Assembly: GCA_030447865.1 (NCBI GenBank)
Contig: JAUJOD010000002.1
Span: forward strand, 193,881 to 257,880
Direction: 5' to 3'
Length of the DNA stretch: 64,000 bases
Origin: Nocardioidaceae bacterium
Lineage (GTDB): Bacteria; Actinomycetota; Actinomycetes; Propionibacteriales; Nocardioidaceae
The translations under genes were made by a program, and so were the position numbers. Below the pieces are notes generated by a model that was not told where the DNA came from, did not search any database, and saw only the letters and a program-made list of their open reading frames with translations. Numbering within the stretch: the first letter of the stretch is position 1; the number at the start of each line of letters is the position of its first letter. Shown here in pieces: positions 1 through 64,000 of the stretch.

Positions 1-8
1 GCGAGCGA

Positions 9-764
9 TCAGTCGAGGAACACGAGGTCGATTATGGCGGCGATGCCGACAAGCGCGACGAAACCCCGGAGCGCTGCGGCGGGCAGACGCCGACCCACCC
101 GAGCCCCGAGCTGCCCGCCGATGACGGAGCCTGCAGCGATGAGACCGGCGGCCGACCACGACACCTGTGCGACAGTCAGGAAGACTAGTGCGGCGACGCC
201 GTTGACGATCAGAGCCAAGACGTTCTTCGCCGCATTGATGCGTTGCAGCGTCTCGTTCAGGCCAAGCCCGAGGACCGCAATCAGCAGCACTCCTTGTGCG
301 GCGCCAAAGTAGCCGCCGTACACACCCGTGGCGAGGACCAACAGCCACACCGTGGCTGAGCCGTGCGTCGGCGCTTGAGCGCGTGGCTGCAGGTGTGTGG
401 AGATCCACGGTTGGGCCACCACCAACACACAACCGACAGCGATCAGGACAGGAACAACTGCGTTGAACGCGGAAGCGGGAAGTTGTAGCAGCAGAGTGGC
501 CCCCGCGAGGCCACCGAGCAGAGAGGCAGCGCCCAAGCGCAGCAGCCGTTCGCGCTGGCCACGCAGCTCTTCCCGGTAGCCGATCGCTCCGGACAACGTA
601 CCCGGCACCAGCCCGACCGTGTTCGAGACGTTCGCCAGCACTGGCGGGTAGCCGACGGCCAGCAGGGTGGGAAACGTGATGAGGGTCCCGGACCCCACGA
701 CGGTGTTGATGGTGCCAGCGGCGATGCCTGCGACGAAGACCGCGAGGCCTTCGAGCAGCGTCAA
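9..764 (-). CDS. TauE/SafE (TSUP) family membrane permease
   Basis: This is a predicted permease of the TauE/SafE family, which exports or imports sulfite, sulfonates and other small anions; the substrate cannot be told from sequence. The 251-residue chain is hydrophobic almost throughout and carries the family's glycine-rich first membrane segment (GTINTVVGSGTLITFP, residues 17-32). The start codon is TTG, whose last two bases belong to the TGA stop of the upstream SPFH gene (TTGA), so its translation is probably coupled to that gene. No soluble partner is seen. Confidence 0.85.
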   Translation of the reverse strand: MTLLEGLAVFVAGIAAGTINTVVGSGTLITFPTLLAVGYPPVLANVSNTVGLVPGTLSGAIGYREELRGQRERLLRLGAASLLGGLAGATLLLQLPASAFNAVVPVLIAVGCVLVVAQPWISTHLQPRAQAPTHGSATVWLLVLATGVYGGYFGAAQGVLLIAVLGLGLNETLQRINAAKNVLALIVNGVAALVFLTVAQVSWSAAGLIAAGSVIGGQLGARVGRRLPAAALRGFVALVGIAAIIDLVFLD

Positions 765-2113
765 CGAGGCGGTGGCTCCGAAGCCGGCGGGCTACCTGTC
801 GGCGGCATTGGTGGCTGGGTTGGCGGCGCCGAAGGCGGCGGCGGCGCGGAAGCCGGAGCCGGTCCCGTTGGCTCCGCCGGGGGGGCGGTCCCCGAAGCCG
901 CTGCATTGCCGTCGGTCTCCGCTGATGGCGGCGGTACGCCGGGTGGAAGCGGTGTGGCGGAAACGTCGCGGTCGCCGGCGGGTAACGGGGCAATGCCGGG
1001 CCGCTGGCCACCCCGAACGGCCGACCCGGTCCGGGGAGCCGCCTCAGCGGCTGATGCGATCGCCTGCGCCACCTCTTCGTGGGCCCGGGACAGCGTCGCG
1101 TCGGCACCGCCCGCACCTGCAGACTCGTCAGCGTAGTGACCGGCCGGCGGCCCGTAGTCCACCCGGGTGCGCGGACCCGACCCGTCGCTCGACGAGCCGT
1201 TACTCGAGATGCCGGACAGCGAGCCGACAGTGCTGCCCAGCCCTTCGAGCGCCTTCCCGATCTCACTGGGCACGATCCACACCTTGTTGGCGTCGCCTTC
1301 GGCGATCTTCGGCAGCATCTGCAGGTACTGGTAGGCCAGCAGCGCCTGGTCGGGTGAACCGTCGTGGATCGACTGGAATACGGTCAAGATCGCTTGCCCC
1401 TCGCCTTGCGCCCGCAGGATGCGCGACTCTCGGTCGGCCTGGGCGCGCAGGATCACCGCTTCGCGGTCACCCTCGGCGGTCAGGATCGCCGACTGCTTTT
1501 GGCCCTCGGCGGTGAGGATCGACGACTGCCGCATCCCCTCGGCGGTCAAGATGGCGGCCCGCTTGTCGCGGTCGGCCCGCATCTGCTTCTCCATCGAGTC
1601 CTTGATCGACGCGGGCGGGTCGATGCCCTTCAGCTCCACCCGGTTCACCCGGATGCCCCAGCGCCCGGTCGCCTCGTCAAGCACTCCTCGCAGCGCGGTG
1701 TTGATCTGGTCCCGGCTGGTGAGCGCCTGCTCCAGCGTCATCCCGCCGATGATGTTGCGCAGGGTCGTCATCGTCAGCTGCTCGATGGCCTGGATGTAGT
1801 TGGCAATCTCGTACGTCGCCGCCACCGAGTTCGTGACCTGGAAGTAGATGACGGTGTCGATCGAAACGACGAGGTTGTCCTCGGTGATAACTGGCTGCGG
1901 CGGGAACGAAACCACCTGCTCACGCAGGTCGATGAGGTACCGGACCTTGTCGACGAACGGCGTGACGATGTTCAGCCCGGCCGAAAGCGTGGTGCGGTAC
2001 TTTCCGAACCGCTCGACGATGCCGGCCCGCGCCTGTGGCACGATCTGCACCGCCTTGGCCAACACGATGATGACCAAGACCACCACCACGCCAAGGATGA
2101 TCAGGGCTTCCAT
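761..2113 (-). CDS. SPFH/band-7 (stomatin-like) membrane protein
   Basis: This is a stomatin/flotillin-type membrane scaffold protein, a family thought to organise membrane microdomains and membrane proteolysis. The 450-residue protein starts at the ATG at 2113. An N-terminal hydrophobic anchor (residues 1-20) is followed by the band-7 domain to about residue 200 and a heptad-like stretch containing several ILTAEG/ILRAQ repeats (about residues 190-250) typical of the oligomerising helix. The last 130 residues are a low-complexity Pro/Ser/Ala tail. It lies 73 bases downstream of an NfeD gene, the classic partner of SPFH proteins. The reading frame stays open upstream to 2269, but that extension is not family-like. 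Confidence 0.9.
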   Translation of the reverse strand: MEALIILGVVVVLVIIVLAKAVQIVPQARAGIVERFGKYRTTLSAGLNIVTPFVDKVRYLIDLREQVVSFPPQPVITEDNLVVSIDTVIYFQVTNSVAATYEIANYIQAIEQLTMTTLRNIIGGMTLEQALTSRDQINTALRGVLDEATGRWGIRVNRVELKGIDPPASIKDSMEKQMRADRDKRAAILTAEGMRQSSILTAEGQKQSAILTAEGDREAVILRAQADRESRILRAQGEGQAILTVFQSIHDGSPDQALLAYQYLQMLPKIAEGDANKVWIVPSEIGKALEGLGSTVGSLSGISSNGSSSDGSGPRTRVDYGPPAGHYADESAGAGGADATLSRAHEEVAQAIASAAEAAPRTGSAVRGGQRPGIAPLPAGDRDVSATPLPPGVPPPSAETDGNAAASGTAPPAEPTGPAPASAPPPPSAPPTQPPMPPTGSPPASEPPPR

Positions 2114-2186
2114 GACTCCCCCTCGGGGACTAGCGACGGGCCGTCGGCCCATCTCGATGTGACAACACCGGAACGGATCACGTCGC

Positions 2187-2636
2187 CTACCAGTCCGTCG
2201 GAAAGACGACCGCGGTGGCGCCGTCGATCTCCGCCACCGACACCTTGGCGCCCGGTTCGATTTCGACATCTTCGTCGAGGCTCCGTGCCGACCACACCTC
2301 GCCGCTGAGCTTGACCCTCCCAGCGTGCTCGGTTACCCGCTCGAGGACCACACCAGTGCCCCCAATGAGCGCCTGGGGGCCAGTACGGATCGTCGGGCCG
2401 CGGTGCAGCCGGCGGGCCATCGTCGGCCGGACGAAGCCCAGCAACGAGACCGACACCACCGCTGCCACCAGCACCTGCAGGTAGATGTTCAAGCCTCCGG
2501 CGGCCGCTGCAGAGCCAGCAAGTGCGCCGGCGGCGAGCATCAACAGCGTGAAGTCCAGGGTGGCTACCTCGGCACCAGCCAGCACCAGGCTCACCACAAG
2601 CCAAGCCTGCCAACTGTGCTCCTGGAGCCAGTCCAT
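2187..2636 (-). CDS. NfeD family membrane protein
   Basis: This is a short NfeD-type protein (149 aa). It has two or three N-terminal membrane segments (about residues 12-65) followed by a small beta-barrel OB-like domain (about residues 80-149, containing GGTGVVLERVTEHAGRVKLSG). Proteins of this kind pair with SPFH/stomatin proteins in membrane quality control. The SPFH gene follows on the same strand, supporting a two-gene unit that also reads into the TauE/SafE gene. The ATG at 2636 lacks a strong ribosome site. Confidence 0.85.
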   Translation of the reverse strand: MDWLQEHSWQAWLVVSLVLAGAEVATLDFTLLMLAAGALAGSAAAAGGLNIYLQVLVAAVVSVSLLGFVRPTMARRLHRGPTIRTGPQALIGGTGVVLERVTEHAGRVKLSGEVWSARSLDEDVEIEPGAKVSVAEIDGATAVVFPTDW

Positions 2637-2657
2637 GTACTAAACCCTAGCCGACAG

Positions 2658-3467
2658 TTATGCCTGCTGAAGGCGATGCGAACGCAGCCGGCGCCGCGCG
2701 CTGTAGCGGCCGTCCGCGCGCTGCAAGGTCAACGGCAGTCCGAACGTCGCCGAGAGGGCCTCCTGCGTCAACGCCGACTCGATCGGACCGGACGCGACCA
2801 CCTCGCCGGCGCGCAACATCAGCACATGGGTGAAGCCTGGGGGGATCTCCTCGACATGATGACTGACGAGAACCGTCGCGGGAGACGTCTCGTCGTACGC
2901 CAGGACCGACAACGTGCTGACCAGGTCCTCACGGCCCCCGAGGTCAAGACCCGCGGCCGGCTCGTCGAGGAGCAGCAACTCAGGGTCGGTCATCAGCGCA
3001 CGGGCGATCTGGACCCGTTTGCGTTCGCCTTCGCTGAGGGTGCCGAAGGTCCGATCAGACAGCCGGCTGACGCCGAGCTCTTGGAGCAGCTGTCCGGCAC
3101 GCTGGTGATCCTGCTCGTCGTAGCTCTCCCGCCATCGCCCGAGGACGGCGTACGACGCCGAGACCACGACGTCACTCACCCGCTCGGTCCGGGGAATGCG
3201 GTCCGCGAGTGCCGCGCTGGTGAGGCCGATGCGTGGGCGCAGCTCGAAGACGTCGACAGTGCCGACCACCTCACCGAGGATGCCGACCACCCCGTCGGTG
3301 GGGTGCAGGTGAGTGCTCAGCACCTGGAGAAGGGTTGTCTTGCCGGCGCCGTTGGGGCCTATCACGACCCAGCGTTCGTTGTCCTCGACCCGCCAGGAGA
3401 CGGAGCTGAGGAGCCGGTTCCCGCCCTTGACGACGGAGACGTCGGCCAGCTCTATGACCGCAGTCAT
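2658..3467 (-). CDS. Stand-alone ABC transporter ATP-binding protein
   Basis: This is a single-domain ABC ATPase of 269 aa. Visible motifs are Walker A (GPNGAGKTT), the signature LSEGERKRVQIARAL, Walker B (ELLLLDEPAAGLD) and the switch His (VSHHVEE). I chose the ATG at 3467 (MTAVIELADVS), where ABC homology begins; the frame is open to 3635 and an ATG at 3482 is an alternative. No permease gene is adjacent, so it either serves a distant transporter or is a non-transport ABC protein. The gene is divergent from the next one. Confidence 0.85.
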   Translation of the reverse strand: MTAVIELADVSVVKGGNRLLSSVSWRVEDNERWVVIGPNGAGKTTLLQVLSTHLHPTDGVVGILGEVVGTVDVFELRPRIGLTSAALADRIPRTERVSDVVVSASYAVLGRWRESYDEQDHQRAGQLLQELGVSRLSDRTFGTLSEGERKRVQIARALMTDPELLLLDEPAAGLDLGGREDLVSTLSVLAYDETSPATVLVSHHVEEIPPGFTHVLMLRAGEVVASGPIESALTQEALSATFGLPLTLQRADGRYSARRRLRSHRLQQA

Positions 3468-3570
3468 CGCGCTCCTCGCCATGAGTCGGGGCCGTGGAAC
3501 CGGTGGGAATGCTGTGTACGGCGAAGTCTGTAGGCAGATCGTACGACGCTGCGGCTCGTAGGCTCGTGCC

Positions 3571-4299
3571 GTGCCCACTGTCCCGTCCTGCGCCCGCGTG
3601 GCGTGCTGGCTCAACGCCTGGCTGGCGCGGCGCACGAGCGCCGACGCCGTGATCGGCGGCCTGCTGAACGGTCAGGCCAGCGTGACGTTTGCCGAGCCCA
3701 TCGACCGGGAGCCGCTCTCCCCCGCGATGGTGCTCGGAGCGCTGTCGCGTCTCGACGTACGTCGGGTGAGCGCCAGCCTGCCCACGCCCGGCAACCTGCT
3801 GGGGCTGGGCGGGCCGGCCACGTTCAACGCTGATGCCGTAGAGGCCGGTGAGGCCGTTCTCTGGCTGGGGGCAGCCATCGGCTTCGTACCGATCTCGGTC
3901 GGCCGATCGACGACCTGGCGGGGCTCACCGGCCACGCCCCCGACGTACCTGCCAGATGTCGCAACAGCCGACCGCGACCTGCGGCAGGCCCTAACGGATA
4001 CGGCGCAGACGCTGGCGGACCTCGACGTGGCGAGCTGGAACCCGGAGGTGGCCGATGCGCTGCTGAACCTGCGGGCCTCCGGCACCGACGACGGCGGACT
4101 GCCGTTCGCGTCCCCCCTCGCCGCCCGCACGGCGATGACCGGGCTCAGATGCGGGCAGATTGCCGACCTTGCCATGGACAGCGACGGCGGCGCCCTGTCG
4201 TCGCGGCAAGCCGAGCAGCGTCGGCACGCGCTCGTGGCGCTGCGCCGGTCGTCGCGGGCGGCGGTTGTCGCAGCCTGCTCGTCCGTCGACGGTCGCTAA
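3571..4299 (+). CDS. Hypothetical protein upstream of serB
   Basis: I do not recognise a domain in this 242-residue protein. It begins with GTG at 3571, is rich in Ala, Leu and Pro, has no convincing signal peptide, and has one mildly hydrophobic stretch (about residues 90-105, AVLWLGAAIGFVPISVG). It ends 13 bases before the serB start, so the two are probably co-transcribed. Codon use (strong third-position GC) matches the neighbours, so I regard it as a genuine native gene of unknown role. Confidence 0.7.
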   Translation: MPTVPSCARVACWLNAWLARRTSADAVIGGLLNGQASVTFAEPIDREPLSPAMVLGALSRLDVRRVSASLPTPGNLLGLGGPATFNADAVEAGEAVLWLGAAIGFVPISVGRSTTWRGSPATPPTYLPDVATADRDLRQALTDTAQTLADLDVASWNPEVADALLNLRASGTDDGGLPFASPLAARTAMTGLRCGQIADLAMDSDGGALSSRQAEQRRHALVALRRSSRAAVVAACSSVDGR

Positions 4300-4312
4300 C
4301 GTGGTGCCCGAC

Positions 4313-5524
4313 ATGAGCGATGCTCCGACCCATCTGATCACGGTGACGGGTAGAGACCGGCCAGGTGTGACAGCGGCGATGTTCGAGTCGCTGTCCCGCT
4401 TCGCGGTCGACGTCCTCGACATCGAGCAGATCGTGCTGCGGGGCCGGCTGGTACTCGGCATCCTGGTGACCGCGCCGCGCGACGTGACCCGGCTGGAGAG
4501 AGGCGTCCAGCAGACCGCAACCGATCTCGAGATGGACGTCGAGTTCGCCCGTGGCAGCGGCGACAACGCCCCGCGCCGCGACGGCCGGGTCCACGTCACA
4601 GTTCTCGGCCGGCCGCTGAAGCCCCGGGCGGTGGCAGCACTGGCTGGCCGCGTCGCCGACACCGGCGCCAACATCGACCGGATCGTGCGGATGGCCCGCT
4701 ACCCGGTCACCGCCATCGAGTTCGACGTGTCCGGCGGGGACGTCGAGCGGCTGCGCAGCGTGCTCGCCGCGGAGGCCGCGAGTCAGCGCGTCGATGTCGC
4801 CGTACAGCGGGTCGGGTTGCTCCGCCACGGCCGTCGGTTGGTGGTCATGGACGTTGACTCAACGCTCGTGCAGGGCGAGGCGATCGACCTGCTCGCGGCC
4901 CGAGCCGGAGTCGGGGCTGAGGTGGCAACGATCACCGAGCAGGCGATGCGCGGCGAGCTGGACTTCGAGGCGGCCCTGCGACAGCGGGTGGCCCTGCTCG
5001 CCGGACTTGACTCGGGCGCTCTCAACGAGGTTTATGCCCAGCTGGAGCTGGCGCCCGGGGCCCGCACGCTTGTCCGGACTCTGAAGCGGCTCGGCTACCG
5101 ATTCGGGATCGTGAGCGGCGGCTTCACCGCCCTGACCGACCGGTTGGTGGCGGACCTCGGCATCGACTATGCCGCGGCCAACGAACTCGAAGTGGTCGAC
5201 GGGCGGGTCACCGGCCGGGTCGTCGGACCGGTGGTCGATCGGGCGGGGAAGGCGGCGGCGCTGCGCCAGTTCGCCCACCAGGCGGGGTTCGCCTTGGACC
5301 ACACGGTCGCGATCGGTGACGGCGCCAACGACGTCGACATGTTGTCGATCGCCGGGCTCGGCGTGGCGTTCAATGCCAAGCCGATGGTGCAGGAGGCAGC
5401 GCATGCGGCGGTGAACGTCCCGTTCCTCGATGCGATCCTGTACCTGCTCGGGATCAGCCGCGAGGACGTCGAGGCGGCCGACGCCGAGCACGGCATCACC
5501 ACGCCACGCCCGGCCGTGCCGTAG
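4313..5524 (+). CDS. serB: Phosphoserine phosphatase SerB with N-terminal ACT domains
   Basis: This enzyme dephosphorylates O-phosphoserine in the last step of serine synthesis. The 403-residue protein has two ACT-like regulatory modules (about residues 6-80 and 93-165, the first opening LITVTGRDRPGVTAAMF). A HAD phosphatase domain follows, with the nucleophile motif DVDST (residues 180-184), GIVSGGFTALTDRL, and the metal-binding GDGANDVDM near the C-terminus. This two-ACT layout is that of the mycobacterial SerB2 type, where ACT domains sense serine. The ATG at 4313 is chosen; GTG codons just upstream are possible. Confidence 0.93.
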   Translation: MSDAPTHLITVTGRDRPGVTAAMFESLSRFAVDVLDIEQIVLRGRLVLGILVTAPRDVTRLERGVQQTATDLEMDVEFARGSGDNAPRRDGRVHVTVLGRPLKPRAVAALAGRVADTGANIDRIVRMARYPVTAIEFDVSGGDVERLRSVLAAEAASQRVDVAVQRVGLLRHGRRLVVMDVDSTLVQGEAIDLLAARAGVGAEVATITEQAMRGELDFEAALRQRVALLAGLDSGALNEVYAQLELAPGARTLVRTLKRLGYRFGIVSGGFTALTDRLVADLGIDYAAANELEVVDGRVTGRVVGPVVDRAGKAAALRQFAHQAGFALDHTVAIGDGANDVDMLSIAGLGVAFNAKPMVQEAAHAAVNVPFLDAILYLLGISREDVEAADAEHGITTPRPAVP

Positions 5525-5533
5525 TCGCTCCGC

Positions 5534-6304
5534 TCAGGCGCCCATGGCGTGGTAGCCCCCATCGACGTGAACTATCTCCCCTGTCGTCTTGGGGAAGAAG
5601 TCGCTCAACAGCGCGACGACGGTGCGCGCGGTGGGCTCGAGGTCGTCGAGGTCCCAGCCCAGCGGCGCCCGTTTGGCCCACTCGTGCTCGAAGAGCTCGA
5701 ACCCAGGGATGGCCTTGGCGGCGAGCGTCTTCAGCGCCCCTGCGCTGACCAGGTTGCAGCGAATGCCCTGCGGTCCGAGGTCGCGGGCCAGGTAGCGGTT
5801 GCACGCCTCGAGGGCCCCCTTGGCGAAGCCCATCCAGTCGTAGCCGGGCCAGGCGACCGACGCGTCGAACGTCATACCGACGATGCTGCCGCCGGGTTTC
5901 ATCAGGGGCAGACACGCGGTGGTGAGCGACTTCAGCGAGTACGCCGACACGTGCACGGCCTGCGCCACGTCGGGCCATGGTCCCGTGAGGAACTTGCCAC
6001 CGAGCAACGTCTCTGGGTTGCCGTACGCGATGGAGTGGACCACACCGTCGAGCCCGTCGACATGTTCGCGTACGGCGTCCGCGAGCCGCGCCAGATGGTC
6101 GTCGTCGGTGACGTCGAGCTCGAGGACCGGAGGCTCCTCCGGCAGCCGCTTTGCGATGCGCCTGGTGATGCTCAGCGCCCGACCAAAGTTGGAGATCAGC
6201 ACCGTCGCGCCTTGCTCCTGGGCCACCTTTGCCGTGGCGAAACCGATCGAGGAGTCGAGCGTGACCCCGGCGACCAGGACCCGCTTGCCGTCAAGAATGC
6301 CCAT
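5534..6304 (-). CDS. fabI: Enoyl-[acyl-carrier-protein] reductase, InhA-like
   Basis: This is an NADH-dependent enoyl-ACP reductase that finishes each fatty-acid elongation round. In 256 residues it shows the FabI/InhA glycine motif (GVTLDSSIGF), a Phe at 146 in the InhA Phe149 position, and the Y-x6-K catalytic pair Tyr155/Lys162 (PGYDWMGFAKGALE). The C-terminus GEIVHVDGGYHAMG is also typical. It lies 18 bases downstream of fabG, the same order as the mycobacterial fabG1-inhA operon. It is convergent with serB, with only 9 bases between stops. Confidence 0.95.
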   Translation of the reverse strand: MGILDGKRVLVAGVTLDSSIGFATAKVAQEQGATVLISNFGRALSITRRIAKRLPEEPPVLELDVTDDDHLARLADAVREHVDGLDGVVHSIAYGNPETLLGGKFLTGPWPDVAQAVHVSAYSLKSLTTACLPLMKPGGSIVGMTFDASVAWPGYDWMGFAKGALEACNRYLARDLGPQGIRCNLVSAGALKTLAAKAIPGFELFEHEWAKRAPLGWDLDDLEPTARTVVALLSDFFPKTTGEIVHVDGGYHAMGA

Positions 6305-6322
6305 CGCTGTCGAGCCCTTTCG

Positions 6323-7027
6323 TCAATGCCCCATGCCGAGGCCGCCGTCGACGGGGATCACCGCGCCGGTGATGTACCCAGCCTCGTCCGAAGCCAGCCA
6401 GCGCACCACGGCTGCCACCTCGTCCGCTGTCGTGAACCGGCCGAGCGGTATCGCCTTCACGTAGTCCGCCCGCGCTTGCTCGGGCAGCTCGGCCGTCATG
6501 TCGGTCTCCACGAACCCAGGCGCCACGACGTTGGCCGTGATGCTACGGCTGCCCAGTTCGCGGGCCAGCGAGCGCGCCATCCCGACCAGGCCTGCCTTGC
6601 TGGCGGCGTAGTTCACCTGCCCGGCCGAGCCCAACAGCCCGACCACCGAGGACACCAGCACGATGCGGCCCCGCTTCAGCCGCAGCATCCCCTTGGCTGC
6701 CCGCTTCACTACCCGAAACGACCCGGTCAAGTTGGTTTCGACCACCGACGACCAGTCGTCCTCCGACATCCGCAGCAGCAACGTGTCGCGGGTGATGCCG
6801 GCGTTGGCGACCAGCACCTCAACCGGGCCCTGTTCCGCCTCGATTGTGTTGAAGGCGGCGTCGACCTCCGCTGACACGGTGACGTCGCAGCGTACGGCGA
6901 GAAACCCCGCGGGTGGCTCGCCACTGCGGTACGTGATGGCGACGGCGTCCCCTGTCGCAGCGAACGCCTCGGCGATCGCCCGGCCGATGCCTCGGTTGCC
7001 GCCAGTCACGAGCACCGACCTGCCCAC
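6323..7027 (-). CDS. fabG: 3-oxoacyl-[acyl-carrier-protein] reductase
   Basis: This is an NADPH-dependent ketoacyl-ACP reductase of type II fatty-acid synthesis. The 234-residue SDR protein has the cofactor motif GGNRGIG (residues 9-15), NAG (75-77), active-site Ser126/127, and Tyr140/Lys144 in NYAASK. The C-terminal PVDGGLGMGH ending matches actinobacterial FabG1/MabA. It is the first gene of a two-gene unit with fabI. Confidence 0.93.
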   Translation of the reverse strand: MGRSVLVTGGNRGIGRAIAEAFAATGDAVAITYRSGEPPAGFLAVRCDVTVSAEVDAAFNTIEAEQGPVEVLVANAGITRDTLLLRMSEDDWSSVVETNLTGSFRVVKRAAKGMLRLKRGRIVLVSSVVGLLGSAGQVNYAASKAGLVGMARSLARELGSRSITANVVAPGFVETDMTAELPEQARADYVKAIPLGRFTTADEVAAVVRWLASDEAGYITGAVIPVDGGLGMGH

Positions 7028-7163
7028 GCCGCTGCCTCCTCTGCCCCGTCTGGTCGGTTGACGTTATCGGCTACCGGCGGGTATCGGCGAACCGGTTCGC
7101 TGGCCGGGCTGGTCGCGACGAGCCGGCCGACCCGACGTACGCTGGCAGGACAAGGAGCCTTCC

Positions 7164-7463
7164 GTGAAAGAGCAACCAGGCGCTGCGGCGGTCATCACCT
7201 CCGCACGCACCAGTCGCAGCGACGACATCCGGCGACGACAACAGCGCTACCTCGTCTCGATGGGCGTCCGGACGGTGTGCTTCGTACTTGCCGTTGTGTC
7301 GTCCGGCCCGCTGCGGTGGGGATTCTTCACCGCAGCGGTGGTGCTGCCCTACGTCGCTGTCGTGGTGGCGAACACCAGCACCCGACGCGAGACGTTGAGC
7401 TCGGCGCCGTACTTCACCGATGATGCGAGGGCACTAGAGGGGCCACCCGACACGCGCACGTGA
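7164..7463 (+). CDS. DUF3099 small membrane protein
   Basis: This 99-residue protein matches the actinobacterial DUF3099 family: a conserved ITSARTSRSDDIRRRQQRYL block (residues 11-30) followed by two closely spaced membrane segments (about residues 34-50 and 54-70). Its function is unknown. The GTG start at 7164 follows an AAGGAG-like ribosome site. It stands alone between the divergent fabG and the convergent moaA, and a 44-base palindrome begins two bases after its stop. Confidence 0.85.
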   Translation: MKEQPGAAAVITSARTSRSDDIRRRQQRYLVSMGVRTVCFVLAVVSSGPLRWGFFTAAVVLPYVAVVVANTSTRRETLSSAPYFTDDARALEGPPDTRT

Positions 7464-7464
7464 C

Positions 7465-7508
7465 TTGTCAGAACGTAGTCGACCTATCGGTGGAATAGGT
7501 TCTGACAA
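7465..7508. repeat. 44-bp palindromic repeat, copy A
   Basis: This is an imperfect palindrome with outer arms TTGTCAGAAC and GTTCTGACAA and a TCGACCTAT core, in the convergent gap between the DUF3099 gene and moaA. A second copy of identical length lies at 53593-53636; read in reverse complement the two agree at 40 of 44 positions by eye. The bases just outside (AC on the left, CTCC on the right) also match. It could act as a bidirectional terminator, but repetition 46 kb away in a different context suggests a dispersed repeat family. Confidence 0.85.
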
Positions 7509-7530
7509 CTCCCATGGAGGGAGGACCGCG

Positions 7531-8559
7531 TCAGCCGCCGATGGCGCTCATCGGACGGGTTGGCTGCAGGAAGGACTCGTCGTCGATGCCGTGCCCCGCG
7601 CGTTTGGTCCACATGGCGCGACGCCATCGCGCGGCGATCTCGGCGTCATCGGCTCCTGAGCGCAGCGCGGTCCGCAAATCGGACTCCTCGCGGGCGAACA
7701 GGCAGTTGCGCACCTGGCCGTCGGCAGTGAGCCGCACCCGGTCACAGTCGCCGCAGAAGGGGCGCGTGACCGAGCCGATCACTCCCACCGTGCCGGGGCC
7801 ACCGTTGACGAGGAACAGCTCAGCGGGGGCGCTGCCGCGCTCGGCCGGATGCGGGGTCAGGTCGTACGTCGACCGCAGCGCCGTCAAGATCTCGTCGGCG
7901 GTGATCATGGCCTCGCGGCTCCAGCCGTGCTGGGCGTCCAGCGGCATTTGCTCGATGAAGCGCAACTCGTACCCGTGAGCGAGGCACCACCCAAGCAGCT
8001 CAGCCGCCTGGTCGTCATTGGAGCCGCGCAGCAGCACAGCGTTGACCTTCACCGGACTCAGGCCGGCGGCAGCCGCGGCAGCCAGCCCCCTGACGACGTC
8101 GTCGAACCGGTCGCGCCGGGTGATCGCGCGAAAAGTGTCTGGACGCACGGTGTCGAGGCTCACGTTGACCCGGTCGAGCCCGGCTGCGGCTAGTGCCGGG
8201 GCGACGCGCTCCAGGCCGATGCCGTTGGTGGTGACGGAGATGTGGGGGCGCGGCTCGAGCCGCGCCGTTCGCGCGACGATATCGGTCAGGCCACGACGGA
8301 TCAGCGGTTCACCGCCGGTGAACCGGACCTCCAGCACACCGAGCCTCTGCACCGCGATCGTGATGAGCCGCACCACCTCGTCGTCGGTCAGCACGTCGGC
8401 GTTGGGCAGCCAATCCAGGCCCTCGGCGGGCATGCAGTACGAGCAGCGCAGGTTGCAGCGGTCGGTCAGGGAGACCCGCAGGTCGGTGCCGGCTCGACCG
8501 TAGGAGTCGAGCAATGCCGACGTGGGCCGGGCCAACGCAGGTGTCGCGACAAGCTGCAC
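7531..8559 (-). CDS. moaA: GTP 3',8-cyclase MoaA (molybdenum cofactor synthesis)
   Basis: This is a radical-SAM enzyme that, with MoaC, converts GTP to cyclic pyranopterin monophosphate. The 342-residue protein has the N-terminal SAM cluster motif CNLRCSYC (Cys35, 39, 42) and the C-terminal second-cluster motif FCGDC followed after 13 residues by NCLF. It ends in the diagnostic Gly-Gly. I chose the GTG at 8559; the frame is open upstream to 8619. No other moa gene is in the window. Confidence 0.93.
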   Translation of the reverse strand: MQLVATPALARPTSALLDSYGRAGTDLRVSLTDRCNLRCSYCMPAEGLDWLPNADVLTDDEVVRLITIAVQRLGVLEVRFTGGEPLIRRGLTDIVARTARLEPRPHISVTTNGIGLERVAPALAAAGLDRVNVSLDTVRPDTFRAITRRDRFDDVVRGLAAAAAAGLSPVKVNAVLLRGSNDDQAAELLGWCLAHGYELRFIEQMPLDAQHGWSREAMITADEILTALRSTYDLTPHPAERGSAPAELFLVNGGPGTVGVIGSVTRPFCGDCDRVRLTADGQVRNCLFAREESDLRTALRSGADDAEIAARWRRAMWTKRAGHGIDDESFLQPTRPMSAIGG

Positions 8560-8697
8560 CGGTCCAGGGTACGTCGTACGCCACCGCAGCAGCCCCAGGC
8601 GCCGCCCAGTGCGACCCAACCGTGCGCTGCCTGCATCTCGTGCGCACCACCAGTACTCCGACCCGCGCTGCCGAGAGCGGGTTAGGTTGGAGGCGCC

Positions 8698-9513
8698 GTG
8701 TTCCGCTTCCTGTTCACTCGCCGCTGGCTGGGGCTGCTGCTCGCCGTCATGGTCATGGGACTCGTCTGCGTCGAGCTGGGCCAGTGGCAGCTGCGGAGGT
8801 ACGCCGAACGGCAGCAGACCAACGCCCAGATCAGCGCGAACCTGCGCGCAGACCCAGCGCCTATCGACGAGGTGATGAGTCCGGGCGCCCCGCCCGCAAC
8901 GGAGGACGAGTGGCGGGCGGTGACCACCACCGGACGCTACGACGCCGACGCACAGATCACCGTGCTCTACCGGACCCGTGACGGCGCACCAGGAGTCGAC
9001 GTCGTGGTGCCGCTGGTGACAACTTCAGGAACCGCGGTGCTGGTCGACCGCGGCTGGGTGGCGACCAGTGGGAACGGCAACGACGTCGGGCCACTGCCTG
9101 CGCCGCCGGCCGGAACAGTAACCGTCACGGGCTGGGTGCGCCGCGGTGCCGAGGGTGGCTCGAACGAGACGACCCCGGCTGACGGAACGGTGCGGGCAAT
9201 CTCCTCCGACGCCATCGCGGCGGCTCTTCCTTACGGCGTCTATGACGGCTTCCTCCAACTGACCGCGGAGCAGCCGACCGTCCAGCCGCGTCCGCTCCAG
9301 GTGCCGGCGCCCGATCTTGGGTCCGGCCCGCACTTCTTCTACGGTCTGCAGTGGTTCTTCTTCGCCGTCCTCGCGTTCGGTTTTTGGTGCTACTTCGCCT
9401 GGACGGAGTACCAGCAAAGCCGAGCAGGGCACCAGCAGCCGGCCTCAGAGCGCCCGAGTGCTACCCCCGTCGACAGCAAGCATCACGCCGGTGATGTAGC
9501 TGGCCGCAGGTGA
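8698..9513 (+). CDS. SURF1 family cytochrome oxidase assembly protein
   Basis: This is a SURF1-like inner-membrane protein of the family that helps insert heme A into cytochrome c oxidase. The 271-residue chain has a first membrane segment (about residues 8-28), an external domain with LLVDRGWV-like text (AVLVDRGWVA) and a second segment (about residues 218-238, GLQWFFFAVLAFGFWCYF) preceded by the family's YGLQW motif. The start is GTG at 8698. Its 3' end overlaps the SDR gene on the other strand by about 70 bases. Confidence 0.88.
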   Translation: MFRFLFTRRWLGLLLAVMVMGLVCVELGQWQLRRYAERQQTNAQISANLRADPAPIDEVMSPGAPPATEDEWRAVTTTGRYDADAQITVLYRTRDGAPGVDVVVPLVTTSGTAVLVDRGWVATSGNGNDVGPLPAPPAGTVTVTGWVRRGAEGGSNETTPADGTVRAISSDAIAAALPYGVYDGFLQLTAEQPTVQPRPLQVPAPDLGSGPHFFYGLQWFFFAVLAFGFWCYFAWTEYQQSRAGHQQPASERPSATPVDSKHHAGDVAGRR

Positions 9514-10203
9514 CAGCAGGAAGGCCGCTGCCCTGCCGAACTCGACAGGCTCGCCGTAACGCCGAAGCGGGATGGCGGCAACCGCCGCTCGCTTGACCGC
9601 GTCCGCGTCGCCGCCGGCGGCGTCGAGCTCCCGCACCCGCTCGGTCTCGACCCGACCGGGCAGCAGGCCGTTCACCCGGATCCCGCGCGGCCCCAGCTCG
9701 TCGGCCAGCGTCTTGGCGACCATGGCCAGGCCCGGTCGCAGCCCGTTCGAGACGGCTAGCCCGGCGATCGGCTGCTTCACCGAGGTCGAAAGAACGAACG
9801 CGATCGACGCGCCGGGTGACAACGCGCCAGCCAGTTCCCGCACCAGCCGGACCGCGCCGACGAACACCGCACGGAAGGCGGTCTCCCACTGGTCGTCGGT
9901 CACGTCGAGCACCGACCCGGCCGCCGGTCCGCCAACGCTGATCAGAGCGCCGTCGATGCGCCCGTAGGTCGACGTGGCGGCGTCGATCAGCAGCTGAGGT
10001 GTCGCCGGGTCGGCGTTGTCAGCAGCTACGCCGACAGCCGACGCCTCGCCGAGTGAGTCAACCGCTGCCTGCACCGACGAAGCGCTGCGCGAGGACACCA
10101 CAACCTTGGCGCCCTCGTCGACCAACGTCTCCGCTGTTGCGCGACCCAGGCCGCGGCTAGCACCGGTGACGACGTACACGCGATCTCGAAGGCCCAGGTC
10201 CAT
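9445..10203 (-). CDS. SDR family oxidoreductase with non-canonical active site
   Basis: This is a 252-residue short-chain dehydrogenase/reductase. The cofactor motif GASRGLG (residues 14-20) and the C-terminal SYITGVMLAVDGG block are intact. At the catalytic site the expected Tyr-x3-Lys is replaced by Ser152 and Arg156 (SNGLR). This resembles a known actinobacterial SDR subgroup that departs from the standard tetrad, so the substrate and even the chemistry are uncertain. It follows the ABC exporter gene on the same strand. Confidence 0.85.
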   Translation of the reverse strand: MDLGLRDRVYVVTGASRGLGRATAETLVDEGAKVVVSSRSASSVQAAVDSLGEASAVGVAADNADPATPQLLIDAATSTYGRIDGALISVGGPAAGSVLDVTDDQWETAFRAVFVGAVRLVRELAGALSPGASIAFVLSTSVKQPIAGLAVSNGLRPGLAMVAKTLADELGPRGIRVNGLLPGRVETERVRELDAAGGDADAVKRAAVAAIPLRRYGEPVEFGRAAAFLLSPAASYITGVMLAVDGGSTRAL

Positions 10204-10283
10204 CGCGCCATTGTGCCCCTGGCCGCGCAGTGCTCACCGGGCCGGTTACAGTCCCGGCGCGCCGGCTGCCGCGAGCGCCGGAG

Positions 10284-12176
10284 TCAGACCGTGGTCAGCG
10301 CGTCACCGGGGTCGGTGGCGAACTGGGTCCGGTGCAGATCGCTGTACAGGCCACCGGATGCCAACAGCTCCGCGTGGGTGCCGCGCTCGACGATGCGCCC
10401 GGAGTCGACGACCAGGATCTGGTCGGCGTTGCGCACTGTCGACAACCGGTGCGCGATGACGAGCGACGTGCGGCCATGCAGTGCGCTGTCGAGCGCTCGT
10501 TGTACGGCGACCTCGGACTCGCTGTCGAGATGAGCGGTGGCCTCGTCGAGCACGATCACGCTCGGCGCCTTGAGCAACAGTCGGGCAATGGCCAGTCGCT
10601 GACGCTCCCCGCCGCTCAGCCGGTAACCGCGGTCACCGACGACGGTGTCGAGCCCGGCAGGCAGCGACGCCACGAGATCCCAGACCTGGGCGGCCCGCAG
10701 CGCTGCTACCAGGTCAGCCTCGGTGGCGTCCGGAGCGGCGTACAGCAGGTTGGCACGGATCGTGTCGTGGAACATGTGGGCGTCTTGGGTGACGTAGCCG
10801 ACGGTGTCGTGCAGCGAGGCCAACGTGACGTCGCGGACGTCGTGCCCGCCGACCAGAACCGCTCCCCCGGTGACGTCGTACAACCGCGCCACCAGATTGG
10901 TGATCGTGGTCTTGCCGGCTCCGGACGGCCCGACCAGGGCCACCATCTGGCCAGCGCCCACCGAGAAGCTGACGCGGTTGAGAATCTCGGTGCTGACTCC
11001 ACCGTCCGAGCTCGCGACCGTCTCGAGGCTCGCCAGCGACACCTCCTCAGCGCTGGGGTAGCGAAACGAGACATCGCGAAACTCCACCGTGGCTGGACAT
11101 CCAGTGAGGTCGACGGCGTCCAGCTTCTCGCGGATCATGGGTTGCAGATCGAGCACCTCGAAGACGCGCTCGAACGACACCAGCGCCGTCATTACGTCGA
11201 TGCGGACGTTCGACAGCGACGTGAGCGGCCCGTAGAGCCGCCCCATCAGCGCAGCCAGGGCGAGCAGGGTCCCGACGGACAGCCGGTCACTGATCACGAA
11301 CTGGCCGCCGACGCCGTACACCAGCGCGGTTGCCAACGCCGCCACGAGCGTCAGCGCGCTGTAGAAGATGCGCCCGGTCATCGCGATCGAGACCCCGAGG
11401 TCTCGAACCTTGGCAGACGTTTCTGAGAAGCTGCGCTGCTCCTGCGCCGGTCGGCCGAAGAGCTTGACCAGCATCGCCCCACCGATGTTGAAGCGCTCGG
11501 TCGTCATCGCCGACAACGAGGCGTTGGTCTGCATCTGGTCGCGCGTCAGCCCGGACAGCCGGCGACCCGCCCACTTGGCGGGAAGCAAGAAGAGCGGCAG
11601 CAGCACCAGGGCCAGCAGGACGATCACCGGGGACAGCACGATCATGACCACCAGCACCAGCACGACGCTGATCAGGTTGCTGACCACGCCGGACAACACC
11701 GACGTGAACGCGCGCTGGGCGCCGATGACGTCGTTGTTGAGCCGGGACACCAGCGAGCCGGTGTTGGTCCGGGAGAAGAAGGCCAGCGGCATCCGCTGCA
11801 CGTGCCCGAACACCTGGGTGCGCAGGTCGTAGATCAGTCCTTCACCGATGCGCGCGGAGTACCACCGCTGTACCAGCGTCAGCACCGCCTCGGCGACGGC
11901 CAGACCGGCGATCACCAGGGCCAACGTGGTCACTACCGAACGGTCGCCCTTGATCACGCCGTCGTCGATGATCTGCTTGAACAGCAGCGGAGTCGCCACC
12001 ACCAAGACGGCGTCGATCACGACCAGGACCAGGAAGGCGATGATCTGCCGGGTGTAGGGCTGAGCGAACTCCAGCACCCGCCGGGTGGTTCCCGGGGTCA
12101 GTCCGTCGCGTCCGGCGGTGGGGTCCTCCCGGCTGAAGGAGTGCATCATCCGGTAGGGGTTGGTTCGATTGCTCAT
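10284..12176 (-). CDS. ABC exporter, fused permease and ATPase
   Basis: This is a half-size ABC exporter (630 aa), expected to work as a dimer in drug, lipid or peptide efflux. A six-helix transmembrane domain covers about residues 35-340. The ATPase domain follows with Walker A GPSGAGKTT, signature LSGGERQRLAIARLLL, Walker B VIVLDEATAHLD and the His loop VIAHRLSTV. It starts 21 bases downstream of an enoyl-CoA hydratase-like gene, with no obvious functional tie. Confidence 0.92.
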   Translation of the reverse strand: MSNRTNPYRMMHSFSREDPTAGRDGLTPGTTRRVLEFAQPYTRQIIAFLVLVVIDAVLVVATPLLFKQIIDDGVIKGDRSVVTTLALVIAGLAVAEAVLTLVQRWYSARIGEGLIYDLRTQVFGHVQRMPLAFFSRTNTGSLVSRLNNDVIGAQRAFTSVLSGVVSNLISVVLVLVVMIVLSPVIVLLALVLLPLFLLPAKWAGRRLSGLTRDQMQTNASLSAMTTERFNIGGAMLVKLFGRPAQEQRSFSETSAKVRDLGVSIAMTGRIFYSALTLVAALATALVYGVGGQFVISDRLSVGTLLALAALMGRLYGPLTSLSNVRIDVMTALVSFERVFEVLDLQPMIREKLDAVDLTGCPATVEFRDVSFRYPSAEEVSLASLETVASSDGGVSTEILNRVSFSVGAGQMVALVGPSGAGKTTITNLVARLYDVTGGAVLVGGHDVRDVTLASLHDTVGYVTQDAHMFHDTIRANLLYAAPDATEADLVAALRAAQVWDLVASLPAGLDTVVGDRGYRLSGGERQRLAIARLLLKAPSVIVLDEATAHLDSESEVAVQRALDSALHGRTSLVIAHRLSTVRNADQILVVDSGRIVERGTHAELLASGGLYSDLHRTQFATDPGDALTTV

Positions 12177-12197
12177 GGCGCTGATGCCAACACGGCG

Positions 12198-12833
12198 CTA
12201 TGCACCCTTGTTCCCAACCGCCTCGCGCAGCAGCGCCTTGGCAGCCGTCACGGCCGCGTGGGGAGGGGCGGTCAACGCCGCGATGAGGTCGCCGACCGCC
12301 TGATCGAGCTCGGCCAGCGGTACGACGACGGTCGCCAGGCCCAGCTGCAGCGCCTCCCAGGCGTCGATCTCTCGACCGGTGACACAGATCTCCAGTGCCC
12401 GCGAGTAGCCGACCGCCTCGACCAGCGGCTGGGTGCCGCCGAGGCCAGGGACCAGACCCAGCGAGGTGTCGCGCATCGCGAACCGGGCGTTGTCAGCGAC
12501 GACCCGCAGGTCGCACGCCAGGGCTAGCTGGAACCCGGCGCCGACGGCATGTCCGTGAACTGCTGCGACCGTGACGAGATCGGGCCGCTGTTGCCAGCTG
12601 AAGTCCTGCGGGAAGGAGTCGACCGCGTCCGCCCAGGCGGCACTGAACGACGAACCCTCGGCTTGGATGACGACCACCCGGACCGACCCTGGCAGCGACG
12701 CACCGATGTCGCGCAGCGCGGCCTCTGGCCCAGGCGACTGGGCGTTTCCGGCCTCCGACCGGCACAGCGTGATCGTGGCCACCGGTCCGTCGATCTGGTG
12801 GCGCAGCCCTGCGTCGTCAGCGGAGTCGGTCAT
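12198..12833 (-). CDS. Enoyl-CoA hydratase/isomerase family protein
   Basis: This is a crotonase-fold protein of 211 residues, shorter than the usual 255-265 because the C-terminal helices are reduced. The oxyanion-hole region (AAVHGHAVGAGFQLALACDLRV) is present. Of the two catalytic acids of true hydratases, the second survives (SRALEICVTG) but the first, normally in a QPE motif, is replaced in MRDTSLGLVPGLGG. Hydratase activity is therefore doubtful; isomerase, thioesterase or another crotonase reaction is possible. It lies between the ABC-F and exporter genes on the same strand. Confidence 0.82.
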   Translation of the reverse strand: MTDSADDAGLRHQIDGPVATITLCRSEAGNAQSPGPEAALRDIGASLPGSVRVVVIQAEGSSFSAAWADAVDSFPQDFSWQQRPDLVTVAAVHGHAVGAGFQLALACDLRVVADNARFAMRDTSLGLVPGLGGTQPLVEAVGYSRALEICVTGREIDAWEALQLGLATVVVPLAELDQAVGDLIAALTAPPHAAVTAAKALLREAVGNKGA

Positions 12834-12896
12834 GGCTCGAGCCTATTGCGGCGTGCCGACGGACTCGGCCTGGCTCGCGCTAGCGGGCCAGCTGGA

Positions 12897-14495
12897 TCAG
12901 GCCAGGGCGACCAGGTCGGCGTACTCGTCGTTCCAGAGGTCCTCCACGCCGTCAGGAAGGATCAGCACCCGGTCCGGCTGCAACGCGGTGACCGCGCCCT
13001 CGTCGTGCGTCACAAGGACGATGGCCCCTTCGTACCGTCGGATCGCGGCCAGCACCTCTTCGCGGCTGGCTGGGTCGAGGTTGTTGGTGGGCTCGTCCAG
13101 CAGTAAGACGTTCGCCGCCGAGACGACCAAGGTGGCGAGGGCAAGCCGGGTCTTCTCGCCTCCCGACAACACCGAGGCAGGTTTGTCGGCGTCGTCGCCG
13201 GAGAACAGGAAGGAGCCCAGCACGCTGCGCGCCTGGGTCTGCGTCAGCGCCGGTGCGGCCGACTGCAGGTTCTCGAGCACGGTCCTGGTCAAATCGAGGG
13301 TCTCGTGCTCCTGCGCGTAGTACCCCAGCTTGAGCCCGTGGCCGGGCACCACTTGTCCGGTGTCGGGCTCGTCGAGCTCGGCGAGAATGCGCAGCAACGT
13401 TGTCTTGCCGGCGCCGTTGAGGCCGAGTACGACGACTCGGCTGCCCTTGTCGACGGCGAGGTCGACGTCGGTGAAGACCTCCAGCGATCCGTACGTCTTC
13501 GACAGCTCGGCCGCAGTGAGCGGGGTCTTTCCGCACGGAGCTGGCGACGGGAAGGAGATGCGGGCGACCTTGTCGCCTCGGCGCTCGCCCTCCAGGCCGC
13601 TCAGCAACCGCTCCGCGCGGCGGGCCATGTTCTGCGCCGCCACCGCCTTGGTCGCCTTGGCGCGCATCTTGTCAGCTTGGGCAAACAACGTGGTTGCCTT
13701 TTTCTCGGCGTTGGCCCGCTCGCGCTTGCGTCGACGCTCGTCGGTCTCGCGCTGCTGGAGGTAGGTGCGCCACCCCACGTTGTAGACGTCCACCTCGGCT
13801 CGGTTGGCGTCGAGGTGGAACACCCGGGTGACAGTCTCGTCGAGGAGGCTGACGTCATGGCTGATCACGACAAGGCCGCCCTTGTGCGACACCAAGAACT
13901 CGCGCAGCCACCCGATCGAGTCCGCGTCGAGGTGGTTCGTCGGCTCATCCAAGAGCAGCGTCTCGGCCCCAGAGAACAAGATCCGAGCCAGCTCGACCCG
14001 TCGGCGCTGCCCACCTGACAACGTCCTTAGCGGCTGCCCGAGCACCCGGTCGGGGAGTCCGAGGCTGGCAGCGATCGACGCCGCCTGCGACTCCGCAGCG
14101 AAGCCACCGGCAGCGTGTAGCTCGGCGTCGGCAGTCGCGTAGCGTCGCATCGCCTTGTGCTGAGTCGCCGGGTCGGTGCTGCCCATCTCGTGCTCGGCCC
14201 GCCGGAGCCGACCGACTATCGCGTCGAGCCCGCGCGCGGACAAGATGCGATCGCGGGCGAGCACTCCGAGGTCACCGGTACGCGGGTCCTGCGGCAGGTA
14301 CCCCACCGCGCCGACGCGGATGACGCTACCTGCTGCCGGCTCCGCCTCGCCGGCCAGTACCCGCGTCATTGTCGTCTTCCCGGCGCCGTTGCGCCCGACC
14401 AGGCCGACCTTGTCGCCCGGGGCGATTCGAAAGGTTGCGTCGTCAACGAGGACTCGGGCGCCCGCACGCAGGTGCAGGTTCCGTGCGGTGATCAT
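12897..14495 (-). CDS. ABC-F family ATPase
   Basis: This is a tandem ABC-F protein of 532 aa without membrane segments. The family acts on ribosomes (translation factor or antibiotic protection). Domain 1 has GRNGAGKTT and LSGGQRRRVELARILF, and domain 2 has GLNGAGKTT and LSGGEKTRLALATLVV. Between them lies the charged, helical P-site tip linker (about residues 240-305, rich in Arg, Lys and Glu). Whether it is a housekeeping factor or a resistance determinant cannot be decided here. It heads a same-strand run of four genes. Confidence 0.92.
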   Translation of the reverse strand: MITARNLHLRAGARVLVDDATFRIAPGDKVGLVGRNGAGKTTMTRVLAGEAEPAAGSVIRVGAVGYLPQDPRTGDLGVLARDRILSARGLDAIVGRLRRAEHEMGSTDPATQHKAMRRYATADAELHAAGGFAAESQAASIAASLGLPDRVLGQPLRTLSGGQRRRVELARILFSGAETLLLDEPTNHLDADSIGWLREFLVSHKGGLVVISHDVSLLDETVTRVFHLDANRAEVDVYNVGWRTYLQQRETDERRRKRERANAEKKATTLFAQADKMRAKATKAVAAQNMARRAERLLSGLEGERRGDKVARISFPSPAPCGKTPLTAAELSKTYGSLEVFTDVDLAVDKGSRVVVLGLNGAGKTTLLRILAELDEPDTGQVVPGHGLKLGYYAQEHETLDLTRTVLENLQSAAPALTQTQARSVLGSFLFSGDDADKPASVLSGGEKTRLALATLVVSAANVLLLDEPTNNLDPASREEVLAAIRRYEGAIVLVTHDEGAVTALQPDRVLILPDGVEDLWNDEYADLVALA

Positions 14496-14635
14496 GGTCG
14501 AGCAGTGAGCACTTTCCGGGGCAGGATGCCCGTCGGAGGGTGGTCAGGGCTGGTTCCCCTAGGCTACAGGCCAGCCGCCAGGCCCTGGCAACGGCGCTGG
14601 ACGTGCAGACCGCTGGTTCGAAAGGGAGCTCCCCC

Positions 14636-15562
14636 GTGAAGTTCAACCGGAAGGCGCGGTTGGACCGCAGCCAGATCGATGATCGGCGCGGACAGCGCGG
14701 CAGTCGAGGGTTCCCGACGCCTGGTGGCGGTGCCGGGGGCTTCCCCGTTGGGCTCCCCGTCGGTGGCGGCATCGGCGGGGTGCTGCTCCTAATCGTCTTG
14801 CTCGTCGTGGCCGCACAGTGTTCCGGGGCTGGGTTTCCCGGGGGAAGTGGCGCGGACACTACGAGCAGCTCATCCCTTGACGACTGCGCCACCCAGCCAG
14901 AGCTCAGCCAGGATTGCAAGATCACCTACAGCGTCAACTCGATCCAGGCCTTCTGGGAGGAGACGTTGCCCGAGCAGACCGGCACCGACTACACCTTGGC
15001 CGCCACCACGCTGTTCTCCGGAAGCACGTCAAGCGGCTGCGGACAAGCCTCGTCGGCCATGGGTCCGTTCTACTGTCCGAGCGACAAGCGCGTCTACCTC
15101 GACCTCACGTTCTTCGACGACATGCTCGAGGGTCAGCTCGGTGCCGAGGGCGGCGACTTCGCCGAAGCGTACGTCGTTGCGCATGAGTACGGCCACCACG
15201 TGCAGGACATCCTCGGCACCCTTGCCAGCGCCCAGAGTAGTCAGACCGGGCCGACCAGCGCCTCGGTGCGGGTCGAGCTGCAGGCAGACTGCTTCGCCGG
15301 CGTGTGGGCGCACCACGCCACCACCGTTGAGGACGCCAACGGGGAGGTGTTCATCTCCGACCTCACCGAGGAGGACATCGAGGTGGCGATCGACGCGGCG
15401 TCGGCAGTGGGTGACGACCGGATCCAGCAGCAGACCCAAGGCCGCGTCAACGAGGAGCAGTGGACTCACGGTTCGGCCGAGCAACGGGTGAGCTGGTTCA
15501 TGACCGGCTACGAGCAGGGCCAGGTCGCCTCCTGCGACACGTTTGCCGCCTCCGCCCGTTAG
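14636..15562 (+). CDS. Neutral zinc metallopeptidase (YpfJ family)
   Basis: This is a membrane-anchored metallopeptidase-like protein of 308 aa. It has a glycine-rich N-terminus, a single membrane segment (about residues 45-60) and an external domain with the zincin motif HEYGH (His183, Glu184, His187). The downstream VELQADCFAGVWAHH region supplies a third acidic ligand in this family. Six cysteines in the external part could form disulfides. The GTG at 14636 follows an AAAGGGAG ribosome site. Its last four bases overlap the convergent acVLRF1 gene. Physiological substrates are unknown. Confidence 0.88.
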   Translation: MKFNRKARLDRSQIDDRRGQRGSRGFPTPGGGAGGFPVGLPVGGGIGGVLLLIVLLVVAAQCSGAGFPGGSGADTTSSSSLDDCATQPELSQDCKITYSVNSIQAFWEETLPEQTGTDYTLAATTLFSGSTSSGCGQASSAMGPFYCPSDKRVYLDLTFFDDMLEGQLGAEGGDFAEAYVVAHEYGHHVQDILGTLASAQSSQTGPTSASVRVELQADCFAGVWAHHATTVEDANGEVFISDLTEEDIEVAIDAASAVGDDRIQQQTQGRVNEEQWTHGSAEQRVSWFMTGYEQGQVASCDTFAASAR

Positions 15563-16287
15563 CGTCGACCTGGCTGGCTGCCGGGACCCACGTCGGGGTC
15601 CCAGATCTCGATCTGCACCGATCGGGCCGCGCCGATCGCAGCCGTCAACACGTCGCGTCGCGGGTCACCGAACGCGCCCAGCCACCGCTGCTGGACCGCT
15701 GACAGCGTCGCCAGCTCAGGATGCGCCAACACAGCACGCACCGCTTTGCGATCGCCCCCTGCGGCCAGCAAGTGGAGCGAGCCGGCGTGTGGCCCAAGGA
15801 TGCGGTGCACGGAGGCGGCTGCGGCGTCGTACGCCGCTTGGGCCTGGTTCTCTCGACGCCGAGCAAAGCGCTGCTGTGACCAGCCGCCCGCCTTCGACCG
15901 GCCCTGGACGTGGCGCTGGCCGACTTTGGACTCCACGACCTGAGGGCCAACGACCCGAGCCACCGCGAAGCCGCCGCGGCGTACGAGCACGACACCCAGG
16001 CGCCAGGGTTGCCCTAGATGCGCCACCACGCTGGCAACCGACAGCTCGCTGACCGGACCAAGGGGTATCCCGAACGCAAGCCGGGTGCCATCGCCGCTCG
16101 TCGCGGTCACCAGATGCGGTGAGACAGCCCACACCGTGTCGGCGTGACGTGACTCGTAGCGCCCGACCCAGCCGGCGAGCCGGTCCCAGGGAACGCGGAC
16201 GACACGCGGTGCTGCCGTCGCCTGGTCAGGCGAATCAGCAGGCAACGAAGCGGCGCGAATGCTGGTACTCCTCATAGGGATATGCAT
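15559..16287 (-). CDS. acVLRF1-type peptidyl-tRNA hydrolase (Vms1-like)
   Basis: This is an actinobacterial relative of eukaryotic Vms1/ANKZF1, which releases nascent chains from tRNA on stalled large ribosomal subunits. In 242 residues the eRF1-like release domain carries the diagnostic VGQRHVQGRSKAGGWSQQR region (residues 122-140), with the catalytic-type Gln in GWSQQR, followed by a basic FARRR stretch. The first ATG (16287) has an alternative four codons in. It is convergent with the metallopeptidase gene. Confidence 0.82.
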   Translation of the reverse strand: MHIPMRSTSIRAASLPADSPDQATAAPRVVRVPWDRLAGWVGRYESRHADTVWAVSPHLVTATSGDGTRLAFGIPLGPVSELSVASVVAHLGQPWRLGVVLVRRGGFAVARVVGPQVVESKVGQRHVQGRSKAGGWSQQRFARRRENQAQAAYDAAAASVHRILGPHAGSLHLLAAGGDRKAVRAVLAHPELATLSAVQQRWLGAFGDPRRDVLTAAIGAARSVQIEIWDPDVGPGSQPGRR

Positions 16288-16599
16288 CGCTTATTCTCAT
16301 CTTCATGGGCGGTGAACGATCTCTGATATTGCCGCCAGGCTACGGTGTCTCTCGCTCGCTTGATCGCACAAGGAATCGATCTTCACACGGATGCCGGCAG
16401 GTCGCATGACAACTTCGCTCGCTCTGCTGCTGGGCAGTCACCGTCGCCTGTGACCGCAACAGCGCCGCACCCGACCCACCTCCGTACCGACGACTGTCCG
16501 CCACGGCATGGGCGTGAGCCCGAACAACGTCTGCGGAGTTGTGGACGGCGCTTCGTAGTGCCGCCATCTTTGTCGGTGGTCGGGTCTATCGTCGTATGC
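16288..16599. other. Intergenic region, nothing recognised
   Basis: This 312-base gap separates the divergent acVLRF1 gene and the DUF222/HNH gene, so it must contain both promoters. I see no coding pattern matching a family and no strong palindrome. An open frame runs through it into the DUF222 gene from 16345, but it has no conserved features. Confidence 0.5.
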
Positions 16600-17953
16600 A
16601 TGTTCGACATCGACTTCACCGCTCTGGACCCCGACGCCACGTTGGCGACAGCGGGCTCTGCGCGGGCGGTGGCCGAACGGGCTGAGGTGGTGGTGCTGCA
16701 AGCTGCAGCGCATTGGGCTGATCTGCACGGCATCCTCGACGTCGACCCCGACGACCCGGACGGCCGGGCGTTGCCGGGGATGGAGCAACTTGTTCAGCTG
16801 GGCGGTGACGGCACGCCGGAGGTGGCGGAGTTCGCGCCGGCGGAGCTGGGTGCGGAGTTGGCGATGTCACCGTTCGCGGCCCGGCAGCTGATCGCGGATG
16901 CGTTGGATCTGCGGCACCGCCTCCCCCGGCTGTGGGGCCGGGTGCTGGCCGGTGAAGTGAAGCCGTGGATTGGCCGCAAGACCGCCGACGCCACCCGAGC
17001 CGTCCCGGCGGACGTCGCCGCCGTGGTGGACCGGCGGGTGACGAAGTGGGCGCACTCCCTGTCGTGGGGGCGGTTGGAGAACATCATCGCCGCCGCGATC
17101 ATCGCCGCCGACCCGGTCGCGGCGGAGCAGAAGGCCCGCCAAGCGCAGCAGCAAGCAGGGCGTGTGGGTTGGTCAGTCCAGCGACCACGGCATCAAGGAC
17201 ATCTTCATCCGCACCGAGGCACCGAACGCGATCTGGTTCGACGCCAGCATCGACCGAGTCGCCGACAGCCTCGCCGCCCTGGGCGACACCGACAACAAAG
17301 ACATCCGCCGCGCACGCGCGGTCGGGGTGTTGGCGCAGCCGCAGCAGGCACTCGACCTGTTCGCCACCACCACCCGGCTGGCCGCCGGCGGCAACGCTAA
17401 CCCAGACCCGCAGACTACGACCCCCGCAGTTGGCGGCCGCGGTGTTGACGCGCGGCCACCGGCGACGCTGTACATCCATCTCAGCGCAGACTCCTTCACC
17501 CGTGACGGTGACGGGGTGGCCAGGTTCGAAGGGGTCGGCCCGGTCACCATCGACCAGGTCAAGACGTGGCTCAGGCACTGCCACGTCACCGTCAAACCAG
17601 TGATCGACCTGGCCAACCAGGCACCCGTCAACGGCTACGAAGTCCCCGACCGGCTCCGCGAAGCGATGCACCTACGCAGCCCGGTCGACGTGTTCCCCTA
17701 CGCCACCAACACCACCCGCACCAAACAAGCCGACCACTCCGACCCCTACGTCGACCCCGGCCAAGGCGGGCCACCAGGCCAAACCCGGCTCGACAACCTC
17801 GCCCCCATGGTCACCTTCCACCACCGGATCAAGACCCACAGCAGATGGCAGGTCAGACAAGTGTTCAACGGGGTCTTCGTCTGGCGATCACCCCACGGCC
17901 GACTATTCCTCGTCGACTCCACCGGCACCCACCGCGCCACAACCGCAGCCTGA
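16600..17953 (+). pseudogene. DUF222/HNH endonuclease-like gene, frameshifted
   Basis: This is a typical actinobacterial DUF222 protein with a C-terminal HNH-like domain, broken into two frames. The first part (from the ATG at 16600) gives the DUF222 helical region to about 17160. The second frame continues from about 17162 (VWVGQSSDHGIKD) through to an HNH-type end with GGPPGQTRLDNLAP, HHRIKTH and VWRSPHGR, stopping at 17953. Downstream is +1 relative to upstream, consistent with one extra base near GGGCGTG at about 17157-17163. The function of the family is unknown; copies are often numerous and associated with repeats. Confidence 0.82.
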
Positions 17954-17963
17954 CTGCGCGCCT

Positions 17964-18361
17964 CCGCTGGTCAAGGAGCGAGCTGTTCACCGCAGCCGCT
18001 GGTGCTGGGGAAACGGGCCTCATGCGCATCCTGGATGCAGCTGCAGCTCGACACCGACTCCTGCACCACTGCCACACCGTCGACATCATGCATTGGTGGG
18101 GAGCCCAACCAGGGGCTCGCCGGACGAGTTCACGTGGACGAACGCCGCTGCCGGCACCAGCGTGTTGCGAAGCCAGGATTGAGTGGCGGTCCACCCGACG
18201 GTTCGCAAGTGACGGTGACTGGGTGTCGATGGCGTTTTTCGACCGCTCCGACAGGCCACGTGGCCGAAGCCGACCGTGACCCATTCTCGAGGCAGCGCTC
18301 AATGAAGTCCGACATCGTGACGGTGTGCTGGCACGTGAACCGCTCGCTCCTTGACCAGCGG
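17964..18361. mobile_element. 398-bp element with 27-bp inverted ends (MITE-like)
   Basis: The left end 17964-17990 (CCGCTGGTCAAGGAGCGAGC, then TGTTCAC) is repeated in inverse orientation at 18335-18361, with 26 of 27 positions matching. The interior (about 344 bases) has no recognisable gene, although one frame is open from 18002 to 18382. No clear target duplication is visible. It starts 10 bases after the DUF222/HNH stop. It could be a miniature transposable element, the remains of one, or two dispersed palindromic repeats facing each other. Confidence 0.6.
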
Positions 18362-18436
18362 ATTGGATTCTCTTCGACATGATGCCATCCTTCCCAACTC
18401 AAAAGGAAGCGGCATGGAACCCGGTCAGGTTCACGG

Positions 18437-18724
18437 TCAAACATTCTGAGTGGCCATCAGCATTATCCCGCCCGCCACCATTATGGCCAGAAGCAGGAGC
18501 CCAAGGATCCGCTCTCTACCGCTTGGAGGCTTCCATCCACGGTTGCGTATGAGGATCCCCATTCCAACCAATGAAATAGCAAACAAACCCATCCCGCCAG
18601 CCGCTAAGTCCTGCCCAGGAAAGATCGCTAAAAGAAAGCCAAGACATCCCGCCATCAAACCAACTGCAATCCAGAAGACACCAACGAGCTTACACTGCTG
18701 CCGTGACCAAGTAGTCTTTAACAT
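18437..18724 (-). CDS. Small hypothetical membrane protein, AT-richer
   Basis: This 95-residue protein has three predicted membrane segments (about residues 13-33, 40-58 and 73-90) separated by a short basic loop (IRNRGWKPPSGRERIL). I do not recognise the family. An AAAGGA ribosome site precedes the ATG at 18724. Base composition is clearly lower in GC than the surroundings (31 of 60 bases in 18601-18660 by count), which suggests recent acquisition. It sits between the inverted-end element and the suf operon. Confidence 0.6.
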   Translation of the reverse strand: MLKTTWSRQQCKLVGVFWIAVGLMAGCLGFLLAIFPGQDLAAGGMGLFAISLVGMGILIRNRGWKPPSGRERILGLLLLAIMVAGGIMLMATQNV

Positions 18725-18789
18725 TCCTTTTCTCCAGCAGAAGAACGGTTACATATGCTGAGCAAAACGAGGCCATGATGTCTTCCCAA

Positions 18790-18806
18790 CCGGACTGACG
18801 GTCCGG
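18790..18806. terminator. GC-rich hairpin downstream of the suf operon
   Basis: This is a perfect six-base stem CCGGAC / GTCCGG around TGACG, extendable outward by TTCC and GGAA pairs. It lies about 130 bases beyond the sufT stop and after the start of the small membrane gene, so it could end suf transcription. There is no T-run. An 11-base direct repeat (CTGACGGTCCG) occurs at 18795 and 18892. Confidence 0.4.
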
Positions 18807-18936
18807 AAGGAGGAAAGTGGGCGTTGAGCCATACCGCAACACCACCCCCAAACGACCCTCACGTAAATCTCTCGTTTCCGCTCACAAGCACCTGACGGTC
18901 CGTACCTCTGTTGACGTTGTCCGGGCTGCTGCCCGG

Positions 18937-19302
18937 TCAGACGTTGAAGCCCAGGGCTCGCAGCATCTCGCGGCCGTCTTCGGTGATCTTGTCGGGACCC
19001 CATGGCGGCATCCACACCCAATTGATGCGGAAGTCGTTGACGAGCCCTTCCAGCGCGGTTCGCGTCTGGTCCTCGATCACGTCGGTCAACGGGCAGGCCG
19101 CCGAGGTCAGCGTCATGTCAATGGTGGCGATCCGCTCGGCGTCCAGCGCCACGTCGTAGATCAGGCCGAGGTCGACGACGTTGATCCCGAGCTCGGGGTC
19201 GACGACGTCCTTCAACGCCTCCACAACATCGTCTCGGGTCACGCCAGCGCCCGACGGCGAAAGGTCGACGTCGGGCAAATCGGTGGTGTCAGGAGTTGTC
19301 AT
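18937..19302 (-). CDS. sufT: SufT / MIP18-family metal-sulfur cluster assembly factor
   Basis: This 121-residue protein carries the MIP18/PaaD-like domain (VVDPELGINVVDLGLIYDV and LTSAACPLTDVI, with the conserved Cys). In iron-sulfur biology it helps mature or carry clusters. It is the last gene of the suf operon; the ATG at 19302 lies two bases after the sufU stop. The open frame extends to 19374, but the extension falls inside sufU. Confidence 0.9.
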   Translation of the reverse strand: MTTPDTTDLPDVDLSPSGAGVTRDDVVEALKDVVDPELGINVVDLGLIYDVALDAERIATIDMTLTSAACPLTDVIEDQTRTALEGLVNDFRINWVWMPPWGPDKITEDGREMLRALGFNV

Positions 19303-19304
19303 CC

Positions 19305-19751
19305 TCAGCCTCTCGCATCCACAACAGCTTGTGCTGTCGCGTCCTTCCACGCCATCCATCCCAGCAGCGCGCACTTGACCCGCGCCGGGAACTTCGCCAC
19401 TCCCGCAAAGGCCACCCCGTCCTCGAGCACGTCCTCGTCGGGCTCGACTTGGCCACGCCCTTGCATCAATTCTACGAACGTCTCGTGCACCGTCATCGCC
19501 TCATCTACCGGCTTGCCGATGAGCAGCTCGGCGAGCACCGATGTCGAGGCCTGCGAGATCGAGCAGCCCTCGGCGTCGTAGGAGATGTCAGACACCGTGC
19601 CGTCGACCAGGTGAACCCGCAACGTCACCTCGTCACCGCACGTCGGGTTGACGTGGTGCACCTCGGCTTCGTACGGCTCCCGCAGCCCGGCGTGATGAGG
19701 GTCGCGGTAGTGGTCCAAGATGATCGCCTGGTAGAGGCTCTGCAGATCCAT
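19305..19751 (-). CDS. sufU: Iron-sulfur scaffold / zinc sulfurtransferase SufU
   Basis: SufU accepts sulfur from SufS and passes it to SufBCD. In 148 residues the three zinc/sulfur cysteines are visible: Cys38 (with Asp40, PTCGDEV), Cys63 (EGCSIS) and Cys127 (VKCALLGW). The ATG directly follows the TGA of sufS (TGAATG), so translation is coupled. Confidence 0.95.
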   Translation of the reverse strand: MDLQSLYQAIILDHYRDPHHAGLREPYEAEVHHVNPTCGDEVTLRVHLVDGTVSDISYDAEGCSISQASTSVLAELLIGKPVDEAMTVHETFVELMQGRGQVEPDEDVLEDGVAFAGVAKFPARVKCALLGWMAWKDATAQAVVDARG

Positions 19752-21035
19752 TCAGCCAACCTGAAAGAAGCGCTTCGCCTGATCCAACCCGTCGACAAGA
19801 GCATCGACGTCAGCGGTTGTCGTGTAGACGTAGAACGACGCACGCGTCGACGACTGTACGCCGAAGCGCCGGTGCGCGGGCTTGGCGCAGTGGTGACCGG
19901 CCCGCACCGCAACCCCCAACGAGTCGAGTACCTGACTGACGTCGTGCGGGTGCACGCCCGCGATCTCGAAGCTGATAGCGCCGCCGCGGTCGACCGGCTC
20001 GCTCGGACCCAAGATCGTCAGACCGTCGATGTCACCAAGCCGTTCCAGTGCGTACGCCGTGATCGCCTGCTCGTGCGCAGCCACCCTGTCCATGCCGATG
20101 GCGGACAGGTAGTCGACGGCGGCACCGAGTCCGATGGCCTCCGCGATCGGCGGCGTGCCGGCCTCGAACTTCGCCGGCAGCGGGGCCCAGGTCGAACCCG
20201 CCATCGCAACCGTCTCGATCATCGAGCCGCCACCGAGGAACGGGGGCAGCGCGTTGAGCACCTCCGTGCGCCCCCAGAGCGCACCTATGCCGGTGGGGCC
20301 GACCATCTTGTGGCCGGTGAACGCCACCAGGTCAGCGCCGAGTGACGCGACGTCGACGGGCAGCTGCGGCACGGCCTGGGAGGCGTCCACGACCACCAGG
20401 GCGCCTACCTCATGGGCGCGGCGGGCGATCTCGGCGACCGGGTTCACCGTGCCGAGCATGTTGGAGACCCAGACCACCGAGACGACCTTGGTGCGCTCGT
20501 TGATCAGGGAGTCGATCTGCGACAGATCGAGCCGTCCCTCATCGGTGATGCCGAACCAGCGCAGCGTCGCTCCGGTGCGCTCGGTGAGGAGCTGCCACGG
20601 CACGATGTTTGAGTGGTGCTCCATCTCGGTGATGACGACCTGGTCACCAGCGCGCACCGCGTAGTCGCCGCTCCCCCAGGCCAGGGTGTTGGCCACCAGG
20701 TTCAGCGCTTCCGAGGCGTTCTTGGTGAAGATGACCTCTGCCGGATCGGCCGCCCCGATGAAGTCGGCAACCTTGACCCGAGCGCGCTCGTACGCCGCGG
20801 TGGACGCGTCGCCGAGCTGGTGCACAGCACGCCCAACGTTGGCGTTGAACTGCTCGTAGTGAGTGGTCATCGCGTCGATGACCTGGCGGGGCTTCTGCGA
20901 CGTGTTGGCGCTGTCGAGGTAGACCAGCGGGTGCCCCCCAGCCATGACTCGGTCGAGGATCGGGAAGTCCGCCCGGATCTTCTCGATGTCGATGTCCACG
21001 CGGGCAGCAGGCGCCTGGAGCGACACACCGGTCAT
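19752..21035 (-). CDS. sufS: Cysteine desulfurase SufS
   Basis: This is a PLP-dependent class V aminotransferase-fold enzyme that takes sulfur from cysteine as a persulfide. In 427 residues the PLP lysine is Lys243 (TGHKMVGPTG) and the persulfide cysteine is Cys383 (RAGHHCAKP), with the group II SufS spacing. It overlaps sufC by four bases (ATGA) and abuts sufU. Confidence 0.95.
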   Translation of the reverse strand: MTGVSLQAPAARVDIDIEKIRADFPILDRVMAGGHPLVYLDSANTSQKPRQVIDAMTTHYEQFNANVGRAVHQLGDASTAAYERARVKVADFIGAADPAEVIFTKNASEALNLVANTLAWGSGDYAVRAGDQVVITEMEHHSNIVPWQLLTERTGATLRWFGITDEGRLDLSQIDSLINERTKVVSVVWVSNMLGTVNPVAEIARRAHEVGALVVVDASQAVPQLPVDVASLGADLVAFTGHKMVGPTGIGALWGRTEVLNALPPFLGGGSMIETVAMAGSTWAPLPAKFEAGTPPIAEAIGLGAAVDYLSAIGMDRVAAHEQAITAYALERLGDIDGLTILGPSEPVDRGGAISFEIAGVHPHDVSQVLDSLGVAVRAGHHCAKPAHRRFGVQSSTRASFYVYTTTADVDALVDGLDQAKRFFQVG

Positions 21036-21796
21036 TGCCCGACCGCTGCCTTTACGTACCGGTCGTAGCCTTCGGCTTCGAGTTGCTCAGCCAGCTCCGG
21101 TCCGCCCTGTTCGGCGATGCGACCACCGACGAAGACGTGCACGAAGTCGGGCTGGATGTAACGCAGGATCCGCGTGTAGTGGGTGATGAGCAGGACTCCT
21201 CGGTCACCTTGGCCGCGAAACCGGTTGACTCCGGCCGCGACCACTTTCAGCGCATCGATGTCGAGTCCGGAGTCTGTCTCGTCAAGAATCGCGAATTGCG
21301 GATTGAGCAGTTCCAGCTGGACGATCTCGTGCCGCTTCTTCTCCCCACCGGAGAAGCCTTCGTTGACGTTGCGGGTGGCGAACTCTCGGTCCATCGCCAC
21401 CTTGTCCATGGCGTCGTTGACGTCTTTGACCCAGGTACGCAGCTTGGGGGCTTGCCCGTCGAGCGCCGTCTTCGCCGTACGCAGGAAGTTCGAGACGGAG
21501 ACTCCCGGCACCTCGACGGGGTACTGCATCGCCAGGAACAAGCCAGCTCTGGCGCGCTCGTCGACGGTCATCGAGAGTACGTCGACCCCATCGAGGGTGA
21601 CCGACCCTTCGGTGATCGAGTACCTGGGGTGGCCGGCGATCGAGTAGGCCAGGGTGGACTTGCCGGAGCCGTTGGGGCCCATGATCGCGTGCGTCTGCCC
21701 TGACTGCACTGTCAGGTCGACGCCGCGCAGGATCGGCTTCGGACCGTCCTCGGTGTTGACCGCGACATGCAGGTCGTGGATCTCCAGGGTGGCCAT
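21032..21796 (-). CDS. sufC: Fe-S assembly ATPase SufC
   Basis: SufC is the ABC-type ATPase of the SufBCD scaffold. The 254-residue protein shows Walker A GPNGSGKST (residues 40-48), the SufC signature FSGGEKKRHEIVQL and Walker B FAILDETDSGLD, with the ITHYTRIL switch region. It lies between the ferredoxin-like gene and sufS. Confidence 0.96.
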   Translation of the reverse strand: MATLEIHDLHVAVNTEDGPKPILRGVDLTVQSGQTHAIMGPNGSGKSTLAYSIAGHPRYSITEGSVTLDGVDVLSMTVDERARAGLFLAMQYPVEVPGVSVSNFLRTAKTALDGQAPKLRTWVKDVNDAMDKVAMDREFATRNVNEGFSGGEKKRHEIVQLELLNPQFAILDETDSGLDIDALKVVAAGVNRFRGQGDRGVLLITHYTRILRYIQPDFVHVFVGGRIAEQGGPELAEQLEAEGYDRYVKAAVGQ

Positions 21797-21800
21797 CGAG

Positions 21801-22145
21801 TTACATCTCCGTATCGGTGTTGAGTGGGTTGTCTACGTCGACGAGGATCACGTCGCCGTCGACCTTGCACGGGTAGACCGGCACCGCTTCATAGGCCGGG
21901 AGACCGGTGGGTTTGCCGCTGCGGAGGTCGAACCGGGAGCCGTGCAACCAGCACTCGATCTCGCAGCCCACCGGGTCGACATCGCCCTCGCTCAGCGCGA
22001 TAGCGGCGTGCGAGCACTCGTCCTGGATCGCGAACACCTCGTCGTCGGTGCGGACGATAGCGACGTCGATGCCATCGACGCCCACCGCCCGGACGCCGCC
22101 GACAGGCACCTCCGCAAGCGTGCAGGCGGGCTGGAAGTTGCTCAT
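21801..22145 (-). CDS. Rieske-type ferredoxin within the suf operon
   Basis: This is a 114-residue [2Fe-2S] Rieske ferredoxin of the non-heme dioxygenase/NirD type. Ligands are Cys44/His46 (CSH) and Cys65/His68 (CWLH). Its place between sufD and sufC is the usual actinobacterial arrangement, and it may supply electrons for cluster assembly. The ATG at 22145 overlaps the sufD stop by four bases. Confidence 0.92.
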   Translation of the reverse strand: MSNFQPACTLAEVPVGGVRAVGVDGIDVAIVRTDDEVFAIQDECSHAAIALSEGDVDPVGCEIECWLHGSRFDLRSGKPTGLPAYEAVPVYPCKVDGDVILVDVDNPLNTDTEM

Positions 22146-23317
22146 GCGAGCACCGGCGAACTCGGGTTGGCGCCAACGGTCTGCGCAAGCTCCGCCTCGA
22201 CTGCGGCGAGCAGGCGCGCCTCGACCTCCGCCACCTTGATCTTCTTGATGATGTCGGCGAAGAAGCCGTGCACCACCAACCGGCGAGCTTCGTCCTCGGT
22301 GACCCCGCGAGACTGCAAGTAGAACAGCTGCTCGTCGTCGAAGCGACCGGTCGCTGACGCGTGGCCGGCACCGACGATCTCGCCGGTCTCGATCTCCAGG
22401 TTCGGCACCGAGTCGGCGCGGCACCCATCGGTCAGCACCAGGTTACGGTTGGTCTCGAACGTTTCGATTCCCTCGGCCGCCTGGCGGATCAGCACGTCGC
22501 CGACCCACACCGAGTGCGCCCCTTCCCCTTGCAGACCACCCTTGTAGACGGCGTTGCTCTTGGTGTGCGGCTGGTTGTGGTCGATGAACAGCCGGTGCTC
22601 GATGTGCTGTCCTGCGTCGACGAAGTACAGCCCGAAGGCCTCCAGCTCGCCACCCGGACCGGCGTACTCGAAGTTCTCGATGATCCGGACGAGGTCGCCA
22701 CCGAGTGTTGCCTGGAAGCTGCGCACGTGCGCGTCGCGGCCAACCCGGACACCGACCTGCCCGAGGTGTACGGCGTCGTCGTCCCACAGCTGCAGCGAGA
22801 CCAGGTCGAGCTTGGCGTTGTCGCCAACCAGGACCGACGTCGTCGCGCTGTAGCGAGCGCTGCCTGAGTGCTCGAAGACGACCGTCGCCTTGGCGTGCCG
22901 GCCGAGGCGGACGACGATGTGGCCCCAAACGAGGTCGTCGGCCGCTGCGCCACTGAGCCGAACCACGAGAGCTTCGGTCAGCTCGGTCTCAGCCGGTACG
23001 TCGATCAACACCGCGCCGCCCGCGTTGGCCACGGCGAGGGCAGAGGGACGGTCGGCTGGCAGCGTCTCGCCGAGCTCGGCCGCCGTCACGGTGGAGATCT
23101 CGCCCACAGTGACCCCGGAGGGGACGTGGGCGTCCCACTTCAGGTGACCGTCGGAAGGCTCGCCGTCGAGCATCCCGCGCAGCCGCTTGAGTGGGGTGAA
23201 GCGCCAGACCTCCTCTCGACCGGTGGGGACGGGGTGGTCGGTGAGGTCATAGGACGGCACCGGATGGAGGTGGCTCTGGACCGTCTCCACCGCACCAGCA
23301 ACAAGACTGTCCGTCAA
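22142..23317 (-). CDS. sufD: Fe-S cluster assembly protein SufD
   Basis: SufD (391 aa) is the SufB paralogue of the SufBC2D scaffold, with the beta-helix core and C-terminal [25 protein letters not shown] region. It overlaps both sufB (upstream) and the ferredoxin gene (downstream) by four bases, so the block is translationally coupled. Confidence 0.94.
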
Positions 23318-24732
23318 CCGACAGCCCCCTCCATCTGCAGCTCGATGAGGCGGTTCAGCTCCAGTGCGTACTCCATCGGCAGCTCCCGAGCGATCGGCTC
23401 GATGAACCCGCGCACGATCATCGCCATCGCCTCGTCCTCGGCCATGCCGCGGCTCATGAGGTAGAACAGCTGGTCGTCGCTGACCTTCGAGACCGTCGCC
23501 TCGTGACCCATCGACACGTCGTCCTCACGCACGTCGACGTACGGGTAGGTGTCGCTGCGGCTGATCTGGTCGACGAGCAACGCGTCACAGCGCACCGTGC
23601 TGGCGCTGTGGTGGGCGCCGTCGGCGACCTGGACGAGCCCTCGGTACGACGTCCGGCCGCCGCCGCGGGCGACAGACTTGGAGATGATCGAACTCATCGT
23701 GTGGGGGGCGGCGTGGACCATCTTCGCGCCGGCGTCTTGGTGCTGGCCCTCGCCAGCGAACGCGATCGACAGCGTCTCGCCCTTGGCGTGCTCACCGAGG
23801 AGGTAGACGGCGGGGTACTTCATGGTGACCTTGGAGCCGATGTTGCCATCGACCCACTCCATCGTTGCGCCGGCCTCGCAGGTCGCCCGCTTGGTCACCA
23901 GGTTGTAGACGTTGTTGGACCAGTTCTGGATCGTCGTGTAGCGGCACCGGCCGCCCTTCTTGACGATGATCTCGACGACAGCGGAGTGCAGCGAGTCGGA
24001 GCTGTAGATCGGCGCCGTGCAGCCCTCGACGTAGTGCACGTAGGCGTCCTCGTCGACGATGATCAGCGTCCGCTCGAACTGGCCCATGTTCTCGGTGTTG
24101 ATGCGGAAGTACGCCTGCAGCGGGATGTCGACGTGCACGCCCTTCGGCACGTAGATGAACGAGCCGCCGGACCAGACCGCCGTGTTGAGCGCCGCGAACT
24201 TGTTGTCGCCCACCGGGATGACCGAGCCGAAGTACTCCTTGAAGAGGTCCTCGTGCTCACGCAGGCCGGTGTCGGTGTCGAGGAAGAGGACGCCCTGCTC
24301 CTCGAGGTCCTCCCGGATCTTGTGGTAGACCACTTCGCTTTCATACTGAGCCGCCACACCGGCGACCAGGCGCTGCTTCTCGGCCTCGGGGATGCCGAGC
24401 CTGTCGTAGGTGTTCTTGATGTCCTCGGGCAGTTCCTCCCAGGAGGTTGCCTGCTGCTCCGTCGACCGGACGAAGTACTTGATGTTGTCGAAGTCGATAG
24501 CGCTCAGGTCGGAGCCCCACGTCGGCATCGGCTTGCGGCCGAAGAGCTTGAGCCCCTTCAACCGCAGCTCGAGCATCCACTCCGGCTCGCTCTTGAGGGC
24601 GGAGATGCTGCGGACGACCGACTCGTTCAGGCCCCGTTGCGCGGTTGCCCCGGCCAGGTCGGAGTCGGCCCAGCCGTACTGGTAGCGGCCGATGCCCTCA
24701 AGCTCCGGGTTCAGCTGCTCGATGGATGTCAT
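23314..24732 (-). CDS. sufB: Fe-S cluster assembly protein SufB
   Basis: SufB (472 aa) is the main scaffold subunit on which clusters are built. Conserved text includes [25 protein letters not shown] and the C-terminal [17 protein letters not shown]. No intein interrupts it, unlike some mycobacterial SufB proteins. It overlaps sufR and sufD by four bases on each side. Confidence 0.96.
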
Positions 24733-25529
24733 GAGGTGGTCCTCCCAGTAGGGCTGGATGCGGTGGCTGGTTCAGCGGTCGCTGCACCCGCGCCGACGAG
24801 GGCGCCGGCCCGCGGGATGTTCGTGGTGCAGACGCCGTCGCCGTGGGCGATGGTGGCCAGTCGTTGTACGTGACTCCCGAGCAGCCGGGCGAACACTTCG
24901 GTCTCCGCTTCGCACAGCTGTGGGAACTCGGCGGCCACGTGAGCGACCGGGCAGTGGTGTTGGCAGAGCTGGTCGCCGATCGGTGCCTCGTGCACGGACG
25001 CGGCGTAGCCGTCCTCGGTGAGGGCGCCGGCGAGCACCTGCGGGCGGTCGTCCGGAACAGCCGCCTCGACGGCTGGGCGATAGCGCTCCTCGAGCTCGGA
25101 CGTGCGGCGCCGGGCAAACTCCGTTACCGCGTCAGGTCCGCCGGTGTCCCGCAGGAACCCTAACGCGCCGATGGCCAGGTCGTCGTAGGCCTGGGTAAAG
25201 GTGTCGCGGCCGGAGTCGGTGAGCACGAAGACCTTGGCGGGCCGGCCCCGGCCACGGGTGCCGGTGACCCGGGGCTCGCGAGCGACCGCAGCGCCCGCTG
25301 CGACGAGGTGGTCCAGATGGCGCCGGACCGCAGCCGGGGTGAGCGCGAGCCGCTCGGCAAGCGCGGCGGCCGTCGACGGACCGTTCTCGAGGATCGACGC
25401 GGCGACCCGCTGCCGCGTGGGGGCGTCATCAGCTACACCGGCTGCGGCCGGGCCTAACGCTGCGGCGGCCGGTGCGGTCACCGCAACCTCCGCACCCAGC
25501 GTCGACGACACTCCCGACAAAGTTTTCAC
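24729..25529 (-). CDS. sufR: SufR-like iron-sulfur transcriptional repressor
   Basis: This is a 266-residue regulator with a winged HTH domain (about residues 38-105, [23 protein letters not shown]). A C-terminal cysteine set (Cys189, 193, 206 and 234) matches the Fe-S ligands of SufR, which represses suf when it holds a cluster. It is the first gene of the operon and overlaps sufB by four bases. The GTG at 25529 overlaps a palindrome that looks like its own operator, so the true start may be a later GTG (for example near 25510). Confidence 0.88.
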
Positions 25530-25541
25530 AACACCATTGTG
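25527..25541. promoter_or_regulatory. Candidate SufR operator
   Basis: Perfect inverted repeat CACAA-N5-TTGTG immediately at the 5' end of sufR. From memory, mycobacterial SufR recognises an inverted repeat of similar form (ACACT-N5-TGTGA) before sufR. The position fits autoregulation of the suf operon. A TTGCAG about 15 bases upstream could be part of a -35 element. Confidence 0.55.
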
Positions 25542-25655
25542 TCGTAATTCTGCAAGCGCCTCAACCGGGCTGGCCGTAACGCCCGACCGAATGGCTCACA
25601 CCTCCACGCCCGCCCCCACCCGGCGGTGGGTTCTTGGCAGTGATCTGCTTGACCA

Positions 25656-25788
25656 GTGACCGCCAGCATCATTGAAACGGGACGCACGGCGCTGCGGCCG
25701 CTCTCGGCCAGCGACGTAGATCTCATGGTCGACCTCGTCGGCGATCCGCAAGTGATGCGTTACCTGACCAACGGCAAGCAGGAAGGCA
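25656..25788 (+). pseudogene. Truncated GNAT acetyltransferase, N-terminal piece
   Basis: From the GTG at 25656 the frame encodes about 43 residues (ending QVMRYLTNGK) that read like the start of a RimJ/RimL-type GNAT acetyltransferase. After about 25785 the sequence loses this similarity and becomes AT-richer; the acetyl-CoA-binding part is missing. This looks like the break point of an insertion or deletion. Confidence 0.65.
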
Positions 25789-25959
25789 AGAGAATGAGCC
25801 ACACGACCAAGGCTCCCTGTAGTGCTCAAGGATGTGACCGTTTCCTAGTCACGTCGTCCGACTACCTGAACCCCTGTGACCGCAAATTTGCCACTTGGCA
25901 CCATGGGTGCTGCGCGGCTAGCGTCGACATCAATCGACTGAGAGGAACTGGCATGAGCA

Positions 25960-26487
25960 TTGCAAGGGTCCGCGCAGGCAACGTTCGAAAAGCAACAACG
26001 AAAAGTCGGGTGGCAATTTGCGTTCTTTATCGATATCACACTGACACCTGCGGGCGCCACCAGCGCGTCAATTGAGAGCACGGATGCAACGCCTTCGGAC
26101 TGGACATTTCCTCAGCAGCAGGCAATCACTTCGTCCGAGACGGGTCAGAGCGCTGCCGCTGTAGCTTGTTGGGGGGAGTTCACAGACCCGCGCAAGGTAA
26201 ACAACATTCTCGCCTGGGGCGGCTGGACGCAATGTAATGCTCCGGCGCAATTGTCCCTGCGAATCGTGCTACCGCGCTACAACAAGGGATGGGGGGATGT
26301 TGCGGCAGGTTATGAGTCGCGTTTTGGCCACATAGTCAATGTCTTCCGCGAGAACTCATGTGTTAGCACCGCCTCGAGAAGGTATCGCTTACGCGCTTAC
26401 CCGTTGGCAAACGGTGTGCAGCCCTACAATTCGCCTGTGATCAGCGATCCTGTTACTCTGCCCTGCAACGTCGGCAGCCTCGATTGA
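25960..26487 (+). CDS. Hypothetical, probably secreted, Cys-containing protein
   Basis: I do not recognise this 175-residue protein. A hydrophobic stretch near the start (WQFAFFIDITLTPAG, residues 18-32) is followed by a small-residue-rich segment, then a beta-like domain with four cysteines (ACWGEF, TQCNAP, NSCVST, LPCNVG), suggesting an exported disulfide domain. The TTG at 25960 lacks a well-spaced ribosome site. An ATG at 25953 with a good AGAGGA site reads only 40 codons in another frame, so a frameshift near 26005-26025 may have separated the real start from this frame. GC content is lower than in neighbours. Confidence 0.5.
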   Translation: MQGSAQATFEKQQRKVGWQFAFFIDITLTPAGATSASIESTDATPSDWTFPQQQAITSSETGQSAAAVACWGEFTDPRKVNNILAWGGWTQCNAPAQLSLRIVLPRYNKGWGDVAAGYESRFGHIVNVFRENSCVSTASRRYRLRAYPLANGVQPYNSPVISDPVTLPCNVGSLD

Positions 26488-27020
26488 CGCAAGCTACCTC
26501 GATCGTCTCGATCGCATCCCTTGACGCGGTAGTCGTACGACACGTGACGGATGCCAAGCAGGTGTCCGACTCCGCCGCGCCTGAGGCAGCGCCTGTAGCT
26601 GTGCTCGAGCAATTGCCGACTCTGAGGACTTCTGGACTTGAACATCATGCATTTACAGTGACCTCCTACTGGTACCGGTCTAAGGACGCGGTCAAGGCCC
26701 TCAATGAGGTGAGTTCAAGCGACACTGGTGAGGCCTTCGAGGTGACCGCGGCCGCCGAATTCTCCATCTTTGACGATTACCTTGCCCTCGAGCTGCCACA
26801 AATGTCTCTCGGTCTATGGGTTGTTCGGCATGTAGTCTTACAGGCATCAAACGTGGCCGAGAATACCGACCCGTCCTCCTGGTTCAAACGGGAGTGGTGG
26901 TCAGACTTTCTGGAAAAGGTGCCGTATGACGCTGGCATCACCCGCGTAGATGAACGCGCTCTTTTGGTGGCAGACGACATGGCCGAAGGATTCGTGGTGG
27001 TGGCGACGGAGGCAATCTGA
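26484..27020 (+). CDS. Hypothetical protein coupled to the preceding gene
   Basis: This 178-residue protein has no recognised domain. It begins with a TTG overlapping the preceding stop (TTGA), so the two genes form a translationally coupled pair. It is acidic, has no clear signal peptide or membrane helix, and contains two Trp-rich spots (SYWYRSK and WFKREWWSDF). Counted GC is 32 of 60 in 26641-26700, against 42 of 60 in tkt (34441-34500), so the pair looks acquired. Confidence 0.55.
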   Translation: MTQATSIVSIASLDAVVVRHVTDAKQVSDSAAPEAAPVAVLEQLPTLRTSGLEHHAFTVTSYWYRSKDAVKALNEVSSSDTGEAFEVTAAAEFSIFDDYLALELPQMSLGLWVVRHVVLQASNVAENTDPSSWFKREWWSDFLEKVPYDAGITRVDERALLVADDMAEGFVVVATEAI

Positions 27021-27268
27021 GGTGCGAAGTCGTGTACCCGCCGCGCCTGCGACCGGTGCCATAGCTTGAGCACCTGCATTGTTGATGCAATTCAACTGCG
27101 CTGATCGCCGGGAACTCCGCGTTTCGCGGTATCCATTACTTTCAGTTGATCGTCGGCGTAGCCAAGGAACTCTTGACGGGCGTAAGAAATGCCGGTGGCG
27201 TCGACGCCGAGCAGGAACGCGCTCGCTCTCTACGTTCGAGCCTCGGGTAGTCGGTTTCCGCCGAGCCG

Positions 27269-27457
27269 CTATGGCGCGGTGGTCATCGCGGGGTGAGCGG
27301 CGAGCCACCACTCGACCTCTACGGCATCCCACAACGAGTTGGCGTACTGCCGCTTCCCCGACGCTGACACGACCGGGAGAGGGAAGTCGGCTGGAGCCCG
27401 CCCCATCGTGAGGTTGAGCGCGACGATGCTACCTCGCAGAGTTCCGAGCGATGCCAT
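27269..27457 (-). CDS. Small HTH-like (excisionase/AlpA-type) ORF or remnant
   Basis: From the ATG at 27457 the frame gives 62 residues with a FPLPVVSASGKRQYANSLWD stretch followed by VEVEWWLAAHP. This resembles the wing and last helix of AlpA/MerR-like small HTH proteins (pattern FPxPV, GR, DVExW). The open frame continues upstream without a start (VGPAELMASLG), which would complete the HTH, so the gene may be 5'-truncated. It lies at the edge of the AT-richer patch and runs toward it. Confidence 0.4.
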   Translation of the reverse strand: MASLGTLRGSIVALNLTMGRAPADFPLPVVSASGKRQYANSLWDAVEVEWWLAAHPAMTTAP

Positions 27458-27526
27458 GAGTTCTGCGGGGCCGACTGAGGGATCCTGGCGGACGACGACA
27501 ACGGTACGCGACCTTAGACTCCTGTC

Positions 27527-28450
27527 GTGACAGCCCCCGCAGTGAAGGTTCGCGACCTCGTGATGCGGTACGGCGCGACAACCGCCGTCGACGGGCTTTC
27601 GCTCACCGTCGAGACAGGCACCATCACCGCCATTCTCGGGCCGAACGGCGCCGGGAAGACCACCACGATGGAGACCTGCGAGGGCTACCGCCGGCCGCAC
27701 TCCGGCACGGTCCGTGTCCTCGGGCTCGACCCGCTCGCCCAGCACCGGGAGCTGTCGCCGCGGGTCGGCGTCATGCTGCAGTCCGGCGGCGCCTGGTCCG
27801 CCGTACGCGCTGAGGAGATGCTGCGGTACGTCGCGTCGTTGCACGCGTCGCCGCTCCCCTTCGCTCCCCTGGTCGAACGGCTGGGTCTCGGCTCCTGCGG
27901 CCGGACGCCGTACCGTCGGCTCAGCGGTGGTCAGCAGAAGCGGCTCGGCTTGGCGATGGCCGTGGTGGGGCGTCCGGAGCTCGTCATCCTCGACGAGCCG
28001 ACAGCGGGGCTGGACCCGCAGGCACGCCGCGCGGCGTGGGACCTGATCGAACAGCTCGCTGCGTCCGGTGTCACCGTCCTGCTGACCACCCACCACATGG
28101 AGGAAGCGGAGCGGCTTGCCGCCTTCATCTATGTCGTCGACCGCGGCCGGGTAGTGAGCTCGGGATCGCCTGCTGAACTGACGTCGAGCGGCGCGCGGAA
28201 CACGATCCGGTTCCGCGCTGCCCCTGGCCTCGACACCGCCAGTCTGGCCGCCGCGCTGCCAGCGGGCTGCACCGCTCACGAGTACGCGCCCGGCGCATAC
28301 CAGGTCGACGGCCCGGTGACCCCCCAGACGCTGGCTACCGTGACGTCGTGGTGCGCCGCCCAGGGTGTGATGCCCGAGAGCTTGGCGGTCGAACGGCACA
28401 CGCTCGAGGACGTCTTCTTGCAGCTCACCGGCCGGGAGCTGCGGTCATGA
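27527..28450 (+). CDS. ABC transporter ATP-binding protein
   Basis: This 307-residue ATPase of the DrrA/CcmA type has Walker A GPNGAGKTT (about residues 40-48), signature LSGGQQKRLGLAMAVV, Walker B LVILDEPTAGLD and the switch TTHHMEEAE. A C-terminal extension of about 80 residues is typical of two-component exporters. The start is GTG at 27527, and the stop overlaps the permease start (ATGA). With the permease and heme A synthase downstream it forms the usual actinobacterial cluster, suggesting a link to cytochrome oxidase assembly. Confidence 0.92.
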   Translation: MTAPAVKVRDLVMRYGATTAVDGLSLTVETGTITAILGPNGAGKTTTMETCEGYRRPHSGTVRVLGLDPLAQHRELSPRVGVMLQSGGAWSAVRAEEMLRYVASLHASPLPFAPLVERLGLGSCGRTPYRRLSGGQQKRLGLAMAVVGRPELVILDEPTAGLDPQARRAAWDLIEQLAASGVTVLLTTHHMEEAERLAAFIYVVDRGRVVSSGSPAELTSSGARNTIRFRAAPGLDTASLAAALPAGCTAHEYAPGAYQVDGPVTPQTLATVTSWCAAQGVMPESLAVERHTLEDVFLQLTGRELRS

Positions 28451-29223
28451 CCTCGCTCGACCTCTCCCCCGCACCAGGCGCCCAGCCGCTCCCGCACATG
28501 GTGGCCGCCCACGCGCTGATGGAGACCAGGCTGCTGTTGCGCAACGGTGAGCAGCTGCTGCTTGCCATCGCCATCCCGCTGCTGTTGCTGGTCGGCGGCG
28601 CCGAAGCAGGCGGGCTGATCGACCTGGGCCCTGGTCGCCGGATCGACGTGTTGACGCCGGGAGTGCTCGCGTTGGCGGTGCTGTCGACAAGCTTCACCTC
28701 GCTGGCGATCGCGACGGCCTTCGAGCGTCGGTACGGCGTGCTGAAGCGGCTGGGTGCCTCTCCGCTTCCCCGCAGCGGTCTGCTGCTGGGAAAGGTGGCC
28801 TCGCTGCTGGTCATCGAGGCGGTCCAGCTGTCGCTGATTGCCGCGCTCGCCCTGGCGCTCGGGTGGCGGCCGTCCGGCGGGGTGTACGCCGTCGCGGCCG
28901 TCGGGTTGCTCGTTACCCTCGGGACGTCGGCGTTCGCCGCGCTCGGCTTGCTGATGGCCGGCACGCTTCGCGCCGAGGCGACGCTGGCGGCGGCGAACCT
29001 GGTGTACGTCGTGCTGCTCGCGGCGGGTGCGGTCGTCGTACCGCTGGCCAAGTATCCGGAGTGGATGCAGCCGGTCGTTGCTGCGCTGCCCTCCGGCGCG
29101 CTCGCCGAGGGGTTGCGGGAGGTGACGGCTGGAGCCCCGCTCGGCTGGCAACGGTTGGCCGTGCTGGCCTGCTGGTCGGCCGGTGCTGCTGCGGTGGCGG
29201 TCAGGACGTTCCGGTGGGAGTAG
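28447..29223 (+). CDS. ABC-2 type transporter permease
   Basis: This is a 258-residue membrane protein with about six transmembrane segments from residue 35 on and the ABC-2 motif region FERRYGVLKRLGASPLPRSGLL. It is the partner of the preceding ATPase, with an ATGA overlap. The chosen ATG is 28447; the longer open frame lies in the ATPase gene. Confidence 0.9.
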   Translation: MTSLDLSPAPGAQPLPHMVAAHALMETRLLLRNGEQLLLAIAIPLLLLVGGAEAGGLIDLGPGRRIDVLTPGVLALAVLSTSFTSLAIATAFERRYGVLKRLGASPLPRSGLLLGKVASLLVIEAVQLSLIAALALALGWRPSGGVYAVAAVGLLVTLGTSAFAALGLLMAGTLRAEATLAAANLVYVVLLAAGAVVVPLAKYPEWMQPVVAALPSGALAEGLREVTAGAPLGWQRLAVLACWSAGAAAVAVRTFRWE

Positions 29224-30236
29224 CACCGTCGTCGTCCGCACGGTCGTCGGCACCCTCGTCGTCGACGTCCTCCTCCTCGAAACCGTCGCCGGCACCGACG
29301 TCGTGGGCGCTGCGCTCTTGGGCGCCCTCGCAGCGCGCCATGCAGCGGCTCGCCGTCGCGTTACTGATCTCGAACGTGGTCATCGTCGTGACGGGCGGCG
29401 CGGTCCGACTCACGGCCTCGGGGCTCGGGTGTCCTGCTTGGCCGCGATGCAGCGGCGAGTCGTTCGTTCCGCATGAAGCCCTCGGAGTGCATGGCGCCAT
29501 CGAGTTCGGCAACCGGATGCTCACCTTCGTGCTCGCGGCCATCGCGCTTGCCACCTGGCTGGCGGCGATCCGGATGCGGCCGCGCCGCTCCTCGCTGGTG
29601 AGGTTGAGCACCCTGCTGGCGCTCGGTATTCCGGCACAGGCCGTGCTCGGCGGCGTCACCGTGCTGACCGACCTCAACCCGTGGATCGTCGCGGGCCACC
29701 TGCTGCTGTCGTTGGCGATGGTCGCAGGGGCCGTCGTACTGGTTCGAAGGGTCGATGAACAGGACCGCCCACCTCAGCCCACGGTGCCGGCGCCGGTGGC
29801 ACTGTTGGCCAGGGCGACGTTCGGGGTCACGTGGATCGTCTTCTACCTCGGCACGGTGGTTACCGGCTCGGGTCCACACGCCGGGGATGCTGAGTCCCCG
29901 CGCACTGGGCTGGACCCGGCTATGGTCAGCCAACTGCACGCCGACTTCGTGTTCCTGCTGCTCGGGCTGACTGTCGGCACGTTGCTCGCCTTGCGCACGG
30001 TGAATGCTCCGCAGCGCGCTCAGCGAGCCGCCTGCTGGCTGCTGGCGATTGAGCTGGGTCAGGGCGTCGTGGGCTTCGCGCAGTACGTCACGGATCTGCC
30101 GATCGTGCTGGTCGGGTTGCATGTCCTTGGCGCTGCCCTGGTGAGCGCTGCCGCTGCGTGGTTGCTGGTCGGTCTGCGCGATCGCGGTCTGCACCCCTCC
30201 TCTCCTGCAAACGATCCGACGCTGAACACGCCATAA
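29214..30236 (+). CDS. ctaA: Heme A synthase, COX15/CtaA family
   Basis: This enzyme oxidises heme O to heme A for cytochrome c oxidase. After a Ser/Pro-rich N-terminus it has eight predicted membrane helices with the four conserved His positions (HGAIEFGNR, HLLLSLAM, HADFVFLLLG, HVLGAALV) and the RLTASGLGCPAWPRC motif. I chose the GTG at 29214, which has an AGGA site and overlaps the permease by 10 bases; the ATG at 29340 would give 298 residues but has no ribosome site. CtaB, the preceding enzyme of the pathway, is 3 kb downstream. Confidence 0.88.
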   Translation: MGVAPSSSARSSAPSSSTSSSSKPSPAPTSWALRSWAPSQRAMQRLAVALLISNVVIVVTGGAVRLTASGLGCPAWPRCSGESFVPHEALGVHGAIEFGNRMLTFVLAAIALATWLAAIRMRPRRSSLVRLSTLLALGIPAQAVLGGVTVLTDLNPWIVAGHLLLSLAMVAGAVVLVRRVDEQDRPPQPTVPAPVALLARATFGVTWIVFYLGTVVTGSGPHAGDAESPRTGLDPAMVSQLHADFVFLLLGLTVGTLLALRTVNAPQRAQRAACWLLAIELGQGVVGFAQYVTDLPIVLVGLHVLGAALVSAAAAWLLVGLRDRGLHPSSPANDPTLNTP

Positions 30237-30259
30237 CAAACGTGGCGTCGGATCTTTAG
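30211..30259. repeat. Palindrome at the ctaA stop, copy 1 of a flanking pair
   Basis: Arms GATCCGACGC (30213-30222) and GCGTCGGATC (30245-30254) pair perfectly, with an inner CACG/CGTG pair and the loop CCATAACAAA. The left arm encodes the last residues of CtaA. The following TTTAG is a weak T-tract, so it may serve as terminator. A related copy in the same orientation is at 31360-31408 (40 of 49 positions equal). Confidence 0.75.
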
Positions 30260-30378
30260 CTCATCCCCAGGGACTGGCGCACGTAAGGGCGTTTTCGTCC
30301 ACAGCGGCGGTTCTATCCACAGTCGACAACAATCAGCCGGGAAACCACCCAGCGGCGTTCTTGACTGAGGGCATGACC

Positions 30379-31353
30379 ATGTCAATTGAGCGCGCTGGCC
30401 CTTCACCGACCTCTGCGCACGACTGGGGTGGTATGTCTGGCGCGGCCGAGGCGGCTCGGCAGGTCGGGGTCATGACCCGCCAGGCTGCTGCTGGGACGTT
30501 CGGGCGCTCGCGTGTGTGCGCCCAACTGGCCGCGCACCGGTGGCAGGCACCAACACCCCGAGTGATTGTCCTGCACAACGGCCCGTTGACGCAGGACCAG
30601 CTGATGTGGTCGGCGTTGATGTCCGGTCCACCCGGCGCGCTGCTGCACGGACTTTCAGGCGCCCAGTACGACGGCCTGCGCGGAATGACTCCCGACCAGC
30701 TCACCGTGGTTGTCCCCGGGCATTCGCGAAACTGCAGCGGTCGGCTGAGGGAGTTCGCAGACCAGTGCGGCATCGGCCTTCGTTGGTCTACGATGCTGGG
30801 CCCCGAAGATGTCAACCCACTGAGCGTTCCACCGCGCACCAGGCTGCCTCGGAGCTTGGTCGACGCAGCCAGCGACCGAGTCGCGAAGCGACGCGCCAGG
30901 GTCATCGTGCTGGCAGGAGTGCAGCAACGCTTACTACGGCCAGTCGCCCTGTCGGAAGCCATGAGTCGCAGAGGACGCTGTCGAAACCGGGCGATCATCG
31001 CTGAGTCGATCCTCGACGCCGCCGGGGGAATCGAGTCGTTGCCTGAAGGCGACTTCAACGCCATCCGCCGCCGTCTCCGCATACCCGAGCCGCGGCGCCA
31101 GCAGATACTCCAACGGCCAGACGGCCGCTACTTCTTGGACAACGACTGGCCGGAGTTCGGCGTACGGGCTGAGATTCACGGGATACCGCACTACGAGATC
31201 CAAGACTGGGACAATGACCTACTCAGGCAGAACGACATATCGATCGAGGGCGGTGGGCTGCTGCTGTTCTCGTCGTACGCCACGCGGCACTTGCCGGACC
31301 AGGTAGGTGACCAGCTCGTCCGGATGCTGCGGCGCCGCGGCTGGTCAGGCTGA
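30379..31353 (+). CDS. DUF559/AbiEi-like protein of unknown function
   Basis: This 324-residue protein resembles the large actinobacterial group annotated as AbiEi-antitoxin-domain or DUF559 proteins. An N-terminal HTH-like part (VGVMTRQAAAGTFGRSRVCAQLAAHRWQ) is followed by SGPPGALLHGLSGAQYDGL and a C-terminal region whose RYFLDNDWPEFGVRAEIHGIPHYE and WDNDLLRQNDIS recall a restriction-endonuclease-like fold. No AbiEii-type toxin is adjacent. The ATG at 30379 has a GAGGG site seven bases upstream. It is bracketed by two related palindromes. Confidence 0.7.
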   Translation: MSIERAGPSPTSAHDWGGMSGAAEAARQVGVMTRQAAAGTFGRSRVCAQLAAHRWQAPTPRVIVLHNGPLTQDQLMWSALMSGPPGALLHGLSGAQYDGLRGMTPDQLTVVVPGHSRNCSGRLREFADQCGIGLRWSTMLGPEDVNPLSVPPRTRLPRSLVDAASDRVAKRRARVIVLAGVQQRLLRPVALSEAMSRRGRCRNRAIIAESILDAAGGIESLPEGDFNAIRRRLRIPEPRRQQILQRPDGRYFLDNDWPEFGVRAEIHGIPHYEIQDWDNDLLRQNDISIEGGGLLLFSSYATRHLPDQVGDQLVRMLRRRGWSG

Positions 31354-31359
31354 GCGGGA

Positions 31360-31408
31360 ACGATCCGACGTTCAACACGCCATAACACGCTCAGCGTCGG
31401 ATCTCTGG
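31360..31408. repeat. Palindrome after the DUF559-like gene, copy 2
   Basis: Arms GATCCGACG (31362-31370) and CGTCGGATC (31395-31403) pair perfectly; the loop holds AACACGCCATAACA, as in copy 1 at 30211-30259. It begins six bases after the stop of the DUF559-like gene. The same loop in the same orientation shows the two copies are related, not independent hairpins. Confidence 0.75.
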
Positions 31409-31488
31409 CCGGCTCCGGGCATCTGGGGGCTCAGCAGTCCATGATGGTCGTGAACCGGCAGGGCGAGTTGGCGAGAAAGGCTGACCCT

Positions 31489-32313
31489 ATGACGTTTTCC
31501 ATCGTGGCCCGCAGCGAGGACGGCAGCAGCCTAGGGGTCGCTGTCGCCTCCAAGTTCCTGGCCGTGGGATCAGCCGTACCTGCGGCACGCATGGGCGACG
31601 GCGCCATCGCCACCCAGTCATTCTGTAACACGCTCTATAAGCGAGACGGCTTGGCCATGATGTCGGCGGGCAGGTCAGCCCCTGCAACCCTGGAGGCACT
31701 GCTGGTCGATGATGACCAGCGAGAGTCCCGACAAGTCGGCATCGTGGATGCCGCTGGGAAGGCGGCTACGTTCAGCGGAGCTGACTGTCTCGATTGGGCT
31801 GGCGGTGTCAACGGACCCGGCTACGCAATCCAGGGCAACATCCTGGCCGGCCCCGACGTGGTCGAGGCGATGCAGACGGCGTTTGTCGAGTCCCATGGAA
31901 GCCAACTGCCCGAGCGGTTGGTGGAGTCACTGAAGGCCGGTGACGCTGCCGGTGGCGACCGACGAGGCAGGCAGAGCGCGGCACTCCTCGTCGTTTCTGA
32001 GACCGGTAGCTACACCCCGGGTGATGACGTGGCGTATGACCTGCGGGTCGACGACCATGCTGACCCTGTCGGCGAGCTGGGCCGGCTGCTGGCCCTGCAT
32101 CACGTTTACTTCGACCGACCGAGTGCTGATGATCTGTTGCCGCTCGAAGGCGAGCTGGCCGCCGAAGTCGGCGCCCACCTCGAGCACCTGGGTTTCCCTG
32201 ATCTTGACACCTGGGCCGGTGTCGAGAACTACGAGCTGCGCCTCTTTCCAGGAAGCATCGACAGGTTCGTCTTGACCCAGCTGCGCGAGCAGTCGGCGAG
32301 GCAGCGCCGGTGA
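31489..32313 (+). CDS. DUF1028 family protein
   Basis: This 274-residue protein has the DUF1028 hallmark at its very start (MTFSIVARSEDGSSLGVAVASKFLAVG). It belongs to the Ntn-hydrolase-like group once annotated as Zn-dependent protease or fimbrial assembly. Activity is unknown. The last 70 residues form a peptidoglycan-binding-like tail seen in some members. The ATG at 31489 follows a GAAAGG site; codons upstream to 31441 are not family-like. Confidence 0.85.
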   Translation: MTFSIVARSEDGSSLGVAVASKFLAVGSAVPAARMGDGAIATQSFCNTLYKRDGLAMMSAGRSAPATLEALLVDDDQRESRQVGIVDAAGKAATFSGADCLDWAGGVNGPGYAIQGNILAGPDVVEAMQTAFVESHGSQLPERLVESLKAGDAAGGDRRGRQSAALLVVSETGSYTPGDDVAYDLRVDDHADPVGELGRLLALHHVYFDRPSADDLLPLEGELAAEVGAHLEHLGFPDLDTWAGVENYELRLFPGSIDRFVLTQLREQSARQRR

Positions 32314-32332
32314 CAGCAGCAAAGGGGCCGGT

Positions 32333-32962
32333 GTGAGCTACCCAGCTCCCAACTGGTACGACGATCCCCAGCATCCCGCCTACTACCGGTACTGGGACGG
32401 GACCTCGTGGACCGGCCACGTCAGCCCGAAGTACCGACCGTCGCAGCCGAGCACACCTGACGGCGTACCCCTTGCATCGTGGGGAGAACGGCTGGGCGCT
32501 CGCCTCCTCGACGGCCTGATCCTCAGCCTGGCCGGGCTTCCCTTTACCGGCTACTTCCTCTACCACTACGTGCAAGAGGCCAACCAGTGGTCCCGGCAGA
32601 TCGGCGAGTCAGCCGCCCGCGGAGACAACCCCGACATCGCCCCGCCGGCCGAGCTCTGGGGCTGGCTCGCGGCGACGATTCTGATCTCGGTCCTTGTCGG
32701 CGTCGTGTACGAGGCTGTTTTCCTTCGGCGCGGCGGTGCGACCCCTGGCAAGCGGATCGTCGGCATCAGAGTGCGGCAACGGGACCGCGAGGGGCAGTTG
32801 AGCTACTCGGTCATAGCTCGTCGGGTGCTCAGCATGCAGGCGTTGCAGCTGCTGCCGCTCATCGGCTTGCTCAACGGCCTGTCGCCACTGTGGGACGCCA
32901 AGAAGCAGGCGTGGCACGACAAGGCGGCGGGCACTAACGTCGTCCGCGCCAACCGGAGCTGA
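32333..32962 (+). CDS. RDD family membrane protein with DUF2510 N-terminus
   Basis: In this 209-residue protein a short Trp-rich DUF2510 module (PNWYDDPQHPAYYRYWDGTSWTG, about residues 6-28) precedes an RDD domain (ERLGARLLDGLILSL at about residue 52, membrane segments to about residue 190). RDD proteins are proposed ion or osmolyte transporters; the role here is unknown. The start is GTG, 20 bases after the DUF1028 gene. Confidence 0.85.
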   Translation: MSYPAPNWYDDPQHPAYYRYWDGTSWTGHVSPKYRPSQPSTPDGVPLASWGERLGARLLDGLILSLAGLPFTGYFLYHYVQEANQWSRQIGESAARGDNPDIAPPAELWGWLAATILISVLVGVVYEAVFLRRGGATPGKRIVGIRVRQRDREGQLSYSVIARRVLSMQALQLLPLIGLLNGLSPLWDAKKQAWHDKAAGTNVVRANRS

Positions 32963-32992
32963 CCCGTCCCGCCGGCCCCCAGAGTCCCGAAG

Positions 32993-33946
32993 CTACTGCG
33001 CGATCAGCGGGTCGATCGCCACGGCGAGGAACAACAACGCCAGGTAGGCGTTCGACCCGTGGAAGAGTCGCATCGCTCCAGCCACAACGGCGAACTGCTC
33101 GCGCCTGGTGAGCCGCTCCAGGGCATGCGCCTCGCGCAGGAACGCGCCGCCGAGCACCAGGGCGGCCGCCGGATAGAGCCACCCTGTTCCGGCCACCGGC
33201 CACAGCACCAGCGACGTTGCCACGGTGAGCCAGCTGTAGGCCACGATCTGCCGGCCCACCTCGGCCGACGTCGCGACGACTGGCAGCATCGGCACCCCCG
33301 CCGCGGCGTAGTCGTCCCGGTAGCGGATAGCCAGCGACCAAAAGTGCGGCGGCGTCCAGAAGAACACCACCAGGAACAGCACGACCGGCGGCCACGCCAA
33401 CGAGCCGGTGACCGCCGTCCAGCCGATCAAGGCGGGGAAACAGCCCGCAGCGCCGCCCCAGACGATGTTGTGAGTCGTACGCCGCTTCAGCAGGACCGTG
33501 TAACCGAGCACGTAGAAGACGTTTGCGCCCAACGCCAACAGCGACGAGAGCCAGTTGACGGCCAGGCCGAGCAGCAGCGTGGCGGCCACCCCCAAGGCGA
33601 TACCGAACCACAAGGCCGCTCGGGGGGAGATCTGGTGGCGCGGTAACGGACGACGCCGGGTGCGGATCATCTTCTCGTCGATGTCGCGGTCAACGACGCA
33701 GTTCAGCGCGTTCGCGCTACCGGCCGCAAGCGTGCCGCCGGCAACCGTGCTGAGCACCAGCGCCAGCGACGGCACACCCCGCTCGGCGAGGAACATCACC
33801 GGCACCGTGGTGAGCAGCAGCAGCTCGACGATCCGCGGTTTGGTCAGTGCGACGTAGGCGCCGGCGACCGCGATCGCCGTACGCGTGGGTGCAGTGACTA
33901 CCCGCTCCCGGGCAAGCAGGGAAGGTTGGGGCTCGACAGCCGTCAC
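32993..33946 (-). CDS. ctaB: Protoheme IX farnesyltransferase CtaB
   Basis: CtaB attaches farnesyl to heme B to give heme O, the substrate of CtaA. It is a 317-residue UbiA-family membrane protein with nine helices, the first Asp motif [15 protein letters not shown], and the second region [18 protein letters not shown] chose the GTG at 33946, which has a GAGGTG site; a GTG two codons earlier is possible. It is divergent from tkt across a 290-base gap in which I see nothing but presumed promoters. Confidence 0.93.
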
Positions 33947-34236
33947 GAACACCTCAGGGTTGACGCATGCGTTGCTCTTCAGACCGCACATCCGTCGGCG
34001 CCCGCCGACCACCAGCCATCGAGCCTGACTGCGCCACTCTAGGTGCTGCGAGGGTTCGGCAGGCCGTTGGGGTTGGGCGCGGCTCGGCGCGCTGCTGGGC
34101 GCGGGCCGCACCGTTTGGCGGGAGGCGGGGGCGGGTACGCAATGAGCCGCGGCAGTAGGCTCGAAATGCAGGTCGCTCGTCCCGCCAGAGCGCCGCTCAG
34201 ACAGCACGACGTCTCCCTGAGGAAGGACACCGTCCA

Positions 34237-36360
34237 GTGACCAGCGCCCCCGCAGACCCGTACGCCGCACTCGACTGGTCCGAGCTGGACGACCGGGCTG
34301 TCGACACTGCCCGGGTGCTGGCGATGGACGCCGTACAAGAGGTGGGCAACGGTCACCCGGGTACGGCGATGAGCCTGGCACCGGCGGCGTACCTGATCTT
34401 CCAGAAGCTGATGCGCCACAACCCGACCGACCCCGACTGGACCGGCCGCGACCGGTTCGTCCTCTCCTGCGGCCACACCAGCCTGACCCTGTACGTCCAG
34501 CTCTACCTCGCCGGCTACGGCTTGGAGATCGCCGACCTCAAGCAGTACCGCGTCTGGGGCAGCCTCACACCGGGCCACCCCGAGCACGGCCATACCAATG
34601 GCGTCGAGACGACCACTGGCCCCCTTGGGCAAGGCGTGGGCAACGCCGTCGGGATGGCCATGGCGGCCCGACGCGAGCGGGGGTTGTTCGACCCGGAGCC
34701 GGCGGTCGGCGAGAGCGTCTTCGACCACGACATCTTCGTGATCGCCAGCGACGGAGACCTCCAGGAGGGCGTGAGCGGGGAGGCGTCGTCGATCGCCGGC
34801 ACGCAGCAGCTGGGAAACCTCGTGCTGCTCTACGACAACAACCACATCTCGATCGAGGACAACACCGCCGTCGCGTTCAACGAGGACGTCACCAAGCGGT
34901 ACGAGGCGTACGGCTGGCACGTGCAGGAGGTCGACTGGACGCACGGCGGCGAAAGCTACGAGGAGGACATCGAGGCGTTGTTCGAGGCGTTCCGGGCCGC
35001 CAAGGCGGAGACCGGGCGGCCGAGCTTCATCTCGCTGCGAACGATCATCGCCTGGCCCGCACCGTCGAAGCAGAACACCGGGAAAGCCCACGGCAACGCG
35101 CTGGGTGAGGAGGAGGTGGCGGCCACCAAGAAGGTGCTCGGCTTCGACCCCGACAAGACGTTCGAGGTCAGCGACGAGGTGATCACCTCCACCCGGCAGG
35201 CGATCGACCGCGGCAAGGCGATGCAAGCCGACTGGCAGGAGCGGTACGACGCCTGGGCCGCTGCCGCGGGCGACCGCCTCGACCTGTTCGAGCGGATGAG
35301 CACGCGCACCCTGCCCGACGGCTGGGCGGACGCCCTCCCCGAGTTCGACGCAGACCCCAAGGGCATGGCCACCCGGAAGGCGTCCGGAGCTGTGCTCAGC
35401 GCGATCGCACCGCAGCTACCGGAGCTGTGGGGCGGATCGGCCGACCTCGCCGAGTCCAACCTGACCACCCCCAAGGGCGAGCCCAGCTTCCTGCCACCCG
35501 AGAATGCCACCAAGGAGTGGAGCGGCGACTGGTACGGCCGGGTGCTGCACTTCGGCATCCGCGAGCACGCGATGGGCTCGATCCTCAACGGCATCGCCCT
35601 GCACGGCGGCACCCGCCCGTACGGCGGCACGTTCTTGGTGTTCTCCGACTACATGCGCCCGGCGGTGCGCCTCGCCGCGATCATGCAGCTGCCGGTCATC
35701 TACGTCTGGACCCACGACTCCATCGGGCTCGGCGAGGACGGCCCCACCCACCAGCCGATCGAGCAGTTGGCAGCCCTGCGCGCGATGCCGGGGCTCGACG
35801 TCGTGCGCCCGGCAGACGCCAACGAGACCGCCGCCGCCTGGCGGACGATCCTCGACCACCCCGATCGGCCAGCCGGTTTGGCCCTGACCCGGCAGAACGT
35901 GCCGGTCTTCCCGCGGGGGACCGACGGGTACGCCGACACCTCCGGCGTTGCGCTTGGGGGCTATGTGTTGCTCGACGTCGACGGAGGCGTCCCCGACGTC
36001 GTCCTCATCGGCACCGGCTCAGAGCTGCAGATCGCCGTCGCGGCGCGCGACCAGCTGGCGCAGCGGGACGTCCGCGCCCGCGTCGTCTCGATGCCGTGCC
36101 GGGAGTGGTTCGACGAGCAGGACCGCACCTACCGCGACTCGGTCATCCCGCCGATGGTCAAGGCCAGGGTGTCGGTCGAAGCAGGGGTCGCCCAGGGGTG
36201 GCGGGAGCTGGTGGGCGACTCCGGCCGGATCGTTTCGATCGACCACTTCGGGGCGTCGGCCGACTACCAGCGGCTCTATCTGGAGTTCGGCATGACCGCC
36301 GAGGTCGTCACCCAGGCAGCGCTTGACAGCATCGCGGCCGCACACGCGGTCACACCGTGA
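34237..36360 (+). CDS. tkt: Transketolase
   Basis: This is a thiamine-diphosphate enzyme of the non-oxidative pentose phosphate pathway. The 707-residue protein has all three domains: the TPP-binding GDG motif ([15 protein letters not shown]), the central pyrimidine domain ([20 protein letters not shown]) and the C-terminal domain. The GTG start at 34237 follows GAGGAAGG. It leads the tkt-tal-pgi-zwf-opcA-pgl operon. Confidence 0.96.
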
Positions 36361-36384
36361 ACCCTTCCTAGACGGGACTAGCTC

Positions 36385-37512
36385 ATGACCGACCGACTCA
36401 AGACCCTCTCCGACGCCGGTGTATCCATCTGGCTCGACGATATCTCCAGGGAGCGGCTGCGCACCGGCAACCTCGCCGACCTGGTTGCTCACCAGCACGT
36501 CGTCGGAGTCACCTCCAACCCCACGATCTTTGCCAAAGCCGTCGCCGAGGCCGACGAGTACGCCGACCAGGTCACCGACCTCGCCACCCGCGGCGTCGAC
36601 CTCGAGGAGGCGGTGCGGGCGATCACGACGTACGACGTGCGGTGGGCCTGTGACGTCATGCGTGACGTCTACGACAGCACCGATGGCAAGGACGGCCGGG
36701 TGAGCCTGGAGGTCGACCCACGGCTCGCGCACGACGAGGCGGCGACGGTAGCCGAGGCACGGGCGCTGTGGTGGATGGTGGACCGGCCCAACCTGCTGAT
36801 CAAGATCCCCGCCACCCAGGAGGGCCTTGCTGCCATCGCCGACGCCACCGCCGAGGGGATCAGCGTCAACGTCACGTTGATCTTCAGCCTGCAGCGCTAC
36901 CGCGACGTGATGGACGCCTACCTCACGGGGCTCGAGCGGGCGCAGTCGAACGGCGTCGACCTCTCCTCGATCCGCTCGGTCGCCTCGTTCTTCGTCAGCC
37001 GGGTCGACACCGAGGTGGACAAGCGGCTCGACAAGATCGGCACCGACGAAGCGAAGGCGATCAGGAGCAAGGCCGCGATCGCCAACGCCCGGCTGGCCTA
37101 CCAGGCGTTCGAGGAGGTCGTGGCTTCCGCGCGCTGGAGGGCCCTGGAGGAGGCGGGCGCGCACCGCCAGCGGCCACTGTGGGCTTCGACGTCCGTCAAG
37201 GACCCGGCCCTTCCCGACACGATGTACGTCACCGAACTGGTCGCCCCGGACACCGTCAACACCATGCCGGAGAACACCCTGCTGGCGACAGCCGACCATG
37301 CGGAGATAGCAGGCGACACCGTGACGGGCAACTACGACGACGCCCAGCGGGTCATCGATGAGATGGAGCGGCTCGGCATCTCCTACGACGAGGTCGTGCA
37401 GGTGATCGAGGACGAGGGCGTCGACAAGTTCGAGAAGTCGTGGGAGGAACTGCTCGACACGGTCAAGGAGGCGCTGAAAGGGAACCCCGAGGTCGAGGGC
37501 TCCGCGAAGTGA
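36385..37512 (+). CDS. tal: Transaldolase
   Basis: This Schiff-base aldolase of the pentose phosphate pathway transfers dihydroxyacetone units. The 375-residue protein is of the long actinobacterial type, with the catalytic lysine at Lys140 (NLLIKIPAT) and the [12 protein letters not shown] motif (residues 41-52). It starts 24 bases after tkt and ends in a GTGA overlap with pgi. Confidence 0.95.
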
Positions 37513-39110
37513 CATCGGTGCGGGTCACCACGTCCGCGTCGTACGACGATGTGCTCGAGCGGCTGGTGCAGGACTCGGTAGCGAGCAAGCTGGCGGCCCA
37601 GGACGCGACGCTGTGGGGCCCGAAGGCCCAGGCGGAAGCCGGGCAGCGACTCTCCTGGGTGAGCCTGCCGGTTTCGTCGCGCCCGCTGCTGGCCGAGATC
37701 GACGCGCTGCGGGCACAGTTGCGTGCCGAGGGCCTCGACCGGGTGGTGCTGTGCGGCATGGGCGGCTCGTCGCTGGCGCCGGAGGTGATCACCCGCAGCT
37801 ACGGCGTACCGCTGGAGATCCTTGACTCGACCAACCCGAGCGTGGTGGCGCGCGCGCTGTCCGCGGATCTGCACCGCACCGTCGTCGTGGTGTCGAGCAA
37901 GTCCGGTGGCACCCTCGAGACCGACAGCCAGCGGCGCACGTTCACCGCAGCGTTCGAAGCGGCGGGCATCGACGCGCCGTCGAGGTTCGTCGTGGTGACC
38001 GACGCCGGCTCCGACCTGGAGAAGCTGGCCACCGAGGCCGGGTACCGCAAGGTGTTCCTCGCCGACTCCTCGGTCGGTGGCCGCTACAGCGCGCTCACCG
38101 CGTTCGGTCTGGTGCCCAGCGCGCTCGCCGGTGTTGAGGTGGCGGAACTTCTCGACGCCGCCGAGGGGGTGATGGCTGAGCTGGCCGCCGACACCCCCGA
38201 TAACCCTGGGCTGGTGCTGGCCGCTGCGCTCGCCGGCGATTCAGGCCGTGACAAGGTCGTCATCGCAAACGCCGGCGCCGGCATCGTGGGTTTCGCCGAC
38301 TGGGCGGAGCAGCTGATCGCAGAATCGACCGGCAAGGACGGCCGCGGCGTGCTCCCGGTCGCCGTGGAGGACCTCGAAGCACCCGAGGTTGGCCGCCCCG
38401 CTGGCGACGTCACCGTCAGCCTGCTGGCCGCTGGCGAGGGTGCGGCGGTCGACGCCGACACCGCCGGGAAGCCGTGTGCTGTCGTCTCCGGCCCGCTGGG
38501 CGCGCAGTTCCTCGCCTGGGAGACCGCCACGGCTGTTGCCGGTCGGCTGATCGGCATCAACCCCTTCGACCAGCCTGACGTCGAGAGCGCCAAGAAGGCC
38601 GCCCGAGGTCTGCTGGAGGCTCAGCCGGAAGCAGAACCCCCCGCACTCGTCGACAACGGCATCGAGGTTCGGGGAGCTGCCTCCTTGCTCGACGGCGTCG
38701 ACACCGCAGCCGGTGCCGTCGAGGCGCTGCTGAGAGAGCTTGGCGACGACGGGTACGTCGCGGTGATGGCCTACCTCGACTCCAAACGGGATGGGCGACT
38801 CCGCGACGTGCGGGCGTCGCTGTCTCGCCGTACCGGTCGGCCGGTCACCTTCGGGTGGGGGCCGCGGTTCCTGCACTCGACCGGTCAGTACCACAAGGGC
38901 GGCCCAGCGCAGGGCGTCTTCCTGCAGCTCACCAGCAGCGAGTCCGACGACGTGGAAATCCCCGACCGGCCGTTCACTTTCGGCTCCCTGATCGCCGCGC
39001 AGGCGGCAGGAGACGCGGCGGTGCTCGCCGACTCCGGACGGCCGGTGCTGCGGCTGCACCTGCAGGATCCCACGACGGGCGTCGCCGCCGTACAGGAGCT
39101 GCTGGCATGA
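37509..39110 (+). CDS. pgi: Glucose-6-phosphate isomerase
   Basis: This enzyme interconverts glucose-6-phosphate and fructose-6-phosphate. The 533-residue protein has an SIS-type sugar-binding text ([24 protein letters not shown]) and a C-terminal [19 protein letters not shown] block. It resembles the divergent pgi form that sits in tkt-tal operons and replaces classical PGI in some actinobacteria. The GTG start at 37509 overlaps tal, and the stop overlaps zwf (ATGA). Confidence 0.92.
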
Positions 39111-40645
39111 TCCAGGTCCCGCAAGCTGACCCGAACCCGCTGCGCGACCCGCAGGACCGACGGCTGCCGCGCATCGCCGGTCCGTGCGGACTGGTGATCT
39201 TCGGCGTCACCGGCGACTTGTCGCGCAAGAAGCTGATGCCCGCGGTGTACGACCTCGCAAACCGCGGCCTGCTGCCGCCCGGGTTCTCCCTGGTCGGGTT
39301 CGCCCGCCGGGACTGGGCAGACCAGGACTTCGAGCAGATCGTGCACGACGCGATCCGCGAGCATTCCCGCACCGGGTTTCGCGAGGAGGTCTGGCGCCAG
39401 CTCGCGAAGGGCTTCCGGTTCGTGCCGGGCGACTTCGCCGACGACGTGGCCTTCTCGCAGCTGCGTGACACCATCGAGGAGCTCGACCGGGAGCGCGGCA
39501 CCGCCGGCAACCACGCCTTCTACCTCTCGATACCGCCACGGTTCTTCCCCGACGTCGTCGCCCAGCTCAAGGAGCACGGTCTGGCCGATGAACACATCGG
39601 GTCGTGGCGCCGGGTGGTCGTCGAGAAGCCGTTCGGCCACGACTTGAAGAGCGCGCAGGAGCTCAACGCGATCGTCTCGGAGGTCTTCCCGCCCGAGGCC
39701 GTCTTCCGGATCGACCACTATCTCGGAAAGGAGACGGTGCAGAACATCTTGGCGCTGCGGTTCGCCAACCAGCTGTTCGAGCCGATCTGGAACGCCAACT
39801 ACGTCGACCACGTGCAGATCACGATGGCCGAAGACATCGGCATCGGCGGACGAGCCGGTTACTACGACGGCATCGGCGCCGCCCGCGACGTCATCCAGAA
39901 CCACTTGCTGCAGCTGATGGCGCTCGTCGCCATGGAGGAGCCCACCTCGTTCGACGCGTACAGCCTGCGCATCGAGAAGCAGAAGATCCTGCGCTCGGTC
40001 GAGCTGCCCTCCAGGCTCGACCTGCACACCGCACGCGGTCAGTACGTCGACGGGTGGGCCGGCGGTGAGAAGGTCAAGGGTTTCCTGCAGGAGGAAGACA
40101 TCCCTAAGGACTCGCGCACCGAGACCTACGCCGCGATCAAGCTGGGCATCGACACCCGCCGGTGGGCGGGCGTGCCCTTTTACCTGCGGCACGGCAAGCG
40201 GCTGGGGCGGCGGGTCACCGAGGTCGCGGTGGTGTTCAAGAAGGCGCCCCACCTGCCATTCACCGAGACCGCGACCGAGGAGCTGGGGCAGAACGCCCTG
40301 GTGATCAGGGTGCAGCCCGATGAGGGGGTGACCGTGCGGTTCGGCTCGAAGGTGCCCGGCACCGCCATGGAGATCCGTGACGTCAACATGGACTTCGCCT
40401 ACGGAGGCGCCTTCGTCGAGTCAAGCCCGGAGGCGTACGAGCGACTGATCCTTGACGTCCTGCTCGGTGACCCGCCGCTGTTCCCGCAGCATGAGGAGGT
40501 GGAGTTGTCGTGGCAGATCCTCGACCCGATCATCGCCTACTGGGGCAACCACGGCCACCCCGAGCCCTATCCAGCGGGCACCTGGGGCCCCAAGTCGGCC
40601 AGCGACATGCTGGCCCGCGACGGCCGGGTGTGGCGCCGCCCGTGA
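39107..40645 (+). CDS. zwf: Glucose-6-phosphate 1-dehydrogenase
   Basis: This is the first enzyme of the oxidative pentose phosphate branch, producing NADPH. The 512-residue protein has the NADP motif GVTGDLS (residues 33-39) and the active-site RIDHYLGKE (201-209). It overlaps pgi by four bases, and opcA, which encodes its activator, follows nine bases later. Confidence 0.96.
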   Translation: MIQVPQADPNPLRDPQDRRLPRIAGPCGLVIFGVTGDLSRKKLMPAVYDLANRGLLPPGFSLVGFARRDWADQDFEQIVHDAIREHSRTGFREEVWRQLAKGFRFVPGDFADDVAFSQLRDTIEELDRERGTAGNHAFYLSIPPRFFPDVVAQLKEHGLADEHIGSWRRVVVEKPFGHDLKSAQELNAIVSEVFPPEAVFRIDHYLGKETVQNILALRFANQLFEPIWNANYVDHVQITMAEDIGIGGRAGYYDGIGAARDVIQNHLLQLMALVAMEEPTSFDAYSLRIEKQKILRSVELPSRLDLHTARGQYVDGWAGGEKVKGFLQEEDIPKDSRTETYAAIKLGIDTRRWAGVPFYLRHGKRLGRRVTEVAVVFKKAPHLPFTETATEELGQNALVIRVQPDEGVTVRFGSKVPGTAMEIRDVNMDFAYGGAFVESSPEAYERLILDVLLGDPPLFPQHEEVELSWQILDPIIAYWGNHGHPEPYPAGTWGPKSASDMLARDGRVWRRP

Positions 40646-40654
40646 GGAGGACCG

Positions 40655-41704
40655 ATGAGCACTGAGCTGTCGAACACCAACGCGAGCGAGATCGGCCAAG
40701 CCCTGCTGGCGGCCCGTCGCAAAGCAGGATCGCCGTCGATGGGCATGGTGCTGACCCTTGTCGTCGTCACCGACGAGCGGGACCACTACGACGCCCTCAA
40801 GGTGGCCCACGCTGTCTCGCGGGAGCACCCCTCCCGCATCCTCGGGGTGATCCGCCGCTCCCCCCGCGGTGCGGCCAATGTCGACGCGGAGATTCGGATC
40901 GGCGAGGGGGGTGGTTCAGGTGAGTCGGTCCTGCTCCGGCTTTCCGGTGAGGTCGCCAACCACGCCGAGAGCGTCGTACTGCCGTTGCTGCTTCCTGACT
41001 CCCCTGTCGTCGCGTGGTGGCCGACCAAGCCGCCCGACGACCCTGCTGCAGACCCCCTGGGCGCGCTGGCGCAGCGCCGCATCACCGACACGGTCACCAA
41101 CCCTCGTAGCAAGATTCCCGCTCTGGTCACCCAGTGCCGCAACTACACACCAGGCAACACCGACCTGTCCTGGACCCGGCTGACGCCATGGCGGGCGTTG
41201 CTCGCGGCCGCCCTCGACCAGTACCCCGCCCGGATCCGCGGCGGGCGGGTCACCGCCGAGCGAGCCAACCCCAGTGCCGACCTGCTGGCTGCGTGGCTCA
41301 GCGACCGGCTACACGTCCCGATCGAGCGGGCCAGCTCCAAGGGGCCGGGCATCACCGACGTGGCGCTGTTCACCGGCGGCGGGGAGATCGAGATCACCCG
41401 GCCGGATGGCCGACTGGCGTCGTTTTCCGTGCCCAACACGAACGACCGCCCGGTTGCATTGAAGCGGCGCGACACCGCTGAGCTACTCGCGGAGGAACTC
41501 CGTCGGCTCGACCCCGACGACATCTACGAAGCGACGGTTCAGGCCGTCTGTCGCCTCAGCGACGCTGACGGCAACGCGAAGCCACCCAAGGGTGAAACCA
41601 ACAAGCCGGCGAAGCAGTCCGAGGAACGTGGTTCCGGCAGCGTCTCCAAGCCAGTGAAGAAGCCCGCCGCCGCCAAGGCGACCAGCCGACGCGCCTTGTC
41701 GTGA
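40655..41704 (+). CDS. opcA: Glucose-6-phosphate dehydrogenase assembly protein OpcA
   Basis: OpcA is required for assembly and full activity of Zwf in cyanobacteria and actinobacteria. This 349-residue protein contains the conserved REHPSRILGVI and LLPDSPVVAWWP text and ends in a low-complexity Lys/Pro/Ala tail. A GAGGAGG ribosome site precedes the ATG at 40655. The stop overlaps the pgl start (GTGA). Confidence 0.93.
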   Translation: MSTELSNTNASEIGQALLAARRKAGSPSMGMVLTLVVVTDERDHYDALKVAHAVSREHPSRILGVIRRSPRGAANVDAEIRIGEGGGSGESVLLRLSGEVANHAESVVLPLLLPDSPVVAWWPTKPPDDPAADPLGALAQRRITDTVTNPRSKIPALVTQCRNYTPGNTDLSWTRLTPWRALLAAALDQYPARIRGGRVTAERANPSADLLAAWLSDRLHVPIERASSKGPGITDVALFTGGGEIEITRPDGRLASFSVPNTNDRPVALKRRDTAELLAEELRRLDPDDIYEATVQAVCRLSDADGNAKPPKGETNKPAKQSEERGSGSVSKPVKKPAAAKATSRRALS

Positions 41705-42456
41705 CGTCGCCGACCGTCGTCGTCCACCGAAACGCAGAGCTGCTGGCGGAGTCGGTGTGCGCCCGGCTGATGACCGCACTCATCGACGTACAGGCGTCCG
41801 GGCGGGTGCCGTCGTGGGTGCTGACCGGGGGGACCATCGCCGACCGGGTGCACCGGGCGGTTGCCGCGTCGCCCGCCCGCGACGCGGTCGACTGGTCGCG
41901 GGTGGACCTGTGGTGGGGCGACGAGCGATTCCTGCCCAGCGGTGCCGAGGAGCGCAACGAGACCCAGGCCCGAGCGGCGCTGCTCGACCAGCTACCCCTT
42001 GACCCGGGCCGGGTGCACCCGATGCCCGCGGCTGACCACGGCGTCGACGACCTGGAGGGCGCTGCCGCCCGCTACGCCGACGAACTCCGCGCAGCGGGTG
42101 GCGATGGCGGTGGGAGTGGCCCGCTCTTCGACGTGCTGATGCTCGGCGTGGGGCCGGACGGGCATGTGGCGTCGCTGTTCCCCGGCCTGCCGGCGCTGTA
42201 CGACGATCGACCGGTGGCAGCTGTCAGAGACGCGCCGAAGCCACCGCCCACCCGGCTGACGCTGACGCTCGGGACCCTGGGAAGGGCGCGTGAGGTGTGG
42301 TTCATCGCGTCGGGTGAGGAGAAGGCGGCGGCCGTTCATCGCGCGTTGAGCGGGTCCGACGTTGTCGACACACCGGCCGCCGGCCCCCGCGGCCTGCACC
42401 GCACCCGCTGGCTGCTCGACGAGGCCGCTGCCTCCGTCGACGGGAGCGCCAGGTGA
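41701..42456 (+). CDS. pgl: 6-phosphogluconolactonase
   Basis: This enzyme hydrolyses 6-phosphogluconolactone, the Zwf product. The 251-residue protein of the DevB/SOL type has LTGGTIADRVH, WWGDERFLP and MLGVGPDGHVASLFPG motifs. Its GTG start overlaps opcA and its stop overlaps rtcB (GTGA). Confidence 0.95.
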   Translation: MTSPTVVVHRNAELLAESVCARLMTALIDVQASGRVPSWVLTGGTIADRVHRAVAASPARDAVDWSRVDLWWGDERFLPSGAEERNETQARAALLDQLPLDPGRVHPMPAADHGVDDLEGAAARYADELRAAGGDGGGSGPLFDVLMLGVGPDGHVASLFPGLPALYDDRPVAAVRDAPKPPPTRLTLTLGTLGRAREVWFIASGEEKAAAVHRALSGSDVVDTPAAGPRGLHRTRWLLDEAAASVDGSAR

Positions 42457-43624
42457 AACAGATCGGGAAGCGCCTGCTGAGTTGGGCGTCGATTCTCGAC
42501 CCCCAGACGAGAGCACAGGCGGAGCGGGCTGCACAGATGCCATTCATCTACCCTCACCTCGCACTGATGCCCGACGCGCATCTCGGCAAGGGCGCCACTG
42601 TCGGCTCTGTCATCCCAACACTGGGCGCGATCATCCCCGCCGCCGTGAGTGTCGACATCGGTTACGGGATGATCGCCGTGCGAACGCAGTTCACAGCTGC
42701 TGAGCTTCCATCCGAACGTCGGGTGCTGCGCGAGGCCATCGAGGCGGCCGTGCCGCTCTCGGCCGGCAAGTACAACCGCGACGTCGCACGTCAGCACACG
42801 GACGACCGGATCGCCCGTCTCGACGATGCTGCGACCGATGCAGGATTCGACCCGGCTAGTTATGCGGCGAACTGGCCACTTCAGTTGGGAACGCTGGGTT
42901 CCGGTAACCACTTCATCGAGGTGAGCCTCGACGAGATGGACCGCGTCTGGCTCTTCCTCCACTCCGGCTCTCGAGGTGTCGGAAACAAGATCGCCCAACG
43001 TCACATCAAGGTCGCCCAAGCGCTCTGCCAGAGGTGGTGGATCGACCTGCCGGACCGCGACCTCGCGTACCTGGTCGAAGGCACCGACGAGTTCTGGAGC
43101 TACATCCGCGAGCTTCGATGGGCGCAGGAGTTCGCACTTCTCAACCGGGAGGAGATGATGGACCGCGTCGTTACCTGCTTTGAACAGTGGGTGGGCGCGG
43201 CCGTGCACCGCACCGAGTCGGTCAACTGCCACCACAACTACACCGCGCAGGAGCGGCACTTCGGCAAGGACGTGTGGCTTTCGCGCAAAGGCGCGATCAA
43301 CGCCAGCGAAGGTGTCGCTGGGCTGATTCCAGGGTCGATGGGTACGCGCTCGTACGTGGTGACTGGCAAGGGGAACCGGCCCTCACTCAACTCCTCCCCC
43401 CCCATGGCGCTGGCCGCGAGTATTCCCGGTCGGCTGCCCGTAAGACGTTCACCTCCGATGACTTGCGAGCCGCGATGGGCGACATCGAGTACCGCGACAC
43501 TGACGCGTTCATCGACGAGATCCCCGCGGCGTACAAGGACATTGACGTCGTCATGGACGATGCCGCCGACCTTGTCGAGGTCAAGCACACGCTCCGGCAG
43601 ATCGTCAATGTAAAGGGCGACTGA
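42453..43624 (+). pseudogene. rtcB: RtcB-type RNA ligase, frameshifted at the catalytic His
   Basis: RtcB joins 2',3'-cyclic-phosphate and 5'-OH RNA ends using GTP and manganese. From the GTG at 42453 the frame shows GSGNHFIEV, LHSGSRGVGN, CHHNY and GSMGTRSYVVTGKGN, as in the family. At a run of eight C (43396-43403) the frame breaks; the correct ending, PHGAGREYSRSAARKTFT with the guanylylated His, is in another frame that stops at 43624. In addition the metal-binding Cys of VDIGCGM is Tyr71 here. The start overlaps the pgl stop, so it is coupled to the pentose phosphate operon. A sequencing error in the C-run is possible. Confidence 0.85.
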
Positions 43625-43672
43625 GGTTCGAGACCTCCCGCGCCGATGCAGACCGGTGAGTCGTCCCCCCGG

Positions 43673-44029
43673 CTAGTAGAGGATCTCGCCGGACTTGCGC
43701 TTGGCACGCAGGGTCTGCAGGGCCTCGTCGAGGATCTCCTTGGCCTCGGCGTCGGAGCGGCGCTCCTTCACGTAGGCAAGGTGGGTCTTGTAGGGCTCGA
43801 CCTTCGGGGGCGGCGGCGGGTTCTCGGAGTCGCGGTTTGCCGGCAACCCGCACTTGGGGCAGTCCCAGGTGAACGGCACCTGGGCGTCGACGGCGAACAT
43901 CGGCGCCGTCTCGTGCCCGTTGGCGCAGAAGTACACGATCCGCTGCCGAGGCGCGGTGTCACCGCGTTCGGCCTCACCCATGGGCCCGGCACCGACTCGA
44001 CTGCCACGAATCGCGTTGCCACCAGCCAC
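43673..44029 (-). CDS. rbpA: RNA polymerase-binding protein RbpA
   Basis: RbpA is the actinobacterial protein that binds RNA polymerase and sigma A/B and stabilises open complexes. This 118-residue protein has the N-terminal RGSRVGAGPMG tail, the zinc-knuckle-like core (FCANGHETAPMF and WDCPKCGLPA) and the C-terminal sigma-interacting helix (RRSDAEAKEILDEALQTLRAKR). It is convergent with rtcB. Confidence 0.96.
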   Translation of the reverse strand: MAGGNAIRGSRVGAGPMGEAERGDTAPRQRIVYFCANGHETAPMFAVDAQVPFTWDCPKCGLPANRDSENPPPPPKVEPYKTHLAYVKERRSDAEAKEILDEALQTLRAKRKSGEILY

Positions 44030-44095
44030 TACGGGTCTCCTTGCTGAGGTTGCGTCGCCACCTGAGCGGCAGGTTGGGGCGATTGTACGTCGCGG

Positions 44096-44329
44096 TCAGG
44101 CGGACTTCATCAGCAAGCCGAGGGCAACGATGCAGGCAAACCAGATCAGCGCGATGCCGATCGTGATGCGGTCAAGGTTCTTCTCGGCCACCGACGAGCC
44201 CCCGAGACCACTCGAGACGCCGCCGCCGAACATGTCGGACAGACCACCGCCGCGGCCCTTGTGGAGCAGGATCATCACGATGAGCAGGGCGCTGGTGAGC
44301 ACCAGCAGAATGCTGAGAACCTCAATCAC
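44096..44329 (-). CDS. secG: Preprotein translocase subunit SecG
   Basis: This is the small Sec translocon subunit of 77 aa with two membrane helices (about residues 3-22 and 55-75) joined by the Gly-rich LLHKGRGGGLSDMFGGGVSS loop. The GTG at 44329 (VIEVLSILLVL) is the family-consistent start. It lies 28 bases after tpiA, the usual gene order. Confidence 0.93.
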   Translation of the reverse strand: MIEVLSILLVLTSALLIVMILLHKGRGGGLSDMFGGGVSSGLGGSSVAEKNLDRITIGIALIWFACIVALGLLMKSA

Positions 44330-44357
44330 AGTCGGAATCCTACCGGCTGGCGGCCGC

Positions 44358-45182
44358 TCACAAGACCGGCATGTCGTAGAACCGGCAGATGCCGCCGAAC
44401 TCGTCGGCCAGCAGGCTGGCGCCGCCGACCAGGCAGCCGTCAACGTCGGCTTCGGCCATGATCCCGGCGACGTTGGCCGCCTTGACCGAACCGCCGTAGA
44501 GCACGCGGACCGCAGCTCCGGCGGCTTGCCCGTACACGGTCGTCACGCGGTCACGGATGGCCCCGCACACCTCCTGGGCGTCGTCCGGAGTCGCCACCTC
44601 CCCTGTCCCGATCGCCCACACCGGCTCGTAGGCCACCACGGCGCCCGCCACCTCCTCGGCCGTCAGACCCGCCATTGAGCCGTCGAGCTGACCAATGGTG
44701 TGCGCGATCTGGTCGCCGGCCTGGCGTACCTCCAGTCCCTCCCCGACACACGCGATCGGGGTGATCCCCGCGTCGAGGGCCTTGCGGGCCTTCGCGCTCA
44801 CTACGGCGTCGTGCTCGCCGTGGTACTGACGCCGCTCGGAGTGCCCCACCACGACGTAGGAGCAGCCGAGCTTGGCCAGCATGCGGGCGCTGATCTCGCC
44901 GGTGTAGGCCCCGTCGTCGTGCACCGACAGGTCCTGGGCGCCGTACCGAATCCCCAACCGGTCGCCGTCGACGAGCGTCTGGACGCTGCGCAGGTCGGTG
45001 TACGGCGGCAGCACGACGACCTCGGCGCGGGCGAAGTCGTGCTTCTTGTCGGCGAGGATCCAGGCGAGCTTCTGCACCAAGACGACGGCCTCTTGGTGGG
45101 TGAGGTTCATCTTCCAGTTCCCCGCCATCAGCGGGACGCGGGCGGGCTGCGCATCGTGCTTGGACATGGCGGCGTCAGCCAT
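44358..45182 (-). CDS. tpiA: Triose-phosphate isomerase
   Basis: This glycolytic enzyme interconverts DHAP and glyceraldehyde-3-phosphate. It has [11 protein letters not shown], the catalytic His in VVVGHSERR, the catalytic Glu in [10 protein letters not shown], and the phosphate-gripping [10 protein letters not shown]. Two starts are plausible: ATG 45182 (overlapping pgk by 8 bases, 274 aa) and ATG 45167 (269 aa). It is the third gene of the gap-pgk-tpiA unit. Confidence 0.95.
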
Positions 45183-46377
45183 CCAGTACGTCGAGCCCTG
45201 GCAGCCGCTTGCCCTCGAGGTACTCGAGGCTGGCTCCGCCGCCGGTGGAGATGTGCCCGAACTCGTCGTCGCGGAAGCGGAGCTGGCGCACCGCCGCTGC
45301 AGAGTCTCCCCCGCCGACCACCGAGAGCCCGTCGATGCGCGTCAGCGCTCGGGCGACGGCGGATGTCCCGACCGCGAACTGCTCGACCTCGAAGACCCCC
45401 ATCGGTCCGTTCCAGAAGGCGGTGTGGGCGTCGGCGAGCTTCGCGGCGAACGTCGCGCTCGACTCTGGCCCGATGTCGAGGCCGAGCTGATCCGTCGGCA
45501 TGGACTCCGCCGGGACCACGGTGGCCGGCGCGTCCGGCGACACCTCCGGCGCCACCACGACGTCGGTCGGCAGCACGATCTCCACCCCGGCTGCCTCCGC
45601 CTGCTGCAGATACCGTCGTACGGCGTCGAGATGGTCGGCCTCCAGCAGGCTCTTGCCGACCTCGAGCCCCTTGGCCGCCAGGAAGGTGAACACCATGCCG
45701 CCGCCGATGAGCAGGCGGTCGGCCTTGGCGAGCAGGTTGTCGATCACCCCGAGCTTGTCGGACACCTTCGACCCGCCGAGCACCACGGCGTACGGCCGCT
45801 GCGGGTTGTCGGTGAGCCGGCGGAGCACCTCGACCTCCTTGAGCACCAACCCGCCGGCGGCATTCGGAAGTCGCTCGGCGATGTCGTACACGCTGGCCTG
45901 TTTGCGGTGCACGACGCCGAAACCGTCGCTGACGAAGGCGTCGGCGAGGACGGCTAGCTCGTCGGCGAAGGCGCCCCGCGCCGCAGCGTCCTTGCTCGTC
46001 TCGCCGGTGTTGAAGCGCACGTTCTCCAAGACCACGACGTCGCCGTCGGCCATGGCTTCCACGGCCTCGTGCGCCCCGGCGCCAACTGTGTCGCTCGCTT
46101 GCACCACAGCGGAACCCAGCAACTCCCCGAGCCGCGTCGACACCGGGCGCAGCGAGTACGCCGGGTTGGGCCGCCCGGCCGGACGGCCGAGGTGCGCGGT
46201 GACGACAACCTTCGCCCCGCGGGACCTCAGGTCGGCAAGCGTCGGCACGCTGGCCCTGACCCGGCCGTCGTCGGTGATCCGGCTGCCCTCCAGCGGCACG
46301 TTGAGGTCGGAGCGCACCAGCACCCGTTTGCCGCTCAGGCCGTCGAGCTCGGTCTCCAGGTCGGCAACCGTCTTCAC
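45175..46377 (-). CDS. pgk: Phosphoglycerate kinase
   Basis: Pgk makes ATP from 1,3-bisphosphoglycerate. The 400-residue protein has the substrate motif [12 protein letters not shown] near the N-terminus, the hinge region [12 protein letters not shown], and the ATP-site [10 protein letters not shown] near the C-terminus. The GTG start lies six bases after the gap stop. Confidence 0.96.
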
Positions 46378-46383
46378 CGCCGG

Positions 46384-48431
<2,048 letters not shown>

Positions 48432-48490
48432 GAGACCGATCCTCCCACGCAGCAAACCGGGGTTACCACTGTCGGCGACGCTGAAAACGG

Positions 48491-49480
48491 TCATCGCATG
48501 ATTCTTTGGTACGCCGCCGCCAGCCTGTCGATGTCGTGCCGAGCGGAACCGTCCGACGCGGCGACATCGGCAAGAACCAACTCCGCGCCGAGTCCGTGAA
48601 CCGTCTCTTCGAGCATGCGCATATCTATCACACCCGCTGAGTCGGAGAGCACCACGTCCACCGCCAGATCAGGGGCGTGCAGCGCCAGCACCTCGAGATA
48701 GGTGCTCGGTGAGAACCCGTCGGTTTCGCCCTGTTGCGGCGCGAGGTTGAGCGTGACGCAGCGCCGGCCAGGTGCCGCGGTGATGGCGTCGCGCAGGTCG
48801 GGCACCAGCAGGTGCGGAAGCACGCTGGTGTACCAGGAGCCGGGGCCGAGAACCACCCAGTCGGCCGCCCGGATCGCTTCGAGCGCCTCACCGCACGCGG
48901 GCGGGCGGTCGGGCACGAGGTGCACCGACTCGACGAGGCCGGTCGTCGTCGCTACCTCCGTCTGGCCTCGCACAGTCGTCACCTGGTCCGGGCCGCTGCC
49001 GTCCGCTCCGCGCACGCGGGCCTCGATGTCGAGCGGCACCGCCGCCATCGGCAACACCCGACCGGAGGCGCCCAGCAGCCGAGCGACCCAGTCAAGTCCC
49101 TCGACATGCCCGTCGAGCAGCTCCCACAGCGCCACGATCAGCAGGTTGCCGACTGCGTGGTCGTGCAGCGACCCCGCTGTCTGGAACCGGTGCTGCAGGA
49201 GCCGGGCCCAGGTGCGGCCCCACTCGTCGTCGCGGCACAGCGCAGCGAGTGCCTGCCTGAGGTCGCCGGGGGGGAGCACCCCGAGCTCTTGGCGCAACCG
49301 GCCCGAGGAGCCGCCGTTGTCGGCGACCGTCACGACGGCGGTCAGCTGCGTGCAGAACCTCCGTAACGCGGTGAGGGTCGCCGCCAGACCATGACCGCCG
49401 CCGAGCGCCACGACCTTGAGGTCAGCAGCTACCTCATCGGTCGCCTCGGCCCAGGCGGCAGGCCGGTGGTCGGCGGTCAC
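48491..49480 (-). CDS. yvcK: Gluconeogenesis factor YvcK/CofD-like protein
   Basis: YvcK (CuvA in mycobacteria) binds UDP-sugars and supports cell-wall precursor supply on gluconeogenic carbon. This 329-residue protein opens with [18 protein letters not shown] and has [29 protein letters not shown]. The start GTG overlaps the rapZ stop (GTGA). The rapZ-yvcK-whiA order is conserved widely in Gram-positive bacteria. Confidence 0.95.
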
Positions 49481-50346
49481 TCGCGGCCCAGGTCGCGGTG
49501 AACGACGAGGGCCTCCACCCCGCGTTGGCTCATCCGGGCTCCGACCTCCTCAGCGATCGCAACGCTCCGGTGCTTCCCGCCGGTGCATCCCACTGCCAGC
49601 GTGATGAACTGCTTGCGCTCCTGCAAGAAGCCGGCGTACACCACGTCGAGCAGACCCTCGAGACGGTCGAGGAACTGCCTGGCTGCCGGCTGAGCCAGCA
49701 CGTACGTCAAGACGTTGTCGTCAAGACCCGTCAGTGGTCGCAGCTCGGGTATCCAGTGCGGGTTGGGAAGGAAGCGCATGTCGACCACCATGTCGGCGTC
49801 GACCGGGATGCCGTACTTGAAGCCGAACGACATCACCGTCGCCCGAACCACGGGTGCGTCGGCGTCGGCGAAGGCGACTTCGATCTTGGTGGCCAACTGG
49901 TGCACGTTCAGCGTCGACGTGTCGATGAGTACGTCGGCGTCGCCACGCAGGTCGCGCACAATGTCGCGTTCTCTTGCGATGCCGTCGAGCAACCGCGAGC
50001 CCGCCTGCAACGGGTGCGGTCGACGGACGGCCTCTTGGCGGCGCACCAGCACATCGTCGGAGGCCTCGAGAAACAGGATCCGCGGCCGCAGTCCCTGGTC
50101 GGCCAGGCTCGCCAGGGCGCCACGCAGGTCGGCGAAGAAAGCGCCCGAGCGTACGTCGACGACGACCGCGATCTGCACCGACTCGCCCTGCTCGGCCTCG
50201 ATCAGCCGGACGACCGTCGGGAGCATCTGTGGAGGGAGGTTGTCGATGACGAACCAGCCGAGGTCCTCCAGCGCCTTGGCCGCAGTGCTCCGGCCCGCGC
50301 CGCTCATCCCCGTGACGATGATGAGATCACTGGTGGCCCCGCTCAC
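49477..50346 (-). CDS. rapZ: RNase adapter/nucleotide-binding protein RapZ
   Basis: This is a P-loop protein of the RapZ/YvcJ family with 289 aa. It has Walker [15 protein letters not shown] near the N-terminus and the C-terminal binding domain with [26 protein letters not shown] and [10 protein letters not shown]. In proteobacteria RapZ controls glucosamine-6-phosphate synthase expression; in actinobacteria the role is unsettled. It overlaps uvrC and yvcK by four bases. Confidence 0.95.
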
Positions 50347-52325
50347 GACTGCTCCTGCAGGATTTCACCGGTGGCGGTGTTGATGGCCGCAGCCGGAGAC
50401 GCCGACGTCTGCAGAGCTGCCACGATCGCACCTGCACTGCGGGGACCGAAACCAGGAAGGGCTGCGATCTCCTCCACCGAGGCGGCTCGCAGCTTCTTCA
50501 GCGAGCCGAAATGCCGCAGCAGCACTCTCCTCCTCACCTCACCGAGGCCAGGCACTTCGTCGAGCACGCTCTCGACCATCGTCTTCGAGCGCCGGCCACG
50601 GTGGTGGGCGATCGCGAACCGGTGGGCCTCGTCGCGCACTCGCTGCAGCAGGTAGAGACCTTCGCTCGTGCGGGGCAGGATCACCGGGTCGGTCTGGCCG
50701 GGAAGCCACACCTCCTCGAGACGTTTCGCGAGCCCGACGACCGGGACGTCGTCGATACCAAGCTCGTCAAGCGCTCGTTGGGCGGCCGCGACCTGCGGTG
50801 GTCCGCCGTCGACGACCACCAGGCCCGGCGCGTAGGCGAACTTCCGCGGGCGCCCGGTGTCGGGATCGATCAGCACCGGCGCGCTGTCGTCGACGGTCAC
50901 GCCGAGATCGACCGCACTGGAGTCGGCACGCTCATCGAGGAGCCGCTTGAAGCGCCGTGACACCGTCTCGTGCATCGCGGCCACGTCGTTCTGCCCGTCG
51001 ACCCCTCGGATGACGAAGCGCCGGTAGTCGCTCTTGCGGGCCAGTCCGTCCTCGAACACCACCATCGAGGCGACGATCTCGGTGCCCTGCAGGTTGGACA
51101 CGTCGAAGCACTCGATACGCAGCGGCGCCTCGGGCAGACCGAGCGACTGCTGTAGCTCCTCCAGCGCTCGACCGCGGGTGGTCAGGTCGCTGGCGCGCTT
51201 GGTCTTGTGCAGCGCCAACGACTGCTTGGCGTTGCGCGCCACGGTCTCCATCAGCGCCCGCTTGTCGCCACGCTGCGGCACCCGCACCGCGACCTTGCTC
51301 CCCCGCTTCTCGGTCAGCCAGGTCGTCAGCGTGGCAGTGTCGTCGGGCTGGCGAGGGATCAGCACCTCGCGGGGGATCGCATTACCCGCCTCAGCGTCAT
51401 ACACCTGGATCAAGAAGCGCCTCAGCAGCTCGGGCAGCTCGGCGTCGTCGACGCGGTCGGCGACCCAGCCGCGTTGACCGCGGACGCGGCCGGCGCGCAC
51501 GTAGAACACCTGGACGGCGATCTCGAGCGGATCCTCGGCTACGGCGATCACGTCGGCGTCGGTGCCGTCGGGAAGCACGACGGCCGCCCGCTCCATCGCC
51601 CGCTTGAGTGCGCCGATGTCGTCACGCAGTCGAGCCGCCCGCTCGAACTCCGTCGCGGCGGAGGCCGCCTGCATCTCCCGCTCCAGCCGGCGCAGGTGCT
51701 GGGCGGTCTGACCGGAGATGAACGTGCAGAAGTCCTCGGCGATCGCTCGATGCTCCTCGGGTGAGACCCGGCCGACACAGGGCGCGGCGCACTTGCCGAT
51801 GTAGCCGAGCAGGCACGGCCGCCCGATCTGCGCGCTGCGGTTGAACACTCCCTGCGAGCACGACCGCATCGGGAACACGCGCAGCAGCAGGTCGACCGTC
51901 TCCCGGATCGCCCAGGCGTGCGAGTACGGCCCGAAGTAGCGCACCCCCTTCTTCTTCGGCCCGCTGCCCACCATCACTCGGGGAAACTCCTCGTTCAACG
52001 TGACCGCCAACCAGGGGTACGACTTGTCGTCGCGGTACTTGACGTTGAACCGGGGGTCGAACTCCTTGATCCAGGAGTACTCCAGCTGCAGTGCCTCGAC
52101 CTCGGTCTGCACGACGGTCCACTCCACCGAGGCGGCGGTCGTCACCATGCTGGCCGTGCGGGAGTGCAGGTTGGCGGGGTCCTGGAAGTACGACGACACC
52201 CGGGAGCGCAGCGATTTCGCCTTGCCGACATAGATGACGCGGCCCCGTGCATCGCGGAAGCGGTAGACGCCCGGAGCGTCGGGGATGGAGCCCGAAGTGG
52301 GCCGGTACGTTGACGGGTCGGGCAC
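50343..52325 (-). CDS. uvrC: Excinuclease ABC subunit C
   Basis: UvrC makes both incisions in nucleotide excision repair. This 660-residue protein has the GIY-YIG nuclease at the N-terminus (PGVYRFRD and [10 protein letters not shown], residues 18-40), a cysteine-containing [13 protein letters not shown] region, a UVR motif (about residues 205-240), the RNase H-like C nuclease ([29 protein letters not shown]) and C-terminal helix-hairpin-helix repeats ([11 protein letters not shown]). The chosen start is GTG at 52325. The uvrA gene is 1.3 kb away. Confidence 0.95.
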
Positions 52326-52482
52326 GCCTCCCACCTTACGAGCCGCGTCCGACGACACCCCTGACGTGGACGCCCGGATCTCGGGAGCATGACCCCTCGA
52401 CACGCTAGCTTCTTGTCTGCCCGAGTGCGGACAGGGAGTGCACCCTGTCCCCCCATCGTCAGCAAGGGTCACAGGGGGACCA

Positions 52483-52971
52483 TTGACCAACTATCCAGCG
52501 CCACCGCCGTCCGAAGGTTACGGCCAGAACACGCCGGCCGAGCCACCACCTGCCATCAAGACGTCTGTCAACATCGTCTGGGCGTCCGTCGCACTTGCTG
52601 TCATCAGCACCATTCTCACCTTCGTCTATCTCGACGACATCGTCGAGGCGGCCGAGGTCAGCCTCAACAGCCCCGAGGCAGACGCCGCCCGCACCGGAGC
52701 CATCGTCGCGTCCGTCATCGCCTTGTTGATCTTCGGAGCATTGTGGATCTTGCTCGGCATCTTCTTGCGCAAGGGCGCCAACTGGGCCCGCATCGTGCTG
52801 ACGGTGCTGGCGGCACTCGGCCTGCTTGGCGGTCTCTACAACTCGTCCCAGGATCTGCCTGCTGTCCTGCAGGTGCTCAACGTCATACAGATGGCGCTGT
52901 ATGTGGCGCTGCTCGTCTTCATGTGGAAGCGGGAGTCTTCGGACTACATCGCAGCCCAACGGGCCGGCTAG
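52483..52971 (+). CDS. Small four-helix membrane protein, unknown
   Basis: In this 162-residue protein a Pro-rich N-terminus (residues 1-22, [13 protein letters not shown]) precedes four predicted membrane segments (about residues 28-50, 72-97, 101-120 and 129-149). Such proteins are common and uncharacterised in actinobacteria. The TTG start at 52483 has a strong AGGGGG ribosome site five bases upstream. It is divergent from uvrC and convergent with the Rieske gene. Confidence 0.72.
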
Positions 52972-52978
52972 GCCGACG

Positions 52979-53533
52979 TCACCCGAGGGAGATCTCGGAG
53001 CCTGCGACGATAAGCGGCTTCTCCGGCAGCGGGGCCTGAGCGGGGCCTGTTACCGGCGAGCCATCCGCGATGGAGAACTGGCTGCCGTGGCAGATGCAGT
53101 TGATCGTGCCGTCGCTGACGTTGTCGACGGGGCAGCCGGCATGCGTACAGCTCGAGGAGAAGGCGTTGAACATCCCCGGTTTCGGCTGGGTGATCACGAC
53201 CCCCTGGTCGGCGAGGACGAGCCCCCCGCCTTCGGGGACCTCGCTGGTCTGGGCCAGCACGGTGCCCGAGCCACCGGATCCGTTCGCCCCTGCACCGGTT
53301 TCTCCCCTGCCACCTGACGGCCCGGCCGAGCCAGGCCCCGTCGGCGTCTCCGAGCCTTCCGTGGACGAGCCCGAACCGCAGGCGGTGACGAACGGCACAG
53401 TGACACCGGCAACGACCGCACCGCGCAGCATGGTGCGGCGGCTTGGTGTAGCCGGGCGTCCGTTGGCCGCAGCGGCTGGTTCGGGCGTCGGTTCGGCTGC
53501 GTCTTGCCGTGCTGGGGAGGCTGCACTGCCCAT
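52979..53533 (-). CDS. Tat-exported Rieske [2Fe-2S] lipoprotein
   Basis: In this 184-residue protein a twin-arginine signal (RRTMLRGAVVAG, Arg32-Arg33) leads to a lipobox-like VTAC (Cys52), then a Ser/Gly-rich linker and a Rieske domain. Cluster ligands are Cys129/His131 (CTH) and Cys146/His149 (CICH), with Cys134 and Cys148 placed for the usual disulfide. It probably acts as an electron carrier outside the membrane. It is not next to cytochrome bc genes, so its partner is unknown. Confidence 0.88.
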   Translation of the reverse strand: MGSAASPARQDAAEPTPEPAAAANGRPATPSRRTMLRGAVVAGVTVPFVTACGSGSSTEGSETPTGPGSAGPSGGRGETGAGANGSGGSGTVLAQTSEVPEGGGLVLADQGVVITQPKPGMFNAFSSSCTHAGCPVDNVSDGTINCICHGSQFSIADGSPVTGPAQAPLPEKPLIVAGSEISLG

Positions 53534-53592
53534 GATGCTCCTTCGTCGGGTTAGTCCAGCGTACGGAGACCGGTCTCCTGCCCCCCAGCGAC

Positions 53593-53622
53593 TTGTCAGA
53601 AGCCATTCGACCTATAGGTCGA

Positions 53623-53636
<14 letters not shown>
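53593..53636. repeat. 44-bp palindromic repeat, copy B
   Basis: Same element as at 7465-7508. The arms are TTGTCAGAA and TTCTGACAA and the core is TCGACCTATAGGTCGA, a perfect 16-base palindrome. Read in reverse complement it agrees with copy A at 40 of 44 positions. The uvrA stop codon (53623-53625) lies inside it, so the repeat forms the last codons and 3' end of uvrA and could act as its terminator. Confidence 0.85.
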
Positions 53637-56514
<2,878 letters not shown>

Positions 56515-56708
56515 TCGTCACCTTCCACCCACGAGACGGTGCTGCGGCAACGCCTCGCGGCGCGCGGCAGCGGGAGCCGTTCGAACACCTGTTCGCCATC
56601 GTAGGCGACATCGACCGGGAAAGGCGACAGAGTGTCGCGGCAAGTCGGCATCGCCGATCCATTGTGCGGCACGGATCAAGCCGAGGTCGAACGCGGTAGG
56701 TTCGCCTC

Positions 56709-57416
56709 ATGTCTGACGCGGTCACGACCTCTATCGAAGCGCTTGCTGCCTCCACCGGGGCCTTGCAGCACAGCATCGCCGACCTGACTGACGAGCAGGC
56801 CAGCGCCGCCTCTGGGTTGCCCGTTTGGACCCGAGCGCACGTGCTCACCCATATCGCGCGCAACGCTGACGCGATGGTGAATCTGGTGACGTCCGCGCGA
56901 ACCCGTCGGCACATCCCCATGTATCCCAGCCGCGCGGAGCGTGACGCTGACATCGAGCGTGGCGCCGGGCGGTCCGCCGAGGAGCTCGTCGGCGACGTAC
57001 ACGCGTCGCACGAGCGGTTGATGGCGGAACTCGCCGGGATGGGGCCTGCCGACTGGGCTGCACCTATCCGGTACGGCGCCGACGACCGTGCGGGCGACGC
57101 CAGCTTGATCCCGGCGCTGCGCCGCAGTGAGGTGGAGGTTCACCATCTCGACCTCGACCTCGCTACACACTGGCGCACTGGCCCCCCGACTTCGTCGAGC
57201 CGATGCTCGAGCGGGTCGCAGCGGACTTCAGTGCCCGTGACGACACCCCACCGCTGACGCTGGTCGGTAACGACGAGCGCCGCTGGCTCATCAGGGGTGG
57301 TGGACAGGAGGTGTCGGGGCCCGCGCCCGGCGCTCCTAGGCTGGCTGCTCGGGCGTACGGACAGCACAGGGCTCACAACCGAGGGCGACCTGCCGAAACT
57401 TGGAGCATGGCGATGA
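56709..57416 (+). pseudogene. Mycothiol-dependent maleylpyruvate isomerase family, two frameshifts
   Basis: This is a DinB-like mycothiol-dependent enzyme with the N-terminal WTRAHVLTHIARNADAM (metal His) and RRSEVEVHHLDLDL (second His pair). At about 57160-57166 one base seems missing: the expected YTLAHWPPDFVEPMLERV is in another frame. At about 57315-57322 (GGGGCCC) one base seems extra, and the family-like ending ALLGWLLGRTDSTGLTTEGD returns to the first frame, stopping at 57416 with an ATGA overlap into the next gene. As written the chain stops at 57257. Two compensating indels suggest sequencing error or early decay. Confidence 0.8.
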
Positions 57417-58066
57417 CCTACACCGGCAAGGTGAGACCCGGCGGTCCGCCCGCCGTCCGGGATCTCGCCGACCTAGCCATCACGAAGATGTCGGTCGGTC
57501 ATATGGACAACAACGCCTATCTGTTGCGGTGCCAGCACACCGGTGAGCAGCTTCTCATCGACGCGGCCAACGAGCCGGACCGACTGCTTAAGCTGATCGG
57601 CCCGGACGGACTGGCAAGGGTCGTCACCACCCACCGGCACGGAGACCACTGGCAGGGCTTGCAGGCGGTCGTCGACGCGACGGGGGCGGAGACCGTCGCG
57701 GGTGCTGATGACGCGGCGGGGATTCCTGTCGAGACCGCCCGACCGGTACGGGACGGCGAGCGGGTCGCCGTCGGCGACTGCGAGCTCCAGGTCATCCACC
57801 TCGTTGGCCACACCCCTGGGTCGATCGCGCTGCTGTACGACGACCCGACCGGCCCGCCTCATCTGTGGACCGGCGACTCTCTGTTCCCCGGTGGTCCTGG
57901 CAGGACAACAACTCCTGAGGACTTCAACAGCCTGATGTCAGACCTGCAGGCGAAGATCTTCGACCGGCTACCGGACGAGACGTGGTTCTACCCGGGCCAC
58001 GGGAACGACTCAACCCTCGGCGCCGAACGCGGCTCCATCCCGGAGTGGCGAGCCCGCGGCTGGTAA
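57413..58066 (+). CDS. MBL-fold metallo-hydrolase
   Basis: This is a 217-residue metallo-beta-lactamase-fold hydrolase of glyoxalase II type. Metal ligands are visible as THRHGDH (His74, His76, Asp78, His79), GHTPGS, TGDSLF and YPGHG. The ATG at 57413 overlaps the stop of the mycothiol enzyme (ATGA); an ATG at 57407 is also possible. The pairing with a mycothiol-dependent enzyme suggests a thiol-adduct detoxification step, which is inference. Confidence 0.88.
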   Translation: MTYTGKVRPGGPPAVRDLADLAITKMSVGHMDNNAYLLRCQHTGEQLLIDAANEPDRLLKLIGPDGLARVVTTHRHGDHWQGLQAVVDATGAETVAGADDAAGIPVETARPVRDGERVAVGDCELQVIHLVGHTPGSIALLYDDPTGPPHLWTGDSLFPGGPGRTTTPEDFNSLMSDLQAKIFDRLPDETWFYPGHGNDSTLGAERGSIPEWRARGW

Positions 58067-58086
58067 GCGGGCTGCCGGGAATGAAA

Positions 58087-58157
58087 CCGAAACCTGACCG
58101 AAGTGCCGTCCCGAGCCGTTTTTCGGGTGTCAGCGAAGACTTCGGTCAGGCTTTCGG
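58087..58157. repeat. Long inverted repeat (71 bp)
   Basis: The left arm CCGAAACCTGACCGAAGTG (58087-58105) and right arm (58138-58157) are complementary over about 18 positions with one bulged base. The 32-base loop contains a second CCCGA/TCGGG pairing. It lies between the MBL gene and the serine hydrolase gene on the same strand, so it may be a terminator or attenuator; its size also fits a dispersed repeat. Confidence 0.7.
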
Positions 58158-58194
58158 CGGCCAGAGGTAACGAGGGACAACCTAGGCTGAGCCG

Positions 58195-59028
58195 GTGCCC
58201 CCTGCTCTGCAGACTTTTCTGGCTCGGCTACCGGCCGCCGGAGTGTTCTCGGTGTGGGTAGCGCCCGTGCAGGCAGAACCGTGGGCCGTCCACGAGGAAC
58301 ACCGGCAGCACTATGCCGCGAGCACGATGAAGCTGGCGGTCGTCATTGCCGCCTACCGGTTGGCAGACGCAGGCAAACTCGACCTCGACCAGGCGGTCAA
58401 GATCCGCAACGAGTTCGTCTCCGCCGCGCGCACCGGCACCGGCATCGCAAGCTTCTCCATGGATCACGCCGACGACAGCGATCCTGAGCCGTGGCGACGG
58501 ATGGGATGCGAAGTCGCGTTGCGCTGGCTGTGCTACCGCACGATCGTGCGGTCAAGCAACCTGGCAACCAATCTCGTCCTGGACCATGTCGGCGTCGACG
58601 CAGTGACCGAGACGCTGATCCACCTGGGCGCTACGAACTCCGTGGTGTCGCGCGGCATCGAGGACGCACCGGCTCGGGCGGCGGGCCTCGACAACCTCGT
58701 GACGGCTGCCGACCTTGGGCTGACCTTTCAGGCGCTGGCGGCTGATCGCGCAGCCTCCCCGCCCGCCTGTCGGGAGATCCTGTCCGTCCTCGGCGCGCAG
58801 CAGATCAACGACGCTCTTCCGGCCGGGCTTCCCCCGGGCACCCGGGTGGCACACAAGTCCGGCTGGATCGAGGGGGTGTCTCATGACGCGGGCATCGTCT
58901 GGCCCTCCGACGCCGCACCGTTCGTCTTTGCCATGTGTACGACATCGGACCTCGAGGAGCAGGAAGGCTTGGACCTCATCGCGGCGGGCGCGGCTGCGGC
59001 CTGGAGGGACCGTAAGGTGCTGGGGTGA
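58195..59028 (+). CDS. Class A beta-lactamase-like serine hydrolase
   Basis: This 277-residue protein has the three penicillin-recognising motifs: Ser43-x-x-Lys46 (STMK), Ser120-x-Asn122 (SSN) and Lys221-Ser-Gly (KSG). No signal peptide is evident, so it is probably cytoplasmic and not a secreted lactamase. It overlaps the epimerase gene (GTGA), followed by an NlpC/P60 gene, so a role in cutting murein peptides (amidase or carboxypeptidase) is likely. The start is GTG at 58195. Confidence 0.82.
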   Translation: MPPALQTFLARLPAAGVFSVWVAPVQAEPWAVHEEHRQHYAASTMKLAVVIAAYRLADAGKLDLDQAVKIRNEFVSAARTGTGIASFSMDHADDSDPEPWRRMGCEVALRWLCYRTIVRSSNLATNLVLDHVGVDAVTETLIHLGATNSVVSRGIEDAPARAAGLDNLVTAADLGLTFQALAADRAASPPACREILSVLGAQQINDALPAGLPPGTRVAHKSGWIEGVSHDAGIVWPSDAAPFVFAMCTTSDLEEQEGLDLIAAGAAAAWRDRKVLG

Positions 59029-60101
59029 CGACGATCACCGAGGTGCGCTGTCATCGGTTGGAGGCGGCGCTGCACACGCCGTTCGTCACCGCCCTTCGTT
59101 CGACGCGCACGTTGGAGACGCTCGTGGTCGAGCTCGGCACGGAGGACGGGCTGCGTGGCTTCGGCGAGGCGCCGCAGGTATGGCGGGTGACCGGCGAATC
59201 GCTGGCGGGCGCCGAGGCTTGTCTCAGTGGTCCGCTGAAGGACGTGGTGCTCGACCGAGCACCGGCTGATCTGCATGACCTCCTGGTGGCCACGTCATCG
59301 GCTGTTGCTGGCAACTTCGGCGCGAAGGCAGCGGTCGACGTCGCCCTACACGACCTGGCCGCCCGCCTGGCCGGGGTTTCTCTACCCCGGTTCCTCGGGA
59401 GCACGCGACATGAGGTTTCGACCGACGTGACGATCGCCGCCGGCGACGTCGACGAGCTCGCATCGAGCGCCGCGGAGCGGGTGAAGGCGGGCTTTGGGGT
59501 TCTCAAACTCAAGGTCGGCACCGACGCGGCAACCGACTGCAGCAGAGTGCAGGCCGTTCGCGAGTCGGTCGGTGCCGACGTGGTGATCAGGCTGGACGCA
59601 AACCAGGGTTGGTCTGCTCGCCAGGCTGTCGCAGTGATCAGGTCGCTCGAGGACGCAGGGGTGGGTGTCGAGTTCGTCGAGCAGCCGGTGCCGGCAGCCG
59701 ACATCGAGGGGCTGGCAGCCGTGACTGCCGCCGTGGATACCCCGGTCCTCGCCGACGAGTCGTGCTTCGGACTGCGCGATCTCAGCCGCATCATCGAGAG
59801 CCGCGCCGCTGACCTGGTGAACGTCAAGCTCGCCAAGTGCGGCGGACTGCGGGTAGCCCGGGCCATGCTCGAGCTCGCCGCAGCGCACGGCGTCGGCACC
59901 CTCGTCGGGTCGATGATGGAGGGCCCGATCGGTGTGGGCGCGGCGGCCAGCCTGGTGGCGGCGTACGGGACAACCGCGATCAGCGATCTCGACGCAGCCT
60001 GGTGGCTCGCCTCCTCCCCCGTTGTCGGCGGGCTGATGTACGACGGTGCAACGATCACGCTGCCGGAAACCCCAGGCCTTGGTATCGAGGCGCTGGCATG
60101 A
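59025..60101 (+). CDS. L-Ala-D/L-Glu epimerase-type enolase superfamily enzyme
   Basis: This is a 358-residue enolase-superfamily protein. The KxK motif is Lys161/Lys163 (LKLKVG), metal ligands are Asp191 (DANQGW), Glu219 (EQPVP) and Asp244 (ADES), and the second base is Lys268 (NVKLAKCGG). The ISDLDAAWWL region near the end matches dipeptide epimerases. It probably epimerises L-Ala-D-Glu from cell-wall turnover; other dipeptides are possible. It overlaps both neighbours by four bases. Confidence 0.87.
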   Translation: MTTITEVRCHRLEAALHTPFVTALRSTRTLETLVVELGTEDGLRGFGEAPQVWRVTGESLAGAEACLSGPLKDVVLDRAPADLHDLLVATSSAVAGNFGAKAAVDVALHDLAARLAGVSLPRFLGSTRHEVSTDVTIAAGDVDELASSAAERVKAGFGVLKLKVGTDAATDCSRVQAVRESVGADVVIRLDANQGWSARQAVAVIRSLEDAGVGVEFVEQPVPAADIEGLAAVTAAVDTPVLADESCFGLRDLSRIIESRAADLVNVKLAKCGGLRVARAMLELAAAHGVGTLVGSMMEGPIGVGAAASLVAAYGTTAISDLDAAWWLASSPVVGGLMYDGATITLPETPGLGIEALA

Positions 60102-60823
60102 CGACGTTCGAGGTGGTGGTCGATGTAGCGACCGGCTGGACCTCGCCGACCGCACCCCGGGAGCTTGACGCTCCTGCGATTGCGGACCAGCCTGACCTCG
60201 CCGCCTGGACGCAGTCGCTCGACGGTGCGGCGCGGCTAGGGCTGCACGGTCGCACACTGACCCAGCTGGTCCGAGGCGAGCCTGTCCTGCTCATCGAGCA
60301 AGCGGGTGAGTGGGTCAAGGTGGCAGCCCCCTGGCAGCCTGCTCCCGAGGACGTTCGCGGCTATCCCTGCTGGGTACGCCGCTCCCACCTCGCGGAAGCG
60401 GACCTCCCACGTCCGCCTGCGCCGGCCAATCAGATCGACGTCGACAAGGGGCAGATCACGCGGTTCGCCGGTCAGTTCATTGGGTTGCCCTATCTGTGGG
60501 GAGGCACCTCGCGATGGGGCCTGGACTGCTCCGGCTTGGTGCACCTGGCGCACCGGGCAGCCGGTGCCGTCGTACCCCGGGATGCCTCGGCTCAACAAGC
60601 CACCGCCATACCGGTGGAACTCGGGGAGGAGCAGCCAGGCGACCTCTACTTCTTCGCCCGTGACCACGGCGTTTTCCATGTCGGGTTCGTCACTGGACCG
60701 CGGCGCATGCTGCATGCTCCCGAGGACGCCCCGGACGGGCTGCCAGGTGCCGGCTGCATCGAGGACGCGCCGCTGTCAGTTGAGCGCCGGGGGACTCTCT
60801 ACGCCGCTGGCCGGTTTCTCTGA
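60098..60823 (+). CDS. NlpC/P60 endopeptidase with SH3-like N-terminus
   Basis: In this 241-residue protein the N-terminal 110 residues look like bacterial SH3-type modules (LLIEQAGEWVKVAAPWQP). The C-terminal NlpC/P60 domain has catalytic Cys144 (GLDCSGLVH), His194 (FHVGFV) and His206. No signal peptide is seen. The architecture and company match YkfC-type gamma-D-glutamyl-diamino-acid endopeptidases that recycle murein peptides. The ATG at 60098 overlaps the epimerase stop. Confidence 0.88.
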   Translation: MTTFEVVVDVATGWTSPTAPRELDAPAIADQPDLAAWTQSLDGAARLGLHGRTLTQLVRGEPVLLIEQAGEWVKVAAPWQPAPEDVRGYPCWVRRSHLAEADLPRPPAPANQIDVDKGQITRFAGQFIGLPYLWGGTSRWGLDCSGLVHLAHRAAGAVVPRDASAQQATAIPVELGEEQPGDLYFFARDHGVFHVGFVTGPRRMLHAPEDAPDGLPGAGCIEDAPLSVERRGTLYAAGRFL

Positions 60824-60856
60824 CCGCCCTTGTCGACGCTGATTTGTCGATGCGGC

Positions 60857-61903
60857 TTACTCGCCCGTGTTGTCGCCGTTGTCGTCACTGTCCCAGTCAC
60901 GCCGAGGGCCGGTGCGCACGTCCTGCTCTTCCTCGGTCAACCCGCCAGCCGACACCAGGCTGGCTACCGTCGTGACCGTCAACGTGCCCACGATGACGAG
61001 AAGCGAAAGCCAGATGGGGATCTCCGGTGCCCACGACACGTGCTCACCGCCGTTGATGAACGGCAGCTCGTTCTCGTGGAGCGCATGCAGAAACAGCTTG
61101 ACACCGATGAAGCCGAGCAGGAAGGCCAGGCCGTAGGACAGGTACACCAGTCGCTGCAGCAGACCCCCGATAAGGAAGTACAGCTGACGCAGACCCATCA
61201 GCGCGAAGACGTTAGCGGTGAGGACAAGGTAGGGCTCCTGGGTGAGCCCGTAGATCGCCGGGATCGAGTCCAGGGCGAACAGCAGGTCGGTGGTCCCGAG
61301 GGCCAGCACAACGATGAACATCGGCGTGATCAGCCGCTTGCCATTCTGGTTGACGAAGAGTTTCGCGCGGTCGTACTCCTTCGTCGCCGGGAAACGCTTC
61401 TCGACCCATCGGATCAGCCGGTTCTCCTCGAAGTCGTCCTCGTCCTTGCTTCCCTCCTGGGCCAGCTTCACCGCCGTGTAGACCAAGAACGCGCCGAACA
61501 GATAGAAGATCCAGCTGAACTGCTCAATCGCTGCGGCTCCGACGGCGATGAAGATGCCGCGCATCACCAGCGCCAGCACGATGCCTATCATCAGCGCGGT
61601 CTGCTGATACTGGCGCGGCACGGCGAACTTGTTCAAGATGATGATGAAGATGAAGAGGTTGTCGACCGACAGCGAGTACTCCGTCAGCCAACCGGCGAAG
61701 AACTCGGCGCCGTACTGCCCCCCGGCGAAGAAGAAGACGCCCAGGCCGAACAAAACCGCAGCGCCGATGTAGACGGCGAGGTGCCGACTCACCTCCGCCA
61801 TGGAGGGCTCGTGCGGACGCCGTCCGATGATCAAGACGTCGACCAGCAGGACCGCGGTCGTGATGGTGATGGTGGCCCACCAGACCCAGGGGGCAACTTC
61901 CAT
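60857..61903 (-). CDS. TerC family membrane protein, probable manganese exporter
   Basis: This 348-residue TerC/Alx-type membrane protein has about nine helices and conserved acidic membrane motifs (EYSLSVDNLFIF; TTDLLFALDSIPAI). TerC-family proteins of this kind export manganese. The C-terminus is hydrophilic and acidic. The ATG at 61903 has a GGAGGA site nine bases away that can be masked by an upstream RNA element (see the riboswitch). It is convergent with the NlpC/P60 gene. Confidence 0.92.
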   Translation of the reverse strand: MEVAPWVWWATITITTAVLLVDVLIIGRRPHEPSMAEVSRHLAVYIGAAVLFGLGVFFFAGGQYGAEFFAGWLTEYSLSVDNLFIFIIILNKFAVPRQYQQTALMIGIVLALVMRGIFIAVGAAAIEQFSWIFYLFGAFLVYTAVKLAQEGSKDEDDFEENRLIRWVEKRFPATKEYDRAKLFVNQNGKRLITPMFIVVLALGTTDLLFALDSIPAIYGLTQEPYLVLTANVFALMGLRQLYFLIGGLLQRLVYLSYGLAFLLGFIGVKLFLHALHENELPFINGGEHVSWAPEIPIWLSLLVIVGTLTVTTVASLVSAGGLTEEEQDVRTGPRRDWDSDDNGDNTGE

Positions 61904-61912
61904 GTGCGCGCA

Positions 61913-61950
61913 TCCTCCGGAGAGTTCACGGGCGCGCCAAGGACGCGCCC
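61913..61950 (-). promoter_or_regulatory. Expression platform of the terC leader
   Basis: The terC ribosome site CCGGAGGA (61913-61920) is complementary over seven bases to CCTCCGG (61965-61971), which is also the 3' strand of the riboswitch closing helix. A perfect hairpin, GGGCGCG / CGCGCCC (61930-61950), sits between them. This predicts translational control: closing helix formed, ribosome site free; helix open, site masked. Confidence 0.55.
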
Positions 61951-61963
61951 TGATAGGACTAGC

Positions 61964-62081
61964 TCCGGAGGTCTCTTCCGCTCAGCGATCCGGCTGAGCC
62001 AGCGGTGCCGGGAGTGGTCGACGTACGCCGACCAAGAGCCGTGATGACGACACTGCTGCGAAGGAATACTCCCCTCCACCT
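61964..62081 (-). ncRNA. Candidate yybP-ykoY manganese riboswitch
   Basis: Reading the minus strand, GGTGGAGGGGAGTATTCC opens the element (62080 downward), followed by GTCGTCATCAC (62041-62051) and GGAAGAGACCTCCGG at its end. GGGGAGTA, GTCGTCA and AGACC are the conserved loops of the yybP-ykoY class, and GGAGG/CCTCC closes helix P1. This class binds Mn2+ and commonly precedes TerC-type exporters, as here. Identified by eye only. Confidence 0.75.
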
Positions 62082-62149
62082 GGCTGGGATTCTCGCAGAA
62101 CGGCGGCTTCCAACCAAACAGCCGCAGGCAGCGGGGCTACGCTCCTCGG

Positions 62150-63058
62150 GTGTCTGCTGCTCATGTTGTGTACCGATCCTCGGACGAAGACAGCCGCAGG
62201 TGGCAGGACTTCCCGCTTCGGTCCGGCGACATTGTGATCAGCACCAGATCCAAGTGCGGTACAACGTGGATGCAGATGATCTGTGCCCTGCTGATCTTCC
62301 AGACCCCTCGGCTGCCGGCACCGCTGTCGCGCTTGTCACCGTGGCTTGACTGGCTGGTCATCCCCAAAGACGAGGTGTACGGCGCCCTAGCGGCCCAGGC
62401 GCACCGTCGCTTCATCAAGACCCACACTCCGCTGGACGGGATTCCGCTGGACTCGCGGGTCACGTACGTCGTGGTGGCGAGGGACCCGCTTGACATGGCG
62501 GTGTCGCTGTACCACCACTCTGACAACCTCGACCGGGAAGTAATTCGCCGTCTCACCGGTCAACCGATGTCGAGAGCGCCAGCGACTGCTCCGCGCCCGC
62601 CCTTGCGTGAGTGGTTGTTGTCATGGATCGACCGGGACGTCGATCCGCAGGAAGAGCTGGACTCCCTGCCTGGCGTGCTGTGGCATCTCTCGGACGCCTG
62701 GGGCCGCCGGGGTGAGTCGAACATCGTGCTCGTTCACTACGACGACCTATCAACCGACCTCGAGCACGAGATGCGCCAGCTGGCCGCCCGGCTGCGTATC
62801 ACCGTGCCCGAGCAAGCGTGGCCTCAACTCGTCGCGGCAGCCGGGTTCGAGCAGATGCGGAGACGAGCTGACCAGGTGGTCCCGGCTCCCCCTGGAGTTC
62901 TGAAGAGCTCGAGTGGCTTCTTCCGGCAGGGAACGTCCGGATCAGGGCGACGGCTCCTCACCGACGCGGAGCTCGCCCGCTATCGCGCCCGCACGACACA
63001 GCTGGCCCCATCCGACCTGCTGAGCTGGCTCCACCGCGAGGGCGACGCAACCCCATGA
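62150..63058 (+). CDS. Sulfotransferase family protein
   Basis: This is a 302-residue PAPS-dependent sulfotransferase of the cytosolic type. The 5'-phosphosulfate loop is STRSKCGTTWMQ (about residues 31-42), the 3'-phosphate motif is VVARDPLDMAVSLYHH, and the family's C-terminal FFRQGTSGSGRRLL loop is recognisable. The substrate is unknown. The GTG start is divergent from the terC leader, with no neighbouring PAPS-synthesis genes. Confidence 0.88.
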   Translation: MSAAHVVYRSSDEDSRRWQDFPLRSGDIVISTRSKCGTTWMQMICALLIFQTPRLPAPLSRLSPWLDWLVIPKDEVYGALAAQAHRRFIKTHTPLDGIPLDSRVTYVVVARDPLDMAVSLYHHSDNLDREVIRRLTGQPMSRAPATAPRPPLREWLLSWIDRDVDPQEELDSLPGVLWHLSDAWGRRGESNIVLVHYDDLSTDLEHEMRQLAARLRITVPEQAWPQLVAAAGFEQMRRRADQVVPAPPGVLKSSSGFFRQGTSGSGRRLLTDAELARYRARTTQLAPSDLLSWLHREGDATP

Positions 63059-63189
63059 ACGAGACGGGAGGGCGGAGGTGGTGACCCCCGCGGAAGCGCC
63101 CCCCGATGTCCGCGGCGGTCGAGCAGATTGGGTCTCCACCTCGCCGCCAGTCAGTCGCCACCAGCAAGCCAAGGTGCCCGACCTTCGCG

Positions 63190-63747
63190 TCAGCTGCGCT
63201 CGGCCCCAACTGCACGGAACTCCTCAACGGCGCTGGTGACGTCGGCCTGTGCGACGTCGCGCACCTGCGTCGCGATCATCCAGCGCACGCCGAACGGGTC
63301 GACCAGGGTGCCTAGCCTGCTGCCGTAGAACTGCTCCTCCACTGGCCGCTGCATAACAGCGCCTGCCCGCTCGGCGGCGGCCATCGTGGCATCCGCATCT
63401 GGCTCGTAGAGGTTCAATGCGAACGTCGCGGTGGTGTTGCCCGCCGCTGGCGCGACCGCGCCGAAGTCCGGATAGGCGTCCGAGACCATGATCTCGGCAC
63501 CGTCGATCTCGAGCTGAGCGTGTCCCACCCTGCCGTCGGGGTCGACGAAGCGCTCCGTTGTCTCGGTGGCGCCGAAGATGTCGGCGTACCACTCGATGGC
63601 CCGCGCCGCCTCTCGCGGACAGATGTACGGCGTCAGCACCTGTCCCCGTGGCGGCACGTAAGTTCGGCCGGCGGCTGGTGACTGTTCAACTTCGTCAGGC
63701 ATGACGTCATGCTCTTCCGGTCGGTGCTGCTTGGGTAGTTTCGACAT
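63190..63747 (-). CDS. VOC (glyoxalase/bleomycin-resistance) family protein
   Basis: This 185-residue protein has one VOC module of the PhnB-like type (TPYICPREAARAIEWYADIFGATE; VGHAQLEIDGAEIMVSD; YGSRLGTLVDPFGVRWMIATQ). The chosen ATG at 63747 has a GGAGACAAG site; a second ATG lies at 63702. The frame is open further upstream into a stretch that belongs to another family. Confidence 0.85.
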   Translation of the reverse strand: MSKLPKQHRPEEHDVMPDEVEQSPAAGRTYVPPRGQVLTPYICPREAARAIEWYADIFGATETTERFVDPDGRVGHAQLEIDGAEIMVSDAYPDFGAVAPAAGNTTATFALNLYEPDADATMAAAERAGAVMQRPVEEQFYGSRLGTLVDPFGVRWMIATQVRDVAQADVTSAVEEFRAVGAERS

Positions 63748-63846
63748 CTTGTCTCCGACGGTGACGACCACGTCACCTTCCCACGGCTCGTCGCGCCAAG
63801 CTCCCGGCTCGCCGAGGCAGTGCGCGAGAACGTCGCTGGCGTTCAC
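63748..63846 (-). pseudogene. N-terminal remnant of an MmcQ/YjbR-like gene
   Basis: Thirty-three codons from a GTG at 63846 (DVLAHCLGEPGAWRDEPWEG then VGDK) read like the first strand and helix of MmcQ/YjbR DNA-binding-like proteins, then run in frame into the VOC gene. The GTG overlaps the stop of the upstream amidohydrolase (GTGA), as an intact operon partner would. It appears to be a deletion junction that left only the first part. Confidence 0.55.
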
Positions 63847-64000
63847 CCGTTGGCCCCGTCGTCGAGCCTGAACAACGATGCCGCGTTGTCATGCGTGATC
63901 TGGCGTACTTCGACTGGCGAGAAGCCCAGACGATCGACTGCGCGGAGCGCAGAACCGACACCAAAGAAGGGGTAGTCGCTGCCGAAGAGGACCCTGTCGA
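63843..64000 (-). CDS. Amidohydrolase family protein, C-terminal part
   Basis: The last 51 residues of a TIM-barrel amidohydrolase (amidohydro-2 type) are visible at the window edge: RVLFGSDYPFFGVGSALRAV carries the conserved active-site Asp in GSDYPF, followed by ITHDNAASLFRLDD. The start lies outside the window. Confidence 0.8.
   Translation of the reverse strand, partial: DRVLFGSDYPFFGVGSALRAVDRLGFSPVEVRQITHDNAASLFRLDDGANG

Follow-up and report, generated by a model that had tools for sequence, protein, structure and literature searches.

The window, i.e. the whole 64-kb stretch of DNA analysed here, contains a region of AT-richer DNA located between a sufR-like regulatory gene and a gene encoding an ABC transporter ATPase. 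The initial annotation described this region as either a small integrated element or a two-protein accessory module. The locus therefore raises the question of whether this DNA is indeed inserted, by what route it may have reached its present position, and what is encoded by its two main ORFs.

Limits and base composition of the insertion

The insertion and the two genes that flank it are as follows:

24729-25529, minus strand: sufR-like regulator gene; left flank, outside the insert (TIGR02702 SufR, E = 8e-24, under the curated cut-off)
25573-27497, no strand assigned: the entire lineage-specific insertion; limits accurate to approximately 10 bases, from the DNA alignment to L007
27527-28450, plus strand: ABC transporter ATPase gene; right flank, a core gene outside the insert

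The insert, of approximately 1.9 kb, separates sufR (minus strand) from the ABC transporter ATPase gene (plus strand). Its limits were defined by comparison with one other genome of the same genus (L007; 70% complete), whose flanks are approximately 95% identical to those of the window on both sides. The alignment ends at position 25577 and restarts at 27499, and approximately 50 unrelated bases are found in L007 in place of the 1.9 kb. Judged from this alignment, the segment 25573-27497 is a lineage-specific insertion between normally adjacent genes. The view that this DNA is integrated was thus borne out, L007 and many other relatives having a short-spacer counterpart. A second stretch of the window (30059-31533; approximately 1.5 kb, located after a ctaA-like gene) is also missing from this same-genus genome, which has approximately 100 bases there. 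It contains a 330-codon ORF (30361-31353) with no match in Pfam.

The best two-breakpoint segmentation of the base composition delimited the region 25518-27190 (57.6% GC) from DNA of 71.0% GC on either side, with a log-likelihood ratio of 38, which confirms the AT-richer island noted initially. The G+C content of positions 25786-27020 is 56.8%, and the core of the insert constitutes the lowest-GC 1.4 kb of the whole window. The insert is a mosaic, composed of (i) a host-like stub of a GNAT acetyltransferase gene, (ii) the AT-richer core (57% versus 71% GC), which begins close to the GNAT cut and contains ORF1 and ORF2, and (iii) approximately 250 host-like bases. A further lower-GC stretch with short ORFs is located at 17938-19300 of the window, where 1.4-kb intervals of less than 60% GC begin.

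Measured from stop to stop, the open frames of the island comprise 176 codons (ORF1) and 217 codons (ORF2). In a dinucleotide simulation of the island, both open frames of these lengths arose in 1.1% of the runs, and a longest frame of at least 217 codons in 6.6%. Because the chance occurrence of such frames is not especially rare in DNA of this kind, the size of ORF1 and ORF2 is, by itself, weak evidence. An additional open stretch (27098-27246), initially taken for the end of another gene, is part of a longer frame (27079-27411), the codon usage of which is not coding-like.

Ancestral state of the sufR-ABC spacer

With the ABC protein as the anchor, the spacer was surveyed in 30 genomes; one additional locus was included. 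In 20 genomes besides the source genome (19 further genomes of the family or order, and the same-genus one), an orthologue of sufR is divergent from the ABC gene and adjoins it. In the family and order genomes the spacer mostly measures 120-290 bases between the aligned ends, and an operator-like palindrome is retained beside sufR in the short-spacer relatives. Since the two genes remain divergent and adjacent in these relatives, in most cases across a short spacer, this arrangement is ancestral and the insertion derived.

The opposite polarity would make the block an ancestral feature, deleted in the relatives. It draws on the circumstance that two genomes of the genus are comparable and no more; it would, however, demand many independent losses, given the mostly short spacers of other genera and families, which keep the palindrome beside sufR, and it is at odds with the foreign composition of the block. 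We consider it extremely improbable. The initial annotation had allowed that relatives might carry the same block as ancestral sequence; none was found to do so, and the outgroup genomes mostly show the short spacer.

Unrelated other genes occupy the same spacer in L027, L028 and L030. By inspection, L028 and L030 contain DinB-like ORFs, and L027 contains membrane-protein-like ORFs. These sequences suggest that the sufR-ABC spacer is a permissive site, which takes unrelated genes in different lineages.

The truncated GNAT gene

25656-25778, plus strand: 5′ stub of a GNAT acetyltransferase gene; approximately 41 codons with homology, GC3 0.80, host-like codon usage

Residues 1-41, read from position 25656, align with intact GNATs of relatives at 41-53%, and the match to PF13302 (E = 0.0015) is under the curated cut-off. 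The similarity ends at approximately 25778, close to the drop in GC content, and a search for the remainder of the gene within the insert found none. The gene is therefore truncated, as had been reported, with approximately 41 residues left. It is the homology that ends there: the GNAT frame, said to stop at about 25785, stays open to 26075. The intact GNAT gene anticipated at an empty site was not encountered, as no GNAT gene is present at the sufR-ABC site in the relatives, which places the stub within the derived insertion. Its structure suggests at least two events, in which the GNAT gene would have been brought first and cut second.

ORF1 belongs to a rare family of predicted secreted proteins

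25960-26487, plus strand: ORF1, with the mature domain typical of a rare family of secreted four-Cys proteins (Cys 70, 92, 134 and 169 when read as 175 residues); a frameshift at the signal peptide is probable

Searches with the single ORF1 sequence against Pfam, NCBIfam, PADLOC, PDB, and collections of phages, plasmids and viral contigs gave no usable match, and the species-genome scans revealed no relative. A class-wide genome search yielded a marginal match (L073; E = 0.005), and an alignment of ORF1 and L073 found four more loci (L097-L100), with E values of 1e-78 to 2e-7. When a profile was constructed from four relatives, leaving ORF1 out, it scored ORF1 at 46.8 bits (best of 5000 shuffles, 10.6 bits), and the hhalign probability is 97.6, in a test that is not fully independent, as L097-L100 were found with an alignment including ORF1.

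All four Cys residues, already pointed out in the initial annotation, lie in invariant columns of the family (C70, C92, C134 and C169), which also include several glycines. A signal-peptide-like sequence is found at the start of L098 and L100, which are intact members. On the strength of these alignments, ORF1 holds the mature domain of a rare, predicted exported four-Cys family. No member scored above the cut-off in Pfam or NCBIfam. The family was found in 2 of 297 genomes of the class (source genome included) and in 5 of 149 genomes around G423. The statement that the two ORFs belong to no recognised family thus stands in so far as neither has a usable match in Pfam, NCBIfam, PADLOC or PDB, and falls for ORF1 in that it has relatives. 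AlphaFold models computed without an alignment reached pLDDT values of 47 and 33 for the two ORFs, too low for a fold search. A further candidate relative of ORF1, L010 (35% identity over 84 residues), was dropped, as it lacks the Cys pattern.

Frame and start of ORF1

25940-25975, plus strand: ribosome-binding-like sequence GAGAGGAA and ATG 25953, where the gene for the secreted protein probably began originally, as judged from three-frame translation

The ribosome-binding-like sequence (25940-25947) is well placed for the ATG at 25953. This ATG opens a frame that closes at 26075; the mature domain is read in the +1 frame. An in-frame TTG at 25960 is a possible start of ORF1, without a good ribosome site, while the probable original start, ATG 25953, lies in the other frame. 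The TTGA-coupled gene pair was not confirmed; it relies on two TTG starts devoid of a good ribosome site, the good site serving ATG 25953.

Similar defects are present in other members of the family. In L096 and L099 the start and the mature domain are in different frames (a shift of -1), and in L097 the start is in frame and a nonsense codon is found instead. A programmed frameshift was considered and rejected, because the window has a shift of +1, L096 and L099 have one of -1, and L097 contains the nonsense codon; since the shifts are unequal and a nonsense codon also occurs, independent decay is indicated rather than a programmed event. The ORF1 gene is probably frameshifted and decaying, as far as can be read from its sequence, and the frame change near its start (around 25955-26030) could also be an assembly error. 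It is very improbable that ORF1 and ORF2 are intact and expressed as a novel kind of pair (a cytoplasmic partner together with an exported four-Cys protein) that has spread between genomes at permissive core-gene spacers, and in which the parting of signal peptide and mature domain by a frame change, repeated in several family members, would act as a switch and not reflect decay.

ORF2 and the two-gene hypothesis

26484-27020, plus strand: ORF2, orphan; codon-position GC 0.63/0.43/0.65, coding-like; start uncertain

The codon-position GC values support ORF2 more than ORF1 (0.55/0.53/0.62), and ORF2 may still be translated. No relatives of ORF2 were found in 198 genomes of the family or in phage, plasmid and viral-contig collections; a scan of 84,980 species genomes for its peptide patterns revealed none either, and the best matches in 395 genomes of the class were at chance level only. 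A tblastn match in L092, containing a "WY" motif, pointed to a fragment of a histidine-kinase sensor; this assignment was rejected, because the profile score was 3.9 bits (best domain), compared with up to 11.2 bits for shuffled sequences.

A functional two-gene unit, e.g. one in which a cytoplasmic partner or an immunity protein accompanies an exported protein and translation is coupled at TTGA, would agree with the 4-base overlap of the abutting ORF1 and ORF2, with the codon scores of their frames, which exceed those of other local frames, and with the presence, next to three relatives of ORF1, of an adjoining same-strand gene for a small protein, these partners being weakly alike. The small genes next to the ORF1 relatives do not, however, resemble ORF2, which is also devoid of any convincing relative in approximately 400 class genomes or by the peptide patterns, and ORF1 has no in-frame start carrying a ribosome site. 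Such a unit is quite unlikely. The two-protein module suggested initially is not supported: the ORF1 relatives have no ORF2 next door, the searches found no relatives of ORF2, and ORF1 looks frameshifted. We regard ORF2, from these comparisons, as an orphan accessory gene and not as half of a conserved pair.

The small proteins encoded beside ORF1-family genes (L131, 9261-9590; L133, 4536-5003; L134, 2021-2299) are possible partners of the latter. Two of the three pairs that they form are weakly alike (blastp E values of approximately 6e-5 to 5e-4).

Search for traces of a mobile element

27269-27457, minus strand: 62-codon ORF, "excisionase-like" in the initial annotation; neither its status as a gene nor an excisionase function is supported

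The predicted 62-residue product of the minus-strand ORF matches PHROG 2620 (excisionase) at chance level (E = 0.067). It has no match in Pfam, and nothing beyond chance was found in relatives. These results leave the proposed excisionase-like HTH protein with the PHROG match only. Among the scanned ORFs of the insert, none belongs to integrase or transposase families. No tRNA gene was found at the insert, and the search for flanking direct repeats, terminal inverted repeats and a target-site duplication revealed chance-level repeats only. With none of these hallmarks found, nor a recombinase, the description of the region as a small integrated element is not sustained.

Some relatives of ORF1 occupy variable DNA in which an integrase-like gene (L131; weak phage-integrase domain), a resolvase gene (L132; PF00239) or a serine recombinase gene (L098) lies at most several kb away, and a 1.26-kb block with an ORF1 relative has different surroundings in L131 and L132. 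This proximity, together with the foreign-looking composition of the insert, its placement between core genes and the weak PHROG match, would be expected of a remnant of a site-specific integrative element (a phage satellite or similar) that has lost its integrase and whose excisionase is encoded by the minus-strand ORF. We nevertheless hold such an origin to be unlikely, in view of the missing integrase, tRNA, and terminal or flanking repeats, the want of ORF1 and ORF2 relatives in the phage, plasmid and viral-contig collections and of minus-strand ORF relatives beyond chance, and the mosaic structure of the insert, which opens with a host-like gene stub.

L131 (7039-9662) and L132 (7938-9200 and 14190-15572) share a block with a GNAT gene and a block containing the ORF1 relative with a small upstream gene. 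The two blocks adjoin in one genome and are approximately 5 kb apart in the other, with approximately 20 bases shared at the joint. In L132, the resolvase gene (PF00239) adjoins one of these blocks.

Interpretation and comparison with known systems

The locus is probably best explained by turnover of non-self-mobile accessory DNA, already decaying, in a permissive spacer between two core genes, sufR and the ABC-ATPase gene. The DNA would have entered either via illegitimate recombination or via homologous recombination between core-gene sequences on its two sides. Its arrival probably took place in more than one step, because the host-like GNAT gene is itself cut, with only its front left. The product of ORF1 would formerly have been exported and disulphide-bonded, its N-terminal signal peptide being read from ATG 25953; a later frame change would have parted this start from the domain.

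The mechanism is an ordinary one, a small accessory insertion that contains an orphan and a member of an unnamed secreted family. Next to an iron-sulphur regulator, the locus exemplifies the turnover of accessory genes in a case that is clean, polarised and devoid of a recognisable mobile element. It also uncovered a family of small, predicted exported four-Cys proteins that neither Pfam nor NCBIfam contains and the members of which frequently seem disrupted. All members compared (L096-L100) share with ORF1 the four invariant Cys residues, C-x-G-x-F and WGG-like motifs and a C-terminal C-N. ORF1 of the window is 23-30% identical to them and differs in that its start lies in another frame and in that it lacks the extra Cys pair present in L096 and L098.

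The GNAT stub is similar to RimJ/RimL-type acetyltransferases (PF13302) in its first approximately 41 residues, which align with the intact GNATs of relatives. It differs from them in that the rest of the domain is missing, and it cannot be functional.

Half of the hotspots of gene integration have been reported to show no sign of mobile elements, and for such hotspots a double homologous recombination, taking place in the core genes on either side, has been proposed (Oliveira et al. 2017, PMC5635113). The locus described here resembles them in having lineage-specific genes between conserved flanks, no integrase, and different genes in the same spacer elsewhere. It differs from them in being a putative hotspot rather than a statistically defined one; the enlargement of 4 of approximately 20 spacers is suggestive.
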